Assembly (NCBI GenBank): GCA_019054805.1
Contig: JAHQIY010000001.1
Coordinates: 8,632,501-8,696,500, forward strand
Length of the DNA: 64,000 bases
Origin: Brachionus manjavacas
Lineage: Eukaryota; Rotifera; Eurotatoria; Ploima; Brachionidae
Direction: 5' to 3'
In this document: positions 1 through 64,000 of the stretch, in pieces
Position numbering within the stretch: position 1 is the stretch's first letter
How the letters are laid out: each line of letters begins with the position of its first letter
The notes under the pieces: generated by a model
Database searches by the model: none
What the model saw: only the letters and a program-made list of their open reading frames with translations
Told to the model about the DNA's origin: nothing
Translations under genes and position numbers: made by a program

Positions 1-1
1 G

Positions 2-862
2 AGCGAAGAATATCAAATAACTGCAGGTGTTCCTCAAGGCTCAGTAATTAGTCCTCTTTTATTTAGTATATACATTAATGACATCCCTAAAAGAAACAAA
101 ACAAATAATGAATACTCTCTGCTTTTTGCAGATGATCTAGTTACATTCTTCATTTATAACAAAAAAGGGAACCTAGAAAATAAGATCAATAAATACCTCA
201 ACGAATTAGAACAATGGCTTATTAAGTGGAAAATGAAGATATCGGTTGAAAAGTCGTGTTCATTAGTCTTTTCTAGGTACAAAAAAGAGAGTGATAATCT
301 TAACTTAAAAATTTATGGAAACAGAATAGAGAGACAAAAAGAAATCAAGTTTCTTGGTATTAAATTTGATTCTAAGTTAAACTTTAATATACTGGTAGAT
401 GAAATTAAAGAGCGCTGCAATAAAAGGCTAAATATTATTAAGATATTGTCAAACAAAAAATGGGGTCTTAATCAGAACACACTAGGAAATCTATATAAAT
501 CTTTAGTCGGATCAATTTTAGACTATTCTTTTCCTTGCTTGAATTCATTTTCAGAAAATAATATCAAAAAACTACAAGCAATTCAGAATACAGCAGTCAG
601 ATCTATTCTTAAGTTAAAATATGATACTCCCTCCAACATCGTACATCATGAGGCTTTTAATAAACTAAAATTACTAACAGTCTCGAATCGGCTTTTTGAA
701 TTGAGTGAGAGATATGTTGGGGCAGGACTGAGTCATTCTATTCCATTGGTTGTAAGACTGGTGAAGGAATACAAAGAAGGTTTCGAATCAAGATATATTG
801 ACTACCCAACTCCATTGTGTAATTGCTACCTTACTATTTCTTCTTTTTTTCCTGAAACTTGA
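2..862 (+). CDS. Non-LTR retrotransposon (LINE) reverse transcriptase, C-terminal part, cut by window edge
   Basis: The frame is open from base 2 to the stop at 860-862, so the protein is truncated at its N-terminus only by the window edge. It opens with the reverse-transcriptase motif GVPQGSVISPLLF (about residues 9-21), followed by the catalytic FADD box near base 130. Next comes the thumb-like region with FLGIKFDSKLNF and a C-terminal tail containing PTPLCNCYL. These are hallmarks of LINE reverse transcriptases that copy element RNA at a nicked chromosomal target. No stop or frameshift is visible, so the copy may be young. A related tail is encoded on the minus strand at 60415-60720. The 3' UTR runs on to a small hairpin and an AAAT-rich tail near 1095. 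The clade (Jockey/CR1-like or other) cannot be decided from this fragment. Confidence 0.9.
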   Translation, partial: SEEYQITAGVPQGSVISPLLFSIYINDIPKRNKTNNEYSLLFADDLVTFFIYNKKGNLENKINKYLNELEQWLIKWKMKISVEKSCSLVFSRYKKESDNLNLKIYGNRIERQKEIKFLGIKFDSKLNFNILVDEIKERCNKRLNIIKILSNKKWGLNQNTLGNLYKSLVGSILDYSFPCLNSFSENNIKKLQAIQNTAVRSILKLKYDTPSNIVHHEAFNKLKLLTVSNRLFELSERYVGAGLSHSIPLVVRLVKEYKEGFESRYIDYPTPLCNCYLTISSFFPET

Positions 863-1095
863 ACTATTTAAACATGAGCCACATGTAACAATCTTTTCCA
901 ATTTTATATATTCTTAATTTTCATTTATTTAGCTTATTTACTTTTTTTTAATTCTTTTTTTTTTTTTTTTTTTATCTTATTTGATTAACTTTAATTTAAT
1001 TTTTATTTTATTTCATTTTTATTTTATTTTTTTAATTTTTAACTTATTCTGAAGGAGCTCTAGCTCGGTACAGAAAACAAATAAATAAATAAAAA
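863..1095 (+). mobile_element. 3' UTR, terminal hairpin and (AAAT)n tail of the LINE (family A)
   Basis: T-rich UTR that ends in CTGAAGGAGC-TCTA-GCTCGGTACAG (1050-1072). This is a 4-bp stem GAGC/GCTC closing the loop TCTA, directly followed by AAATAAATAAAT-type repeats to about 1095. The same arrangement recurs at 14280, 43960, 60245 and 62086, so I read it as the conserved 3' end of this LINE family. Confidence 0.75.
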
Positions 1096-1102
1096 TTATT
1101 CT

Positions 1103-1695
1103 TTTCAACATTATACCGTTTTCATTTTCCCCTACGCAGCCTATTTGCTTTGTTCTAGCGTTTAGATCACCACCTAAAATGTAGTTTTTACATTTTTTAT
1201 TAATTGTTTTAAAAAGCTCAAAGTTCAGAAGAACATTGGGTGGGTTATATAAACTAAACACAGCTTATTCATTTTTCTTTCCTAAATTTAGTTTTATACA
1301 AAGGAGTTCGGAATTGAATTCATCTTAAGAAAAATCTTGTATATATTCAATTCCTTCTTTAATTAAAATAGCTACTCCTCCTCAATACTTGTTGCGTGGT
1401 TTAGATAAGAACTGATAATTGTGAAAATCAAGATAAAAATTTGCCTCACTTAAATCTATCTTTAATTCATTTAGCAAAACAATGTCGGGACAAATTTGCC
1501 TCACTTAAATCTATCTTTAATTCATTTAGCAAAACAATGTCGGGACAAATTTGCCTCACTTAAATCTATCTTTAATTCATTTAGCAAAACAATGTCGGGA
1601 CATTTTTGAGCTAAAAAATTTCCTAAGAGATGAACCCTACTAGGTAAGTGAAGACAGTTCCAGTTTGTAATTATTAACCTGTTCTAAGAAAGTTG
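1103..1695 (-). pseudogene. LINE AP-endonuclease domain relic
   Basis: Reading the minus strand downward from about 1690 gives an apurinic-type endonuclease with recognisable blocks: TNWNCLHLPSRVHLLGNF, then CPDIVLLNELKIDLSEAN, then GGVAILIKEGIEYI, then YNPPNV and the ILGGDLNART block near 1150-1185. In intact elements this domain nicks the target DNA before reverse transcription. Here it is dead: in-frame stops interrupt it at three or more places, and a 55-bp unit is present three times, which shifts the frame. The fragment ends at the AAAT tail of the plus-strand LINE, so that LINE probably inserted into this older one. Confidence 0.8.
1438..1602. repeat. 55-bp tandem triplication inside the endonuclease relic
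   Basis: The segment from TTTGCCTCACTTAAATC to AATGTCGGGACAAA is repeated three times with essentially no differences (equivalent G bases at 1443, 1498 and 1553). The period of 55 is not a multiple of three. Near-identity of the copies inside an otherwise decayed domain suggests a recent tandem expansion. Confidence 0.9.
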
Positions 1696-1702
1696 ACTTG
1701 AT

Positions 1703-2908
1703 AGATTTTTCATCATGTGTTTGAGTTTGACTGTTTTTATCGAACTGTTCATTTGAAATTTAGCTTTTAAATCACGTGATGACGCTATAAATTAAGAACA
1801 AGATTGCTAAGCCAAAAGTCGAATTTCAAAAAGTATTATATCTTTCATCTGGACTAAAATTCATTCTGAATTTATTCTGAATTATTTTAAAGAATATAAT
1901 AGATTAAGTGACTCTTTGATCAACCATCAATTACCATTAAAGCGTTCATATGATCAATTAATTAATTTTTCGTTAGTTTTAATTAGCGCCCTTTGAACAA
2001 ATCTAAGAACATTAAAACTACTTAAATTAGTCAAATTCCAAATTAAGTCTCTTTTTAGCCTCGTATAAATGTTTTTAACATGGTCAAGATTTTAATTTCA
2101 ATACAGCTATTTTACAATAATAGCTGATTTTTGTTCGTTTCTAGTTAAAATTTAAAAAAATAAAGAAAGAATAAAAATAAAAAATCGTTTAATTGTAAAA
2201 CGTATTCTTTTCCTATCAAATTGTGTACAAGATATATTGTATTATGAAATACATCTATCGATTTTTAATTATTTAAATAATGTTAAGTATTGAAACTAAT
2301 TAAAATAAATTTTTCATTTTCCAAAACAAAAATTCCAGATATATAAATTATTGAGAAAAAAAATAAGACTCTATAAAGTTTCCATTTCAATGCCTTTTTT
2401 TGTTTTAATTTTATAATTTCTAATTATTTAATTTAAAAATCTTTAACTAAAATTTATACCATATTTTAATTTCACTCTTTCATAAAATAAACTTTTTAAT
2501 TTTGACGATTTTTTTTTTATTTTCCTTACTTTTATAGTAAGAATTTTGGTTTTTATTACAGGTATAATAGTTCTCCTGAATTTGTTTTTTGATGAGCCTC
2601 ACCAAATGAATGTCGGACATTGAAATTCGATTGCTTCTAAGTTCACTTGTTTACCTCATACTACTTGAATCTGTTTAGATTAAAGCAATTTGTATTTTTT
2701 ATCGTTTTTTTTGATAATACATAAATATCAATAATTACGTTACTACACATGAATTTTGAAATAAAAAAAATTATCAATTTTTTCTGTTTTTTTAATTATT
2801 TTTTCATAATTAACTGAAATTAAAAAGATAAATATAGTAATAATCAGAAATAAATTAAATAAATCGTAAATATTGATAAAAAGTTAACTGTTTGAAGCAA
2901 ATTGTATT
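1703..2908. other. AT-rich gene-free stretch
   Basis: No ORF, TIR or recognisable element seen. The DNA just upstream of the endonuclease relic (1700-1800) may be its 5' region, but it shows no motif I can name. Confidence 0.5.
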
Positions 2909-3350
2909 TCAGCCATGACATCTGGAATTACACAAGAGGTTCGATTTTTTACAACCGCATGGATTTGTAATGCATTGAGATGTACAATTGCATCTTACCA
3001 TTCCTTGAATACCTTCAATTGACATTTTATTGACCGCTTGTCAACGCTTTTGATTGACTTGTCGGTTCTAATTTCAAGTGCAAATTGAAAATTTTGTTCA
3101 AAATTAAAAGCAAAAAAGGAAAATAAGTCCGAAAATACGCCAACTTGACATGCAAGTTCATTAAAAATCTTATTCGGTAAATACTTTTTACTTTTCGTTT
3201 TAATTACCTCAGCTTGCTTCTTTTGATTCTTACGAACATTATCATGAATTCCAAATATCCTATTAGCAGCAGACTCAATTGTTTTGACTGGATCTTGTAT
3301 TTGTACGGAATTTTTACTTAGAAATATTTCTATCAAAATTTGCTGAAAAG
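2909..3350 (-). pseudogene. Integrase C-terminal region relic (Ty3/Gypsy or KRBA2-like)
   Basis: The minus strand encodes a stretch with HDNVRKNQKKQAEVIKTKSK, resembling the part after the integrase core in KRBA2-like and Gypsy-type integrases. After the stop at 2995-2997 and a frame change it continues as NCTSQCITNPCGCKKSNLLC and then NSRCHG, ending at a stop near 2909. The C-x3-C-x4-C-x-C-x6-C-x3-CH pattern is the cysteine-rich tail of KRBA2-like integrases. The frame break and missing core mark it as a fragment. Its identity rests on the cysteine tail; the upstream match is weaker. Confidence 0.5.
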
Positions 3351-3452
3351 TTAATTTAGTTTAAATTATAGCAAGTTTGTTTTTTTTTTTTCATATTTAC
3401 GGTTGCATAAATAAATATCAAAACTTACTAAGTAAAATTTGGCCATCAATTA

Positions 3453-4035
3453 ATGGACTGACAAAAAAAATTAAATTTTACTGACAAAAAAACAACTTAT
3501 GATGACAAATAAATTAATTGACTGATAAAATAATTATTTGAGTGACAAAAATACTTTTTTGACTAATTAATTATTTTTACAACAAATTAATGATTTTGAG
3601 GTCACAATAAAAATCAAAATCTTGAACTATAGCACCAAAGTCAGAAGGAAGCTCCAGACGATTATGACAAACCGTTTTGTCCAAATCTCATCATCAACTA
3701 TGAGAAAACGTCACAATTTAAGTTCATTCCTTACAATCGTAGAGAATTAAATTACTAAATAGCTTTTCATTTTTTTTCCTTCTTCACTCCTTGTGAAACA
3801 TAGGGTCATTACTTTTGATTTCCACTCAAGTCGAATTAAATAGCTTAATTAGAACTAAAATCTAATAAAATAAAAATGAATAAAATTTTGTCAGTGCAAA
3901 ATTATTAAACAGTCATCTCAATATATATATATTTGTCAGTCGTTTAGTTTTTTTGTTAGAATAATTAGTTTTTTATTGTCAGCTAAAATAGATTAAATTA
4001 GTCACCACTTTTAGTTATTTTTGTCATCTTAAAAA
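3453..4035. repeat. Foldback-like structure built from TGACAAA subrepeats
   Basis: From 3453 to 3560 the motif (C/T)TGACAAAA recurs every 20-30 bp. From 3888 to 4030 its reverse complement TTTTGTCA recurs with similar spacing. The two arrays face each other like subterminal repeats of a decayed foldback or MITE-type element. The intervening sequence includes a LINE 3' fragment at 3785-3836. Confidence 0.4.
3785..3836 (-). mobile_element. Short 3'-end fragment of LINE family B
   Basis: On the minus strand, TGGAAATCAAAAGTAATGAC, CCTATG and ACAAGGAGTGAA are followed by AAGGAAAAAAAA. This matches the 3' end at 13134-13187 almost base for base and ends at the same point before an A-run, as expected for a severely 5'-truncated LINE insertion. 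Confidence 0.7.
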
Positions 4036-5332
4036 ATTAAATTTGTTCCCCCCCAGAAAATTTAAGCCGTAAAATTTCATAAAAAGAAGAAATGCATATT
4101 TTTTCGAGATTTACTAATGGAACAGTTTATTTCGATATTTACGTTCTGTCAAAATTTAATATTATATACCTACTGAATTGTAAAAGATATTTGGGAATGT
4201 ATAATTCATTAAATTTGTTTATTTTTTTTTGAATTGTTCTCATTCTGGATTTGGTTTCAGGTCAAATTATAATTGTTGAAGCTTTTTCCACTGATGCAGT
4301 TAATTTTTTTCCAAAGTCAGATATTGTGAACAACTCTGAGAAGGGCAGGGTGTCACGTTGCTTAAAATCATATCTTGAAAAATAATAGTAAAAATAGAGA
4401 TAAAGACATTTTCACATTCAAATTTAAAAATTTTTAAATGATTTTTTCTGACTTTTCATTAGCTATTCTTAATCAAAATTTTTTTAGAAAATGATAATAA
4501 TTAAATTAAAGATGGAATACCGGAGTTCGATATTTATTTTCTTTTGAACCTTTGAATTAAACTTAACAACAGTGAAGATCTGACCCAGACAGGCCTAGAA
4601 TTTTTCTGAACAAAATATTTTGCTATTTTTTAGATGATTTCGGGATTTTCTTTTTTCAAAAAATCTAGAGAAAGTGGGAGGGTGTCTAGTTAAGGTAATT
4701 TTTTTGTTTAAGAATTTTTATTTAATTTATAGAATGGATTTATTGAGTTTCCACTATAAAAAATTAAAGCTTAAAAATAAATTAATAAGTGAACACTAGT
4801 GTCAAATTTAACAAAAAGAATTTAATTTTGAAATTTGTTAATAAACAAATTAAATTTGAATTAAATTTTAATAAATCATTTTAAAATTTATCTTCTGAAT
4901 AAAAAAATTAAGTGTATTATTGAATTTTTCAGTTCTCTTACGAATAATTTTTGTCAAAAATTTTTCCTTTTTTTTCGGTTTTGGAATTGACTGGGTCTCT
5001 AGATAGTTATTAACTCTAAAAATTATTTACACCGTTTTATCTATTTCATTTATCAATTAATTGCCATTAATATTTGATCACATTTTGACAATTAAAAAAA
5101 ATTTAAAACAAAAGTTTTTAGAGAAACTTGGGGACAGAGTTTTAAAAGAAATGATACAGTCTCCTTTTAAAACGGCTGCGTTCGACAGTTCGGGTCCGGA
5201 TCTTAGTGACAGCCATTAAGCTTTAATTTAGAATTTGAAAAAAAATCTTTTATTTTTAATCTGTAACACGGTTTATTGAATTTAAAAGTCAAATAAATTA
5301 AAAACTCATTATCTAATACTACTGAAAATAAT
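4036..5332. other. Intergenic stretch, partly the 3' flank of the FAM124-like gene
   Basis: No ORF found. An AATAAA on the minus strand at 5254-5249, about 80 bp past the stop of the gene at 5333, could serve as its polyadenylation signal. A GC-richer patch at 5170-5215 is unexplained. Confidence 0.4.
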
Positions 5333-7111
5333 TTAAAATTTAGCTATTGGAACATTAAATTTGCTGAAAAAATTTTTTTGCTTCTGACGAAATATCGAAT
5401 CCATCACTTTTTGATTGTCACTTAAAGGCATTCTGCTGTTTCTGATTAAATCAAGAGTGTGAGACCGCCTAAATCTGGACTCGGGCGTGATTCCTACACA
5501 AGGCCTGCTTCCCATAACATTTTGCTTTCTATCAATTAAACTATTCTTAAAGTAAAACTCTTCATTTTTCATCAGATCAGGCCTCGAACAGCTCCAGCTA
5601 TAACATGGCTCGTCTCTTTTTGCAAACGGAGTTGTTGATTTAGGCCGCTGATTTTCATCAAAGTCTGCATTTAAATTGTCCATAAATGTTACTGACTTGG
5701 ACTTTTTACGGCTCAAATTAGACTCGTTATTGCTTAATACACTTTTGAGACGTAAATTTGCGCTTGAATTGGCCAAGTGTTTTGTCGAATCTCCAAGACA
5801 CGATCGGCTACTTGAATTCGATTTTATGTTTTTGTTCCGGAAGGCCAACAATGCATACATGGAACTACTTGATGCTTTTCTAAGTAAATTTTTTAGCTCT
5901 CTTTCATCTTCCTCATTGTCAGTATTCTCATCATAATCATCATCACAATTTTTGCTACGAAATGAGGTGACTTTTTTCTTATATTTTCGACCATTAGGCG
6001 GCTGATAGATCAAATTTTTAACACTATTCGGGTACAAGGCTTCTTTTCTGAAAGCATGCTTTAAATGGTTCGCAGATGCAGTCGAACAACTCCAGTTACC
6101 AGAGTCAAGACTATTAGCTTCACTGGAACTACTCGAGTTCGAGTTTGGACTAAAATTATTCATATAATTTTTCTTTTGACTTGAATTTACCAAATTAAAG
6201 TAGCATTGAGCCAGGCCTGTTGTTTTGAACAGCTCTGATGGTTCCTTGGAAGTGTCTATCAAGTAGACTTTATTCTGATCAGGGTCGTGGACTGAGTAGA
6301 TTTTATTTTTTTCTATTTCTTCCAAAAATCCGTCCAGGAGCCTGATTACATTGATGAAAACCGTGCGGTCATTTATTTTGTAGACAAGATTGGAGTTGGA
6401 AATTTTTTTTACACTCACAGACGGGTCCGATTTTAAGCTGAGCTGAAATTCTACTTGTTCCGGACTATTCTGCTGGTTTAAAATAAAAAGTGAAAAATTT
6501 TTTTTGGAAAAATTGGGATATTTATCAAATAGAAGACGATAGAAAAAAAGCATTAGATCATAATTTTTACAGTTTATATTAAGTCGGATTATGTATTTTT
6601 TTTTAATGTTTATGGTGTTGTTCAAGTCCGATTTTGGAGAAATCCAATTTGAACGACAGCATAACGGTGCTTGAAAGTTGGTTTTTGCTGCATGGTTCAA
6701 TTTGAAAAAAACTTGTCTTGCCAAAATTTGACCATTTTCGTCATTTAGCTCAATTTTGTGATGATACGACCAGTTTTCTTCGCTTACCTCTGGCTGATTA
6801 ACAATTATTTTATGGTTCGGGATATTGGTAAGTAAAATCAAGCTGAAGTTTGTGACCGCTATCCTATTGCCAGTCTTTGTATCGGCTTGGTTCACCGGAA
6901 AATGGTTAAAACGAATAAAATTGAGATGTTCGATTAATCTGTTGATTCTAGCTAAATCATTTTGGTTCAATTTTTGCTCATTAGTAGCCAAGTTGAAAAA
7001 TTTAATAACATTTTTTGTCATGTAAATGTCCTCTTTTTCGAGCCTATTAACAGATAAAATAATTTCTATGGGCAAATTGAGGGCTGAGTTAACTCCTGGT
7101 TCCGGGTTCAT
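5333..7111 (-). CDS. FAM124 family protein
   Basis: Single-exon 592-aa protein starting at an ATG in the context AAGATGA. Residues 12-160 hold a conserved N-terminal domain with APLCCRSNWISP. Residues 173-290 resemble the glyoxalase-like core of vertebrate FAM124A/B: a YDLMLFFYRLL segment, KNFSLFIL, FQLSLKSDPSVSV, and a closing VHDPDQNKVYLID that parallels the family's D-x-DGNK block. The rest (about 315-592) is low-complexity, Ser/Asn-rich, with an acidic run near 390-405 and basic patches, probably disordered. Vertebrate FAM124 proteins are of similar size and their biochemical role is poorly known, so no reaction is assigned. It stands alone, over 11 kb from the next confident gene. Family assignment is by motif memory only. 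Confidence 0.65.
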   Translation of the reverse strand: MNPEPGVNSALNLPIEIILSVNRLEKEDIYMTKNVIKFFNLATNEQKLNQNDLARINRLIEHLNFIRFNHFPVNQADTKTGNRIAVTNFSLILLTNIPNHKIIVNQPEVSEENWSYHHKIELNDENGQILARQVFFKLNHAAKTNFQAPLCCRSNWISPKSDLNNTINIKKKYIIRLNINCKNYDLMLFFYRLLFDKYPNFSKKNFSLFILNQQNSPEQVEFQLSLKSDPSVSVKKISNSNLVYKINDRTVFINVIRLLDGFLEEIEKNKIYSVHDPDQNKVYLIDTSKEPSELFKTTGLAQCYFNLVNSSQKKNYMNNFSPNSNSSSSSEANSLDSGNWSCSTASANHLKHAFRKEALYPNSVKNLIYQPPNGRKYKKKVTSFRSKNCDDDYDENTDNEEDERELKNLLRKASSSSMYALLAFRNKNIKSNSSSRSCLGDSTKHLANSSANLRLKSVLSNNESNLSRKKSKSVTFMDNLNADFDENQRPKSTTPFAKRDEPCYSWSCSRPDLMKNEEFYFKNSLIDRKQNVMGSRPCVGITPESRFRRSHTLDLIRNSRMPLSDNQKVMDSIFRQKQKNFFSKFNVPIAKF

Positions 7112-9510
7112 CTTACCAGTTTGATCATTTGAATTCTATTTTTTTAATCTAGGCAATTTTAAAATTTTATTAGTTAAATTTTTATTAGATTTTCCTGCCT
7201 TATCTATAAGCAATAAAATTAATTAGATACTGGTCAAATGGTGATTTGTTCTTATCACATGATTAAAATGAAATTTTCTAAAAAGGTTGCCATTATTCAA
7301 CTAAACGATCACTTAAATGATAATTTTAATATTTAAAACTAATATGAAGCTATTTTTTTTTTTCATTTTAGTTTTTGAAAGCTCTTAAGACCAAGATGAT
7401 AATTCATAGCAGAGTGATCCCAAGAATGAAATTCAAAACAAATCTATTTAAAAGTGAATTCTTTTTCAAATAAGAAATTTTAAAAACTCCAAGTCATTAA
7501 TTTTTGTAAATTAGATAAATAGGCTTAAGAATTCCCAATGAGTTAGAAATTGTTTTTGACCGAGAATTAGCTTTTATTGGGACAAGACAAGAAATGCTAA
7601 CAAAATTAGGCAAATATTAAATTTTCACGAACTTTTTGATCCGGAAAAATCACAATAACTGTTTGTAATAGAAATCATGATAAATTTTAGATGAATATTT
7701 AATCTTACTTTAAAGGAAACTTTTTTAAAAAATTTCAATTGCTTGATTTTTATTAATTTAACATGATTTGAAATCGGAAACAAATCATTTGTTTCGTAAT
7801 AACTCAAGTAAAAAAGAACAAATTTAAACAATCAATATGAATATTTTAAGAAAATTACAATTTCTGAAAGTATAATAAAACTTGGACAAATATTAAATAA
7901 AATTACGCAAGTAAATTCTAAATTAATTAGAAAAACAATAGTAAAAATTTTACCTAGAAATAAAAGATTGATTAAACTTTACAATGGGGCGAGGTTCAGT
8001 ATAATTTTTTCCGGCAAAAATTTAAATTAAAGTTTTTCTCTAGAATAAAGTAAAGCATAACTATCTTAAGGATTAAACTTAGAAGAATTTTTAAAAATCT
8101 TTCAAATATAGCCTATCTTTGAAAAGATATCAAAGAAAATTTTAAATCACTTTTAATTACCTTAGAATGACATAAATAGATTTTTAATGCATAAAATAAG
8201 GTCAGGTTCGACAATTTTTTTTTAAAATATAAAAATTAAAATTCTTTTCTTCTCAATCAAAACTCTCTTTAAAAAGTTTATTTTAATATTTCAGATGCTT
8301 AAAATAGAGCTAAACCTTACTTTAAAAAAAACATTTTTTTCACATGCAAATAATAGATAGTTTTATTTATTGGACATCTATTTAGCTCATTTCTTTAATC
8401 AGTTTAATCAAATAGTTGAACACTTAATTTTTTAGCTTCTTTGTTATTATTCTTTTTTACTTGACATGCATTTCTATAAAGTAAATTAAAACCAATTTAG
8501 TTTTATTTCAAAATTAAAAAAAAATTAATTTCTAATGAAAAATTAATTTCTTCTTCGAGATCGTGTAGTCTCAAACTAAATTGGTTTTTCTTGTGATTTT
8601 CAATTTTTGATTAACATTTTTATTCTCTTCAAAGAAGTATCATTAGAAATTTTAAATGGAAATTGAGAATTAAGAATTGAAAATTAGCTAAAGAAAAAGC
8701 AGTAAAAATGACAAAAATTATAAAAAAATCCAAAAAAGAGGATTAAAACGTTTTACGGTTGTTGTTGACAAAGTTTGAAGACTGTTTTTCGGGATAAATC
8801 TCATCGACATCAAATAAAAAAAAAATTGCTTATCCTCAATATAACTAAGTAATCTAATACATTTAATTTATTTAATAAGATGGTCAAATATTTAAATTTG
8901 TCATTTTTTTAAACAGACTAAATTAAACTTAGGTCTACATTTTTACCAAAAAAAATCAAAAATGTGTATTTTGATATTTAAATTGACAAGTATTGTTTAA
9001 ACTAGCTAAGCCGGCACTTATTGACCATGAGCTAAAAATTAAAATGAATAGATTTTGCTTCTCAAAACTAATCCACAAAATCTTTTGCTTAATTCTAGCC
9101 TATTCAAATTGTCCAATTTTTTATTAACCCAAATTTAATTGAGATTATATAAAATTATTTGAAAACACGATAGGCATTTATTTCATAGTAAATTGTCCCA
9201 ACAATTGATTAAAATTAAAACATAAAAATTTTAAATTTGTAATTTATATTTACTCGAGCTGTCAAACTTTTAAAGCTAAGAAAAATAGTCGCCTTTACAA
9301 GACTAGTTTACTTGGCCAAATAGCTGATCAATCATGCAAATTTTGCGAATAATTAAGCTTTTTTTGACTACCAGTTCGACAAAACTTGCAGGCTATTGTT
9401 GTTGCAATACTTTTAGAATTTAAGTTAATACGAACGGGATTTAATTGTATTTTTATTTTCATTTATTTTAATTAATGCCAACGGGCATTATATTAAAAAT
9501 ATGTCATAAT
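7112..9510. other. Intergenic stretch upstream of the FAM124-like gene
   Basis: No coding potential or repeat boundary identified. Short ORFs here are AT-rich chance frames. The promoter of the minus-strand gene should lie near 7120-7300, but no clear TATA or initiator stands out from the background. Confidence 0.4.
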
Positions 9511-9517
9511 TGCATAC

Positions 9518-9642
9518 CTTAAATTAGCAAGCTCAATTCGGAACTTGCTCTGGGTGGCTAATTCTTTTGCTTTTTTGTCAGGAAAAATAACAAATCCATT
9601 CAAAAGAATTAAATCGGAAAATTTCTTAATATTTGTTAGCTT
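9518..9642 (-). CDS. Possible isolated exon, unrecognised protein
   Basis: The minus-strand frame reads KLTNIKKFSDLILLNGFVIF, then PDKKAKELATQSKFRIELAN and LR, with mixed amino-acid use unlike the poly-Lys/Asn/Phe background. It is followed at once by a donor-like GTATGC and preceded by a weak acceptor (ATAAAAG). No partner exon was found on either side. It could be an exon of an unseen gene, a transposon relic, or chance. The overlapping plus-strand ORF (9545-9805) looks like its shadow. Confidence 0.2.
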
Positions 9643-9810
9643 TTATATAAAAAATCCAAAAGCTTCTTTCCTTTGGTACTCTCTATTCAAGATTTCTTAC
9701 AAATCTTTGACTTTAAAATGCTTCATTAAGCTTATAACTAATTTAATAAAAGCTAAGTCACTAAAAAGAAACGTAATCAAATTGAATGAAAAGCAAAAAT
9801 ATTAAATCAA

Positions 9811-12800
9811 ATTGGTTTTTATTTTTTTATGAAAATTTGATTTTTAACTCGTTAATTTAGCAATTATACGCAAATAAAAACGAGAAGTTCATGTAACAAA
9901 ACTTAATCTCGGATAAATTTTCATATCATGTAATCCTTCTATTACATGAAAATCTTTTGACAAAGCTAATTCTGGATTAAGAGATGGACACCAAGAGAAC
10001 AGTCGCTATAATCCAAAAAATCAAATGATTTTATACCTTTATTTGGGTTAATTAAAATAGATCTAGAGCTCGTCTTGGTTATTTTTGAATAGATTTCAAA
10101 TCTATTGTACAAGTGAGCGATGAATCCTAATTACTTCCTTAAGAAGAAATCGAGTATCAATAACATTTTTCGCATACTTTCGCCTATTGTCTCACGAATG
10201 ATTTACAAACAAAATTGAGATATCATCTATTTATCTACTTTCTAATTTTTTTAATTAATTCATTTTTTACTATTTTTTTCCTATTCAATAAAGATATCTT
10301 ATGGATAAAGTTAATATAATTTAATGCTCTAAAATTAAGAAAAGAAGAACAAGCTAGAAAAGGTCTTGCAACAAGTCCTAAATGTCAATATTATACCAGT
10401 TTTGATTCGAAATTTTTATTAGCAATTATTTGCATGATAAATAAAAAATCGAATTTTAATCAGATTTAAATCCGGTTACTCACTGATACCAAGAGAACTT
10501 AAAACCAAAGAGAATCAAAGAATATTTTTGATATTTTCCCAATATAAAATATGACTATTGAGAATTTTTCTATTAACTTGATAAGAACAATTTAAACTTA
10601 ATGGTTCAGTCAATATTAATTAATCTAAAATTAAAATTTTGCCCTGTCTAAAATTAAAAAAAATAAGCTATTTTTTTTTTAAATTAACGCAAAATTTGTC
10701 AAATTTGAAAAAAAAAATAAATAAAAATTTTGAAAATAAATAAAAGAAATGAGATTTTTATCGAAAATTGGATTGTTTTATAAATAATCATGGTTTAAAT
10801 TTTTTTGTAACATAATCGGACATTTAAATCTAGGAAAATAATGAACTTTTTAAACCTAATTTAAAAAATATTTCAATGCTAAAATTAATCCTTAATTTAA
10901 ATGAACTTTAAAATTTGAACATTAAATTTATCAATTTATTCTAATTTGAATGTTAATTAACAAACAATTTTCTAAGAAGAAAATTCATAAAAATCAAAGG
11001 TTTCTTTTTAAAGTGACTTTTTAAAAATAGATTACGTAATTTAATTTCTTACTCATTTTTCAAAAGAAAACGGTTTTTTAGAAAATTTAGGAATATTTTT
11101 ATTTAGAGAAGCTTTAAATAAAAATTAGCTATATTGAATCATTTTAAATGCTTCTTTTTAGCTAAAATATACTTTAAATGTAGCAATTTTAAACTTTTTT
11201 TTAAGAGTTTTATGAGAATTTCATATTTTTGTTGTAGTTTATTTGAAATAAAACGAATTGTAGATTGAACAAAAGTTAAAATCTCCGAAAATTTAAAGAA
11301 AAAATTGATCAGATCAGTTCCCCTCCTCTTATATTCTTAGTTTGATCTCAAACTTCAAATCAAATCTTGTATAACAAATAGAGTTTTTTCGAAATTAAAA
11401 TACTATTCACTTTAATTAATATTGGATTCTCTTTTAGACTTTTAATAAGCTATAAAATCTATTTGAATATAAAATTAATTAAAAAATGCTTTATTCCATT
11501 GATTATTTATTTTTTGATAGAAAATCCAGGTTTCATGGTTTGAGGCATTTTATTTTATTATTTTAATTTTTTGGCCCTACGAAAAATTCCGGGAATTTTA
11601 AAAAAGTTGTTGATACATTACAAATGACAATTGTTAAGCATTTTATTTAAAAAAATTATATTCAAAATTAACTTTTTTGTTGGTTTCATTTGAAAAATGT
11701 ATCGAGATGTCGCTTCTTCAGAATAAAAAGCAATATGTTAAAATAATTAAATTTTAAGTTCAGATAAAGTAAAATAAAATAAAACTATGATCCCACCAAT
11801 AATTAAATTTTGTTACTGATTTCTTTTGTGAAGGAATTTTCTGCAAAATACGTTTACAAAAAATATAGAAATAAATGTTTTTAAAATTAATATTTTTAAA
11901 TAAAATCAGGTAATCATCAGAGCTTATCTCTCTAAACAATAGAGTCAATTTTCTGTTTTAATGACATATATTAAAAATCAATAAAAAATAAAAACTTTGA
12001 ACCTAAAAAGTTCACATCTCAAGCAACACTCGGATTTAAATTTTTTGTGCAATTTCAAAAATGCAAAGATTTTCACAATAAAAACAACATTCTTTCAAGA
12101 AAATATTGAACTTTGGACCATATTCAGTTTAAGTTATGTGAGTCAATCTCTCAATATTTGACACGTGTTTAATAGAAAATATATTTCCTCTTGAAATACA
12201 AATACCAAATACTTTCATGATTTTGTTTGATAATTTATTTTAATTAATTTAATTCTGTTTGCTAACTTATGCATTCGAGCAATGGCTTCTTCAGATTTAA
12301 AAATTTATGTAAATTAAAATTTAAGTTCAAATAAAATAAGAAGAAAAATAAAAAAATAAAATAGACTAAGTCTAATGAAATTTGACATTTAATTTGATGA
12401 CATGAAATATATATTACAGGTTAAATTCTGATCTGAAATAGGATTAAATGGATATATGGTAAGGTAGAAATTACACAAAGGAGCTAGGTATTCAATAAAT
12501 CTTGTTTCAAACTTCAAACTTGCTCTGCATTCATTCACCAGATTAAGTCAAGTAATTAAATTCAGTCTTGAAGTTTTAATTATTTATTAAGTTTGCTAAA
12601 GTATGGTCTGTTTTAGCTAAAGTCTGAATTTCAAAAAAGTGTTGTCTAATACGCTTCTTTTTTTGGCAAAATTTTTGATAAAATTTCATATTTTAAATGT
12701 GCGATTTTCAAAGCTTCATTATTGAATTTTAGAAAAAAAGCTTTTAAAATCAAAATCTATTTGAGCATTTAAAATTTTTTGATCACTTCAAAAATCTGAA

Positions 12801-13127
12801 ATTTGATCAATAATTTCAGTTTTCCTCCTTTCAGTCTTTTTTTGAATTTTAATTTCACCTTTTTTTAGTTTGGAAATTTAAAAGCATTAAATCCAAGTTT
12901 ATCTTAGGTTTAATAGATATTAAGTTAGAATTGATCAAATATTTTTCAATATAAATTTTCTTCTAAGTTTATTTTCGGAATGCTTTACATTCACATTCAA
13001 ATTTTTACTCACTAAATATATTTAAGAACAATTCTTAAAAATTTAAGCTTGATAATACTAAAAAATAATAATAAACCGATTTAAATATCATAGCGTAATA
13101 TCTCAAAAGAAAGCCAAATTAAATTTT
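9811..13127. other. Long gene-free AT-rich stretch
   Basis: Only short, compositionally biased ORFs. No TIR pair, tRNA or transposase motif recognised. Confidence 0.45.
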
Positions 13128-13133
13128 TTTCCT

Positions 13134-13348
13134 TATTCACTCCTTGTGGAGCATAGGGTCATTACTTTTGATTTCCACTAAAGTCGATCTTTTGCCTTTA
13201 CTCTTGCTTCTCCCCATATCATTCCCATTTTGATGAGCTCTTTCGTTATTGTTGACTTCTATGTCATTGCTGGTCGTCCTACCTTAATTTACCCTTGAGG
13301 TGTTCATTCAAGGGCTCTTTTCATTCTAATTACATGCCCAAATCATCG
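13134..13348 (-). pseudogene. LINE family B ORF C-terminus and 3' end
   Basis: The minus strand reads FGHVIRMKRAL, then GRPAMT and ITKELIKMGMIWGEARVKAK, then a CSTRSE-like end, with interspersed stops. This corresponds to the GHVLRM...GRP...W...A.DR tail found in the same RT family. It ends in AAGGAAAAAAA, the same 3' boundary as the short fragment at 3785-3836. Confidence 0.75.
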
Positions 13349-13349
13349 C

Positions 13350-13965
13350 AAGTCAGACAAGTGTGTTCTCTCTCCGACACTGTTCCTAATACTGATCGAC
13401 TATGTCATGAAGAAAACAACTGCCAGTGCTAGGAGTATACAATGGAGATTAATAGCAAAGCTTGAAGACTTATACTTTGCGGACGATATGGTGCTAATAT
13501 CTAATTCAGAAGCACATATGCATATGAAGACGCAAGAATTGGCGAACAACGCTAAACAAACCGGACTCGAAATAAATGGAGCCAAAACTAAAAGAGCATC
13601 AACACAAAATTGGATACCCCGATTACGATCGATGGTAAACAAAAGGAAATTCACATACTTAGGAAGCACCATCAGTAAAGCGATGGGAACACACAGAGAC
13701 ATTAAGAATAGCAAAGAGTGCTTCTGCTAGACTCCAACCAGCATGGAAATCAACCAGCTACAGCAAGGAAACAAAACTTAAACTGTAAAAACTGTAGTAG
13801 CTGATGTAAGGTTGCGAATGTTGGGGAATGTGTGAATCTGACAAGAAAAACCTGAACAACCTCTACACTGGAAGCCTGCCGAGGATCCTAGGGATACACT
13901 GCCCTGAGACATTTTCAAATGCTGACCTATACAAATCCAGAGCCATTAAGTCAGTGAATTAAGAA
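13350..13965 (+). pseudogene. LINE family B reverse transcriptase fragment (inverted block)
   Basis: Begins with a VRQ-like block and then SPTLFLILIDYVMKKTT, which are RT palm motifs. The catalytic YFADDMVLIS lies near 13470-13500, followed by a thumb region ending around 13710. After a frameshift near 13706 the reading continues as ASARLQPAWKSTSYS, then GCECWGMCESDKKN and LPRILGIHCPETFSNADLYK, interrupted by several stops. These blocks follow the order of a common LINE RT family whose proteins carry ECW and RILRI motifs here. The frameshifts and stops make it non-functional. Confidence 0.85.
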
Positions 13966-14279
13966 ATTTAAAATAATAATTTTCAATTGCCTACAAACAA
14001 CACCGAAAAAAAAAGGTAGAGGCGATTTTTTAATTTTAAGTTAAGAACCTACTTACCATCGACTTTTCATCATGTAAAAGTATTAAATTTACTGATGCCT
14101 ACTAAAAGAAAAATAGATCGTATAAGAAAGAATTTTAGTCATTATTTATTAATTATTTTAAATATTTACTTGTAAAAATTGAAATTGATATTCAAATAAA
14201 ATAAATAAAATAGTCAATTCAAAAATTATTAAGTGAACTCATGCTACAAAAAATGAGCGAGACTTCAAAATGACATTCG

Positions 14280-14330
14280 TTATTTATTTATTTGTTAACT
14301 GTACCGAGCTAAAGCTCCTTCAGAATGAAA
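14280..14330 (-). mobile_element. LINE family A 3' end
   Basis: Minus-strand sense reads CTGAAGGAGC-TTTA-GCTCGGTACAG followed by AAATAAATAAAT. The GAGC/GCTC stem is identical to the copy at 1055-1066, while the loop is TTTA instead of TCTA. No RT sequence remains, so it is a very short truncated insertion. Confidence 0.7.
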
Positions 14331-14417
14331 ATAAAAATTAAAAAGCAAGTTAAGTAAAATAAAATCAATAAATAAAAATAAAAATATGAATGGATGGATG
14401 GATAAACGTCTTTATTT

Positions 14418-14475
14418 AAATAAATAATAAATAAATAAATATTGTCTCGAGCTTTCGCTCCTTTGCCAAGCTTAA
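14418..14475 (-). mobile_element. Related LINE 3' end with GAAA-loop hairpin
   Basis: Minus-strand sense is GCAAAGGAGC-GAAA-GCTCGAGACA followed by TATTTATTTATT-type repeats. It has the same stem as family A but a GNRA-type loop and a different tail, so it is probably a sister LINE family. Confidence 0.6.
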
Positions 14476-14692
14476 ATAAAATGTTTCAAAAAACAAAAAA
14501 AAAAGAAATATAAAATAAAATTATTAATATGAATGAAAAATATGAATAAAGTTTGTAAGAGTTAATAACCTGGAATAAAAGATAGATATATGATAATGAG
14601 AGTTTTAGGTCATTCAGGTTTACATAGTTTATTCGTTATTCGATAATTCTTTTTATTATATTTTCCATGTTAGCCGATGGGTCAAAAAAAAA

Positions 14693-15615
14693 GGCGCAAC
14701 ACTAAAATGTGAACTGACGTTTTCGTGATCTTCAGTTCACCTGGAAAAAAAAGTGTGAACCATAAATCACAAAAATTGTGTGAACTTTTTTTTGTGCGCT
14801 TTATTTATGTGAACTGATTAATTTTCTTCTCACTCGCTATTTTATAATTAATTAATTTGCTAATAATTTTGAAAATGGAAAATAAAGAAATTTGTGATAA
14901 ATTTTAAAAGATGGGAAATATATGAATGCGGAGAAAAAGTTAAAATTGTGATTCGGAAAAGAAATGAGAGTGGCAACCAATTACTTGCACTACGCTGTTC
15001 TAATTGCAAATGCCAAAAATATAGAAGCATTGCATGCAATTCATTTTTTTCTCTTTCAAAAAACCGATTGGTTTGATAAATGAAGGCACCAAATTGTGGG
15101 CTCTACAATTACCGATTAGAAAAGCATCTGAAATGCTAACGCTAAATGACGTTGGCAATAGTGAATATATAATTTCAAATCTCTATCGTAAATTACGAAA
15201 CGTTTGCCGTGCCAGTGTTGACAAAAATAAAGTTAAGTTGGATGGACCCGGGAAATGTGTTGAAATCGACGAGTCGCTTGTTACAAAAGCAAAGTATCTC
15301 AAAGGAAGTGCTCTAATGTTTGGCTAAAGGCATTGAGAAAAAGTTCAAGGGTGAATGGGGTCTAATGTTACACAAAAGCAAAGCTAAAAAAAAAACAAAT
15401 AAAATTGATTAATCAATTGAAAAAAAAAATAACTTTATATATTTTTGACATCTAAAATAAATATTTTATTTTTGTGATCTATAGTTCACACTTTTTTTTC
15501 CAGGTGAACTGAAGATCACGAAAAAAAAGTTCACACAATTTTTGTGATCTAACTTAACAAAATTTTTGAGATCACGAATTTTCGTGAGCTTCAGTTCACA
15601 TTTTAATGTTGCCCC
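14693..15615 (+). mobile_element. Merlin-type DNA transposon, internally decayed
   Basis: Terminal inverted repeats GGCGCAACACTAAAATGTGA at the left and, reverse-complemented, GGGGCAACATTAAAATGTGA at the right. Homology continues inward for tens of bases and includes GTGATCTTCAGTTCACCTGG in both arms. The 923-bp element encloses a broken IS1016/ISXO2-type transposase, the enzyme type of the Merlin superfamily. Flanks are A-rich (nine A on the left, AAAAAATAT on the right), compatible with the 8-9 bp target duplication of Merlin elements but not proof. Confidence 0.75.
14894..15327 (+). pseudogene. Merlin (IS1016/ISXO2-like) transposase fragment
   Basis: Two overlapping frames make up the remains. 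The first (14894-15076) carries a zinc-ribbon-like CSNCKCQKYRSIACNSFFS. The second (15034-15327) carries WALQLPIRKASEML, then KCVEIDESLVTKAKY, the region around the first catalytic Asp of this family. The frame break lies between them near 15060. Coding capacity ends at 15327, so the later acidic residues of the catalytic triad and the whole C-terminus are missing. The element could only move if an active relative supplied enzyme. Confidence 0.7.
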
Positions 15616-16489
15616 AAAAAATATTGTAAAATTGTGCGGTTGGTTGATTTTTTTTTCAAAAATCATAATAAAAAAAAAATAATTAAAATAAAATAAGCTA
15701 CAAAATAACATTATAGAAAATTAAAATATAAACTAAATAATTAAAATAATAAACAGGCAATCACATGATTGCTTTCTAAAACTATTTAGTTATTTAAATT
15801 ATTTAAAATACTAAATACATTGGATTCATTTCATGTTGGTATTAAAATTAGAACAGCTAATTATTAACTGATTGCAAAGTGAACTTGATCAATTTTTTCG
15901 GCCAAAGATTTTAAAATATAAAAAAAAATTAATTTTTAAGTGCTATCAATTGCAAAGTTTTATTTGCAGCATTGTCACTTGTAAATGCCCGCAAAATATG
16001 CAGGTTAAAAGCTTAACAAACATAAGTCGGTCTTAAATCCGGTAAAGTCTTTAAATTTTCTTGAAGCCTAATGGGGCAGACTCAGTATCACTAGAAGCAA
16101 AGAAAATTTAACCTTCGTTAGGCACATGGCCGAATCTCTTTTAACTTCCGATCCTAGCGAGAGGACCCTCATGAGAATGAGAGGGTATCTCAATATTATT
16201 TTTTAGGCTTCGCCGGAAAATTTTAAAAACTTTCATCGAAATGACCACATTTAATAGATAGGAATACTGGAGGTATATAGGCCTGATGATAAGAATTAAT
16301 TGGCCTAAATTTAAAAGCGTGCCTAACCTCCAGCATGTCTGGTTTACTAATGCGAATGAGTATCAGTAGGAGGCAGTCTGAAGTAACTCAGGAAGAGATG
16401 ATTTTTTTTATTTGAAAAAAATAATTTAAAATTACATTTTTATTAATTTTCTTTTCATTTATGATAAAAAGTCTTTCGCAATCTTAGTC
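15616..16489. other. Gene-free stretch with a GC-richer island at about 16060-16400
   Basis: The island has visibly more G+C than its surroundings and contains ACCCTC(...)GAGGGT near 16169-16190. No protein or RNA family was recognised in it. Just upstream, 15963-15987 is an exact 25-bp match to part of the hAT transposase relic at 17299-17323. Confidence 0.4.
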
Positions 16490-17345
16490 ATTTTTTGCCT
16501 TTCTCTTTCCACCATTCTAAAATATCATTTGCAATTGAATTGATAATTGATTCCTTTGAATAACTTACATCTTTATCAGTTTCTCTTCTATCAGTAATTT
16601 TTGAAATAAAACGCTCCATTTAGGTAAATGTTCTTTCTTTTTATATTTTATATTTGACAGAATTTGACTTGAATCATATAAATTTGATAAATTTACATTA
16701 ATTTTTCATTAAACGAAACAATTTTTTTTAATCATCTACTACAATATAATGTGCTTAGGTCCAAGATATGACAGATTAGTGCATCATCCAATATTATTAT
16801 CCTGTATTCATAAAATTTTGATTTCATAATTTTGAATCATGAAAAAAATCAAAATTCTTGTCAGCTTCACGCATTAAATGATCTTTTATTTGTTCAAAGC
16901 ATAAAAACAAATGCAAAAAGAAACTTTCTTAAAATATCAATCATTACCTTGAATTAAAATAAGTTGTATAAATTATTATACCCTGTCTAAATGGCTCTAA
17001 TGGCTTTGTAAGTTTTTGAGCTTGTTTCAATTCTTGGAAAAACAGAGTCTTTTTCATTTTTTAAATAGATTTAAGTTGCTGTCATTGATTTTTTTACTTT
17101 AAATGCCACTTGTATATTTCATTTGTTAAATTCCGCCTTTTCTAAATATCAAGAAAAACCTTCTTTTCATTATTAGAAAGAGTTTTTCCTCAAAAAATTT
17201 AACCAATTTAGTTAAGGATATCTTTTAGATTTTTTTTTGAAAAATTATTTTCCGAACTTTTTTGAACTATTAGATTCAAAATGTTTGTTCATATTTGCAG
17301 CATTGTCACTTGTAAATGACTGAAATTTATTTGATATGATTGTAA
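16490..17345 (-). pseudogene. hAT-family transposase relic
   Basis: Minus-strand pieces appear in hAT order. FTSDNAANMNKHFE (about 17320-17275) matches the conserved DNA.N block of hAT transposases. LFFQELKQAQKLTKPLEPFR lies near 17050-16990. The final open stretch, from MERFISKITDRRE to NDILEWWKEKGKK at 16621-16490, corresponds to the C-terminal dimerisation region, where hAT proteins carry a WW motif. Stops and frameshifts separate the pieces and the catalytic core is not contiguous. No intact TIR pair was found. Confidence 0.65.
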
Positions 17346-17470
17346 ATCATCTTTATAAGAAAAAATAAAATAAAATTAAAACTTATTAAAAAAAAATATC
17401 TCTAAAATTGTATTTTTTAAAAACTTGCATCATGAGGATGCGGAAATTAAATAATATCTAAAAGACTCAG

Positions 17471-17504
17471 CTTTTTGTCAGACTTTACTCAGTCTGACAA
17501 AAAG
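17471..17504. repeat. Perfect 14-bp hairpin
   Basis: CTTTTTGTCAGACT, a 6-nt loop TTACTC, then AGTCTGACAAAAAG. A perfect stem in AT-rich DNA downstream of no known gene; purpose unknown. Confidence 0.7.
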
Positions 17505-18544
17505 TTTTTGATTTAAAATGAACTCATTCACATTTGTCCAAATTTTCAATCTATCTTTTTTCAAAAAACTTTTTATTTCTCTTTTTGTACTTTTCACAAA
17601 TTTTTCTATGTACTTTCATATAATTATTTAATTAACTATTTTTCTTTATATATAAATTTTTTTTTTTTTCCTAATTTTACTTCTCCTTGACTGGAGGTTA
17701 ATTTCAAATAAATAAAGTTGATTTACAGAAAAGATGAAATATCTAAACTCTGTTTGGTCTGCTACACTAAATGTTTGGATATCAAAAATAATGGTCACCA
17801 AAATTTTTTTTTTATTTCTTTGTGTTTTTTGTTTCCTCAATTCCTTTTTTGTGAATCTCATGAATGTTAGCTGAATGACCGGCGAGCGAACTTTTTGAAG
17901 AAGTTTTGTTCGAGAATTCTGCTGAACAAACGTTTATTTTGCAGACGATTTTTGTTCTCGAATTGTTTCATTTTTTGAAATACAAAGCATTATTAATTAA
18001 TTTATTTATGAATGAACTTCATAGCTGGAGAAATTATCTGAGGATTAGAATCATAAGAATTGCTCGAAATAATAATAATTTTGGAATTCAGGGTGATTTA
18101 TTTTATTTAAAGATAATATTTTTTTAAATTCTGGATTAAATTTGAATTAATATAAAAATAAGAATTTCCATAAGCTGAGATGTGTTTCCTAAAATTTTCA
18201 TGTTTCATAAAGTGCTAGAATTCGTGATGTACAAAATTTTTTAAAATAAAAAAATTAAATTTAGAACAAAATTTACTTTTTTTTTGTATTTATGAAAAAT
18301 TAAAAGAGAAAAGTTTAATAATTGAATTTTAAAATTTATAAAAAAAATCTTTTTACTGGAAAAACTTTTGTTTTATTTGTTTTATTATAAAAATAAAATT
18401 CACTCTTTTGATTACGTTCTCTTAAAGAGATTAATAATTACAAAAGTAAATGATCTAAAACGCAATTATTAATCTAAGATTAAAAATTTACAAAAACAAT
18501 TTATTTAATAATAAAAATAAAATTTTTAATTATAGAAAAACTTC
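17505..18544. other. Gene-free stretch downstream of the calpain-like gene
   Basis: Contains short biased ORFs only. Minus-strand AATAAA signals near 18500 and 18380 could end the calpain transcript. Confidence 0.4.
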
Positions 18545-21500
18545 TTATTCAGATTTTCTGACTCGTTGAGAATGTAATCCAGTGTAAAATTTTGGAATAG
18601 AAGGATAATTATTCGACTGACTTTTTTCTGTTTCAATTTTAGTTTCAATCTTGTATCCAATAACAAATCCTTTGCGATAGTTTAGCGGTGTTAAATAGCA
18701 CAGCAGTTGCTTAGTACAAGGTGCTAGAATGTCTGTGGTTCTGCTTGCCAAGCGAGTTGATTCTAAATTTTTCGACTGACCTAAATCAATCGATACATTT
18801 ATAAATTTATCCTTGCTTAAATTTTCAACAACAACTCCATGGGTACACGAGCCCGGTATAACAGAAGTCATCAAATCTCCATCTAGCTCAACTCGAGTTT
18901 TATTTGCTTTTTTAGCTAAACTAAAAAATATATCTGCTATGCTTTCGGAAGCCAGACCAGTTTGGTTTAAACTGAACTTACATTCACCGTGAATAACCAA
19001 GTTGTAGGTATAAAAATTAGGATCCTCTGGGTTTAAATTTTTTTCCTCAAGTAAATTTGAAATTGCTTTTATAGATGTGGCAAAAATGATGTAGTATCCA
19101 CGCTTTAATTTACAGGACAAATTTATGAAATACTCTACATTGTGTTCGTAGGCTACACATGTTATACCACCTCCTTCTGCTGGTTCATTAAGGCGACAAA
19201 CTATAAGACACAGATCTATGTCAGGCTCATCGTTTCTGTCGAATCCCTCATTTTTGCGACCTGTGGAAAATAGTTCAAACTCGAACTGGTTTTCGTTCGA
19301 GTCCTGTACATTTATTAGGAAAACTTGAACACCATCCGAGTAGTCATAAAAGTAAGATGAATGTCTTGACTCGAACCAATCAGTTCGAACTTTACAAATT
19401 GATATATCATAAAAATATTTAAGCAGGTCTTCAAATGATATCCAAAAACAACCATCATTTTTTTGGTACACTCCGGCTATTTCACTGCGAATATTTTCAG
19501 GCCAATGTGGCCACTTGTTTGACCATGCCCCCTTCCACTCTTTTTTACCCCATGGATTTCCTTTATTAAAAATTTGAAATTTATATTTAGATAAAAAATT
19601 GAACTTTTGTATTAAAAAAATTTTCAAGAATTAAAGGTTCAAAAAGAAAAGATTAAAATTTTTTTTCTAGAAGTTAAAAGTTTGTTCTTTGAATGCACAA
19701 CCGACATTTTTCGATTATTTCTAGCATTTTGCTTGTGATTCCCAGAATTTTTCGACTTTTTTTCACCCAGATTCCTATTTTTCACTTCTAGAAATAAAGT
19801 TTATTTGTTCCTAAGTATTTTATTGTGGAACTCTAGTTTTTGAATCTAGATAAATCTAAATTTTATTTTTTTATTTTGCTTCTGGATTTTATATTTGAAT
19901 AAAGAAAATTAGAAATAATAATCTTTTAATTATTACAAGTGGTTGACTTATATCATGTTATAATACAATTTTAATTTTTCATACAAATTATTAATTTTAT
20001 TAAAAATTCAATTAAATATATCAAATAAAGTTAAATTTCTGCAGCTCCATGTTGTTAAGATTCCAGCTCTGTGAAGTTTATTTAACTTTATATGACTTTA
20101 CTTAAAACTTGTGGCTTAAAAGCAACTCTTCTTCTTTTTCCTACTGAAATTTTAATAGCTTATTCTTCCAATAAAATAAAATATGTATAATAATAAATTA
20201 CAAAATTACATCACAATTTTTACCCTGTCGAAATCGGTCCCCTTTTTTTAATGAAAGGAGTTTTAAAATTCGTCCCGTACTGCAGAGATATTTTGAAAAT
20301 TTTTTCACCCTCAGCGGATTTTGGACCGGCGATCCTCTGCTTGCATGACAAATACACAAACCATTCGACTATACGGGTTCGACTGGATAATAATTGCGGT
20401 TTAGGTGATCAACTTGATGCAGTAACCTTTTTGTCAGATCGGAGCCATTGCTCAAAAAGGTACTAGAAAAGGAGATGACCGCCTCCCCATTATCCACAAG
20501 GATAGAAAAGGGACAAATATTACAATAAAAAATGACAAACTATTAAATTGAATTTTAATTTAAACCATTCACAATAAATTTTTTGTGGGATTTAATTTAA
20601 CTTCTCAGCCCTTCACCAATGTTACATAATAAAAGACATAATGAAAAACAAGTAAAAAATTTTAGCTTTAAATCAAAACAACTATTAGGTTTTTAAACAG
20701 ATCTAACAATGCACGAAAAATTTGTTTTTGGTTTAAAAATATTTCTTTAAATTAAAGATTTATTGACAAAAAAAATTTTTGAGAGTTTTGTCAGGAACAT
20801 TTTTGCAGCCGATTACTAATTTAGCCATCAAAACCTGCTTCTAATTTTATTTCATTAAAAATATACTTTCTTCCATTATAAAAGCATGATTCAAATTTTT
20901 AAGTAATAATTATAGTCTAGTAACTATTTTAGTTTGCGTTTGATCTTAAAGATGCACCTAAATTTGCTTTAAAAAAAAAGGTTTGAAAGATTCAGGTGTT
21001 TTATGATCTTTCATATTCAAATTAAATTTAAAATAAAGCTAAATTTTAAAATGTAAAAGAAACTATATCGTATTTTAGGTAATGATTTTTACAGTTTTAT
21101 TTTATAAAAATTTCGCGAATTTGATAAAATTTGATTAGATTTTCCGGGGTTTTAATAATCTTAAATAAAATAGAAAAAGCTAAATAAGAGTAAACCAAAA
21201 TTCAAAAATCAAAGGCGAATTTGACAAATTTTACAGAAATTTTCATACAAACAAAAAGGAAATTATTAATTATTATTAAGAGCTGACTTTATTAATAGAA
21301 TAAAAATATTGTTAACTTTTTTTATAAATAAATCAGATTCAATTCAACACTAATTTTAAACCATCTCCTAATGCAGCCCTTAAGAAGCATGCTTATCCTC
21401 TTAAATAATAGATTAGTTATGAGTTTTATGAAAAATTGAAGTATGTTTATAACTATTGCGAATTCGTTAATCAATTTAGTAATTTAAAAATCAATAATCT

Positions 21501-22955
21501 AAATCTTTAATTTTTTCATCAACAACAAAGGTTTTTAGTTGACTTGTTTTATTTGACGGTACATCAATTAAGACTTATAAAATTAACCCAAACTAAAAAA
21601 AATCTTGATTATTTCATCTTCTTTGAACGAAAAAAAAAATTATTTTTCAAATTTTGAACTTGTTAAATTTCAATCACTTTAAAAATAGCTCGAGCATTTA
21701 TTCAACTAATTTTTTATTTTGCATTCTAACTCTAACCATAGCAGTCTTTAGTTTTAAATAAAATTTTGGTTTAAAAAAAAATAAAATAAAATTAAAAAAA
21801 AACAAAGATTTGAGTAAAACCAATTTCATCAAATTTAAAAAAAAACCCTTAATAAGAATAAGAATATTTTAAATTCCAAAAATTAATTTTAAACGCTTAC
21901 TTACTCAGTTTAATTAAATTGATTACTTTTCCGTCACTAACAAACTCTCTTACATCTAGTACAGAGTAAATATGTCTGTTGAAAAGTCCCACTTTGAACA
22001 TGTCAACGAAATTAAAATTTTTATTATAACAAAGAGTGGTCATTAGATATCCAGCACTCTTGCAGCATAAAAGTCTTTTCCAAAGATATCCAGGGTCATC
22101 ATCGGCAGCATCCTCGCTCGGTACATAATTCACTTTGTCATAATTTGCCTTAGTATCTTCTAAATAGACTATTTCGCATGGTTCACCGGTCAGAGTCTGT
22201 AAGCCTTCAACACACGCACCACTGGCTATAGACTCATAATTACCATAGAGTTTGGCCAATGCTTTTTCAATAAATGATACCCAAAATTGCCGCTTTCTAG
22301 CATATGCAAAAATTATTTTACCTCGCCTGTCGCAAGGTAGATAGTCATCAATATCCACTATTAACCACTTACCTCGTTTGCACAGTCTAATCTGATGCAA
22401 ACCATTCGGATTATAAAATTTTGTAATCAGAATATTAGACAATAGGTCCTTTCGCTCGGCTATGATAGATAAGGCGCTAATAAACCAGCAAGAACCAACA
22501 CCACCCTGGACAACATCTTTTGGTGAGCAACTCTCGTACAAACTAATCGCAAGGTTTCTTTCTTCTTTGGAGAATTTTATGTCGTCTGGTCTGAGCCATA
22601 TTTTTGCTCTGTTCAAACCACTGTTTTGTATTGCTTTTGATATAGGTAAAATTGATCTTTTGAGAAAAATTGAATGCTTGTTTGGCGGAAATTCTTGGTC
22701 AATAAAATGAATGTTTTTGTTTTTGTTAGAATTTGAATCTTTTGCCAAGGCTTTTCTAAAGTTTTCTAAGCGAACCTGAGACGATTTTTCCACTGCAAGT
22801 TGTTTTAACTTGAATTTTGATTTAGAAGGAGTCTTCAGATTGCCTTCTTCAACTTTATCGCCAGTGTATTTGTCTATTAGACATTTTCTGCAAAAATGTG
22901 TATCTTTCTGATTCGGAAAATTGCAGTATTCGCACTTCCAAATTTGGTTACCCAT
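18545..22955 (-). CDS. Calpain-15/SOL-type cysteine protease, two exons
   Basis: Join of 22955-21905 and 19560-18545 (2067 nt, 688 aa). The donor GTAAGTAAG follows CTGA; the acceptor AG precedes GAAATCC, restoring the family motif LRNPWG across the splice. Residues 6-25 form a RanBP2-type zinc finger (C8, C11, C22, C25). The calpain protease core spans roughly 118-420, with catalytic Cys156 in GGVGSCWFISAL, His328 in FNRHIYSVLDV, and Asn352 in RNPWG just after the intron. All three are present, so it should be an active calcium-type intracellular protease. The remainder matches the SOL-homology C-terminus typical of calpain-15 rather than a penta-EF-hand. It is shorter than vertebrate calpain-15, which has more zinc fingers. 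The start at 22955 is chosen because the zinc finger follows at once. Confidence 0.85.
20240..20385 (-). mobile_element. tRNA-like (SINE-head) sequence in the calpain intron
   Basis: On the minus strand TAGTCGAATGG (20371-20361) resembles an A box and GGTCCAAAATCC (20327-20316) a B box with one extra base. They are spaced as in a tRNA, and a CAT-containing anticodon-like loop lies between them. GC content stands out from the intron. The arms are imperfect, so I read it as a tRNA-derived SINE or pseudo-tRNA rather than a working gene. GC-richer flanks extend to about 20520. Confidence 0.4.
20520..21890. other. Remainder of the calpain intron
   Basis: AT-rich intronic sequence without recognised features, as is 19628-20230. 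Confidence 0.5.
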
Positions 22956-24160
22956 GAAAAAAATTGTCGGGTTTTTTTATTTGACAAAAATGGTAAACTT
23001 TGGAAAAAAAACTATAAGTGTCGAAAGATATAACTAAAATACTTAAATGAATAATAAAATAATAATTTTTTATGTACAACGAATATTGGATGCCACAGAG
23101 CCTTCGTTCGGCTTCATTTAGCAATTTACAATACTTTGAATTTTCCATAAAAGTATGTAATTATTTTTCATATTGCTAATTTGCTTGGAATTTTTAAACC
23201 ATTTACTTTAAACATTAATAATTTTAAATTTTAATTTTTTGAGTCATATTGAAACTAATTTTTTTTCTAAATTATTTAAATCACTTGGGATTTAAAATTA
23301 TTTTTTTTCAGTTGATTCGTGCTCGCTTTTAGAAATAGATTTTATTAACATATTGTGTACCTTTAGCTAAAAAATAAAAATATTGTAAGAATTTACCTTT
23401 ATTTCAATTATAACCATTAACCAATTTATGTTTGATTAGGAATTGTTCAAGAGGATTCTAATAAAATTCACAAAATAATAATATTCTTTTAATTCAAATA
23501 TTTTTTTAAATTTAATAACCTTACACTTTAATGTAATTTACATCTTTCTAGTTTTTAGAATTTACATAATCGAGTTTAAAAGTAATTTAATTATTTTACC
23601 TGATTTTATTTTTCTTTTAATTAAATTAATATTTTGATTAAAATTGCTCGGTTTTTGATGAAAACAACAATAAAAAATTCAATTAAAAATGTTTATTAAT
23701 TTGATAACATTTTGTTGCACTTTTTTCTTGTGTAAAAATTGGTTATAATTTTGTTTCCATCTCTTTGTAGATATAAGAAATATTTTTTAAATTAATAAAT
23801 TTAAAATCTTGGTATTTCAAAAGTATCTTTTCATTTAGCATAAATCAAAATGAAAATATCATACATTACTGATTTAATGGAAAAAAAAATTTCGAATAAA
23901 TTTAAGAGGATTTTTTTCAGCATTAATTTTCTTGTTTAATTGATCTTATTATATGAATTGATTAAGATCAGGAGAAAAGAACAGGTAATTAGGCAATTTT
24001 TAATTGAATTTTATTTACAATTAGTTAGAAACTTGAAAATCAAATTATTCCAGGAATATTTTTTTTGGATTTTTTCAAATCTGATTTATTTACTTAATCA
24101 TATGAAATATTTAAAGCAAATTAAATTAAATTTTTAAAAAATCAAAAAGCGATAGAAAAT
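22956..24160. other. Intergenic stretch between calpain-like and ATP-grasp/TauD genes
   Basis: Should hold the calpain promoter. A minus-strand ORF at 23148-22948 begins MENSKYCKLLNEAERRLC and could be a 5' exon, but no convincing splice site links it to the zinc-finger exon. Nothing else recognised. Confidence 0.35.
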
Positions 24161-27100
24161 TTATGATTTTAATCTATTATTTAGATAATCAAATCTTATT
24201 CTTACAAAATGTCTATTTTGGTCGAATATTTTAGTTCTTCCATGCAAAAATCTTGAATTATCCATTAATAATATCTGTCCTTCTTTCATATTAAAATAAT
24301 GAATCAAATTGCTCTCTTCTAAATTAATTAACCGTTCAAATTTTTTCAAAGCCTCAATGTACTTGTCACCCAATTCATCTTCATTTAGTATTATATCATG
24401 TCTATACCTTACTAAAATCTCTCCGAATTTTCTGAATAAAATGCTTCCATAAATAAAATCTTCGGTCATATTTTCTCTTTTAAATTCTTGCGGTATCTTA
24501 ATTTTTACTTTAACACTAGCCAGGAGATCAATTTCATTTTGGGTTAATTCTTCGAGAATATTCTGAAGTTTGACTACTAAATTTTGGCCTCCATTGAGTC
24601 TATCACTGCATAAACATTCCAAAGCAAAATAACGTGCAGGATTTAAATCGTAGCTAGCATCCGTATGCATTTGAAAAATTTCATCGGTATGTGACCGTGG
24701 AGCTGCTGGTCCTGATAGAAAGGGTTTTATGTCCCAAATATAGTCACGATCCTTGTTTCCATGAGAGCGAGGCTGCATATTCAGTGATTGTAACAGCGAC
24801 ATTAAAAAGTTGGAACCAGTATCTTCAAATTTGAGTTCCAGTAAGACGAATCCATGCTTTAAAAGTGAATTTAGATACAAATCAGCATCCTTGAAGCTGA
24901 ATGAATCGATTTGATAAAAACTTTCTTGGTTTATTAAAAATGGTTTGTGGTTGAAATAGACACCAGAAACATTTGAAATTTTCATCAATAGGTCTGGTTG
25001 AACTGAGGGATAGAGAATTAGTCCTACTTGACTAAGAGAAACAAGATCTTTTTTAGAGGCTCTGTATATTCCTGGACAATAGAATGTGTCATTAAGGCAT
25101 AAAAGAGTGCCTACTATGTAACAATTTTTGATACTTTTTAAAAAAAAAATTTTTTGTTCAATATATTCCTGGATGACAAAATTCTGCTCTAAATTATCAA
25201 CAACTTTAATCCATTTTTCGACGCTAACATTCTTTCCTAATACAATTCCTTGACATTTTCCGAGAGAAGTTGGCTTGACTATCCACTTTTGTTTGTTTGT
25301 TTTTACGTGACAGTCTTTGGAGAGTATTTGTTTGTTTAAAAGAGTGTTTATTCGGTGTTTACGAATAGTTTTATGATTTTCAATGCTCATATAATCAAAT
25401 AAAATATCATCTCTGGACAATATGTGCAAAAAACGTTTATCATGAATCAGAAATATTGTCCGAAAATCGTTTAGCAACTTACAATATTGGATCATGTGAG
25501 CTACTATATGCTCAGAAATATTGAGAATTTCGTTTTGATGAAGTTCGAGAATAAACTGATTGACAAAAATTTTTCCATTATTGTTTGAATAAAAAAATAA
25601 TTTATTTGATTCAAATTTTAAATCCTTCGGGTTAACATAAAAAATATTTTCGAAAAATTCTTTTAATAAATTGATATCAAAGCCTTTCTGTGAAAAATTT
25701 TAAAAATTTTTTTATTCATTTTTTGAAAAATTTTACTCTATTTTAAATTTAAAATATTTTATAGACTTTTTAGCAGTAAATTTATTAATTAAAAAAATTA
25801 ATCACAAAGACCTTAAAATTTTGGTCTTGGATAACCGGGTCTAGTCAAAGGGGTTTCAGGTGATAACATAATATGCTATCATTTTGTACCATAACGGTTA
25901 TGTTAACATCCTGATAAATAAATTTTAATCAGCGTTTTATGTTATAAAACTTATAAATACAACTAAATAAGATGTTATAATTTTTCTCAATAATGCTATC
26001 ATCTTGTCAATTTTAAAATCAAATAATATTTAAAAAAGGCTTTTTCAAAAAAGTTTATTTGAATCTTTTTAAAACGAAACATATCCTAAATTATAAGAAT
26101 ATTAATTCTAATTATTTTTTTTATGTGTGCGTGACATGTGTAAAATAACCCTAAATAAATTTTGTGCTCATCAGTAAGTTAAAATCTAATAATAAAATAA
26201 AATCTTTTCTTTTTAATTTTTTAATTTTTTTGAATCATTATTAACGAAATCAATATAAAAAAATTCCTCTAAAATATTTTTAAAATCCCCATAACTATTT
26301 TAAATAAAAGATCAAAAGGAAAAAAAAAATTTACATAAAAAATAGGAAATTTTATCAAAGGTTAATTTTTGTCATCATCTTTGATAACAAAAAACGCTGA
26401 TATCAAATTATTATTATTATTATTTTTATTATTAGTTATCAGGATGTTAGCATAACTGTTATGGTACCAAATATACTCGGGAATTTGAATGCATAGAATC
26501 ACAGTGTTGATTTGACATGACGGTCGACGGTAATTTTACATCAAATTACTAACGTATTGATTTTACGTAATATAAGGTAAAACAATATTATTTTACATAA
26601 AATTACTATCGACCATCATTTCAAATCAATACTGTATCAAAGTCAGTTATCAAATTTAATTTTTCTAAATTAGATTAACTAAGATTTTCTGGGAGATATT
26701 TAAGAAACCATTAAGATGGAGAATCAGAGAAGTTTTACAAATGGTTAATAAAAAAAGATTAAAATGATTTTTCAGAATTTAACTGAAACAAAAAAGTTAA
26801 ATACCTAAAATGTAATAATCAAAGTCAATAACTAAATATTCAATTAATGAATGTGATCTTGCCCTAAAATATCTATATTTGAGAAAAATATAAAAAAAGA
26901 CTAGAGTTCCCATATTATTAGTATTGGACGGACCTAACCGGCTCATTTGTTGAATATTTTCGATCTAATGATTGTTCCACTTAGCGATCAAAACTTGATG
27001 AACGATCATCAGTGCGATCATAGCTTAATCCGATCTAAAAAATTAATGCTTTAAGATTTGGTGCCAATTTTTGCCTAGCACAAAAATAGATTAATTTTTA

Positions 27101-30100
27101 GCATAAAATTATTTAATCTATTGTTAAGATATTTTTTATTAAAGAAAATTTAAATGGTCAAAAAATATTGAATTAGATTTCGTTGATGGCTACTTGGCCC
27201 TATTGAAAAAAAAAATACATGAATTATCAAAGTTGGTATTTAAAATCATCAGAGATATTATGACAGAAAATAGCACACCGTTTCTGATAACAGGAACCGT
27301 TCAAGTCAAAATTGGTTCAAAATTCGGTTATTCAAAAATTCAAAAATAGCCAAAAATTGGTTAACCATAAATTTGGTTTATAGACTTTATTTTTAGTTAT
27401 TCAAATTTAATTCAAGACGAAAACATCTGTTAATTTTTTCTGTTAGACGTTTTTGGTCTAAGGTTGTTTATTTATTTATTTAAAAAAAATTTAGGGGTGA
27501 CCCCAGGGCACGTCCGAATGGTTCAAGACCTTCGTTTGAACCCGCATTAAGAGAAAAATTGATATAAAAATTTAGATGATCGAATAAAATTGGATAAAAA
27601 TAAAGGTTGTTTATAATTGTAACTAAAATTAAAGAGATCTGATTTGTATCGGTAATTTTAACATTAATTAATTTTCGAAGCTAACCCGATAGCATAAAAA
27701 ATCTGTACTGAGTTTTTTTTGATCAAAACGAATTGGCTTGTTTTGTCTTCTACAAAATTCTGTTGGACTTTTCATTAAACAATTTCTTTGAGTAAAACAA
27801 TACATGCTGGCTATCAACTTTGGGACCGAAGAAATGTCAAAAAAATTTTTTGAAAAGATAATGTTTATTTATGAAAATAAAGTCATTTTAGATTAAATTA
27901 AGATATATTAATTTAGCACACGAAATTAAACATATTCCTTTTCAAATTAAAATTTTATTTTTATTTTTTTAATTTTGTAAATTTTTTTATAAATTTAATC
28001 ATCAAGAATCCTTTTCAATAGACCATTAAAATCAGTTATTTTTTTATTAAATAAGAATTTATTTGAATAATTAAAATCGAAACTAAAATCTACAGAAAAA
28101 ATTTTTTAACTTAATATTTGGCTTACCAATTTTCGGCTAACCGAATTTCTAAAGTAACCAGGTTTATAGCAAGATGGAAACTGAGAGGGGCTCCTCTTTT
28201 TTGTGCATTTTAAACCATATCTCTATTTATAGTATAAATAAAACAATTGTTTTTTTAACAATTAATGTGGAAAAATCTAAGATTAAAACTAATATAAATG
28301 AGATACCAGCGGATTTAAATGAAAATTTTTAACTGGACCAAAATTTTGGATATAGGTGAAAAAATTGTAATAAAAATAAGTGTTTTTTAATATTTTCTTT
28401 ATCATCGCCGGGTCTGGATTTATTTTTGAAAAAATGAATTAATTGAAAATTGAGATACAATTTTGGTTTACGTTTTCAGGAAGATAATAAAGCATGCAAG
28501 CTGAAAAAAGGATCTTTTACCGTTCCGTACTTTCAAAGGTATATGTCTTTATTATTTTAAAATAAACAAATGACGAAATTGTAAGTATTTTTGTTTCTAA
28601 ATGATCACAGATGAATTAAAATTTTTTATTTCTATAATCTTTTGGATTTAAACATATCTAATTTTTAAAATAGATTTAAAAAAATATAAATCGTTATTGA
28701 ATTATTTGATTCATTATTTGATTAATTATTTGATTCAGAAATTTACTAAGTACGGATAGTTTTTAAAATTTCGTTTAAATATAATCCTTCCCAAAAAAAA
28801 TGTTTTCATTCTCCCGTTTCATCTGTCCTATTTCTGTTATCTCCATTTTTCCGTGGAATACTAAAAGTATATTTAGTCAAGTGTGAAAAGTTTTAGTTAA
28901 TATAAGCCAAAAAATAACAATGACATTTGGATATTGATTATGGTTGTAAAAGTATTTAGAGTTGTAAAAACATAATTTTTTAAAATTTTAATTTACTTCT
29001 TTGTCTTTAAGGATACAAACTGGCTGATTAAAATCAAAATAGCTTTTGTAATCATCTATAAAATGGCTGGTTGTTGGTAGCTTTTTAGACGATTGTTTCT
29101 TATTTGATTCAAATTCTTTTCCAAAAAATGTTATCAGATAACCATTTGTTGGAAATCTGGCATTAATTTCACATATTTTTACTGTTCCAGTTTTATCTTC
29201 GTACAAAAAATCAGGTCTATCAAAAAAAAAATTGAAATTTTATTTTTTTAATTAATATAATCAAGTTAGACATTTCAATTGTATGTTAGTTCTTCTAGAG
29301 ACTAAATTTGATCGGGCTGATTTTTCTCGTTCAAAAAAATCAACACTTAATATTCTTAAATCTGAATTGAATACCTTGTCAAGTATTTTAGTATTATTAT
29401 ATTTTTATGTTTAGCAATTTTTTGATTTTTTTTAATCTAATTAATTTAAATTACAGTTTTTTCTGATGATTATTAGCAAAATTTTCCCTTTATGAAAAAC
29501 CCTAAATTTTAGTGTTTTTTTTTCAAAATTGGAATAGATTAGGATACACTAAAACATCATCAAGGCTTGAGTTTAAGACACAAAATAAAAAAAAAATAAT
29601 AAAAAATTATTTTTTCAAATATTTTATTTTCTTAATCATTGGTGCTGCACCAAATGCATAATAAAAAAAACTTTTTATTTTTTGTCTTAAACTCAAGTCT
29701 TGATAAAGCATTAAATAAAGAATTCCAGAATTTGGTGCGGCTCCAAACCCGTGATAATACTATGGATCATGCGTTTTTAATCAAAAATATTTTAGCATGG
29801 GCGAGATTTACTCTAATGCATGGTCAAAAATCGTGTTTTAGCTTGTGCTGCTAAATAATAGGACGGGGGAATACGGTAATATGTTTTTGACTTTATCCGA
29901 ATTGATTTTAATTAGATTATTTAGAATTAATAGAATGGTAATTTCTTACCTATATGCCCCAATATTTATGTATGGCCTATCTTTGTATTGATCGAGAATT
30001 CTCTTTACTTTATCAGGAAATTGGTACACATCTCTGATTCGCGAGTCAAATCTAAAATTTTGAACAACACATTTTATTATTGACTCTAACGCTATGTGAA

Positions 30101-30298
30101 TTTCCTTGTAACATTTTAATTCTGATTCTGTGATTACAAACGAATAAGGATAAACTGATTGCTTGTCAACATAATTAAATAAATTTTTGCATTTTTTTTC
30201 CAAAAAATTTATCATTTCATCTCTTGACTCCTCCATTTCTTTTGAAAAAAAATCCATTTGTTTAAATCGAATTCTATCGTTGTTTATAATGCTCACTT
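24161..30298 (-). CDS. Circularly permuted ATP-grasp ligase fused to TauD/TfdA dioxygenase (5' incomplete)
   Basis: Three exons: 30298-29950, 29216-28997, 25687-24161, joined at clean GT/AG sites with matching phases. Upstream exon(s) are missing because 30298 follows an acceptor (poly-T then AG). Exon 2 carries CEINARFPTNGYLITFFG, like the metal-binding EYNADTPT box of glutathionylspermidine-synthase-type ATP-grasps. Exon 3 then has WIVKPTSLGKCQGIVLG and FVIQEYIEQ, the nucleotide-binding part. This order is that of circularly permuted ATP-grasps. The second half is a 2-oxoglutarate/Fe(II) oxygenase: HTD (H at 24667) in MHTDASYDLNPARYFALE, GGQNLVV, then the distal His in SRFLHGRTK and Arg in RHFVRIRF near the C-terminus. 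Such enzymes hydroxylate small molecules while ATP-grasp ligases make amide bonds; the substrate is unknown. Possible horizontal transfer. Confidence 0.75.
25884..26470. mobile_element. MITE-like element in the ATP-grasp/TauD intron
   Basis: Left end TTGTACCATAACGGTTATG and right end (reverse complement) TTGGTACCATAACAGTTATG, both continuing with AACATCCTGATAA and further inside with ATCAGCGTTTT. There is no coding capacity. About 587 bp with imperfect TIRs of roughly 70 bp. Confidence 0.7.
26501..26635. mobile_element. Small foldback element
   Basis: The left arm ACAGTGTTGATTTGACATGA pairs with the reverse complement of the right end, ACAGTATTGATTTGAAATGA. Both continue with GGTCGA-GTAATTTTA. 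Arms are about 41 bp around a 53-bp centre. Confidence 0.7.
26636..28996. other. Rest of the long intron of the ATP-grasp/TauD gene
   Basis: AT-rich sequence with a LINE-like 3' end at 27463-27545. The 3' part (from about 28736) is homologous to 36984 onward. Confidence 0.5.
27463..27545 (-). mobile_element. Retroelement 3' end with GGGGTCACCCC hairpin and AAAT tail
   Basis: On the minus strand a GC-rich block with GTCTTGAACCATTCGGACG ends in GGGGTCACCCC, then an AT-rich run and AAATAAATAAATAAA. It shares the hairpin-plus-tail layout of the LINE 3' ends in this window but not their sequence. Confidence 0.5.
29562..29705. repeat. Inverted-repeat insertion in intron
   Basis: AAGGCTTGAGTTTAAGACAC at the left pairs with GTCTTAAACTCAAGTCTTGA at the right. 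Between them lies a palindromic ATTGGTGC-T-GCACCAA. The duplicated locus at 37.6 kb lacks this segment. Confidence 0.6.
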
Positions 30299-30534
30299 CT
30301 AAAAAAAAATGACTGTTAATAAAAGCTATTTTTTTAAAGATTTTTTTGAAATACACAGCAATTTATCAATTAATTTTATTGTGCATTCAAAATCATGTAC
30401 TAACTTAAATAAAGACCTATTTTTTGAAACTAAAAAAAAGCTTATTTTTATATTCATTAAAAAATTTTGTTTATTTTTAGACTTTTATTTATACATTACT
30501 TTTAAATAATTTGAAATAACTTAAAAAATTAATA

Positions 30535-30600
30535 CAGTCGCGTTAAAGATGGCGCTAAACGAGTTCAAGTTTTCTATCCTAAACAAGTCTATTAAAAAAT
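30535..30600 (+). repeat. Repeat resembling a mariner/Tc1 terminus, copy 1
   Basis: TA-CAGTCGCGTTAAAGATGGCGC and following bases match 43737-43803 over about 65 bp at roughly 80 percent. TA followed by CAGT is the typical end of Tc1/mariner elements, but no partner TIR was found. Confidence 0.4.
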
Positions 30601-31728
30601 TTAAATTTACCTTAGTCCATGTTAACACTGGAAAGACCTAACTGAAAATAATACTTTTTTAGAAGGCTGATTAACGAAAAATCTCTTTATAAATTTTGAT
30701 CTTTTTTTTCTTGTCTAATAAATTTTAGTTAAATGGACAAAACATTTTACATTTTAAATTTTAATAGAACTTCCTAAAGATGATCACAATTAATGATGGA
30801 AATAATCAAAAAATAAGTAATCTTATTTATAATAATAATTAAATATTTGGCTTGTATGTTACATTCAAGTCTAAATTCTAATGACCAAAGAATACTTTTT
30901 TGACGAAAATTTCCTCAAAATCTTTTTTTTCAAATTAAAAAGACGCTTTGAATTTAATTTCTAAGTTAAAAACACCGTATGGCTACTCGTTATCGTCTCT
31001 TTCGTATGAGACCAGATCTGTTTCTTTAATCAAATTTGGACAGTGTTTTTTTTTCTAAAATAAAGAAAGACCTTTGTTTTGATGATAAAACCATTAAAAA
31101 TTTAAATTTAAATTTTATTTACAGATATCAAAAGACTTACTTCTAAGATTTTAGGGAGACATTCTAGAGCAAGTATGAATTTAATCTTTAAAAAAAATTT
31201 TAATAAAATTAAGGTAATTAAAGTGGTTATAGAAAGAAATGGAGATTGGTCAAATTATATTGGGATGTGTATAATTGAATTTATTTTTTTTTTTGCCTTT
31301 TTGTTTATTGTTTGTTATTAACTTTTTTAAAATTTGTACAAAATTTACTTTTATTTTAGTAAAAATTACCACTATTATATTAATTTTCACGTAAAATTAC
31401 GTGAAAAAAAGTAATTTCTTTTTTTTCGAATTCAGACTGAAAAATTTTAAAAAAAGTCAAAAAAAGTAAAAATTCTCAAAAAAAATAGCATTTTTTGGAA
31501 TTTTTACTTTTTAAAAAAATTTACGTTATTTCCGGTAATTTTACGTGAAATTACGTAAAAACAGTTTATCATAACAAATTTAATTACAAAATTTTCAATT
31601 ATACTTATTATTTTTTTATAGAATCAAATAAAATGCTCAGATGGTTTTATAAGTGCAGGAGAAATTGGACTTAAGATTACAAGAGTTTTTTCGATTAGTT
31701 TAAGCTTATAATTTGAGAATGTTTTTTG
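30601..31728. other. Upstream region of the ATP-grasp/TauD gene
   Basis: The missing first exon(s) should lie here or beyond, but none was identified. At 31388-31407 TTCACGTAAAATTACGTGAA is a perfect palindrome, and a related ACGTGAAATTACGT lies near 31543. Confidence 0.35.
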
Positions 31729-31909
31729 AAGTCCTGACCTTAATTTTGGTGATTTTAATTTGATCAAGGCCGGCACAATGAACAGCTGGAACGACAAGGA
31801 AAGGAAATTCATAAGTCAGAATTATGGCCAAATGAATATTCGGCCGTTCCAGGAATCTATTGTGGCGGCCTTGTTCAAGTGAAAATCACTTAAATTCAAG
31901 TCAGGACTT
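31729..31909. mobile_element. 181-bp foldback/MITE element
   Basis: The left arm from AAGTCCTGACCTTAATTT to CAAGGCCG pairs with the right arm, whose reverse complement starts AAGTCCTGACTTGAATTT and ends CAAGGCCG. Arms are about 45 bp. The centre is GC-richer than the flanks. Confidence 0.7.
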
Positions 31910-32341
31910 TTAAAAAAAATTTAAAGACAAGGTTCTGACTTTTGACCAACAATGGAGTCTAGAATTTATTTTTAGTTATTTTTATCACATAGTAATTGAT
32001 TATGTTTGGCGTAGAGACTGATGTTGTAATTTGTCAATGTGTTGTTTGTGATGATTATTTGCTAAGTGGATCTAAAGAAGCTACTATAAAATATTGAAAT
32101 TGTGGAATCTAGATGCAGGAGAGTACTAAAAAACTTAATCGATCATAAAAATGTAATTTATGAAAGACTTATATTTTATGCTGATACTAAATTTATTTTT
32201 CTTCTACTAAAAAAAAAATAAAAATAATTCTAAAATTCCCACTTAAGAATTCCCAATTGAAATGATACTTATTTTGTTTATGTTATACTAATATTTTTTT
32301 TAATTGGTATCAAATAATTAATCAAATAAATATAGTAATTA
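31910..32341. other. Gene-free gap upstream of the SWIM relic
   Basis: AT-rich, with a short CQCVVCDDYLLSG reading at about 32030-32065 that could be part of the same decayed transposon; not assigned. Confidence 0.3.
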
Positions 32342-32800
32342 GATGTAGTTATTCCTAAGAAAATCGACGAAGCTAGATCGTACCTAACCCCTGTTCCATC
32401 TAAATTTTCACACAAAAAACAGTTGGATAAGGAAGACATTAGAAGCTACAAAAACATGTTTAATTTGTCTGAGATCTCCAATTATCAGTCGTGGCTCAAA
32501 GAAGTTAGTAAAATTTGGACAATCAAATTGAATGATGCTGAATGGAGAAAGAGTACGTGTACTTGTCCCTTTTGGAAAAAAAACTATATGTGCAAACATT
32601 TAGTAGCTATTACTTGTCGCGATAGAGGTATGCCATCGAAACAAAAAGAAAACAGAAACAGAAATGGGTGAAAACAGAAAGAAAGGAAGGCCTGCGAAGA
32701 ATAAAGATGCTCTTTACCGCCAGCCGATCGAAACTCTAAGTCATTTAGAAAATGAAGTGGCCGAAGACGAACTTTCGTCATTATTGAATTCGAATTTTTT
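32342..32800 (+). pseudogene. SWIM zinc-finger relic, probably from a MULE-type transposase
   Basis: The frame reads from DVVIPKKIDEARSYLTPVPS through SWLKEVSKIWTIKL to a SWIM finger CTCPFWKKNYMCKHLVAI (CxC...CxH). After a frameshift near 32660 it continues as KKGRPAKNKDALYRQ. SWIM fingers followed by a GRPxK basic stretch form the C-terminus of MULE-related transposases in many animal genomes. The frameshift and lack of a catalytic core mark it as a remnant. A host SWIM protein exon is the alternative. Confidence 0.6.
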
Positions 32801-33360
32801 TCTTATTTTTCTTTTTTTGTGTTTTTTATTATCATCAATATAAATTAATATCATTTTCTTAAAATTTTTATCAATTAATTTTTTTTAAATAGCATAAGAA
32901 TAAAGAAATAAAAATAAAATTTGTATCATTTTTTTTTATGGAGCAGAAAAATAAATTTAGTATCACGTAAATACATGCCTTTATGAAATACAATGCTTTT
33001 ATTTTACTAATTCTTACTGAAATTTGTTTAATATTACATAAACTTACACTTCCTTACGCACAAAATCTAATTTTAGATTATCTAATCTTACGTAAAATTA
33101 CATCAATATCTGTAAACCACAGTAAATTCGATTTCGGTAAAAAAGTTGACAATTTTTGCAATTTTTGATTTTTAGTAGATTTTAATTATTTTTTTAGTTT
33201 TCAAACAAAAATCAGAATATGAAATTATGAAATTAAAAGAAATAAAGTCAAAGTTAATTCAAGTCTTATGACTTGAGTTGAAATTTTTTTTTAAAAAAAA
33301 GTCATTTCAAAGACTTGGAAATAAAAATGGCCGCTTTAATAACTAGATAAAACTGCAAAA

Positions 33361-33562
33361 GCAAAGTAAAATTTGTGCTCAATTTTGAATTTGCTCTTTT
33401 TGCTCAAAAATTTCAAATGCGCAATTTACAGAGTTTATTAAATTTTAAAGCTTTCAAATTTCAATTTAAAATAATTGCAAATATGCAATGCAATTAAATT
33501 GCGCATTTGAAATTTTTGAGCAAAAAAAGCAAATTGAAAATTGAGCAAAAAATTTACTTTGC
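33361..33562. mobile_element. 202-bp foldback/MITE with 67-bp arms
   Basis: Left arm GCAAAGTAAAATTTGTGCTC through CAAATGCGCAATTT (33361-33427). The right arm (33496-33562) is its near-perfect reverse complement. No coding capacity. Confidence 0.8.
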
Positions 33563-33781
33563 CACGGCATAAGACTTTTTAAAAAAAAAATTCAAAATGT
33601 TCAAAAGTTAAGTCAATGACTTTTAATATGGCTTGACTTTGAAAAGACTATAAAATGACTTTTTTTTTTGACTTTTACGCAAGTCTGCAAAAAATATATT
33701 AGTTCCTAAAAGAAATGTTAAAATATGGTAAAAAATTTCATAATTTTAAGTTTATTCTTAACTAAGGACCCAAAATGTAAT

Positions 33782-33925
33782 TGGCAAGTTTTTTTTTCTA
33801 TTTAACTTTTTTGAAATTTTGAAATTACGTTGTTTCATTAAAACTCAATAATTACGCATGTTAAAATTTGAAATATAATTACGCAATTATTTTTAGAATT
33901 CTAAAATAGAAAAAAAAACTTGCCA
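33782..33925 (+). mobile_element. GGCAAG-family MITE, copy 1
   Basis: Ends in GGCAAGTTTTTTTTTC and its inverse. The inside reads TATTTAACTTTTTTGAAATTT and CATGTTAAAATTTGAAA. The same element lies inverted at 42538-42666. Confidence 0.75.
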
Positions 33926-36900
33926 ATTGTTTAATTAGTTAAATTAATTAAGATATAAATTTTTTAAATTAAAATTAAATAGACGCCTCAAATCTGAATT
34001 AAAATTTTTTTGTTCATGTGTTTTTTATTTTAATTAAATTCCATTTCTAATACTAATCCTTAGCTGTAATAAAAAATTTGAAAATAATATTTTTTAATTT
34101 AAATTTCTAAAAAAATAGTAAAAAATTATTTAACAGCATTTTTGTCATTTTAGAATTTAAAATTTCTTCGATAATTGCGTAAAACCCTGCATACTGCCCT
34201 ATGAAGTTCTAGTTTAAAATAATCGAGTAAATAAGTAAATAAACATTTTTAAATAAATTTACAAAAAAAATTAAAAAAAAAATCTTAATAAAATTCTCAA
34301 AAGCTTATATTATTTTGAATTCTTTCATCGTTTTAGACTATATGTTAAATAAAAAAAGAGCAGACTGAAGTAATGGTTGAAATTATATTTGATAATTAAA
34401 AGGAGTTCTATCCGAGTCTTAGGTCCTAAGCTTATGGCCATTTATACATTAGAGCCACACGGTAATTTGCAAGGATTTAGTGTAGGTTTTACCATTCCTC
34501 ATAGTTTTATATGATGAAAAAAAGATAAGAATAAGTTTTTCACTCAGAATAACGATTTTTTTTTCAAATATCAAACCTAAATTAAACAAAGTCAGATAAG
34601 GCACCAGCTGATAAAGAGCAGCCTTATAACCTGCACTCCGCATGTGTCACTGCTGCCACTACTACTACTACTAAATACAAATGTCCTGAAAACTCAAATC
34701 GTAGTACACATCGTTAACAAAGAAATATTTTTTTTTTTAATTGTGATGATAATGTGCCTAATTTCTTATAAAGTATTGTCGATTATTAATTTGACAACAT
34801 AAGATTAAATTATCAATTAAATTTCACTAATAATAATTATTCTAATAAAATTGTTAACTACAAAATTGATTATGAATATCAAGATTTATCGACTTAGAAA
34901 GCATTTGAGATTTTATCAAATTTTGTACCTAAATTATATTTAAAATAAGAAAATTCACATTGTTTTTTCTCTTTTCTTTGTCGTAAAATTAAATATTAGA
35001 AATAATTTAACTCGAATATTCAAATTTGCTGATAAACTATCTAATTATAGAAATGCTTGGCTATTTTTTATTTAATGATATTTTAAGTTTAGTAAGTTAT
35101 TTTTCTATTTAACAATTTCAATTATAAATAATAAAATATGTAATAAAAATATTATTGTGAGGTATTTTGAATAAAAAATTCCCAATTTACTTTGAAATAT
35201 TTACTAATCTAATATGTTAATCATTAAGAAAGAAAATTCATTTTCTAATTATAATCCTTGTAATTTAGGGCATTTTTATGAATTTGAATTACGAATAAAA
35301 TTTTGGTCCATTCCTCAATCAGTTGTTTGTTTTCTTTTTAAAATGTAAATTCTTGATGATTTTTTATTTTTTTAGATATTTTAAATATTGTGCAAATTTT
35401 TATTTTATCCAGTTTATGGCCTCTATAATGTATAAATATTCATTTTCATTAAGTTAATCGATTTTGACTCTATTTTTCCCGTTGGGGTTTTAAAAGGCCA
35501 ATTTCGATAAAAAATGTTTTGATCATTTGAAAAACTATCATCGGCTGATTAATAATTAAATAATAAAATAATAAATGATTGCATTTAAAACCGATAAAGG
35601 TATTAAGCATTATCTTCAAGTTCAAATTATTTTAGATCCATTTTTTTATTTTTGACAATTTAATTGCACACATATTGAAAAAATCTTGAATAAAATTGAT
35701 CATAAGCAAAGAATAAAATTAAAATGTTGATTTCTAAATTCTACCATCAGAGAATTAATATTTACCCAAAACTTTATAAAGTAACTCAGAGATTTGCATC
35801 TCTCTTTGAGAATTTCAAAATTTATAAAATATTTTATATATTTTATTTATTTAAATATTTTTCCTAAAAGACCTTTGATAAAATAAGAGAAAGATAATTA
35901 GTGAATAATTAATTAAATTAATATACTCCTGAACTGAACATTGAGTCAAAGATTTTTATTTTGTTTGATGCAGATTAATTTTTTTTGGAACGGAAGATCA
36001 CGAAAATTTTCGCTTAATTCTCATCTACTGTCGAAGTATTTTTTTCTTTTATTTCTTATTGCTTAACATGATCGTGAGATTTTTTTTGCATTCAATTGAA
36101 TCCGAAAACTTTTTTGCTAAAATTGCAAGAAATTTCTGAAATATGGCAAATCTTTATTCATTAGATAAATCATTAGTAGTAAATTTTTTGATATTCAATT
36201 TTACACAAAAAATTTATTTTATTCAATGATTTTTATTTTATAAATTTTTTTAAATTAAACTAAGATATATAAATAGAATCGTCAATCAATCATCAAAATC
36301 AAGGAACAAATGAAATTTCTTTCGTTCCAAGTACTCTTTGTTGCAGAAAAATGATATTTTATCCATCACAAGTTGTTATTATGGAAGCAAAGCCAATGTT
36401 TTTTTTTTGTAAATAATATTTAAGTCCGAACTTGGACTTTTTTTTTTAATGACTTGGACTTTAATTTGGGACTTTTAAACAACTCTGGGGTTGAGAATCT
36501 AAAATTTTAGGGTAAGATTTATAAAATATCTTCATTTCATAACCAAATATTTTGTTCTTAATTTTTTTTATTCTAAAAAAAAATTAAAAAAAAAATTAAT
36601 TTGGAAACAAGATTCCTAATTTAATAAAAATTCAACTTCTTTTAAAGTTATCTTTAAAAGCATTTATTTATTTACTTTTATCGAATTTTGATAAGATTTT
36701 TTTTTGAAAAAAAATTCAAAAAAGGTTGATGGTAGCTTAGAGCTTACTGATGCTCGCTCAAAATAATCAAGGAAAATATATTATAAACCAAAAAAATGTA
36801 AAAATAGAAGAAGATAAATTGAAAAAGAGAGTTTCAACTACAAATGTTTAAATATTTGAGGGTTCGGGAGAAAAGGAAGATATAGTTAAGTTATTAAACA

Positions 36901-36983
36901 ATGGAGTCAGATATTTGACATATCTTAATTCGAAACCTTGTTTATATAATTTTAAATTTGATTTTAAGTTTCATTATTTTCTC
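33926..36983. other. Gene-free stretch
   Basis: Mostly AT-rich. A GC-richer patch at 34390-34680 ends in (ACT)n and may be a retroelement end. A TGGACTT/AGTCC-rich patch lies at 36420-36475. No gene supported. Confidence 0.4.
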
Positions 36984-38030
36984 TTCAGAAATTTACAAAG
37001 TGCGGATAGTTTTTAGAATTTAATTTATAAATAAACCCATCAATAAAAATTATTATCATTATATCGTTTGTATCTGGCCCATTCTTTTTTACTTCATTTT
37101 ACATTAGAATTCTCAAAGGATATTCAAGTGTAAAACGTCTTTAAAAATGAAATTTTATATTTTTTAATTAATATAATCAAAGTTAGACATTTCAGTTGTA
37201 TGTAAGTATAATAATGGGTTAAGCTTTATAAAAAAAATTTCAATTCTAGATAGAGTTAAAAATAGAATCATCAAATATCAAAATTGTTTTTGAGAGCAAT
37301 TTTTTTTTAAATATTTGATTTATGAAATTAATTTCAATTTCATTTTAGAATTTTTCTTCTAGGGACCAAATTTGATCAGGCTAATTTTTCTCGCTCAAAA
37401 AAATCAACACTTAATATTCTTAAATCTGAATTGAATACCTTGTCAAGTATTTTAGTATTATTATATTTTTATGTTTAGCAATTTTTGGATCTTTAATCTA
37501 ATTAATTTAAATTATAGTTATTTTCTGATGATTCTTAGAAAAAATTTCCCTTGATGAAAAATCCTAAATTTTAGTGTGTTTTTTTTCAAAATCGGAATAG
37601 ATTAGGCTACACTAGAATAAGTTTGAATGATAAGCTTAAGAATTTTCTTTACTTTATCAGGAAATCGGTACACATCTCTGATTCGCGAGTCAAATTTTGA
37701 CAACACATTTTATTATTGATTCTAACGCTATTTGAATTTCCTAGTAATATTTAAATTTTGATTCTTTGATTATAAACGAATAAGTATAAATTTATCTCTT
37801 GTCAACATAATTAAATGAATTTTTACTTTTTTCCTCAAAAATTTCATTCCTTGACTCCTCCATTTCCTTTGAAAATTAATCCATTTGTTTAAATCGAATT
37901 CTATCGTTGTTTATAATGCTCACTTCTAAAAAAAAAATGAACTGTTAATAAAAGCTTTTTTTTTTTAAATTTTTTTGAAATACACAGCAATTTATCAATT
38001 AATTTTATTGTGCATTCAAAATCATGTAAT
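36984..38030 (-). pseudogene. Decayed duplicate of the 5' part of the ATP-grasp/TauD gene
   Basis: Aligns colinearly to about 28736-30400. It shares TTTACNAAGTNCGGATAGTT (36990 vs 28742), the intron block TTAATATTCTTAAATCTGAA (about 37408 vs 29346), and the first known exon from CTTTACTTTATCAGGAAAT to GCTCACTTCTAAAAAAAA (37648-37933). Exon 28997-29216 is deleted, the splice-donor side of the first exon is missing, and stops and indels break the rest, so it is a pseudogene. It lies only about 200 bp from the end of the first opsin gene. Confidence 0.75.
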
Positions 38031-38226
38031 AAAGTAATTCACAAATAAATTTTTAAATAATTTAAGTTAAAATAAAATCTATTTAATTAAATTTAATGCA
38101 AATTTATAAGAAAAAAAAAATCAAAAGGCAAACAAATAACTAAATCATCAAATGCCTCATTTTTAAATGCCGCAAATTTGCTTTCCGATAAATGTTCTTG
38201 TTACCTTGAAAAGAATAATTAAAAAT

Positions 38227-39355
38227 TTATTCTAAAATTTTTTGAAATACATTACATGAATTAATTCGCCTCTTTCTTTTGGTCTTAAATAATTTCAAAA
38301 CAAGACGTTTTATATTAGAACTTGAGAAAATGTACAAAACTGAAGGCCAAAGCATGGATGACTTGGCAAATAGCGAAGGTAAAGTAGCGACTAGAGGTGA
38401 CACACCCGATGGATTAACAAAAGCCGTGTACATAGATGTAATGGCATATGGAGTCCATGATATAATGAAACCAATTATTATCAAAATCATAACAACAGTG
38501 GAATTTCTTTCTATAATTATGCGACGGCTTTCTATGGTATTCTTTTTTTTCAGTATTTGTTGAAGACCTCGGATCATAAATATCAACTTGAAATTGACCC
38601 GAATAATGGCCATTAATGGAATAAAGTAAACAAGTAAAAATACAGTTACATTATAGCTGATGACATTTAGGCTACGGTCTTTCCACTCAACACTACACGA
38701 TGTCAATGCTCCTTCTAGAGAATAGTAGGACCAACCCATTATTGGCAACACTGACCAAATTAAAGCAAGCAAGGCACAAATCAATATGGACAAATAAGTT
38801 GTTTGAATTTTGACTTTGGAAACTCCAAATGGATTTTTTATAATGTGATACCTAATTTTTTTTAATTTACATTTTAATATGTAAAATTTTTTAATTTAAA
38901 TTAAACCTTTCAAAAGAAATTGCCATCATCAAATAAATGCTCAAACATCCTACAAAATACATCACAAATCCGCTGAATACGCAGCCAATGTAGCGAAAAA
39001 CCCATCTTATTTAGAAAATATTATAATCTAAATGTTTATTTTTTTTAATTTGACCCTATGCAGAAAAAAAGCCGTGAAAAAAAAAAAAAAATTGATTTTA
39101 CTTGCATGCAAATTTACTTGCAATAATGAAAGGAAATTCTAGAATTGAGCCGACCAAATTCGAAATGGTAAGAGCTATTATGAAGACATTTATTGGTGAG
39201 CGTAGATTTTTGTATTTTAGAAACACCCATAGAAGTATTGAGTTGAATATCACGCACAGAGCAAAAAGTAAAGTGGCAAGCGCTCCGATTATTCGTAGAT
39301 TAGTGCATTTAACCGGAGAATTTTTCATAAAATCATATTCAGTAAAATTCAGCAT
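38227..39355 (-). CDS. Opsin 1 (retinal-binding GPCR), three exons
   Basis: Join of 39355-39102, 39005-38907, 38851-38227 (978 nt, 325 aa); introns are 96 and 55 bp with GT/AG ends. It is a seven-helix light-sensing receptor of the plasma membrane. Helix 3 begins with Cys93, expected to pair with Cys170 in GALTSCSVEW. The DRY-equivalent is ERY (117-119), reconstituted across intron 2. Helix 6 has ISWTPYA. Lys281 in LFAKSSMLW is the retinal Schiff-base lysine, so it is an opsin, not just any GPCR. The NPxxY motif of helix 7 reads PSVLY. Glu173 in CSVEW sits where many opsins have a counter-ion. The opsin class (xenopsin, peropsin or other) needs a tree. The C-tail is short and basic. A paralogue lies at 54-56 kb. 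Confidence 0.9.
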
Positions 39356-42300
39356 TTTGATTGCCGATTCCGAGTGTCTATTTTAGAGCTTGATTCTTTT
39401 TTTTTTATTACTTTGGTTTGTTTAGATTCCACGACTTGTTTCGTGTCATGTCAAAAAAAATGATTGTTCGGTTTTTATTGATGCGGAAATAAAAGAATTC
39501 AATAAAAGTCTAAATTAAAAAAAAATGATATTTTTCAGGCTTTTATAATTTAAAGAAGTAAACAATTAACATCTCTCGAATGGAAACAGATTTTAAATTT
39601 AAATTTTTCTATGCTATTGATTTTAGTATATTGACACTAATTAATGTGCGTTATTCGGATTGAATTTCCTCAGAAAAATTTCAAAATATTGATTGAAGTG
39701 AAGAGAGCAGTATGCGCTTCGCTTTTATATAAAAAATCAAACAAAAAATTTATTTAAATTAAATCTATTCCTCTCGTGAAAAAGCATGAAAACCGAATTT
39801 AAAACACTTAGAAACCTTATTTTAGCCAATTTATAGACTGAAATTCAATCTTGGAATGAACAGATAATGACAGTGACAATTCGAATAAAATAATGTATTC
39901 TATTATTTTTTCCTTTTAGATTAAATAAACTAAATAAAAAAAAAACTATTTGTAGCAAAATTTTCTGCCCGAACGAAGCCTTAGGCGTGAATTATGATTA
40001 ATTTTTCAGAGGCTTTTCTTTGATTAATAAAATTTATTTCACGTTCGAATCACAAACTTCAGTACATTGACAACGATCACAGTATTTGAAATTGGCTTAT
40101 TTTTCAATAGAGAAGCCATAATTCAGTATCCTATTTTATTCTCAATTAATAGAATAAAATTAAATTTATTTAATTTCGAAACTAGTTAAATTTCAATAAA
40201 AGATAACTATTAAATGTATAATATTGAATAGAATTCTTTTAATTTGCGATAGTAAGATTTTGTAAAATTCAATGCAAAATAATGAAAAATCGAATTAGTG
40301 TTTTTTCTAAAAGTTTAGAATCAAGTTCTGCCAAACTCTGAAAATTTATCAAGCGTCACGGAACTAATTTTAAACTTTTAGCAAAAAAGCTATTAAATTT
40401 TTTGTTCTTCTGTTTTCTTCTATTTCACAAAACCGATTGCTATACACAAATTTATTCTGATAAGTTTGTTAAAATGGCAATGTCCCGGCAATGAATCTTT
40501 TTAAACAAAAAAATTTTCACTGGTTTAGGTCTTTAGATTGATCAAATATTAGATAGAAAATATATAAGACTTTAAGAGTCAACTTTTTTTGAAAGAAGAA
40601 AAGCTTGCAAAGATGATTTAATCAGAGCGAATTTTTAATAAAATGTAGCTTGAAGGAATCAAAGCAATTTAAAGTCAATTAAAATATTAAGTCTTGAAAT
40701 GTGAATATTTTAGATGTTTCAAATTTCTAAGATTTCTCAGCTAATTTTTACAAGGAAATGATTTAAATGAACTCCTAAGCTATTTGATACTTGAATTTTA
40801 TAATTAAATATTTTAATTTTTCTATTTTATAGCTAAAAGAGTTTGAAGAAACATTAATTCTGTTCTTTACATGAAAGTCTACCAAAGCAACATAAGAACT
40901 AGATATTCAAATTCTGACACCTAATAAATTCTTTATCACTATTTTTTTTGTTAACCTGAATTTTTTGCTGGAAAACACTGTTCAATCTTTGTTAGTAGAT
41001 AGAACGCTAAAAGGATAAAGGAATAATTTATTTAAAATCTAATTTTTTTTTAAAATAATAGTTAAATATTTAATGAAAGAAAAAATTCTACTTTTTGATT
41101 ATTTTAATAAAAAAAAAATTGTTTTTTATCGCTTTAATGATACTATCAATTAGAGCTGGTTTGACTTTGACTTTCAAATTTGAGATTCAGATTTCACTAA
41201 TTACAAGAATTTTGAAAAAAAATTAAAAAAAAAACTCGATTTTCATCCATATTGAATAAAATTTTAATCGTAATTAATCAATTTCTGTTAGAAAAATAAC
41301 TTACAAAAAACGTCAAGAAAAATTTCAAAGTCAAACTCATACTTACTTTTCAAGATTTTAACTTTTGACCAAGTCTGTTATTAAAAGATCAGTTTTGGCC
41401 AAAATTTATTGATTAAAATATATAGTAAAAGTTAATAAAATAAAATTGATACTACTACTACTAAAATAAAATTGATACTTTTAATTTTTTTTGAATTATT
41501 TTCTAATTCCTGCTGATTTAAACGATATTTATATCAGAAAAATTTTTGATGTTATTTCTCTTATTAATTTAAATTAGTAATCTAATTCATTTATTAATGT
41601 TTTGAATACACATTAGATTTTAGAAAGATCGATAAATCAAAATTTCAATACTTCTAGGAATGTATAAAGAAATTCATGTTTTTTATGCAATAATCTAAAT
41701 CCTTCAAATTTATTTTTAAATTCAACAAAGAGGATGTATGAATCAAAAAGTTCATTTGATCCTCTTGGTAATTTTTGATAAATTTCTTTTCAAATCGCAA
41801 TCATTTTTGTAAAAATTAGGTTCCTTTAAAAAAAATTGATTAATACAATCTCAAGTGGCAATGCCGGACATTAAATTTAGTATAACTCCTTAATATTTGA
41901 GATTTTAAAATTTTATTTATTCAATCCTAAAATATTTGAAAAAATTGAAAAAAAAAACCTTTTAGTCTGAATCTAGAGTTTTTTTATTAATGACTATCAA
42001 ACATGGTTTATCAAATTGAAATAATTTAAGAAATTTGATAATCTTTTTGGCATTTGAAATAAATATTCTTGATAAAAAATATATTTTAATATTACCTTTA
42101 AGTTCGAAAGATTTACACTCTTACATTTACATCATGTAAATTAATAAAATTAATATTTGCCTTTTTTTATAATCTAGTGAATAAGATAAATTATTTTATT
42201 CTTTTGATCTACTTTTTATTATAAATTCAAATCAAAGCGTCTCCAATTCAGTTAAATATTAATTTTACTAGGATAATTTATTTAAAAGCATTTCTATGAA

Positions 42301-42537
42301 TTAGAAATCTAATGCTCATGGCCAAATTAACACAATTTTTCAAAAGTTGATTTGAAGTACCGAGATTTAACCAAATTTTAGGTTAATTTCTTTAATTTGA
42401 CTAAATTTTTGAATGATTAAGGTAAAAAACAGATAAATCCTATTTGAGAAAATTAAAGAATTTACGAAAAATGTTCTTAATTCAAGTTAATTTTCGTTAA
42501 TTTTTGAAAAATGTTAACAATTTTGAGCAAGCTAATG
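39356..42537. other. Gene-free stretch upstream of opsin 1
   Basis: Promoter of opsin 1 expected near 39370-39700, with no clear motif. The rest is AT-rich; (ACT)n at about 41448-41460. Confidence 0.4.
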
Positions 42538-42666
42538 GCAAGTTTTTTTTTCAATATTACACTTTTAGAAATAATTGCGTGATTATTTTTCAAATTTTAA
42601 CATGTTTAAGCATTGAGTTTTAAATAAACAAAATTTCAAAAAAGTTAAATAGAAAAAAAACTTGCG
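42538..42666 (-). mobile_element. GGCAAG-family MITE, copy 2
   Basis: Inverted relative to 33782-33925. It starts GGCAAGTTTTTTTTTC and ends GAAAAAAAACTTGCG. Internal CATGTT and AAAATTTGAAAA blocks match in order. Confidence 0.75.
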
Positions 42667-42675
42667 ATATAAAAA

Positions 42676-43135
42676 GTGCAATATTTCAAATTTATTAAAA
42701 TAAAAAAATTAATTTGAGTTACTATTGCAATCTTATCACTTTCAACTTAAATTTATTACATTAAACAAAGAATATTTTTTGAGATTAAAAATCTTTACAT
42801 TTTATTTTTTTTCAATCAATATTCTAATTTTTAAAAAATATAATTTGTGTTAAGAAACTTAATAAATTAAAATTAAAAAAATTAACTTAAATGTTTCTTT
42901 TTAATTTTAAAATTTTTTTAAAATTTAAGTTTTTTTTTTAATTTTAATTTATTAAGTTTCTTAACACAAATTATATTTGTTAAAAATTAGAATATATAAG
43001 AAAATTTTTTTTATTTTAATAAAAAAATATAAAAGAAAAATTTCTGTTTGTATAAAATAAAACCAAAAGTTCTATAGCTATAAGATTGCAATAGTAACTC
43101 TATTTTAATTTTTAAAATAAATTCGAAACATCACG
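42676..43135. mobile_element. About 460-bp foldback element with arms over 150 bp
   Basis: GAGTTACTATTGCAATCTTA at 42716 pairs with the end at 43100. TAATTTGTGTTAAGAAACTT (about 42843) pairs with AAGTTTCTTAACACAAATTA (about 42953). The symmetry centre is near 42908. Single strands could fold into one long hairpin. Confidence 0.75.
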
Positions 43136-43736
43136 CTTTTTTCAAAAACGAAAAAATAAACCAAATTAAATTTAAGGTAATCTTCAATAATCTTAATTTG
43201 TGACTAACAAATGCACTGCACATATTAGATAAGAGAAAATGATGCTAGAATTGTTTTCATGTCGACTTAGACTGAAGCTATTGTTTTTTTAGATTACATT
43301 TTTTAATTGAAATACATTTCAGAAAAAAGAGTTTTTCAGTCTTTTAAAATTCGAAAATGTAAACCTATAGAAATCGGATATAATAACTCTAAATAATAAA
43401 AAACTGAAAGCAGAAAATTTTAATACTTTGCAGCCCCGTATTTGAAAAAATTCAACAATTAATTTCGAGTTAATTCCTATAAATTTTATATGATTTGGCT
43501 ATCCGCTATTAAATCTAGTAAATTTTTTTTAATTTTAACAAGCATGCTTATTCTGGTTAAATAGATAAAAATCAAGATTAATCAATTAAAATCTTTTACA
43601 TAATCTTTTCTAAAATTATCTATAGTTAAGAATTTAATCTTATTGATTTAAATGCTGTCTAAGTACTAATGTCGTTTTGAGATATCATTACATAAATACT
43701 TTAATTTTATAGTTTTTCAAAGGAAGCTTATAAAAA

Positions 43737-43803
43737 CAGTTGCGTTAAAAATAGCGCTAAACAAGTTGAAGTATTTTATCCGATAAAAGTTTATTCAAAA
43801 ATA
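43737..43803 (+). repeat. Repeat resembling a mariner/Tc1 terminus, copy 2
   Basis: CAGTTGCGTTAAAAATAGCG and following bases match 30535-30600. Solo end only. Confidence 0.4.
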
Positions 43804-43959
43804 ATAATTTAGTTCAGCGCATTGTGATAATAATTTAGAAGCTTACCACAATCAGAGGAATCATTCAAACATTTAGGTCACATCTTTTAACAAACTGGCA
43901 TCTGATCTCCATATAAAACTACAATAATGATACTACCAGAATTTATAAGATAGATAGAT

Positions 43960-44010
43960 TATTTATTTATTTATTTATTTGTTTTCTGTACTGAGCTAGA
44001 GCTACTTCAG
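43960..44010 (-). mobile_element. LINE family A 3' end
   Basis: Minus-strand sense CTGAAGTAGC-TCTA-GCTCAGTACAG followed by AAATAAATAAAT. One stem base is changed compared with the other copies. Confidence 0.65.
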
Positions 44011-44279
44011 AATTAAAAAAAAATAATATAAATAAAAGTAAAAATAAAAGTAAAAAATCAATTTTAATAAAATAAGATCAAATAAAAATAAAAATAATAA
44101 TAAAAATAAAGTAAATAACCTTAATTAAAATGAAACGAAAGTTAAGAAGACATATATTGAAATAGGTTGTTACATGTAGATAGAGAAAAGCGAGACATTT
44201 TTATGGACCACAAGCACTTCAATCAAGCAAGAAATCAAACTGTAAAATACCGTAATTTAGAGATTTTTTAATATAAAAA

Positions 44280-44355
44280 TCTAGGTTATATCTAGATGAC
44301 TATCACCTGACTTAATTGTGTAATTGTTACCTTATCAAATCTTCTTTTTTTCGAG
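44280..44355 (+). mobile_element. Weak LINE family A relic
   Basis: TTGTGTAATTGTTACCTTA and the following TCTTCTTTTTTTC parallel 817-850, the end of the LINE ORF. Short and diverged. Confidence 0.35.
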
Positions 44356-44359
44356 ATCC

Positions 44360-47149
44360 TTCTGCTATTTAAATCTCAATTAGCTTTCGGAGACTATTTC
44401 AATTAATTTATTTTCAATGACATCTTTAATATTTCATTTTATTTTGTGTTACGAATATTAACTCTGTTATTTGATTTTAATGATTTTCTAATACATTTCG
44501 TAGACTTGCAGAATTTGTGCAAAGACTAAATTTGGATGAAACAAAGTTTGTTCATCAGCTGATACATTTCGCAGAACGAGTTTTAAATCTAAAGACAGAA
44601 AGTCATTTAAATTTAAATTATTTTTTTTTGTTCCAAAATTGAAAATTCTCAAATTCTAATTACAAATTCTATAAACTTGTTCAGCCAAAAGCCGAAAGGA
44701 ATCTAATTCCATTTTTTATTTAATCAAGAGTCTTCTCAACAAAAAAGACTCATAGTCCGGCAAACTGAATTGTTTGATCCAATTTTTTTGACCATGCTCA
44801 AAAATTAAATGCAGGGACATTGCATAATTTGCAGATTTTAAAAATTAAGTCTAACTTTGAATGTTTATTTTGAAAATGTGCTCATGCAAAAAAATCTAAA
44901 ATCAAAAATTACTTTGAGCCTCTCTTTTAATGATGAAATTAAAATCTTTCATGATAATGAACAAGATTATTAAGTATATTAACATATTGAAAAAAAATGA
45001 ATATTAAAATTATCAAAAACCAAATATCAACGAAACAACTATTAAAAAGCTGAAAATTGACCGAATCTTCAACATCAGTGATTCACTTCAATTTGACAAA
45101 TCTCTAGATTAGATTTGAAGAATTAAATTTTTAAAATTAGAAAACAATTATTTTTCAAAACAAAATTTTCATCCCATTTAGATTGTTATAGAATTCTCAA
45201 TCTCGCAATTTTTTTTAGAAATTATTAAAATTGTTAAATTAACAAACCTAAAAATTAGCAATAATTAATCAAACAGTGTGCTAACAGACCGATCAATTAT
45301 CGGAATAATATTTTAAATATTTTAGTTAATTCTTTTTGTCTCAAAATGAATTTTTTCGAATTTTTTTTGTGTTTAATTACGAAAAATAATTATTTTGTTT
45401 TGATAAATATCAAATACATGATATACTCCAAAAAAAAATTAAAAATCATTTTTATTTTAAGGTTTGTCGCAAAAAGTATATTCATCATTGTTTATAATTC
45501 AATTTTTTAAACTAAATTTCATCCATAATTTAACTTATCTAATTTTATTTGATCTAATTTAAAATCTAATCGCAGATAGTATCTCTAAAGATATATTTTT
45601 TTACTAAAAAAGATTTATAAATGCTAGAATTGGCGAAAACTGAAAATAAATAATAATAATAATACATTTTTTTATTTTAAATCAATGCTTGATTACCTTT
45701 GGCATATTTTGGAATTTAGCTAAATACATTTCTAATTTAAATGTGTAACACAAATGAAAATTTTACGAGTCAAGGCAATCCAAACAATTTGTTATTGTTT
45801 TGACGGAAACAATTATTGCCATTTTGTAAAAAATCAATTTAATAAAAATAATTAACTCAAAAATAATTAAATTTAGAATAAACTTTTAAGAAGAATTAGT
45901 ATTCTCTAAATTAATTAAAAACATAAAACAAACATTTTTGAATCGATATATTATTTCTAGAATAAAATTTATTTTAATAAAATCAAAAAAAATCATATTT
46001 TTTGATTGAAATTTAAAAAAATGCTAATTTATCTTTTAAATTTCAAATTAAACAAAATAAAACCTATGTCATATCAAATTAATATTAAATAGCTAAATAG
46101 ACACTAAATTTTAAGAATAAAATTTAAATCTATAATGTCATACCATTAATCAAGTTATTTAATAATTTCTCTCTTATATTCTTTATTTTTAATCTTAAAG
46201 ATCAAATGTACAAATAATTAAAAATACTAAATTCGTTTTTAAATTTACTATTAAGAAAATCATTTATTGTTTTTCAATTATTTCAGTTTATCAAAAAAAA
46301 ACTTTATAAATTCTAGCTTCTGTATTTTAGATTAAATAGATTAAAAGAAAATAAATTAAATCTAAAGGAAATTAATGAATTGAAAATGTAAAAGTAAAAT
46401 TCAAATTTTAATTTTAATTTTTAAAATCGATTGTTTGAATTCAGCTTTCCTTTATAAATACATTGATATTTTAAAACTATAAGAAATCGGAAAGATGTTA
46501 AGTACATTTAAGAAGGATAATAGTACCAAGTATTAGTATAATTATCCAAAACTATCAACGCAGTTAACTTGTTTCATTACTTATAAAAATTTAACTTTTA
46601 TCAAAAATAATTTTATTTATGTTTTTTTAGCCATAAATTTCTTTTTAGTATCTAAAAATTTATTTGAGTTTTTTTTTTAATCTTGAAAATTTTTTAATTT
46701 GACACTAGTGTGTCAAATAAATTTTTTTTTTCTAGTCAAAATAAAATTTTCTATTTGGTCTTTTTTCAAATTTAATAAAAATTAAAAACTTTATAAATTA
46801 AGGTTGATTTTATTATAAATTTTCTTTGTAATTATAAAAATTACTTAATATTTACTACATTTTTTATTTAAAAAATATGTATTTATGTATTTATATTTAA
46901 AAAATAAAATTAATCGCCCTCAAATCGTTCAATGAAATTAATAAAAATAAGAATAATAGCAAATCCACATTAAAGGCATTAAAGTTGGGAGATTTTAAAT
47001 CATCCATTTTTCAAAAGATCACTTATCAAAACAAAAACCGTTTTTTGGATTTGTGAAATTTAGTACAAATTTATAAAAAGAATAGAAAAAATGTAAAAAT
47101 AATTTAATAACTTTTTTTCTAAAGGTTTAAACTTAGTTCTGTAAATGCA
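44360..47149. other. Gene-free AT-rich stretch
   Basis: Nothing recognised beyond a short palindrome TTTGACACTAGTGTGTCAAA near 46700. Confidence 0.4.
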
Positions 47150-47320
47150 ACATAGTGCAGCATTCAAAGTTGCATCAAATATCAAGGTCTGCTTAATTTG
47201 CAGAGTTTACCATAAATTAAATTTCAATAATCAAGCCAAGTGCATTTTGCAGAGATTTTGTACACCATTTGCAGACATTTACAGTTGATGTAACTTTGAA
47301 TGTTGCACCATGCTGCTAAT
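47150..47320. mobile_element. MITE-like inverted repeat
   Basis: AGTGCAGCATTCAAAGTTGC at the left and, reverse-complemented, GGTGCAACATTCAAAGTTAC at the right. Similarity continues toward AGTCTGC-like sequence inside. About 170 bp; no ORF. Confidence 0.6.
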
Positions 47321-47520
47321 TCTAAACTAATTCTAAATCCTAAGAAAAAAATTCATCTTATTTTTTTACACTTTTTTCTGTAATGAACTACACTAAACCC
47401 ATTTTTTGACAATTTTTGAACTTTATTTGTCGAAATTGTCAACCCTAAAAAAAGTGAAGAAAAAGTTGATTTCATTAATTTACGACCAATTTACATAAAT
47501 TTTATCAGTTTCAAATTTTT

Positions 47521-47615
47521 GTTCACTTTTATTTAATTATCAAAACTACTCAACACAGACTGTAAGGGAGGTTAATTACAATTCCAGACTGCCTAAGGTC
47601 CTCCCTAAACTATTA
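47521..47615 (+). repeat. GGGAGG-hairpin repeat, copy 1
   Basis: GTTCACTTTTATTTAATTAT, AAACTACTC, then GGGAGG ... CAGACTGCC ... CCTCCCT and AAACTATTA. Matches 51879-51970 throughout and 59336-59400 in part. Confidence 0.6.
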
Positions 47616-49011
47616 ATTTAAATAAAAAAAAAATTTAGAAAAAATTTTTAAAATTACAAAATTAACCGGTTTTTTACTAATATCTAATGAAATTTGAATA
47701 AATAAATAAAATTAATTTATTAAATATAGAAATAACTTTATTATTCAAAATTTTATTCAAATTTTATTTAAATTTATTTATTAATTTATTTTATCTATTT
47801 TGAAAAAAGCTTTTAAAATTGAATAAAACTTATTTAATATTGGCAAAACTGATCAAAAAATTTACTTGAGTACTAGATTTGTGTAAAAATAAAATAAAAC
47901 AAATGCAACAAAATGAAACAAAAAATTTTTCATAATAAAAAATGCAAAAATAAAAAAGTTTGTTTCTCTTAAATAAAAAAATAAGTTTATTAATCAAAAT
48001 TTTCCTGATTTAAAAACAACATCGAACTTTTCCCAAAATTGAATCAACTAATCCTAATAAACAAAAAATCAAAGTATCGATTTAATGTTAATCACCAACT
48101 TAAAAAAATTTGGCAAATAATCTTAGTATTTAGTTAAAAGACCAAGAAAAAACTTCACATAGTAATGCTTGAATTTAAAAAGCGATTTGGTGACGTCTTC
48201 ACCATATCTTCGATTTTATTCTAAATTTAAATAATTTAATAATTAATGGCATCGACTTATTTGAATAAGGTAGCATCAATTTACTTACGGATTTTGTTTT
48301 CCTTAACAACGTTTAATCTTTAACGCAAATTTTTCAAAGCATTCTTTTAGTTTTCTCTATCTTTTTTGTTTTTATTAAAGAAATTTTTATAAATCAATAT
48401 TGATTTATTTAATCATCTTTAAATTAAGTCAAATCATAATTTTATTAATTATTTTCTAATCTTACGTTAACATTTTGTTTTCTAACGAGAAAAGAAAACA
48501 ATTGAGATTTTAAAAAATATTTTTTTTCTAACTGGCAAATGAAGAGACAGTGGTATTGGCGAGATCTTTGTTTTTCATTTGAAAAGTCATCTTAATTAAT
48601 TGTCAAAAATACTTACAAAGTTAATTTTAAATAAATAAAAATCAATTATGTAGATTATTTTTTACTAAGCCACTCAGTTTGTAAGCATTAGTGTCAACAC
48701 TGATTCAAAATTGATATATCCATTAAATTGCCTTTATTTTAAATAAATAAATAAAACTTAATTTGGCACACTCAAGTTGTTCATGGTCAAAAATTTTTTC
48801 AAATTAAAGGATTTCAAGTACTTTTAAATAAAAAATTTACTGCAGTGAAATATTTTAATGTTAAACAGTAAAATAAAAATTCTGCATCAATAATATTTTT
48901 GCTGACATTAAAAATTAAGAATTGAATGTTTCCTAGAACAAAATGCTTCTGAAATAAATTCTATAACTCAAAAATACTTAGAAATCTTTTTTAAATAATA
49001 ACGACTCTAAA
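47616..49011. other. Gene-free AT-rich stretch
   Basis: Nothing supportable seen. Confidence 0.4.
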
Positions 49012-49068
49012 ACCGACTTGAAATCTGGAACCGGTTTTAAATTTCAAGTCGGTCTACCAGCCCTAATT
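49012..49068. repeat. 13-bp hairpin plus GGTAGACCG-type end
   Basis: ACCGACTTGAAAT ... ATTTCAAGTCGGT is a perfect 13-bp inverted repeat. On the minus strand AGGGCTGGTAGACCG matches the ends of the element at 57061-57537. Confidence 0.6.
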
Positions 49069-49597
49069 CTAATCTTAAATTACAAAAATCAATTCAATGG
49101 ATAAAATAAACCTTACCAATGACAAAAAATAAAAAATAAAGGTTTTTAATTAAAATTAAATTTTAACTAAAAAGAATATTAATCTAGTAAAATGATTAAT
49201 GATGTCTGTTCATTTTAATTGAAAAATTATTTAAAAACATTTGTCTGAAAGGAAGGACTTAGTTCCGTTCCAATCTGCGTAGGTATTACGAGCTAAATTT
49301 TTAATCAATTAATAAAATTTGATGTCAAGATAATTTTGGGTTTAAAGAGTTTTGGTATGTGAATATTTGGTTTCATAAAACCAGTACAAAGTTATTATTC
49401 ATTTTATTATTTATCATTTTATTCTCTTTTTTGCACTTAATTTCACAAAACCATTTATTTTTACTGCATAAAAAGAAATATATTCACAACTAAATTGAAG
49501 GACCGGAAAATTGTTCATTTATAATTAAAATTGCATAAAAGAGCGAATTTAACGCAAATTTAACTCAAATTCTTTTATCAATTTCAATTTATTAGGT

Positions 49598-49860
49598 TCT
49601 GTTCCTTTTTGAACTTTCTGTACTTTATCGTGCTTTTTTTAATTAATGGTAATTTTAATATGAAAAATTTAACGGGCCTGGACAGAGCCCTGGTTTAGGG
49701 ATTCAGGTATGCTGGAAGTAACAAAAATTTTGTTTAATTTAAAATTCATATTTAAAGCATTCATTAATTAAAACCTTTTTTTGAATACCATTAAGTTCAA
49801 AAAGGAACTGGGCTAAATAAAATAATTTTCTGATAAAGTACTAAAAGTACAGAAAGGATT
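49598..49860. repeat. Inverted-repeat region of unclear type
   Basis: GTTCCTTTTTGAACTT recurs inverted as AAGTTCAAAAAGGAAC near 49795-49811, and CTTTCTGTACTTTATC has an inverted relative near 49835-49858. In the middle (49674-49725), GGACAGAGCCCTGG resembles GGCAGAGCCCTG at 51448-51463. Confidence 0.4.
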
Positions 49861-51429
49861 TTAACTTTTAAATATTCTCATTGCTTATACCTCTTCGGGT
49901 CGAATAAGTTTTTTTCCCTTTATTAAAAAAAAAAAATTTTTCGACATGTTTCGAGTAATTAAGAATTAAGATAGATATTTCAATGGTAACAAATATTTTT
50001 TTCTCTCTCTATTTTTTCAAAAATTAAATTAATATTTAAAAATAGACTAATACACCCAAAAAAATGAGCTGTTTGCAAAAAAAAACAGATGAAAACTTTA
50101 TTAGTTGAAAATAAATTATCAGATAAACATAGAAAATAACAAAAGAAATTTACGTAAATATTTTTTAAATTAATTCAACAATTTAAGTTATAATTTGATT
50201 TTCTTATTATAGTAAAATTTTTCATTTTATGTCGATATAAAAAATTTTTTTTAATGTCATGCTGTATACATGAAATTTATTTGTGCATAGACAGGGAAAA
50301 TAAAGAGAACTTGAAAATTAAATTTACGAAAAAAGAAACTTATTACACAAAAAATTTCATACAATTATTTAAAATAAAAGCATGAACAATAATTCAATTG
50401 AGATAATGTCCAGGAAAATCTACAAAATGTATCTTAACTTCCTTTTAGGACTAAAAAAATAATAAAAATCTGCTATGAAAATTTTAATAATTGTGACTAA
50501 TTCAGTTAAAAATTGTCATTACAGGGAGCAAATCTAGATGGGAGTTTTTAGGTGTATAAGATAATCAAAGCTGTCTTTCTTTATGAATGAGTTAAATCAC
50601 AAAATAAAAAAATTTATGCTATAAAGTATGAAAAGTATGAAAATTTAGTTTTTTATAAAAAACAATAATTACCTTCAGAAAATTCCAGAATGGCCGGCAA
50701 AATAAAATTCTATTATTTTTACGGAAATTAATCGTATTTTATGCAAACTTAGTTCTAGAGTATTGGTTTAAAGTAGATTACCATAAAATTGGATAAATAA
50801 ATTTGGAAATCAATTTGGTCACCTTAAATATTTGGAAAAAAGATTTTGGGTTCTGGTCCAGATGAATTTCCAATCCTAGACCCAAAACATGTCTGGCCGC
50901 ATTCACATATAAAGTTGCGTTTCGATTAATGAAGCTGCAATACCGAACAATGGAATACGCAACGAATTTAGTGATGAATGGATAGATGCGAGAGGATTTG
51001 ATTTTAAATTTTCCTATTCTTACGCCTTTTTTGGTTACCGATATTCATTTTTTTTAGATAAATTAAATTAATTAATTTTATACTTAAAAAAAATATCAAA
51101 TAGCTAAGGAGTTTTAGGACTCACAGTCATTTCAAGATTAAAAAAAAATTTTAAATAAATACATCGAACTAACATTTAGCATTTCTTAAATAATCTTTAG
51201 TTTTAAATTTACTTCCTTCCTATGAATAAAAAATTCACTTAAGATTTATACTTTTTGACACTTATTTAAAATAATAAATTGTATTTTTCTTTCAAAAATG
51301 TCAGTGTTAAATCAAAAACTTTAAAACAAAATTGAAGATGATCTTTTTCAATCAAATAATTTTTTGATAACACTTTTTTAATAGAAACACTTTAATTTTA
51401 ATTAAAACTTATTTAAATTAGAAGCCGGT
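49861..51429. other. Gene-free stretch with a short dispersed repeat at about 50905-50950
   Basis: GTTTCGATTAATGAAGCTGC followed by AATACCGAAC matches, inverted, the segment at about 62410-62465. No gene seen. Confidence 0.4.
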
Positions 51430-51505
51430 GCAGTCAGTCGGGGTCCAAGGCAGAGCCCTGCTATAAGGACTTAGCTTTCGGGTTAGCAGGATGTTAGGAT
51501 CTTTT
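51430..51505. repeat. GC-richer dispersed repeat
   Basis: Contains GGTCCAAGGCAGAGCCCTG and a following TAAGGACTTAG. A relative lies at 49674-49725. Identity unknown. Confidence 0.35.
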
Positions 51506-51878
51506 TATTAAATTAGTCTTTACTTTAATTTAGGAGTTCATTTCTATTAAAATTAGCGAAAAGTGTATTGACATTAGCGGGTACTTAATTTTTAATTTTT
51601 TATATACTACTTGTCCTTCTTTAGGAGGTTAATTTTATCAAATAATTAAATTAGCGGTGAGGAAAATTGTGGGCCTTTCTTTTTAAATTGATACAAAGAA
51701 AAAAAATAAAGTCATTGACTAGTGACGTGTGCTAATGTTTTTCAAAAATTTTACTTGATGATATAAAAATATCTTTCTTTTCTTAAAATCACTTAACTGA
51801 TACAGATTTATTATTAATTTTGTAAACAAAAAAAAAATTATTTTTTTATCATTATGTCTTGTAACAATTTCAAAATTT

Positions 51879-51970
51879 TGTTCACTTTCTTTAATTATCA
51901 AAACTAACACGGGTCTGAAAGGGAGGTAAGTTACCATTCCAAACTGCCAGGGGTCCTCCCCTAACTATTA
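51879..51970 (+). repeat. GGGAGG-hairpin repeat, copy 2
   Basis: TTGTTCACTTTCTTTAATTA, AAACTAACAC, GGGAGGTAAGTTACCATTCC, AAACTGCC, CCTCCCCTAACTATTA. Colinear with 47521-47615. Confidence 0.6.
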
Positions 51971-54071
51971 TTTAAAAAGAAAATAAACAAGAATAAAATA
52001 TAAAATTAATGCTAATTTAAAAAAAAATAACTTTTGCATTACATTCTAAGACTTTTTCTTTCTCTTTGGTTTTTACCGAATCTTAATGCTTTTGTGGCAA
52101 TTTCACTAACTCTTTAATTTTCAGTAATGCCTAACAAAAATTTTTTTTTAAAAATAATTTGTATATTATTATTAATAATTAATTAATTATTGTTATTTTT
52201 TAACCTACATAAAATAAGAAAGTAAACACATATTTTAAAAATATAAAAATATTAATATTTTTTGATTAATGTGCTAACTCTTCAGAATTTTTTTCTTATT
52301 CAAACCTAAAGTTCTAAAAATGCTTTTTCATTTTATATTGTGGGTGTTCGATAAATCTTCTGATCAATAAATTACCTGGGTTTGACATTCCAAAAAAGCA
52401 TCGTTTAGTTTTATTCATCTAATTTTATGTTTCAATGAGTCCAAACTTTAAGTTTAAGTTAATAATTTAAATCTTTATAGTATTTAATCGAATGTTTAAT
52501 TAAATCTAAATCAATCTAAAACTATTTGAAGAAAAAAAATAGTTATTGTAATTTTGATATTGATAAATTTTGAGGTGATTATCTCTCGATTCAACATCAT
52601 ATCTAAAGCTCGAGATATCTCAATATTTTCTTTCAATTCAGACCTAAAGATTGAATCCATCATCTTAAAAAATTCGGTGAATCAAACTCGAAAAGATCAT
52701 GCTTTTTAGAATTGAAAAATAGACAAAATATTTATGGAAATTATGAAGATCCATTAGTAAATTTATAAAAATTAAAATTTCATCGAAAAATATCTTCTCT
52801 TCAAAATTGAAATCGAATGCAATTCTTTTAAAAGATGCTAATCTAGCCATTTGTTAAATAATCTGACATGATTTTTTTATTCCAAAATATTCATTAATTA
52901 TTTAAACGAAAGAAAAAGCTATTTGATGATTTATTGAAATTTTCAAAAATTTTCACACAGTCTCAAACAAAACATTTATTATTTATTATTATTTTTTTGA
53001 TTTCATTCAAAAAATCAAAAAAATAATATTCTAAATAACTTTTTGCCAAGATCTCTTGGAATTTTCTATTCCAAAATAAACCAAGCGTTGAAAAAACCAT
53101 ACGTCATGCTATGCTAGCTAGGAATTTGCTTTCAGGTCAAATCTTATTTCAATTTAGAGATTAAAACAGATTTTGATATAAGTAAAAAGAAAATTTGATG
53201 CCCCATCTTACATTTATGCTTTAATTAGATTAAAAATTTAAACAGCTTCTAACCGATTTATAATGAAAAGAGTAAAAGAAAAAAATATTTATATAGACTC
53301 TTTACAAAAAATTTAAATAGACTCTCAGGCTGCTTTGAAACTTTTTTAAATTTTAAATAGTTGACAAACTTTTTTTAATTTAACCATCATTTTAGGAAAT
53401 TCAAATTTAAAAATAAGTCAACTCTAATAATCTTAAAAATTTCTCGGTTATATTAATAAAAAAATTGTTGTAGGTTATTACTCCCGACACTTTTTTTTTT
53501 AAATCAGTTAAATTATTGAAAAAAATTTTTTTCGTTTATTTATTTTATTTATTTCAAATAAAATTAAAAAAATACACATTTAAATAGTGTTACAAAAGAA
53601 TAAAATAAGAATCTAATAATTAAAATAAGCCTTTAAGATTAGACTTACTATAAAGCTTTGTACATTGCTACATAAATTTTAAATAATGTGAAAGACTTTA
53701 ATCTACTCAAACAAATTTGAAAAAATCGAAAATTTCCGCCTCTAAAAATTTCACGATTTATAACTTTAAATGTGTCTAAAAAGTATTATTAATTTGAAAT
53801 TATAAAAGAAGAAGATTTTTGAACATAAAACTTAATAAGACTTTTATTTTAACAGATTATCCTTTTTTGGAGAATAATTAAGCGAAAAAACTTTGACAGT
53901 TTTTTTTAATTCAGCAGTGAAATCTTGTTATCTAAAAATCGATTTTAATATTTTATTTTTTGAAACAAAAGAGGCGAAAATTCAAACAACTTAAGCGAAT
54001 TTTATGCGGTGTAATTTGTAATTGGCATGACCGTTTTATCTAAAAATTAAATTAAACAAAAAAATCTATTT
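51971..54071. other. Gene-free stretch downstream of opsin 2
   Basis: AT-rich with a palindrome CCAAGATCTCTTGG near 53047. No gene supported. Confidence 0.4.
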
Positions 54072-56273
54072 TTAATCTATAAAATTACCTCTACTCATCG
54101 ATACTTCGTCTTGATCTTTCTTTTCATAGAATAGCCCCATTGTTAGTTTTACTCTGATTTGTTTATTGGAAAAAATGTACAAAATAGCACTCCATACAAG
54201 GGTTGATTTGGCAAACATGGCTGGAAGGGTTCCTGCTAATGGTGGCAAGTCATCTCCAATAAATGAACTGTAAAGTGATACCATTGCATAAGGCGTCCAA
54301 CTTATTACAAAGCCCACTTTTTTTAAATGATTATTTATTTAACATTAAAAATGACAATTTTTTGAACTATTGAAAATTAAATTGAAATATTTCAGTTGGA
54401 AATTGATTTTTTTAATAAAAATTAATGAACCTATAAATTTACACTAATGGTTTTTATTGAAGATTAATGATCAAATTAGTCAAAGTTTTAAAAAAAAAAT
54501 CTTTGACTAATTTGAAAAAGATTAATTTTTGTATTTTTTATGTTCAAAAGTTAGTTCCAATTTTTAGAAGAATAAAAAAGCTTTAAAAAAATCAGAAAGA
54601 ATGGAAAATTTTTTTTTTTTAATCAAAAAAAAATCTTGAGCATTTTATCAATAAAAATAATTTAATCCTTTAAGGGAGTAATTGATGGTTTAGGACTAAA
54701 AAACATTAAATGAATCTTAAAAAATTTTCAAATTAGAATATTAATCGGTTTAATTATACTGTTAGATTTCACTTAGATTTGGGGAAGATAAGTTCCTTTC
54801 AAACTGATCACTTCAATTCAGATAAATTTAAATATTTTTTTTATATAAGAAATAAATTAGTCTTAACAACTTGAAAAATTTTCTGCACCCATAAAAACAG
54901 ATGCCTGCAAAAATTCCCTGTATTTTTCACGGCGTTAACAATTATTCTGATCAAATTCGCAAAAAATAAGCTTTTGATTTTGTTATAGGTTGAATCAAAA
55001 ATGTTACTATTATGTTATAACAATTTTAAGACTTATTTATTGTTTATAAATAAAAAATTATTTAAATTTTGCAAGATTGAAGGAACCTCACTTCCGAACG
55101 TAGACTAAAAATAAATATATATATATAACTTATTTATATATATTTAGAAAAATTAAAATTTTTAATTTTATTAATGTAGTTTTGCTTAAATTTTACTCTC
55201 TTAAATGATTTAAAATTTACAATTTTCCTTCATAAGTTAATGTTATGAAATTGACTCTTTCAATTTTCTTAAGTTCGTATCTACCGAAATTTAAGCAAAA
55301 ATAAAAATTTTTAATTCTGAATTACCAACTAAAAATATCATGATTACAGTCAAATTTCTTTCCATTTGCAACCTTTTTTTAGCCTTTTCATCTTGGGCAT
55401 CTTTGGTCATGTTAGGCAGATTTCGAATCTAATTTTTTTTTTAGATTAGTTTTAAATGAAAAAAATCTAAAATTACAATAATGACAAGTTTAATATTGGC
55501 AAAAAATATGATAATTAAGGGAATTATGTAGACCACGAAAAACATTGTCACATTATAACTTATTACATTAAATGATCTTTCGAACCATTCGACACTACAA
55601 CTCGTAAGAGCACCTTCAAGAGAATAATATGACCATCCTAAATAGGGAAACATTGCCCACATAACACCCATAAATGTACAAACAGCAATCACAACTAAGA
55701 TAACATTTGTGCTGATACTTTTGATGCTCATAGGCTTATAGATGATGAAAAATCTCTCAAATGAGATGGCAGCCATCAAATAAATTTGAATAGTACCCAC
55801 GATGTACATTATTACTCCACTAAAGTGGCATCCTACTTTTCCAAATGGCCATCTTCAAAAATTAAAATTAATTTTTCCAATATATGACATCTTTTCACTC
55901 TCTTTTAATTTTTTTAAATTGTTTTCATTTAAAAAATCTAAAAAAGTGAAAAATTGCCATTTATAAAATCTAACCTGCAGCTGAAATTGCTGATGATAAC
56001 AAATGGAAGTTCAATCACTGAAGCAGCTAGATTGTATGCAGTCAATGCTATTATTAGCATATTTAGTGAAGTTCTTAGTTCTTTGTATCTGTAAAAAACC
56101 CATAACAGTAATGAGTTGAAAAACACGCTTGATAAAAGCAACAGGACACAATATACTGCAATTCCATTTAGAATAATACAATTGACCGGTGATTTCATGT
56201 TCCATTTATCAATATGATGGTTGATGCTGGTCGAAAAGTTTGAATAATCTTCGATCATTTTTTCAAAATTCAA
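54072..56273 (-). CDS. Opsin 2 (retinal-binding GPCR), four exons
   Basis: Join of 56273-55975, 55852-55477, 55428-55326, 54316-54072 (1023 nt, 340 aa), all GT/AG; introns are 122, 48 and 1009 bp. The first intron has the same phase and place as in opsin 1. The intron inside the ERY codon of opsin 1 is absent here, and two later introns are present instead. Helix 3 starts with the disulfide Cys in VGCHFSG, followed by ISFERF in place of ERY. The second loop GWSYYSLEGALTSCSVEW is identical to opsin 1. Helix 6 has VISWTPYA. Lys296 in MFAKSTLVW is the retinal lysine. NPxxY is replaced by SAILY. Two Asn-linked glycosylation-type sites (NFS, NHH region) lie before helix 1. Probably a light receptor or retinal photoisomerase. 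Confidence 0.88.
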
Positions 56274-57060
56274 AATTTTTATGACTCAAAATTATTTAAC
56301 TTTAAAAGATAACTGAACTTATAATATTTTACTATTTTAAATAAATTAGATTTTAACAAGTGGTTTTTGATGGTTTTGGTGTCAATTTTTTGATCAATAT
56401 TTAACGCTTTGAGTCGGTATTTGCGTCACCAACGTTCGTAATTGGTTTTATGATAGCACTTCAATATTACTTTTGTGAAAAATAATTTTCTTAATAAGTT
56501 CTTAAAGAATACCTGAACACTTTATTGAGTTTGCTTTTGCCAGATGCCTCGGCCACTGTCTCATTAAACATGATTATTTTAATTAAATAATATCAAAATT
56601 AAGCATATTTTTTTTTTATTTTTCTCTTGAATAAATAAATAAATTTCAAATAAAATTAATAAAAAAATCTATATCAAAATATCTTACTTAATCTTATTCG
56701 AGTCAAGTTTTGTTCACTGTTTGTCTCTAATCAAATTCTTTAAAGTTTTGTTTAAAATTTTTTAATTATTTAATCAACAAAAAAAAGATTTATCATTTAA
56801 TTTAAATTCAAATATAAAAAAAAACCACATATGGGAATTAATTAAATTATAAGAATAATGAAAAATAAAATGAAAGCTTAAACAATAAAACCAATTTAAA
56901 ATTCTTATCATTGAGATTCTCAAGTTAATCCTCTCTTTAATTTTAAAATTAATTTCCTCTATCATAATAAGAAAAAAGTTTAAATATTATATTTATTTAG
57001 TGATAGAACTTTAATAGGTTAAGTTGAATTTTTTTTGTAAAACGTCAAGATAACGATTCT
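56274..57060. other. Upstream region of opsin 2
   Basis: Likely holds its promoter. A somewhat GC-richer patch at 56405-56450 (GAGTCGGTATTTGCGTCACC) contains a TGCGTCA-like bZIP half-site, but this is weak. Confidence 0.3.
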
Positions 57061-57537
57061 GAATTGGTCAGGTAGACCGGTTTTTAAAACGTTTTTTTAA
57101 AAATTAAGATAAATATTATTTAGCAGTTATTTAGAGGGTTTTGGAAGCCCTTGAATGCAAAATAAACTTAAATGACTTGAAAAACACTTTTTATTTAGAA
57201 ATTCATTACACATGAAAATTTTTTAAGTTTTTGGAAACTTTCCATTTAATAGCATAAATTAAAAAATATATACTAAATTTTTATCCATCATTCAAAAAGT
57301 TTAACATTCTATTGTACTGTTTTTTTGTTCAAATTTATAAAAAATTTTGTATCAAAAAATTTATTTAAAATTATTATTGGTAAAGAAATTAAATAAAGAA
57401 AGGTCTATAAATGATCTTTAAAATTAGTAAAATGAAGTATATCTTGTTTACATTTGGACAAAGACTTTGCTTAAAAACGGTAAAACTGGTTTTTTCAATT
57501 GATTCTACTTTTAAACCGGTCTACCATCCCAATTAAT
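57061..57537. mobile_element. MITE-like element with GGTAGACCGG ends
   Basis: Left GAATTGGTCAGGTAGACCGG then TTTTTAAAA. Right, reverse-complemented, TAATTGGGATGGTAGACCGG then TTTAAAA. About 477 bp without ORF. The end sequence recalls hAT-type non-autonomous elements, but target duplications are unclear. Confidence 0.6.
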
Positions 57538-60213
57538 TTAGTTAAAAGCTTAAAGCAAAGATAAAAATCAATTATTTAGAATAAAGACGAAAAATTTTTT
57601 TAATTATATTTAGTGTTTTTTGTTGAATAAAATAATTTGTAGTTATATAAAAAAATTATAATTTAATAGCTTATTCAATAAATAACAGATAATTGAAATA
57701 ATTTTTTTTTTCAAAAATGTTAAAAAGAATACTTTATCAAAAAATTTTAATGTTTTTCAATAATTATAATTTTATGCTTTATAAATTTATAAACAAAATA
57801 AAATTTTCCTAAATTAAGCTAAAAATAAGAATTAAAAGAAAATTTGATTAAAATCATATTCCTTTAGTCATTTAATAATTTTAAATAAAAAATTGTGCAT
57901 GGGAAGAAATTAATGATAGCTTTTATTATAAGGAAATGTAAAGGAAAAGTTTTATCGTCTTTCTGTGTGTTTTTAAAGTTAAACAGGTCTAATAGATATT
58001 CTTGGTATTTGGTAAAAATATTTGAAATTAAATAATTTAAATTCTTAATTCCTTAAAAAAAATTAAATTTTAAATTGCAGGAAAAATTAAATTAATTCAA
58101 TTAAAAACTTTTTACTGTGTTTAATTTACCAAGATAAATTTAAATTTTTTTTTAATATTCTTTACTCTTTTTACGAATGAAAGGCTAAAAAGAATAAAAA
58201 ATGAATTTGAAAAAAAAATTGTTCCATTTATAAACATCTTTAAACAGGTAAAAAATTCATTAAAGTAATTAAAATTTAATTTCTGATTAAGATTAAGCAT
58301 CAATATTTGTCACATTTTATTATTTTTTGTTCGTTTAATAGTTTTTAAGTAACAAATTTTTCGAAATCAATACTTCTAGCTTTTAATATAAAACAAATTA
58401 ATAGAAAATATTTGATAAATCAAAATTTAACCCCTTTTAATAGGAATTTATTTTAATAAAATAATTTAAGTTTACCAGTTATTTTGTTTAAAATTATTGA
58501 TTGATAGATTGAACCTGCTTTAAAAAATTTAAATTCTAGGACCTAGTAACCTAAATTTAAATCAAAAATAGATTTATTTATTAATGTAAGAAAATAAAAA
58601 AAATATTTTTATTGAATTTGAATTGAACATGAAATAAAAATTTAATCAGTTGAAAATAATTGTTTAAAAAATATCATCAGAATAATTAATGTGTAATTTA
58701 ATAATTCAAACTGAATTAAAAATTAATTTTAAGAAATCTCAAAAAATTTAAGTTTTTATTATTTAAATTATTTCAAAATTTTTTAATTTTCTTTTTAAAT
58801 AAAAATAATTTTTCTCCCCATATTTTTGTTTCTTTAAGATCAATGATTTTTTTCTGAAATCGTATATTCTTGATATTATTTATTTATTTGACTTATTGTC
58901 AATGGAACGCCTAAAAAAATATAAGCTCTTCAATTTAGAAATTATTACAAGACAACTCTTAATTAAAGCTAAATCCGATTCCTTTAACAGGGTCTAGGTA
59001 TAGAAAAAGTAAAGATTAAAAAAATGAAACATGAAGATTTTTTATGCATTCATAGAATGCAAATCTGTAACTAGTCTGGGCTTTTTCAGATTTAAAAAAA
59101 AATAAAAAGTTAAAAAAGCAAAAAAAATGATTTAAAAAGCAAGATAACTAGTTGAAAGTTATTAAAATATGAATTGCAAAGAGTTAAATGTAATTTATAC
59201 TTAGGGTAATTTAAAAAAATTAGTGTAAAAAAATATACTTGATCATTAAGTTTCAAATTAATTATTAATTTATAAAAATGATCTAAGTCACCTGTCAGCT
59301 GCGGACTAACTTAATACATATTCTTTTGTTATTAATTTTGTTCGCTTTCTTGTTTTAATTAAATGTTTAAACACTGGGTACTCCCGTAACTATTATTTTA
59401 ATCTAAATTAAAATTAAAATCAGTCAGTTAAACCGATTTTAGTTTTAAACCTCAATTATTAAAAAAGAATCTCAATACCGCATTCAAAAAAGAAAAATAA
59501 GGTTTTCAATTACAATTTAGATTTCAAAGTTTGAAATATTTAAAAAAGAATTTACAATTTTATAATTAAATTTCGATGATTATCAATTAATCTAACAATA
59601 TTCAATTATTTATATTCTTATATTACTGTGTCGATAAAATTTTAAAAAAATGTCAAGCAATAAATTATTTATTTTAGAAATGAGCAGTGCTTAGAAACTA
59701 CGAAGTAAAAAACTTGGCTTAGTGGAAACGTGACGCAATTCTAATAGTTTCCATTTCGGTTCATCTTTTTTAATAAATTAAAACAAAATTATTTCAAGTA
59801 TTTAATTTATACTTTCTTTCAATATATTTGAATGATGAGATTTAGAATTATTTTTTCTTTTATTTAAATAATCAAGTTCTTTTTAAGGATCAGGAAGGAA
59901 TAATAATGAAAAAAATGAAATAAAAATGTGTATAGCGGAATTTCTTAAAATTAACTTCTAAAATTAAAAGATTTTTAGTCGTTTTATTATTCTGGTGTTT
60001 ATTGATTTCTAAAAATAGCAGTAATATACTACGAAAGGTTCTATACTGTAGAGCGATAATAAAATATCATCAAAACCATAAAGTTCAAATTATTTTACTT
60101 TTGTAAAGGCTAAAATTTTTTGTAGTAGAAAAAATATTTTTAAATGTCTTTGATAAGCATATCCTTCGTACCAATCCACATGGTACTCAGAAACCCAATA
60201 TTTGTCACACTGA
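57538..60213. other. Gene-free AT-rich stretch
   Basis: Only a decayed relative of the GGGAGG-hairpin repeat at 59336-59400 was recognised. Confidence 0.4.
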
Positions 60214-60727
60214 TTTTTTTTTTTTTTAAGTAAGTATATCTGTTCGAGCGTAAGCTCCTTCAGAAAGATTTTAGTATGTTAGTAGATTTTTAATTATGTT
60301 TTCATTTGTATTTAATTTAATATGAATAATAGAATAATGAAAATGTTTATGATCTAAAGTTTAAAATAGATTATATGTTATTTTGATAGGGTTAGAAGAA
60401 AATGAATTATAGATTCATGGAAAGTAATTTTGAATGACTAGATAGCAGTTACATAATGGAGTTGGTCTTTCAATCATATGTGATTCAAAAACCAACTTGT
60501 ACTCACTTACCAGCCTTACTATTAATGAAACAGATTTGTCCAGACCTTGTTCTATATATTTCTCATTTAAATCAAAAAGACGATTGTCAACACGATGAAA
60601 CTTTAGCTTTTCTAGGGCCAGGTGGTGAAGTATTTCGGAGGATGTTTCGTAGTGGAGTTTTAGAATGCTTTTTCTTAAAAAAATTGAGAAAAAGTTCAAG
60701 TTTTTCTTACAAGAAATTTTGTTTGTA
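60214..60727 (-). mobile_element. LINE family A copy 2, 5'-truncated or interrupted
   Basis: The RT C-terminus (60720-60415) is followed on the minus strand by about 150 bp of UTR, the hairpin CTGAAGGAGC-TTAC-GCTCGAACAG (60262-60241) and a run of 14 A (60227-60214). This is the same order and similar spacing as at 1-1095. A Tc1-like element interrupts it at 60728. Confidence 0.8.
60415..60720 (-). pseudogene. LINE family A RT C-terminal tail
   Basis: Reads FLRKSILKLHYETSSEILHH, LALEKLKFHRVDNRLFDLNE, then RPTPLCNCYL near the end. It parallels the 602-850 part of the plus-strand copy residue for residue. Catalytic motifs are absent, so it cannot act as a polymerase. Confidence 0.8.
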
Positions 60728-61036
60728 CAGTATGTCACAAAAAGTTAGAATCAAGTTGAAAAAAATAAAAATATTGTTTTTTTGCAATTAAAAAAATCGT
60801 TAACTATGAATTTTTTTCAAATAATAGCTTTTTTAAAGTAAGACTACCTAAAAATCTGACAAAAAAGAGAAAAAATGGGTAAAAACAAACTAATTGATCT
60901 AAAAAGATGTCAAATTGCATGTTTTTTGAAAAATCAGACAAAGACTGAAAGAGAAATAGCCGAGTTAACGAAATAATGGGCAAAAAAACAATCAAATAGA
61001 AAAAAAAGTTTGATTCTAACTTATTGTGACATACTG
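60728..61036 (+). mobile_element. Tc1-like deletion derivative
   Basis: 27-bp TIRs: CAGTATGTCACAAAAAGTTA (60728) and, reverse-complemented, CAGTATGTCACAATAAGTTA (61036), both followed by GAATCAA, one mismatch in total. Left flank TA fits Tc1/mariner target use; the right flank is GA. The 309-bp element keeps only the start of a transposase. Confidence 0.8.
60875..60976 (+). pseudogene. Tc1-like transposase N-terminus (33 aa)
   Basis: Begins MGKNKLIDLKRCQIACFLKN and goes on QTKTEREIAELTK before the stop, directly followed by the right TIR. It resembles the first helix-turn-helix of Tc1 transposases, which start MGK.KELS and end in an ISK.L-like helix. The DDE catalytic region is absent. Confidence 0.6.
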
Positions 61037-61136
61037 GACAGAAATATTCATTAAATCATTTAATCAACACTTATGAAAAAAAATTTTTAAAATCAATTTT
61101 TAATAAGAATTTTTCAAAATAATAAATAAAATAAAT

Positions 61137-61215
61137 CAATAAGCTACCATAGATGTCTTCCTAGTAAGACGTCTCCGCAAGCATGCTTGCCGTAGCTTAT
61201 TTTTTATTATTATTA
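61137..61215 (+). repeat. Multi-hairpin retroelement-like 3' end with (TTA)n tail
   Basis: Outer stem AATAAGCTAC / GTAGCTTATT encloses GATGTCTT-CCTAGT-AAGACGTC and the palindrome GCAAGCATGCTTGC, then ATTATTATTATTA. A shortened relative, AGCTACCATAGA...GCTGTGGCCTA then TTATTATTATT, lies at 62031-62060. Confidence 0.6.
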
Positions 61216-61324
61216 TTAATAATTTAAATATTCAATACTAATTTCTTTTTCTTTTATTTTTATTATTCTGGCAGCGGAGCAACAGGTAAAACCTTGTTGT
61301 TTTTATTTGACACATTTATTAAGA

Positions 61325-61741
61325 TCCATTTTGATTTTAAAAGATCGTAAACAGATTCAAAATGATCTCTTAAAACTAATGCTTGAAAAAAAAATGACAT
61401 CATCGACTAACTCTTTATGTAAAACTTCGCCCAATGATTTGAAAAATCATCCATATTTCTTCAATGTGCCCAACAAACAATACGACTCTTCAAATTACTG
61501 GAAACCGATTTAAACCCATTTGTTATTGCCATAGGATCATTAGCCAACGGTGTATCTATATAAAAGTCAAAATCGAATAATTTGTTTGAAATAATTTTGA
61601 TAGAACTAAACAAAATCTTAATAAATCTCAGTTCTTGAGAGTAATATTTCAAAAGGATGAAAGGCTTTGGTCTTGTCAGTTGTGCCACAGAGAAGTACTG
61701 GCAAATTAATTCAATTGAGTTTGTAAGTAGAGTCTGCTATG
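61325..61741 (-). pseudogene. MULE-type transposase core relic
   Basis: Minus-strand pieces in several frames: ADSTYKLN and LPVLLCGTTDKTKAFHPF (about 61740-61650), then the PMAITNGFKSVSSNLKSRIV block and CWAH (about 61530-61462), then VDDVIFFQ-like and DHFESVYDLLKSKW-like text (about 61410-61340). The order matches the catalytic core of animal MULE transposases, where AITNGF and CW.H are strongly conserved. At least three frameshifts or stops. Might share an origin with the SWIM relic at 32.3 kb. Confidence 0.65.
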
Positions 61742-61899
61742 GCATGAGTTGATTTTTTTGTTAGAGAAATAAGCCTCTTTGTAATCATAATATCTGAAAG
61801 TTGACATCATCTGGATTAATCACGAATTTTGAAACCACGAATATATCATCATGTTCTTCGGGGATAATACTGGCATTTTCGGTCCATTACTTTAATATA

Positions 61900-62115
61900 G
61901 TGCTACATGTCACATGTAATCTCTTATTAAAATGTTTTTTAAGCTTTCTTTTCATTTTATTTTAGCTTACTTTATTTTTATTTTTTATTTTGATTGACTA
62001 TTTTTTTAAGCAGACGGTAAAACAGCTACCATAGACTTGCTGTGGCCTATTATTATTATTGTTATTTTATAATTTTATTCTGAAGGAGCCCTAGCTCAGT
62101 ACAGAAAAAAATAGA
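61900..62115 (+). mobile_element. LINE family A 3' UTR and end, copy 5, with nested (TTA)n element
   Basis: CACATGTAATCTCTTATTA and CATTTTATTTTAGCTTACTT parallel the 3' UTR at 876-935. It ends with CTGAAGGAGC-CCTA-GCTCAGTACAG (62080-62104). The segment 62010-62060 is an insertion relative to copy 1 and matches the element at 61137. Confidence 0.6.
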
Positions 62116-62524
62116 ATTTTTCTTTTTAATTACGTACCGATTGATTTTAAATTAATTTGTCAAAAAATTTTTTTCTTAGATGTTATTTATTATTTAAAAT
62201 GGTCCTTTCGCCATTGTAATTTAATATTAGTTTAAATAAAAGGCATTAGAAAGTTAACACAATTTGAAGAGAAAAGAAAAAAAACTTTTGAAATCATGGA
62301 TCAAAAGCTTACTTTAACTAGTTTACTTTATATTCTAATTCTTATCTGCTATAAATCGGGTAGAAAAATGATGTCAAAGAGTTTATAGAATTAATTTTTT
62401 TTAAGTAGTTCAAAACCGTATGTTCTTGTTCGATATTGCAGCTTCATAAACCGAAACACAGCTTTTGTGCATACAAACAAAATCTCGACCATGGTAAAGC
62501 ATTCTTAACTTACATCGTATGCTC
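62116..62524. other. Gene-free stretch with the dispersed repeat at 62410-62465
   Basis: GTTCGATATTGCAGCTTCAT followed by AAACCGAAACACA is the inverse of 50905-50950. Nothing else seen. Confidence 0.4.
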
Positions 62525-62790
62525 TAAGGATATGTTTTAAGCATTGAGTCCTTATTAAAATCAAGTTTTTTAAGTTCAATGCGACATCAATGCTTGAGAT
62601 TTTAGAGAAAAATAAAAATAATAATTTTTTTAATTTTAAAATTTAATCGAGCGCTATTGATTGAATTCAAAAAAATCAGAAAAACGATTATTCATTTTTT
62701 AATTTTTAGAAAGAATCTCAAGTTTTAATGCCGCATTGAACTTAAAAAACTTGATTTTAATAAGGACTTAAGACTTAAAACACATCTTTA
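62525..62790. mobile_element. 266-bp foldback/MITE with 77-bp arms
   Basis: Left arm from TAAGGATATGTTTTAAGC through CCTTATTAAAATCAAGTTTT to CTTGAGATT (62525-62601). The right arm 62714-62790 is its inverse with few mismatches. No coding capacity. Confidence 0.8.
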
Positions 62791-63788
62791 GATAATTAAA
62801 TTTTTTAAAATATAACGGTTTTCAAACAGAGTTTCTATAGACTTGTAAAAGTTAAAAACTAAAAAATCCTGATTATCAGAGTTTTTTAATCACAGCAGCT
62901 TTTAAATTACTTTTTTAAGATACCAATTATTTTTAAATACTAATCTAGGCTTAATAAAAATTATTAAAAAGTAAATCTCAAAATTATTACTTAAATATTA
63001 ATTGCTTATCTGAACACTCAAAAAATCCTTGGTAAAGTAATTAAAATACTTTACCAAACCTTTTAATTCGATTATTCCTAAAAATCACTTCTTTTTCCCG
63101 TTTTTTTTAAATTTTGTCGCCAACTTATCGATTTTCAGAAGCAGAATTTATTTATGTTCTTAAGATGGATAAATTTGTTTTTCAAACGATTATAAAATCG
63201 ATTTATTTTGATCTGATTTTGAAATCGAATGAAAAATTTTGGTCGATTTTTATCAATCGATTTCAATCGTTTGCCAAATACTAATTTGTCTTCTTTAAAT
63301 TAAGAAAAAAAATTTTTTAACAAATTTAAATAATAAGCAAATTCAGTTTTTTTTATTTTCTAATGCATACCTGATTTGATAGTTAAAATAAAGGGTAATT
63401 AAAAAAAATCAGCATTTGAGGCAAAAAGGTGAAATAGATTATTTTTATAGACAAAGTTTTAGATCAAAGCCACAAAAGAAACAATGTTTAATCGATGTAG
63501 ATTGATAGATAAATCATTAATGAGTTAAAAACCATTTAATTTAAATTCGAAGATGAAAAATAATTTTTTACATCAAAAGTTATTTATAAATATTTTTTAT
63601 TTTTTCAATTAGATTTTAGGGCAAGAAAAAGCAAAAAATCTAAAAAATAGATTTTTTCAGTTTAAATTTTTTAAAATTTCAATTCAAAATTTATCTGTAC
63701 ATTTGAATTAAGACGAACATCAATTCCATTTTAAAAATACTTTAGCTTTTGATTCTTTAAGCTAGTTGTTTATTTAAAAATTACTTAA
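62791..63788. other. Gene-free AT-rich stretch
   Basis: No supported feature. Confidence 0.4.
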
Positions 63789-63830
63789 TACAGTAAAGGA
63801 CGGTTATAACGAAGTCACTGGGGGAATCAA
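63789..63830 (+). mobile_element. Pogo/Tigger-like terminal repeat, element runs past or near window end
   Basis: TA then CAGTAAAGGACGGTTATAAC and GAAGTCACTGGGGG. The TATAACGAA...TGGGGG layout behind TA-CAGT is typical of pogo/Tigger-type ends. No second TIR is visible before base 64000. Confidence 0.45.
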
Positions 63831-64000
63831 TGAACTAATGATGATAAATATGAGGACTAATTTATTTTTAAACTTTAAAATAATCGGAGATTATTTTTAA
63901 TTTTACCATTAAACCCAAGATTTCATTCTCAATTGAACCTAAACTATCAATTGATGACTCAAATTTTGTTTTTGATTTTGAAAGATGCTTCCTTTTTTGA

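Follow-up and report, generated by a model that had tools for sequence, protein, structure and literature searches.

A predicted fusion of a Cp1B-type ATP-grasp ligase with a TauD-type oxygenase in an animal genome

In the window (the whole stretch of DNA analyzed here, 64,000 nucleotides from the rotifer Brachionus manjavacas), we identified a gene consisting of three minus-strand exons (30257-29950, 29216-28997 and 25687-24161) that, once spliced, encode a 684-residue protein. A circularly permuted ATP-grasp ligase (residues 1-404; the nearest solved structure in a PDB search is Cp1B, the fungal E-64 ligase) is followed in this protein by a TauD-type Fe(II)/2-oxoglutarate oxygenase with intact iron ligands (residues 405-684). 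Judged by its sequence, the animal gene is a bacterial-type TauD/ligase cassette fused in the order B-A. With a probability that we put at roughly 60%, it encodes a bifunctional enzyme in which the ligase (B) precedes the oxygenase (A) and which comes from an E-64-type cassette and makes an epoxysuccinyl-amino acid. The animal carries relatives of two enzymes that serve the synthesis of E-64-like inhibitors in fungi and some bacteria, and hence may build such an inhibitor itself. The initial annotation, namely a permuted ATP-grasp fused to a TauD-type oxygenase in an intron-containing gene on an animal contig, is borne out by the PDB, Pfam and profile matches.

The E-64-type pathway was described in 2025 in fungi and cyanobacteria (PMC12568646). 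Cp1A and the bacterial MfaA convert fumarate to trans-epoxysuccinate, which is then coupled to L-amino acids by Cp1B, and E-64 is a standard tool and a drug lead against papain-type proteases, calpains and cathepsins (PMC12568646). What had been taken for an undescribed system is therefore one of an already known type, whereas the fusion and the animal host appear to be new.

A PDB search with the joined protein retrieved Cp1B (9CJN) with an E-value of 4.7e-19, in two segments (residues 33-199 and 217-398) that together touch all three exons; the identity between the animal ligase and Cp1B is 24-29%. A profile of eight bacterial relatives, from which the animal protein and Cp1B were excluded, finds Cp1B at 8.7e-58 (the runner-up is at 0.0055). 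The E-N motif read earlier in the middle exon (CEINARFPTNGY) is present, with E119-I-N121 (29162..29170, minus strand) aligned to E163 and N165 of Cp1B. Altogether, R103, D105, E119 and N121 of the animal protein correspond to R139, D141, E163 and N165 of Cp1B and are identical also in all eight full-length bacterial relatives; alanine at any of these four Cp1B positions abolishes or weakens activity (PMC12568646). The nucleotide-binding segment KPTSLGKCQGI (25244..25276, minus strand) lies in the 3' exon, as reported, and contains a Cys (loop GKC) at the position of a Gly (GKG) in Cp1B and in all eight full-length bacterial rows.

Exon 3 also matches Pfam TTL, an ATP-grasp family (22.2 bits, cut-off 20.1), over 111 residues within the shared ATP-grasp core (profile positions 7-108 of 292), and the relation of the ligase to Cp1B is far stronger than that to TTL. 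The assignment to the glutathionylspermidine-synthase type has to be revised: the nearest characterized protein is Cp1B, an enzyme of E-64 biosynthesis with a glutathione-synthetase-like fold, and the Pfam GspS/CP_ATPgrasp models gave no match at E-values up to 1 when the three exon ORFs were scanned separately (the Aquarickettsia relative reaches 20.3 bits with CP_ATPgrasp_2, under the cut-off of 32). The structure prediction that had been advised as a check was informative in part. Exon 3 modelled alone (mean pLDDT 65.2) folds well in the oxygenase half only, so the ligase fold was examined on a bacterial relative, the predicted model of which (pLDDT 84.8) has Cp1B as its top fold match (TM 0.76); Cp1B is absent among the matches listed for the exon-3 model, which we count as no evidence. 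On the strength of the sequence relationship, the ATP-grasp half can be assigned to the Cp1B family.

For the second half, the suggested profile search proved productive, with exon 3 matching Pfam TauD at 2.6e-15. The HTD...H...R series noted in the 3' exon corresponds to a TauD fold with HxD...H and a C-terminal Arg: the iron ligands are H517-T-D519 (24659..24667) and H658 (24242..24244), and the invariant R668 (24212..24214) is, like R672, which is likewise invariant in the rows compared, a candidate for 2-oxoglutarate binding (all on the minus strand). R507 of an 'RS' motif (24695..24697, minus strand) is an Arg in the animal protein and in 9 of 9 cassette TauDs, as against none of the 10 other TauDs compared; located close to the iron motif, it would suit a carboxylate substrate. 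The profile matches of the cassette-type TauD group include glutarate 2-hydroxylase, a dicarboxylate enzyme, and the nearest folds of the oxygenase half include hydroxylases, e.g., gamma-butyrobetaine hydroxylase and CsiD. Two nearly invariant TauD positions are altered in the animal protein (a conserved D to K and a conserved P to A). Identity with the ordinary animal TMLD/BBOX oxygenases of the carnitine pathway was considered and rejected (44.7 bits against an NCBIfam equivalog cut-off of 268.3 for TMLD, and 32.3 against 414.75 for BBOX).

In all 11 bacterial genomes in which we found the ligase family, the ligase gene has a TauD gene of the animal's kind next to it or close by, and seven of these genomes also have an adenylating enzyme (ANL) (5 of the 11 TauDs and 4 of the 7 ANLs were used to build the profiles, the remainder being independent matches); this combination matches the Cp1A/B/D layout. 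The hosts are Obscuribacterales, Vibrio ostreicida, Ca. Aquarickettsia rohweri, a Midichloriaceae bacterium and further Gammaproteobacteria; we take the Vibrio and the rickettsia-like bacteria to be animal-associated. A transporter gene is located close to some cassettes (EamA at loci L013 and L014, MatE at L016). Ligase loci at 1e-20 were found in 2 of 262 genomes of the Aquarickettsia order, 1 of 197 of the Vibrio ostreicida family, 5 of 53 of the Obscuribacter order and 4 of 369 of the class to which the Vibrio belongs, all genome-sample counts including the seed genomes. With the animal TauD half as the sole query, these genomes again come out on top (4 of 369 Gammaproteobacteria, 5 of 53 Obscuribacterales); among the 369, the best four score 73-115 bits, the next independent locus scores 37 bits, and six genomes pass 1e-6. 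Both halves of the protein score best against the bacterial cassettes among the sequences compared.

Other searches were less productive. The joined protein as a single query gave no match in the genome contigs, from which the Cp1B-animal alignment recovered at least five loci out of 595 pattern matches. Eight of 386 Cyanobacteriota genomes matched at 1e-10, one of these being Obscuribacter itself; in the other seven, the eight loci are weak (42-58 bits) and were dropped because the profile found no TauD in the 3-15 kb retrieved around them. The mfa cluster of Microcoleus was not among the loci recovered. The 15 plasmid records detected by tblastn matched the TauD half only, the four neighborhoods inspected contained no such ligase by profile, and the viral contigs searched gave no match.

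The kinship with bacterial cassettes and fungal Cp1B is in line with the amide-forming small-molecule pathway that was proposed at the outset. We consider it most likely that the fused enzyme epoxidizes fumarate or succinate and couples the product to an amino acid, yielding the core of a cysteine protease inhibitor, with the substrate and product as we infer them here. Using Fe(II), O2 and 2-oxoglutarate, the TauD half would desaturate and/or epoxidize a C4 dicarboxylate (succinate or fumarate) to trans-epoxysuccinate; the ATP-grasp half would phosphorylate one carboxylate and link it, through the amino group, to an L-amino acid that is probably hydrophobic. The expected oxidation is epoxidation of the free dicarboxylate instead of hydroxylation of the finished amide, as had been suggested. 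The two steps would yield an epoxysuccinyl-amino acid, which is the thiol-reactive core of E-64 and might act on the animal's own cysteine proteases or on those of food, parasites or microbes; the fusion would keep the reactive intermediate local. That this single enzyme, by epoxidation and amide coupling of fumarate or succinate, provides the animal with its own irreversible E-64-like cysteine protease inhibitor against parasites, predators or microbes is a more tentative proposal, to which we give somewhat less than even odds.

Alternatively, the same fused enzyme might catalyze other chemistry, in which a different acid or a pseudodipeptide is hydroxylated or desaturated and the product is a non-epoxide acyl-amino acid, not a protease inhibitor. 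Cp1B is promiscuous and in the absence of Cp1A yields fumaryl and malyl products in vivo (PMC12568646), so that the acyl partner of the animal ligase is not readable from sequence; many Cp1B homologs belong to other fungal clusters (PMC12568646), and the long-branch changes and hydroxylase-like nearest folds of the TauD half point in the same direction. We nevertheless regard this alternative as rather unlikely, given the invariable TauD-ligase pairing in the bacterial genomes, which with the ANL genes reproduces the cp1/mfa cluster layout, and R507, which would suit a carboxylate.

A longer animal pathway, in which a further adenylating enzyme attaches an amine and thereby completes an E-64-like compound, is suggested by the ANL gene or domain in most of the bacterial cassettes, fused with the ligase in one ORF in Aquarickettsia. 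However, two ANL queries, run without a positive control, found no Cp1D-like adenylating enzyme in the animal genome, and the window contains no convincing ANL (best E-value 0.15). Furthermore, no ANL was detected by profile at bacterial locus L053, with more than 6 kb fetched on either side, so a two-enzyme form of the cassette seems to exist (at L040, where none was found either, the contig ends 1 kb past the ligase). We accordingly deem the longer pathway improbable and retain the two-step enzyme as the preferred reading.

Exon 1 (29950..30257) begins with an ATG at 30257, the likely start codon, and covers codons 1-102 plus two bases of codon 103, the N-terminal part of the ATP-grasp. Intron 1 (29217..29949, 733 bp; donor G^GTAAG, acceptor TTTTTTGATAG^) is followed by exon 2 (28997..29216; last base of codon 103 to codon 176), with the RPD and E-x-N active-site residues, and by intron 2 (25688..28996, 3309 bp; donor GAA^GTAAAT, acceptor TTTTTCACAG^). 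Exon 3 (24161..25687; codons 177-684 and the stop) contains the C-terminal half of the ligase (25004..25687) and the entire TauD/TfdA domain (24197..24874), all on the minus strand. In alignment with the bacterial relatives, this codon lies close to their N-termini, and the coding region therefore appears to be complete; base 30298 is preceded by an upstream acceptor-like 'ag'. Exons 1, 2 and 3 score 51, 62 and 200 bits against an ATP-grasp profile built from bacteria only, compared with 342 bits for the joined protein (at most 6.8 bits in 200 shuffles), which supports the exon join independently of RNA; exon 3 additionally scores 184 bits with the cassette-TauD profile. In tblastn searches with eight bacterial ligases, segments stop at 29949, one base beyond exon 1, in five of the six queries reaching it, open at 29218, two bases before exon 2, in 7 of 8 and match its end at 28997 exactly in 4 of 8; for the start of exon 3, three queries begin within 9 bases, four further inside, and one extends 105 bases into the intron. 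Exon 1 and the flank upstream of it occur a second time (37639..38032, minus strand; 365 of 412 aligned columns identical, 21 gaps), in a decayed copy that is not a working gene: it has three in-frame stops within the protein match at 37693-37884, whereas the main copy stays open. That the main gene is itself a relic, or not one transcript, its halves no longer cooperating, is very improbable: the Cys in the nucleotide loop and the decay of such a copy nearby favor this view, but 684 codons are open across three exons, the metal and acyl-phosphate residues are intact, the 512-codon frame of exon 3 by itself joins the ligase end to the complete oxygenase, the exons are richer in GC than the introns, and codon usage shows a correlation of 0.85 with that of three other frames in the window.

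The gene has introns and a composition like that of its host, and the contig around it is of animal type. Its neighbors are two rhodopsin-family 7tm frames, a calpain and a FAM124 domain, by which the genome is recognized as animal. We infer that the gene entered the animal lineage by horizontal transfer, from a donor that could be bacterial, fungal or other, since the trees give the animal row no stable position. In the ligase tree, the animal protein branches between the groups (AU tests for the two bacterial groups: p = 0.28 and 0.35), and its pairing with Cp1B is supported at only 63/56. The 17-row TauD tree joins it to the Pseudomonadota cassettes at 82/76, a grouping that disappears when three same-genome TauDs are removed; with long branches, AU tests of this half reject neither the non-cassette (p = 0.256) nor the cassette-group placement (p = 0.30). 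The relatives of the enzyme that we found are the bacterial cassettes and fungal Cp1B.

If the animal does make its own inhibitor with this enzyme, a pathway so far known from fungi and a few bacteria would gain its first member from an animal, and E-64 warhead chemistry inside an animal would represent a new kind of animal chemical defense. The vague label 'foreign gene' gives way to a reaction that can be tested directly, with substrates that are known and an assay that has been published, and the fusion itself may offer a compact biocatalyst that makes epoxysuccinyl-amino acids with one enzyme. The bacterial cassettes would extend the range of the pathway (fungi and cyanobacteria in PMC12568646) to a Vibrio and rickettsia-like bacteria. 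Among the papers listed in our literature searches, which covered few subscription papers and preprints, none describes this gene or an epoxysuccinate pathway in animals.

Among known systems, Cp1B/Cp2B of Aspergillus flavus (9CJN; PMC12568646) resembles the animal protein in homology over most of the ligase, in the identical R/D/E/N residues and in the permuted order with E-x-N ahead of the nucleotide loop; the animal protein differs in the oxygenase fusion, the animal host and GKC for GKG. Cp1A and the cyanobacterial MfaA are Fe(II)/2-oxoglutarate oxygenases acting upstream of a Cp1B-type ligase (PMC12568646), and their likeness to the animal oxygenase lies in the gene pairing (fused in the animal, next to or near each other in bacteria). 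The bacterial cassettes consist of separate genes, with TauD before or after the ligase and often an ANL, in contrast to the single B-A gene of the animal. Eukaryotic (homo)glutathione synthetase and GspS/YgiC/YjfC share the permuted ATP-grasp fold, and tubulin-tyrosine ligase shares the ATP-grasp fold, but in each case the sequence relation is weak and the substrates differ. The horizontally acquired PKS/NRPS clusters of rotifers (PMC11258130) are another example of foreign biosynthetic genes in small animals; they comprise other enzyme classes, and the abstract of that report does not name an E-64-type pathway.

The gene consists of three minus-strand exons (30257-29950, 29216-28997 and 25687-24161) that are joined at GT-AG junctions and splice in frame to a protein of 684 residues. 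The initial annotation had placed an E-x-N motif in the middle exon and a nucleotide-binding loop, followed by the oxygenase, in the last one, and this arrangement holds on the minus strand. Exon 3 is a single open frame of 512 codons that encompasses the end of the ligase and the whole oxygenase, so the fusion of these two parts is independent of splice prediction. The profile used for exon joining was built from eight bacterial ligases only; against it, exons 1, 2 and 3 score 51, 62 and 200 bits, respectively, and the spliced protein reaches 342 bits in one alignment versus 312 for the sum of the exons, with 200 shuffled controls at or below 6.8 bits. With eight bacterial ligases as tblastn queries, the matching segments agree with the end of exon 1 in five of six cases and with the start of exon 2 in seven of eight, and the fit is poorer at the end of exon 2 (4/8 exact) and the start of exon 3 (3/8 within 9 bases). 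The first methionine, at 30257, falls close to the position where the bacterial proteins begin. Taken by homology, these comparisons support the assignment of the three exons to one gene.

Among solved structures, the best match of the joined protein (4.7e-19) is Cp1B, the Aspergillus flavus ligase of E-64 biosynthesis. The match falls into two segments, residues 33-199 and residues 217-398, which between them touch all three exons. A bacterial ligase profile with neither animal nor Cp1B rows recovers Cp1B at 8.7e-58, with no other match below 0.005. The predicted model of one bacterial relative (pLDDT 84.8, pTM 0.86) likewise has Cp1B as its best fold match (E 8.8e-23, TM 0.76), followed by eukaryotic glutathione synthetases and, lower, by GspS, YjfC and YgiC. 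These synthetases and the three lower matches are permuted ATP-grasps, so the earlier description of the ligase as circularly permuted is of the correct type. The score of exon 3 likewise exceeds the cut-off of Pfam TTL, but across about one third of the TTL model. All four Cp1B residues probed by mutation in PMC12568646 are conserved in the animal ligase, in which the four side-chain-pocket positions are hydrophobic (I, F, I, L).

The oxygenase half is a TauD domain (2.6e-15) in which the HxD, H and Arg of the active site are intact. Structure comparison places its predicted fold near γ-butyrobetaine hydroxylase and the dicarboxylate enzyme CsiD; it scores far below the cut-offs for the animal carnitine enzymes. 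A profile of eight cassette TauDs, that is, bacterial TauDs encoded together with a Cp1B-like ligase, gives the animal oxygenase 187 bits, compared with at best 107 for plasmid TauDs (n=4) and 57 for other TauDs of the same genome (n=3). Immediately ahead of the iron motif, R507 is Arg in the animal protein and in 9/9 cassette TauDs, and in none of the ten other TauDs compared.

At least five bacterial loci were among the matches listed from the alignment search, and genome searches brought the ligase family to 11 genomes in total. A TauD of the same type adjoins or is near the ligase in all 11, and in 10 both lie within one short gene run; at L055, the TauD is about 2 kb from the ligase, with mostly masked sequence between them. 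The TauD frame is interrupted at L015 and L054, and the ligase frame at L055. A PaaK-like adenylating (ANL) gene or domain is present in seven genomes (L013-L016, L038, L039 and L055); it was not found at L017, where the contig stops within the ligase, at L040, where it stops 1 kb beyond the ligase, at L054, where the adjoining sequence is masked, or at L053, with more than 6 kb fetched on each side. Profile building used the initial five TauDs and four ANLs; the remaining matches are independent. When the animal TauD half was the sole query, ligase-bearing genomes ranked top in both samples: among 369 Gammaproteobacteria, 6 passed 1e-6 and the best four were ligase bearers (73-115 bits; next independent locus, 37), and the 5 of 53 Obscuribacterales recovered were the same five as in the ligase search. 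The pairing, together with this ranking, implies that the two animal halves correspond to two co-travelling bacterial genes.

According to PMC12568646, the oxygenase Cp1A epoxidizes fumarate to (2S,3S)-trans-epoxysuccinate and also desaturates succinate, Cp1B joins trans-epoxysuccinate to hydrophobic L-amino acids, releasing ADP, and the amide synthetase Cp1D adds an amine; MfaA, a cyanobacterial homologue, yields the same epoxide as Cp1A. The homology, the intact active sites and the gene pairing are direct observations; from the family and the pairing we infer the substrate, product and biological use of the animal enzyme, which would most likely produce an epoxysuccinyl-amino acid within a single protein. 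As two queries found no Cp1D partner in the animal genome, the pseudodipeptide could be the end product. Counted against an epoxysuccinyl product are the replacement of one glycine of the nucleotide loop by Cys, the alteration of two nearly invariant TauD positions, the long branches of both halves, neither of whose trees names a donor, and the promiscuity of Cp1B described in PMC12568646.

Contamination is unlikely given the GC content (0.29-0.30 in exons versus 0.24 in introns) and the codon use (correlation of 0.85 with three other frames of the window); the window lies within a 12.1-Mb contig of the 114-Mb genome. The distribution of the family suggests that the gene was probably acquired horizontally. 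Exon 1 has a decayed, stop-containing copy at 37639-38032, and a genome search limited to scoring its top candidates detected no further copies at E 0.1. By eye, intron 2 contains, at 25890-26470, two inverted segments of roughly 30 bases each (TACCATAAC...CTGATAA), about 550 bp apart, that look like a small mobile element. Directly downstream of the fusion gene, a calpain-type cysteine protease is encoded on the minus strand at 18545-22976 (PF00648, 3.8e-49, GSCWF present); the frame 18545-19630 also matches the C-terminal portion (1.4e-15). Calpains are a target class of E-64 (PMC12568646), so this location is suggestive, though probably due to chance. Upstream, two minus-strand frames of the rhodopsin 7tm family (38227-38895 and 55441-55854; 3.5e-15 and 6.9e-19) share the segment GWSYYSLEGALTSCSVEW and, by eye, are opsins. 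The plus-strand SWIM zinc-finger (32339-32671, PF04434) and reverse-transcriptase (13299-13730, PF00078) frames are probably transposon remains.

Elsewhere in the animal genome, a 742-codon open frame on the minus strand of C2 (L001, 1492-3720) combines iron-containing heme-oxygenase-like, methyltransferase and TauD domains and is a candidate for a further foreign biosynthetic fusion. Three TauD-family genes (L002-L004), each a single stop-free open frame across the match, are clustered at about 2639000-2645000 of C7.

Among the bacterial loci, L053 looks like a two-gene form without a Cp1D-type partner, and in the Midichloriaceae bacterium (L017) a decarboxylase is absent directly upstream. 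In Ca. Aquarickettsia rohweri (L016, 4416-10471), the gene order is pyridoxal-dependent decarboxylase, TauD, an ORF in which the Cp1B-like ligase is fused to an AMP-binding enzyme, and MATE transporter, a row that resembles the four-gene cp1 layout.
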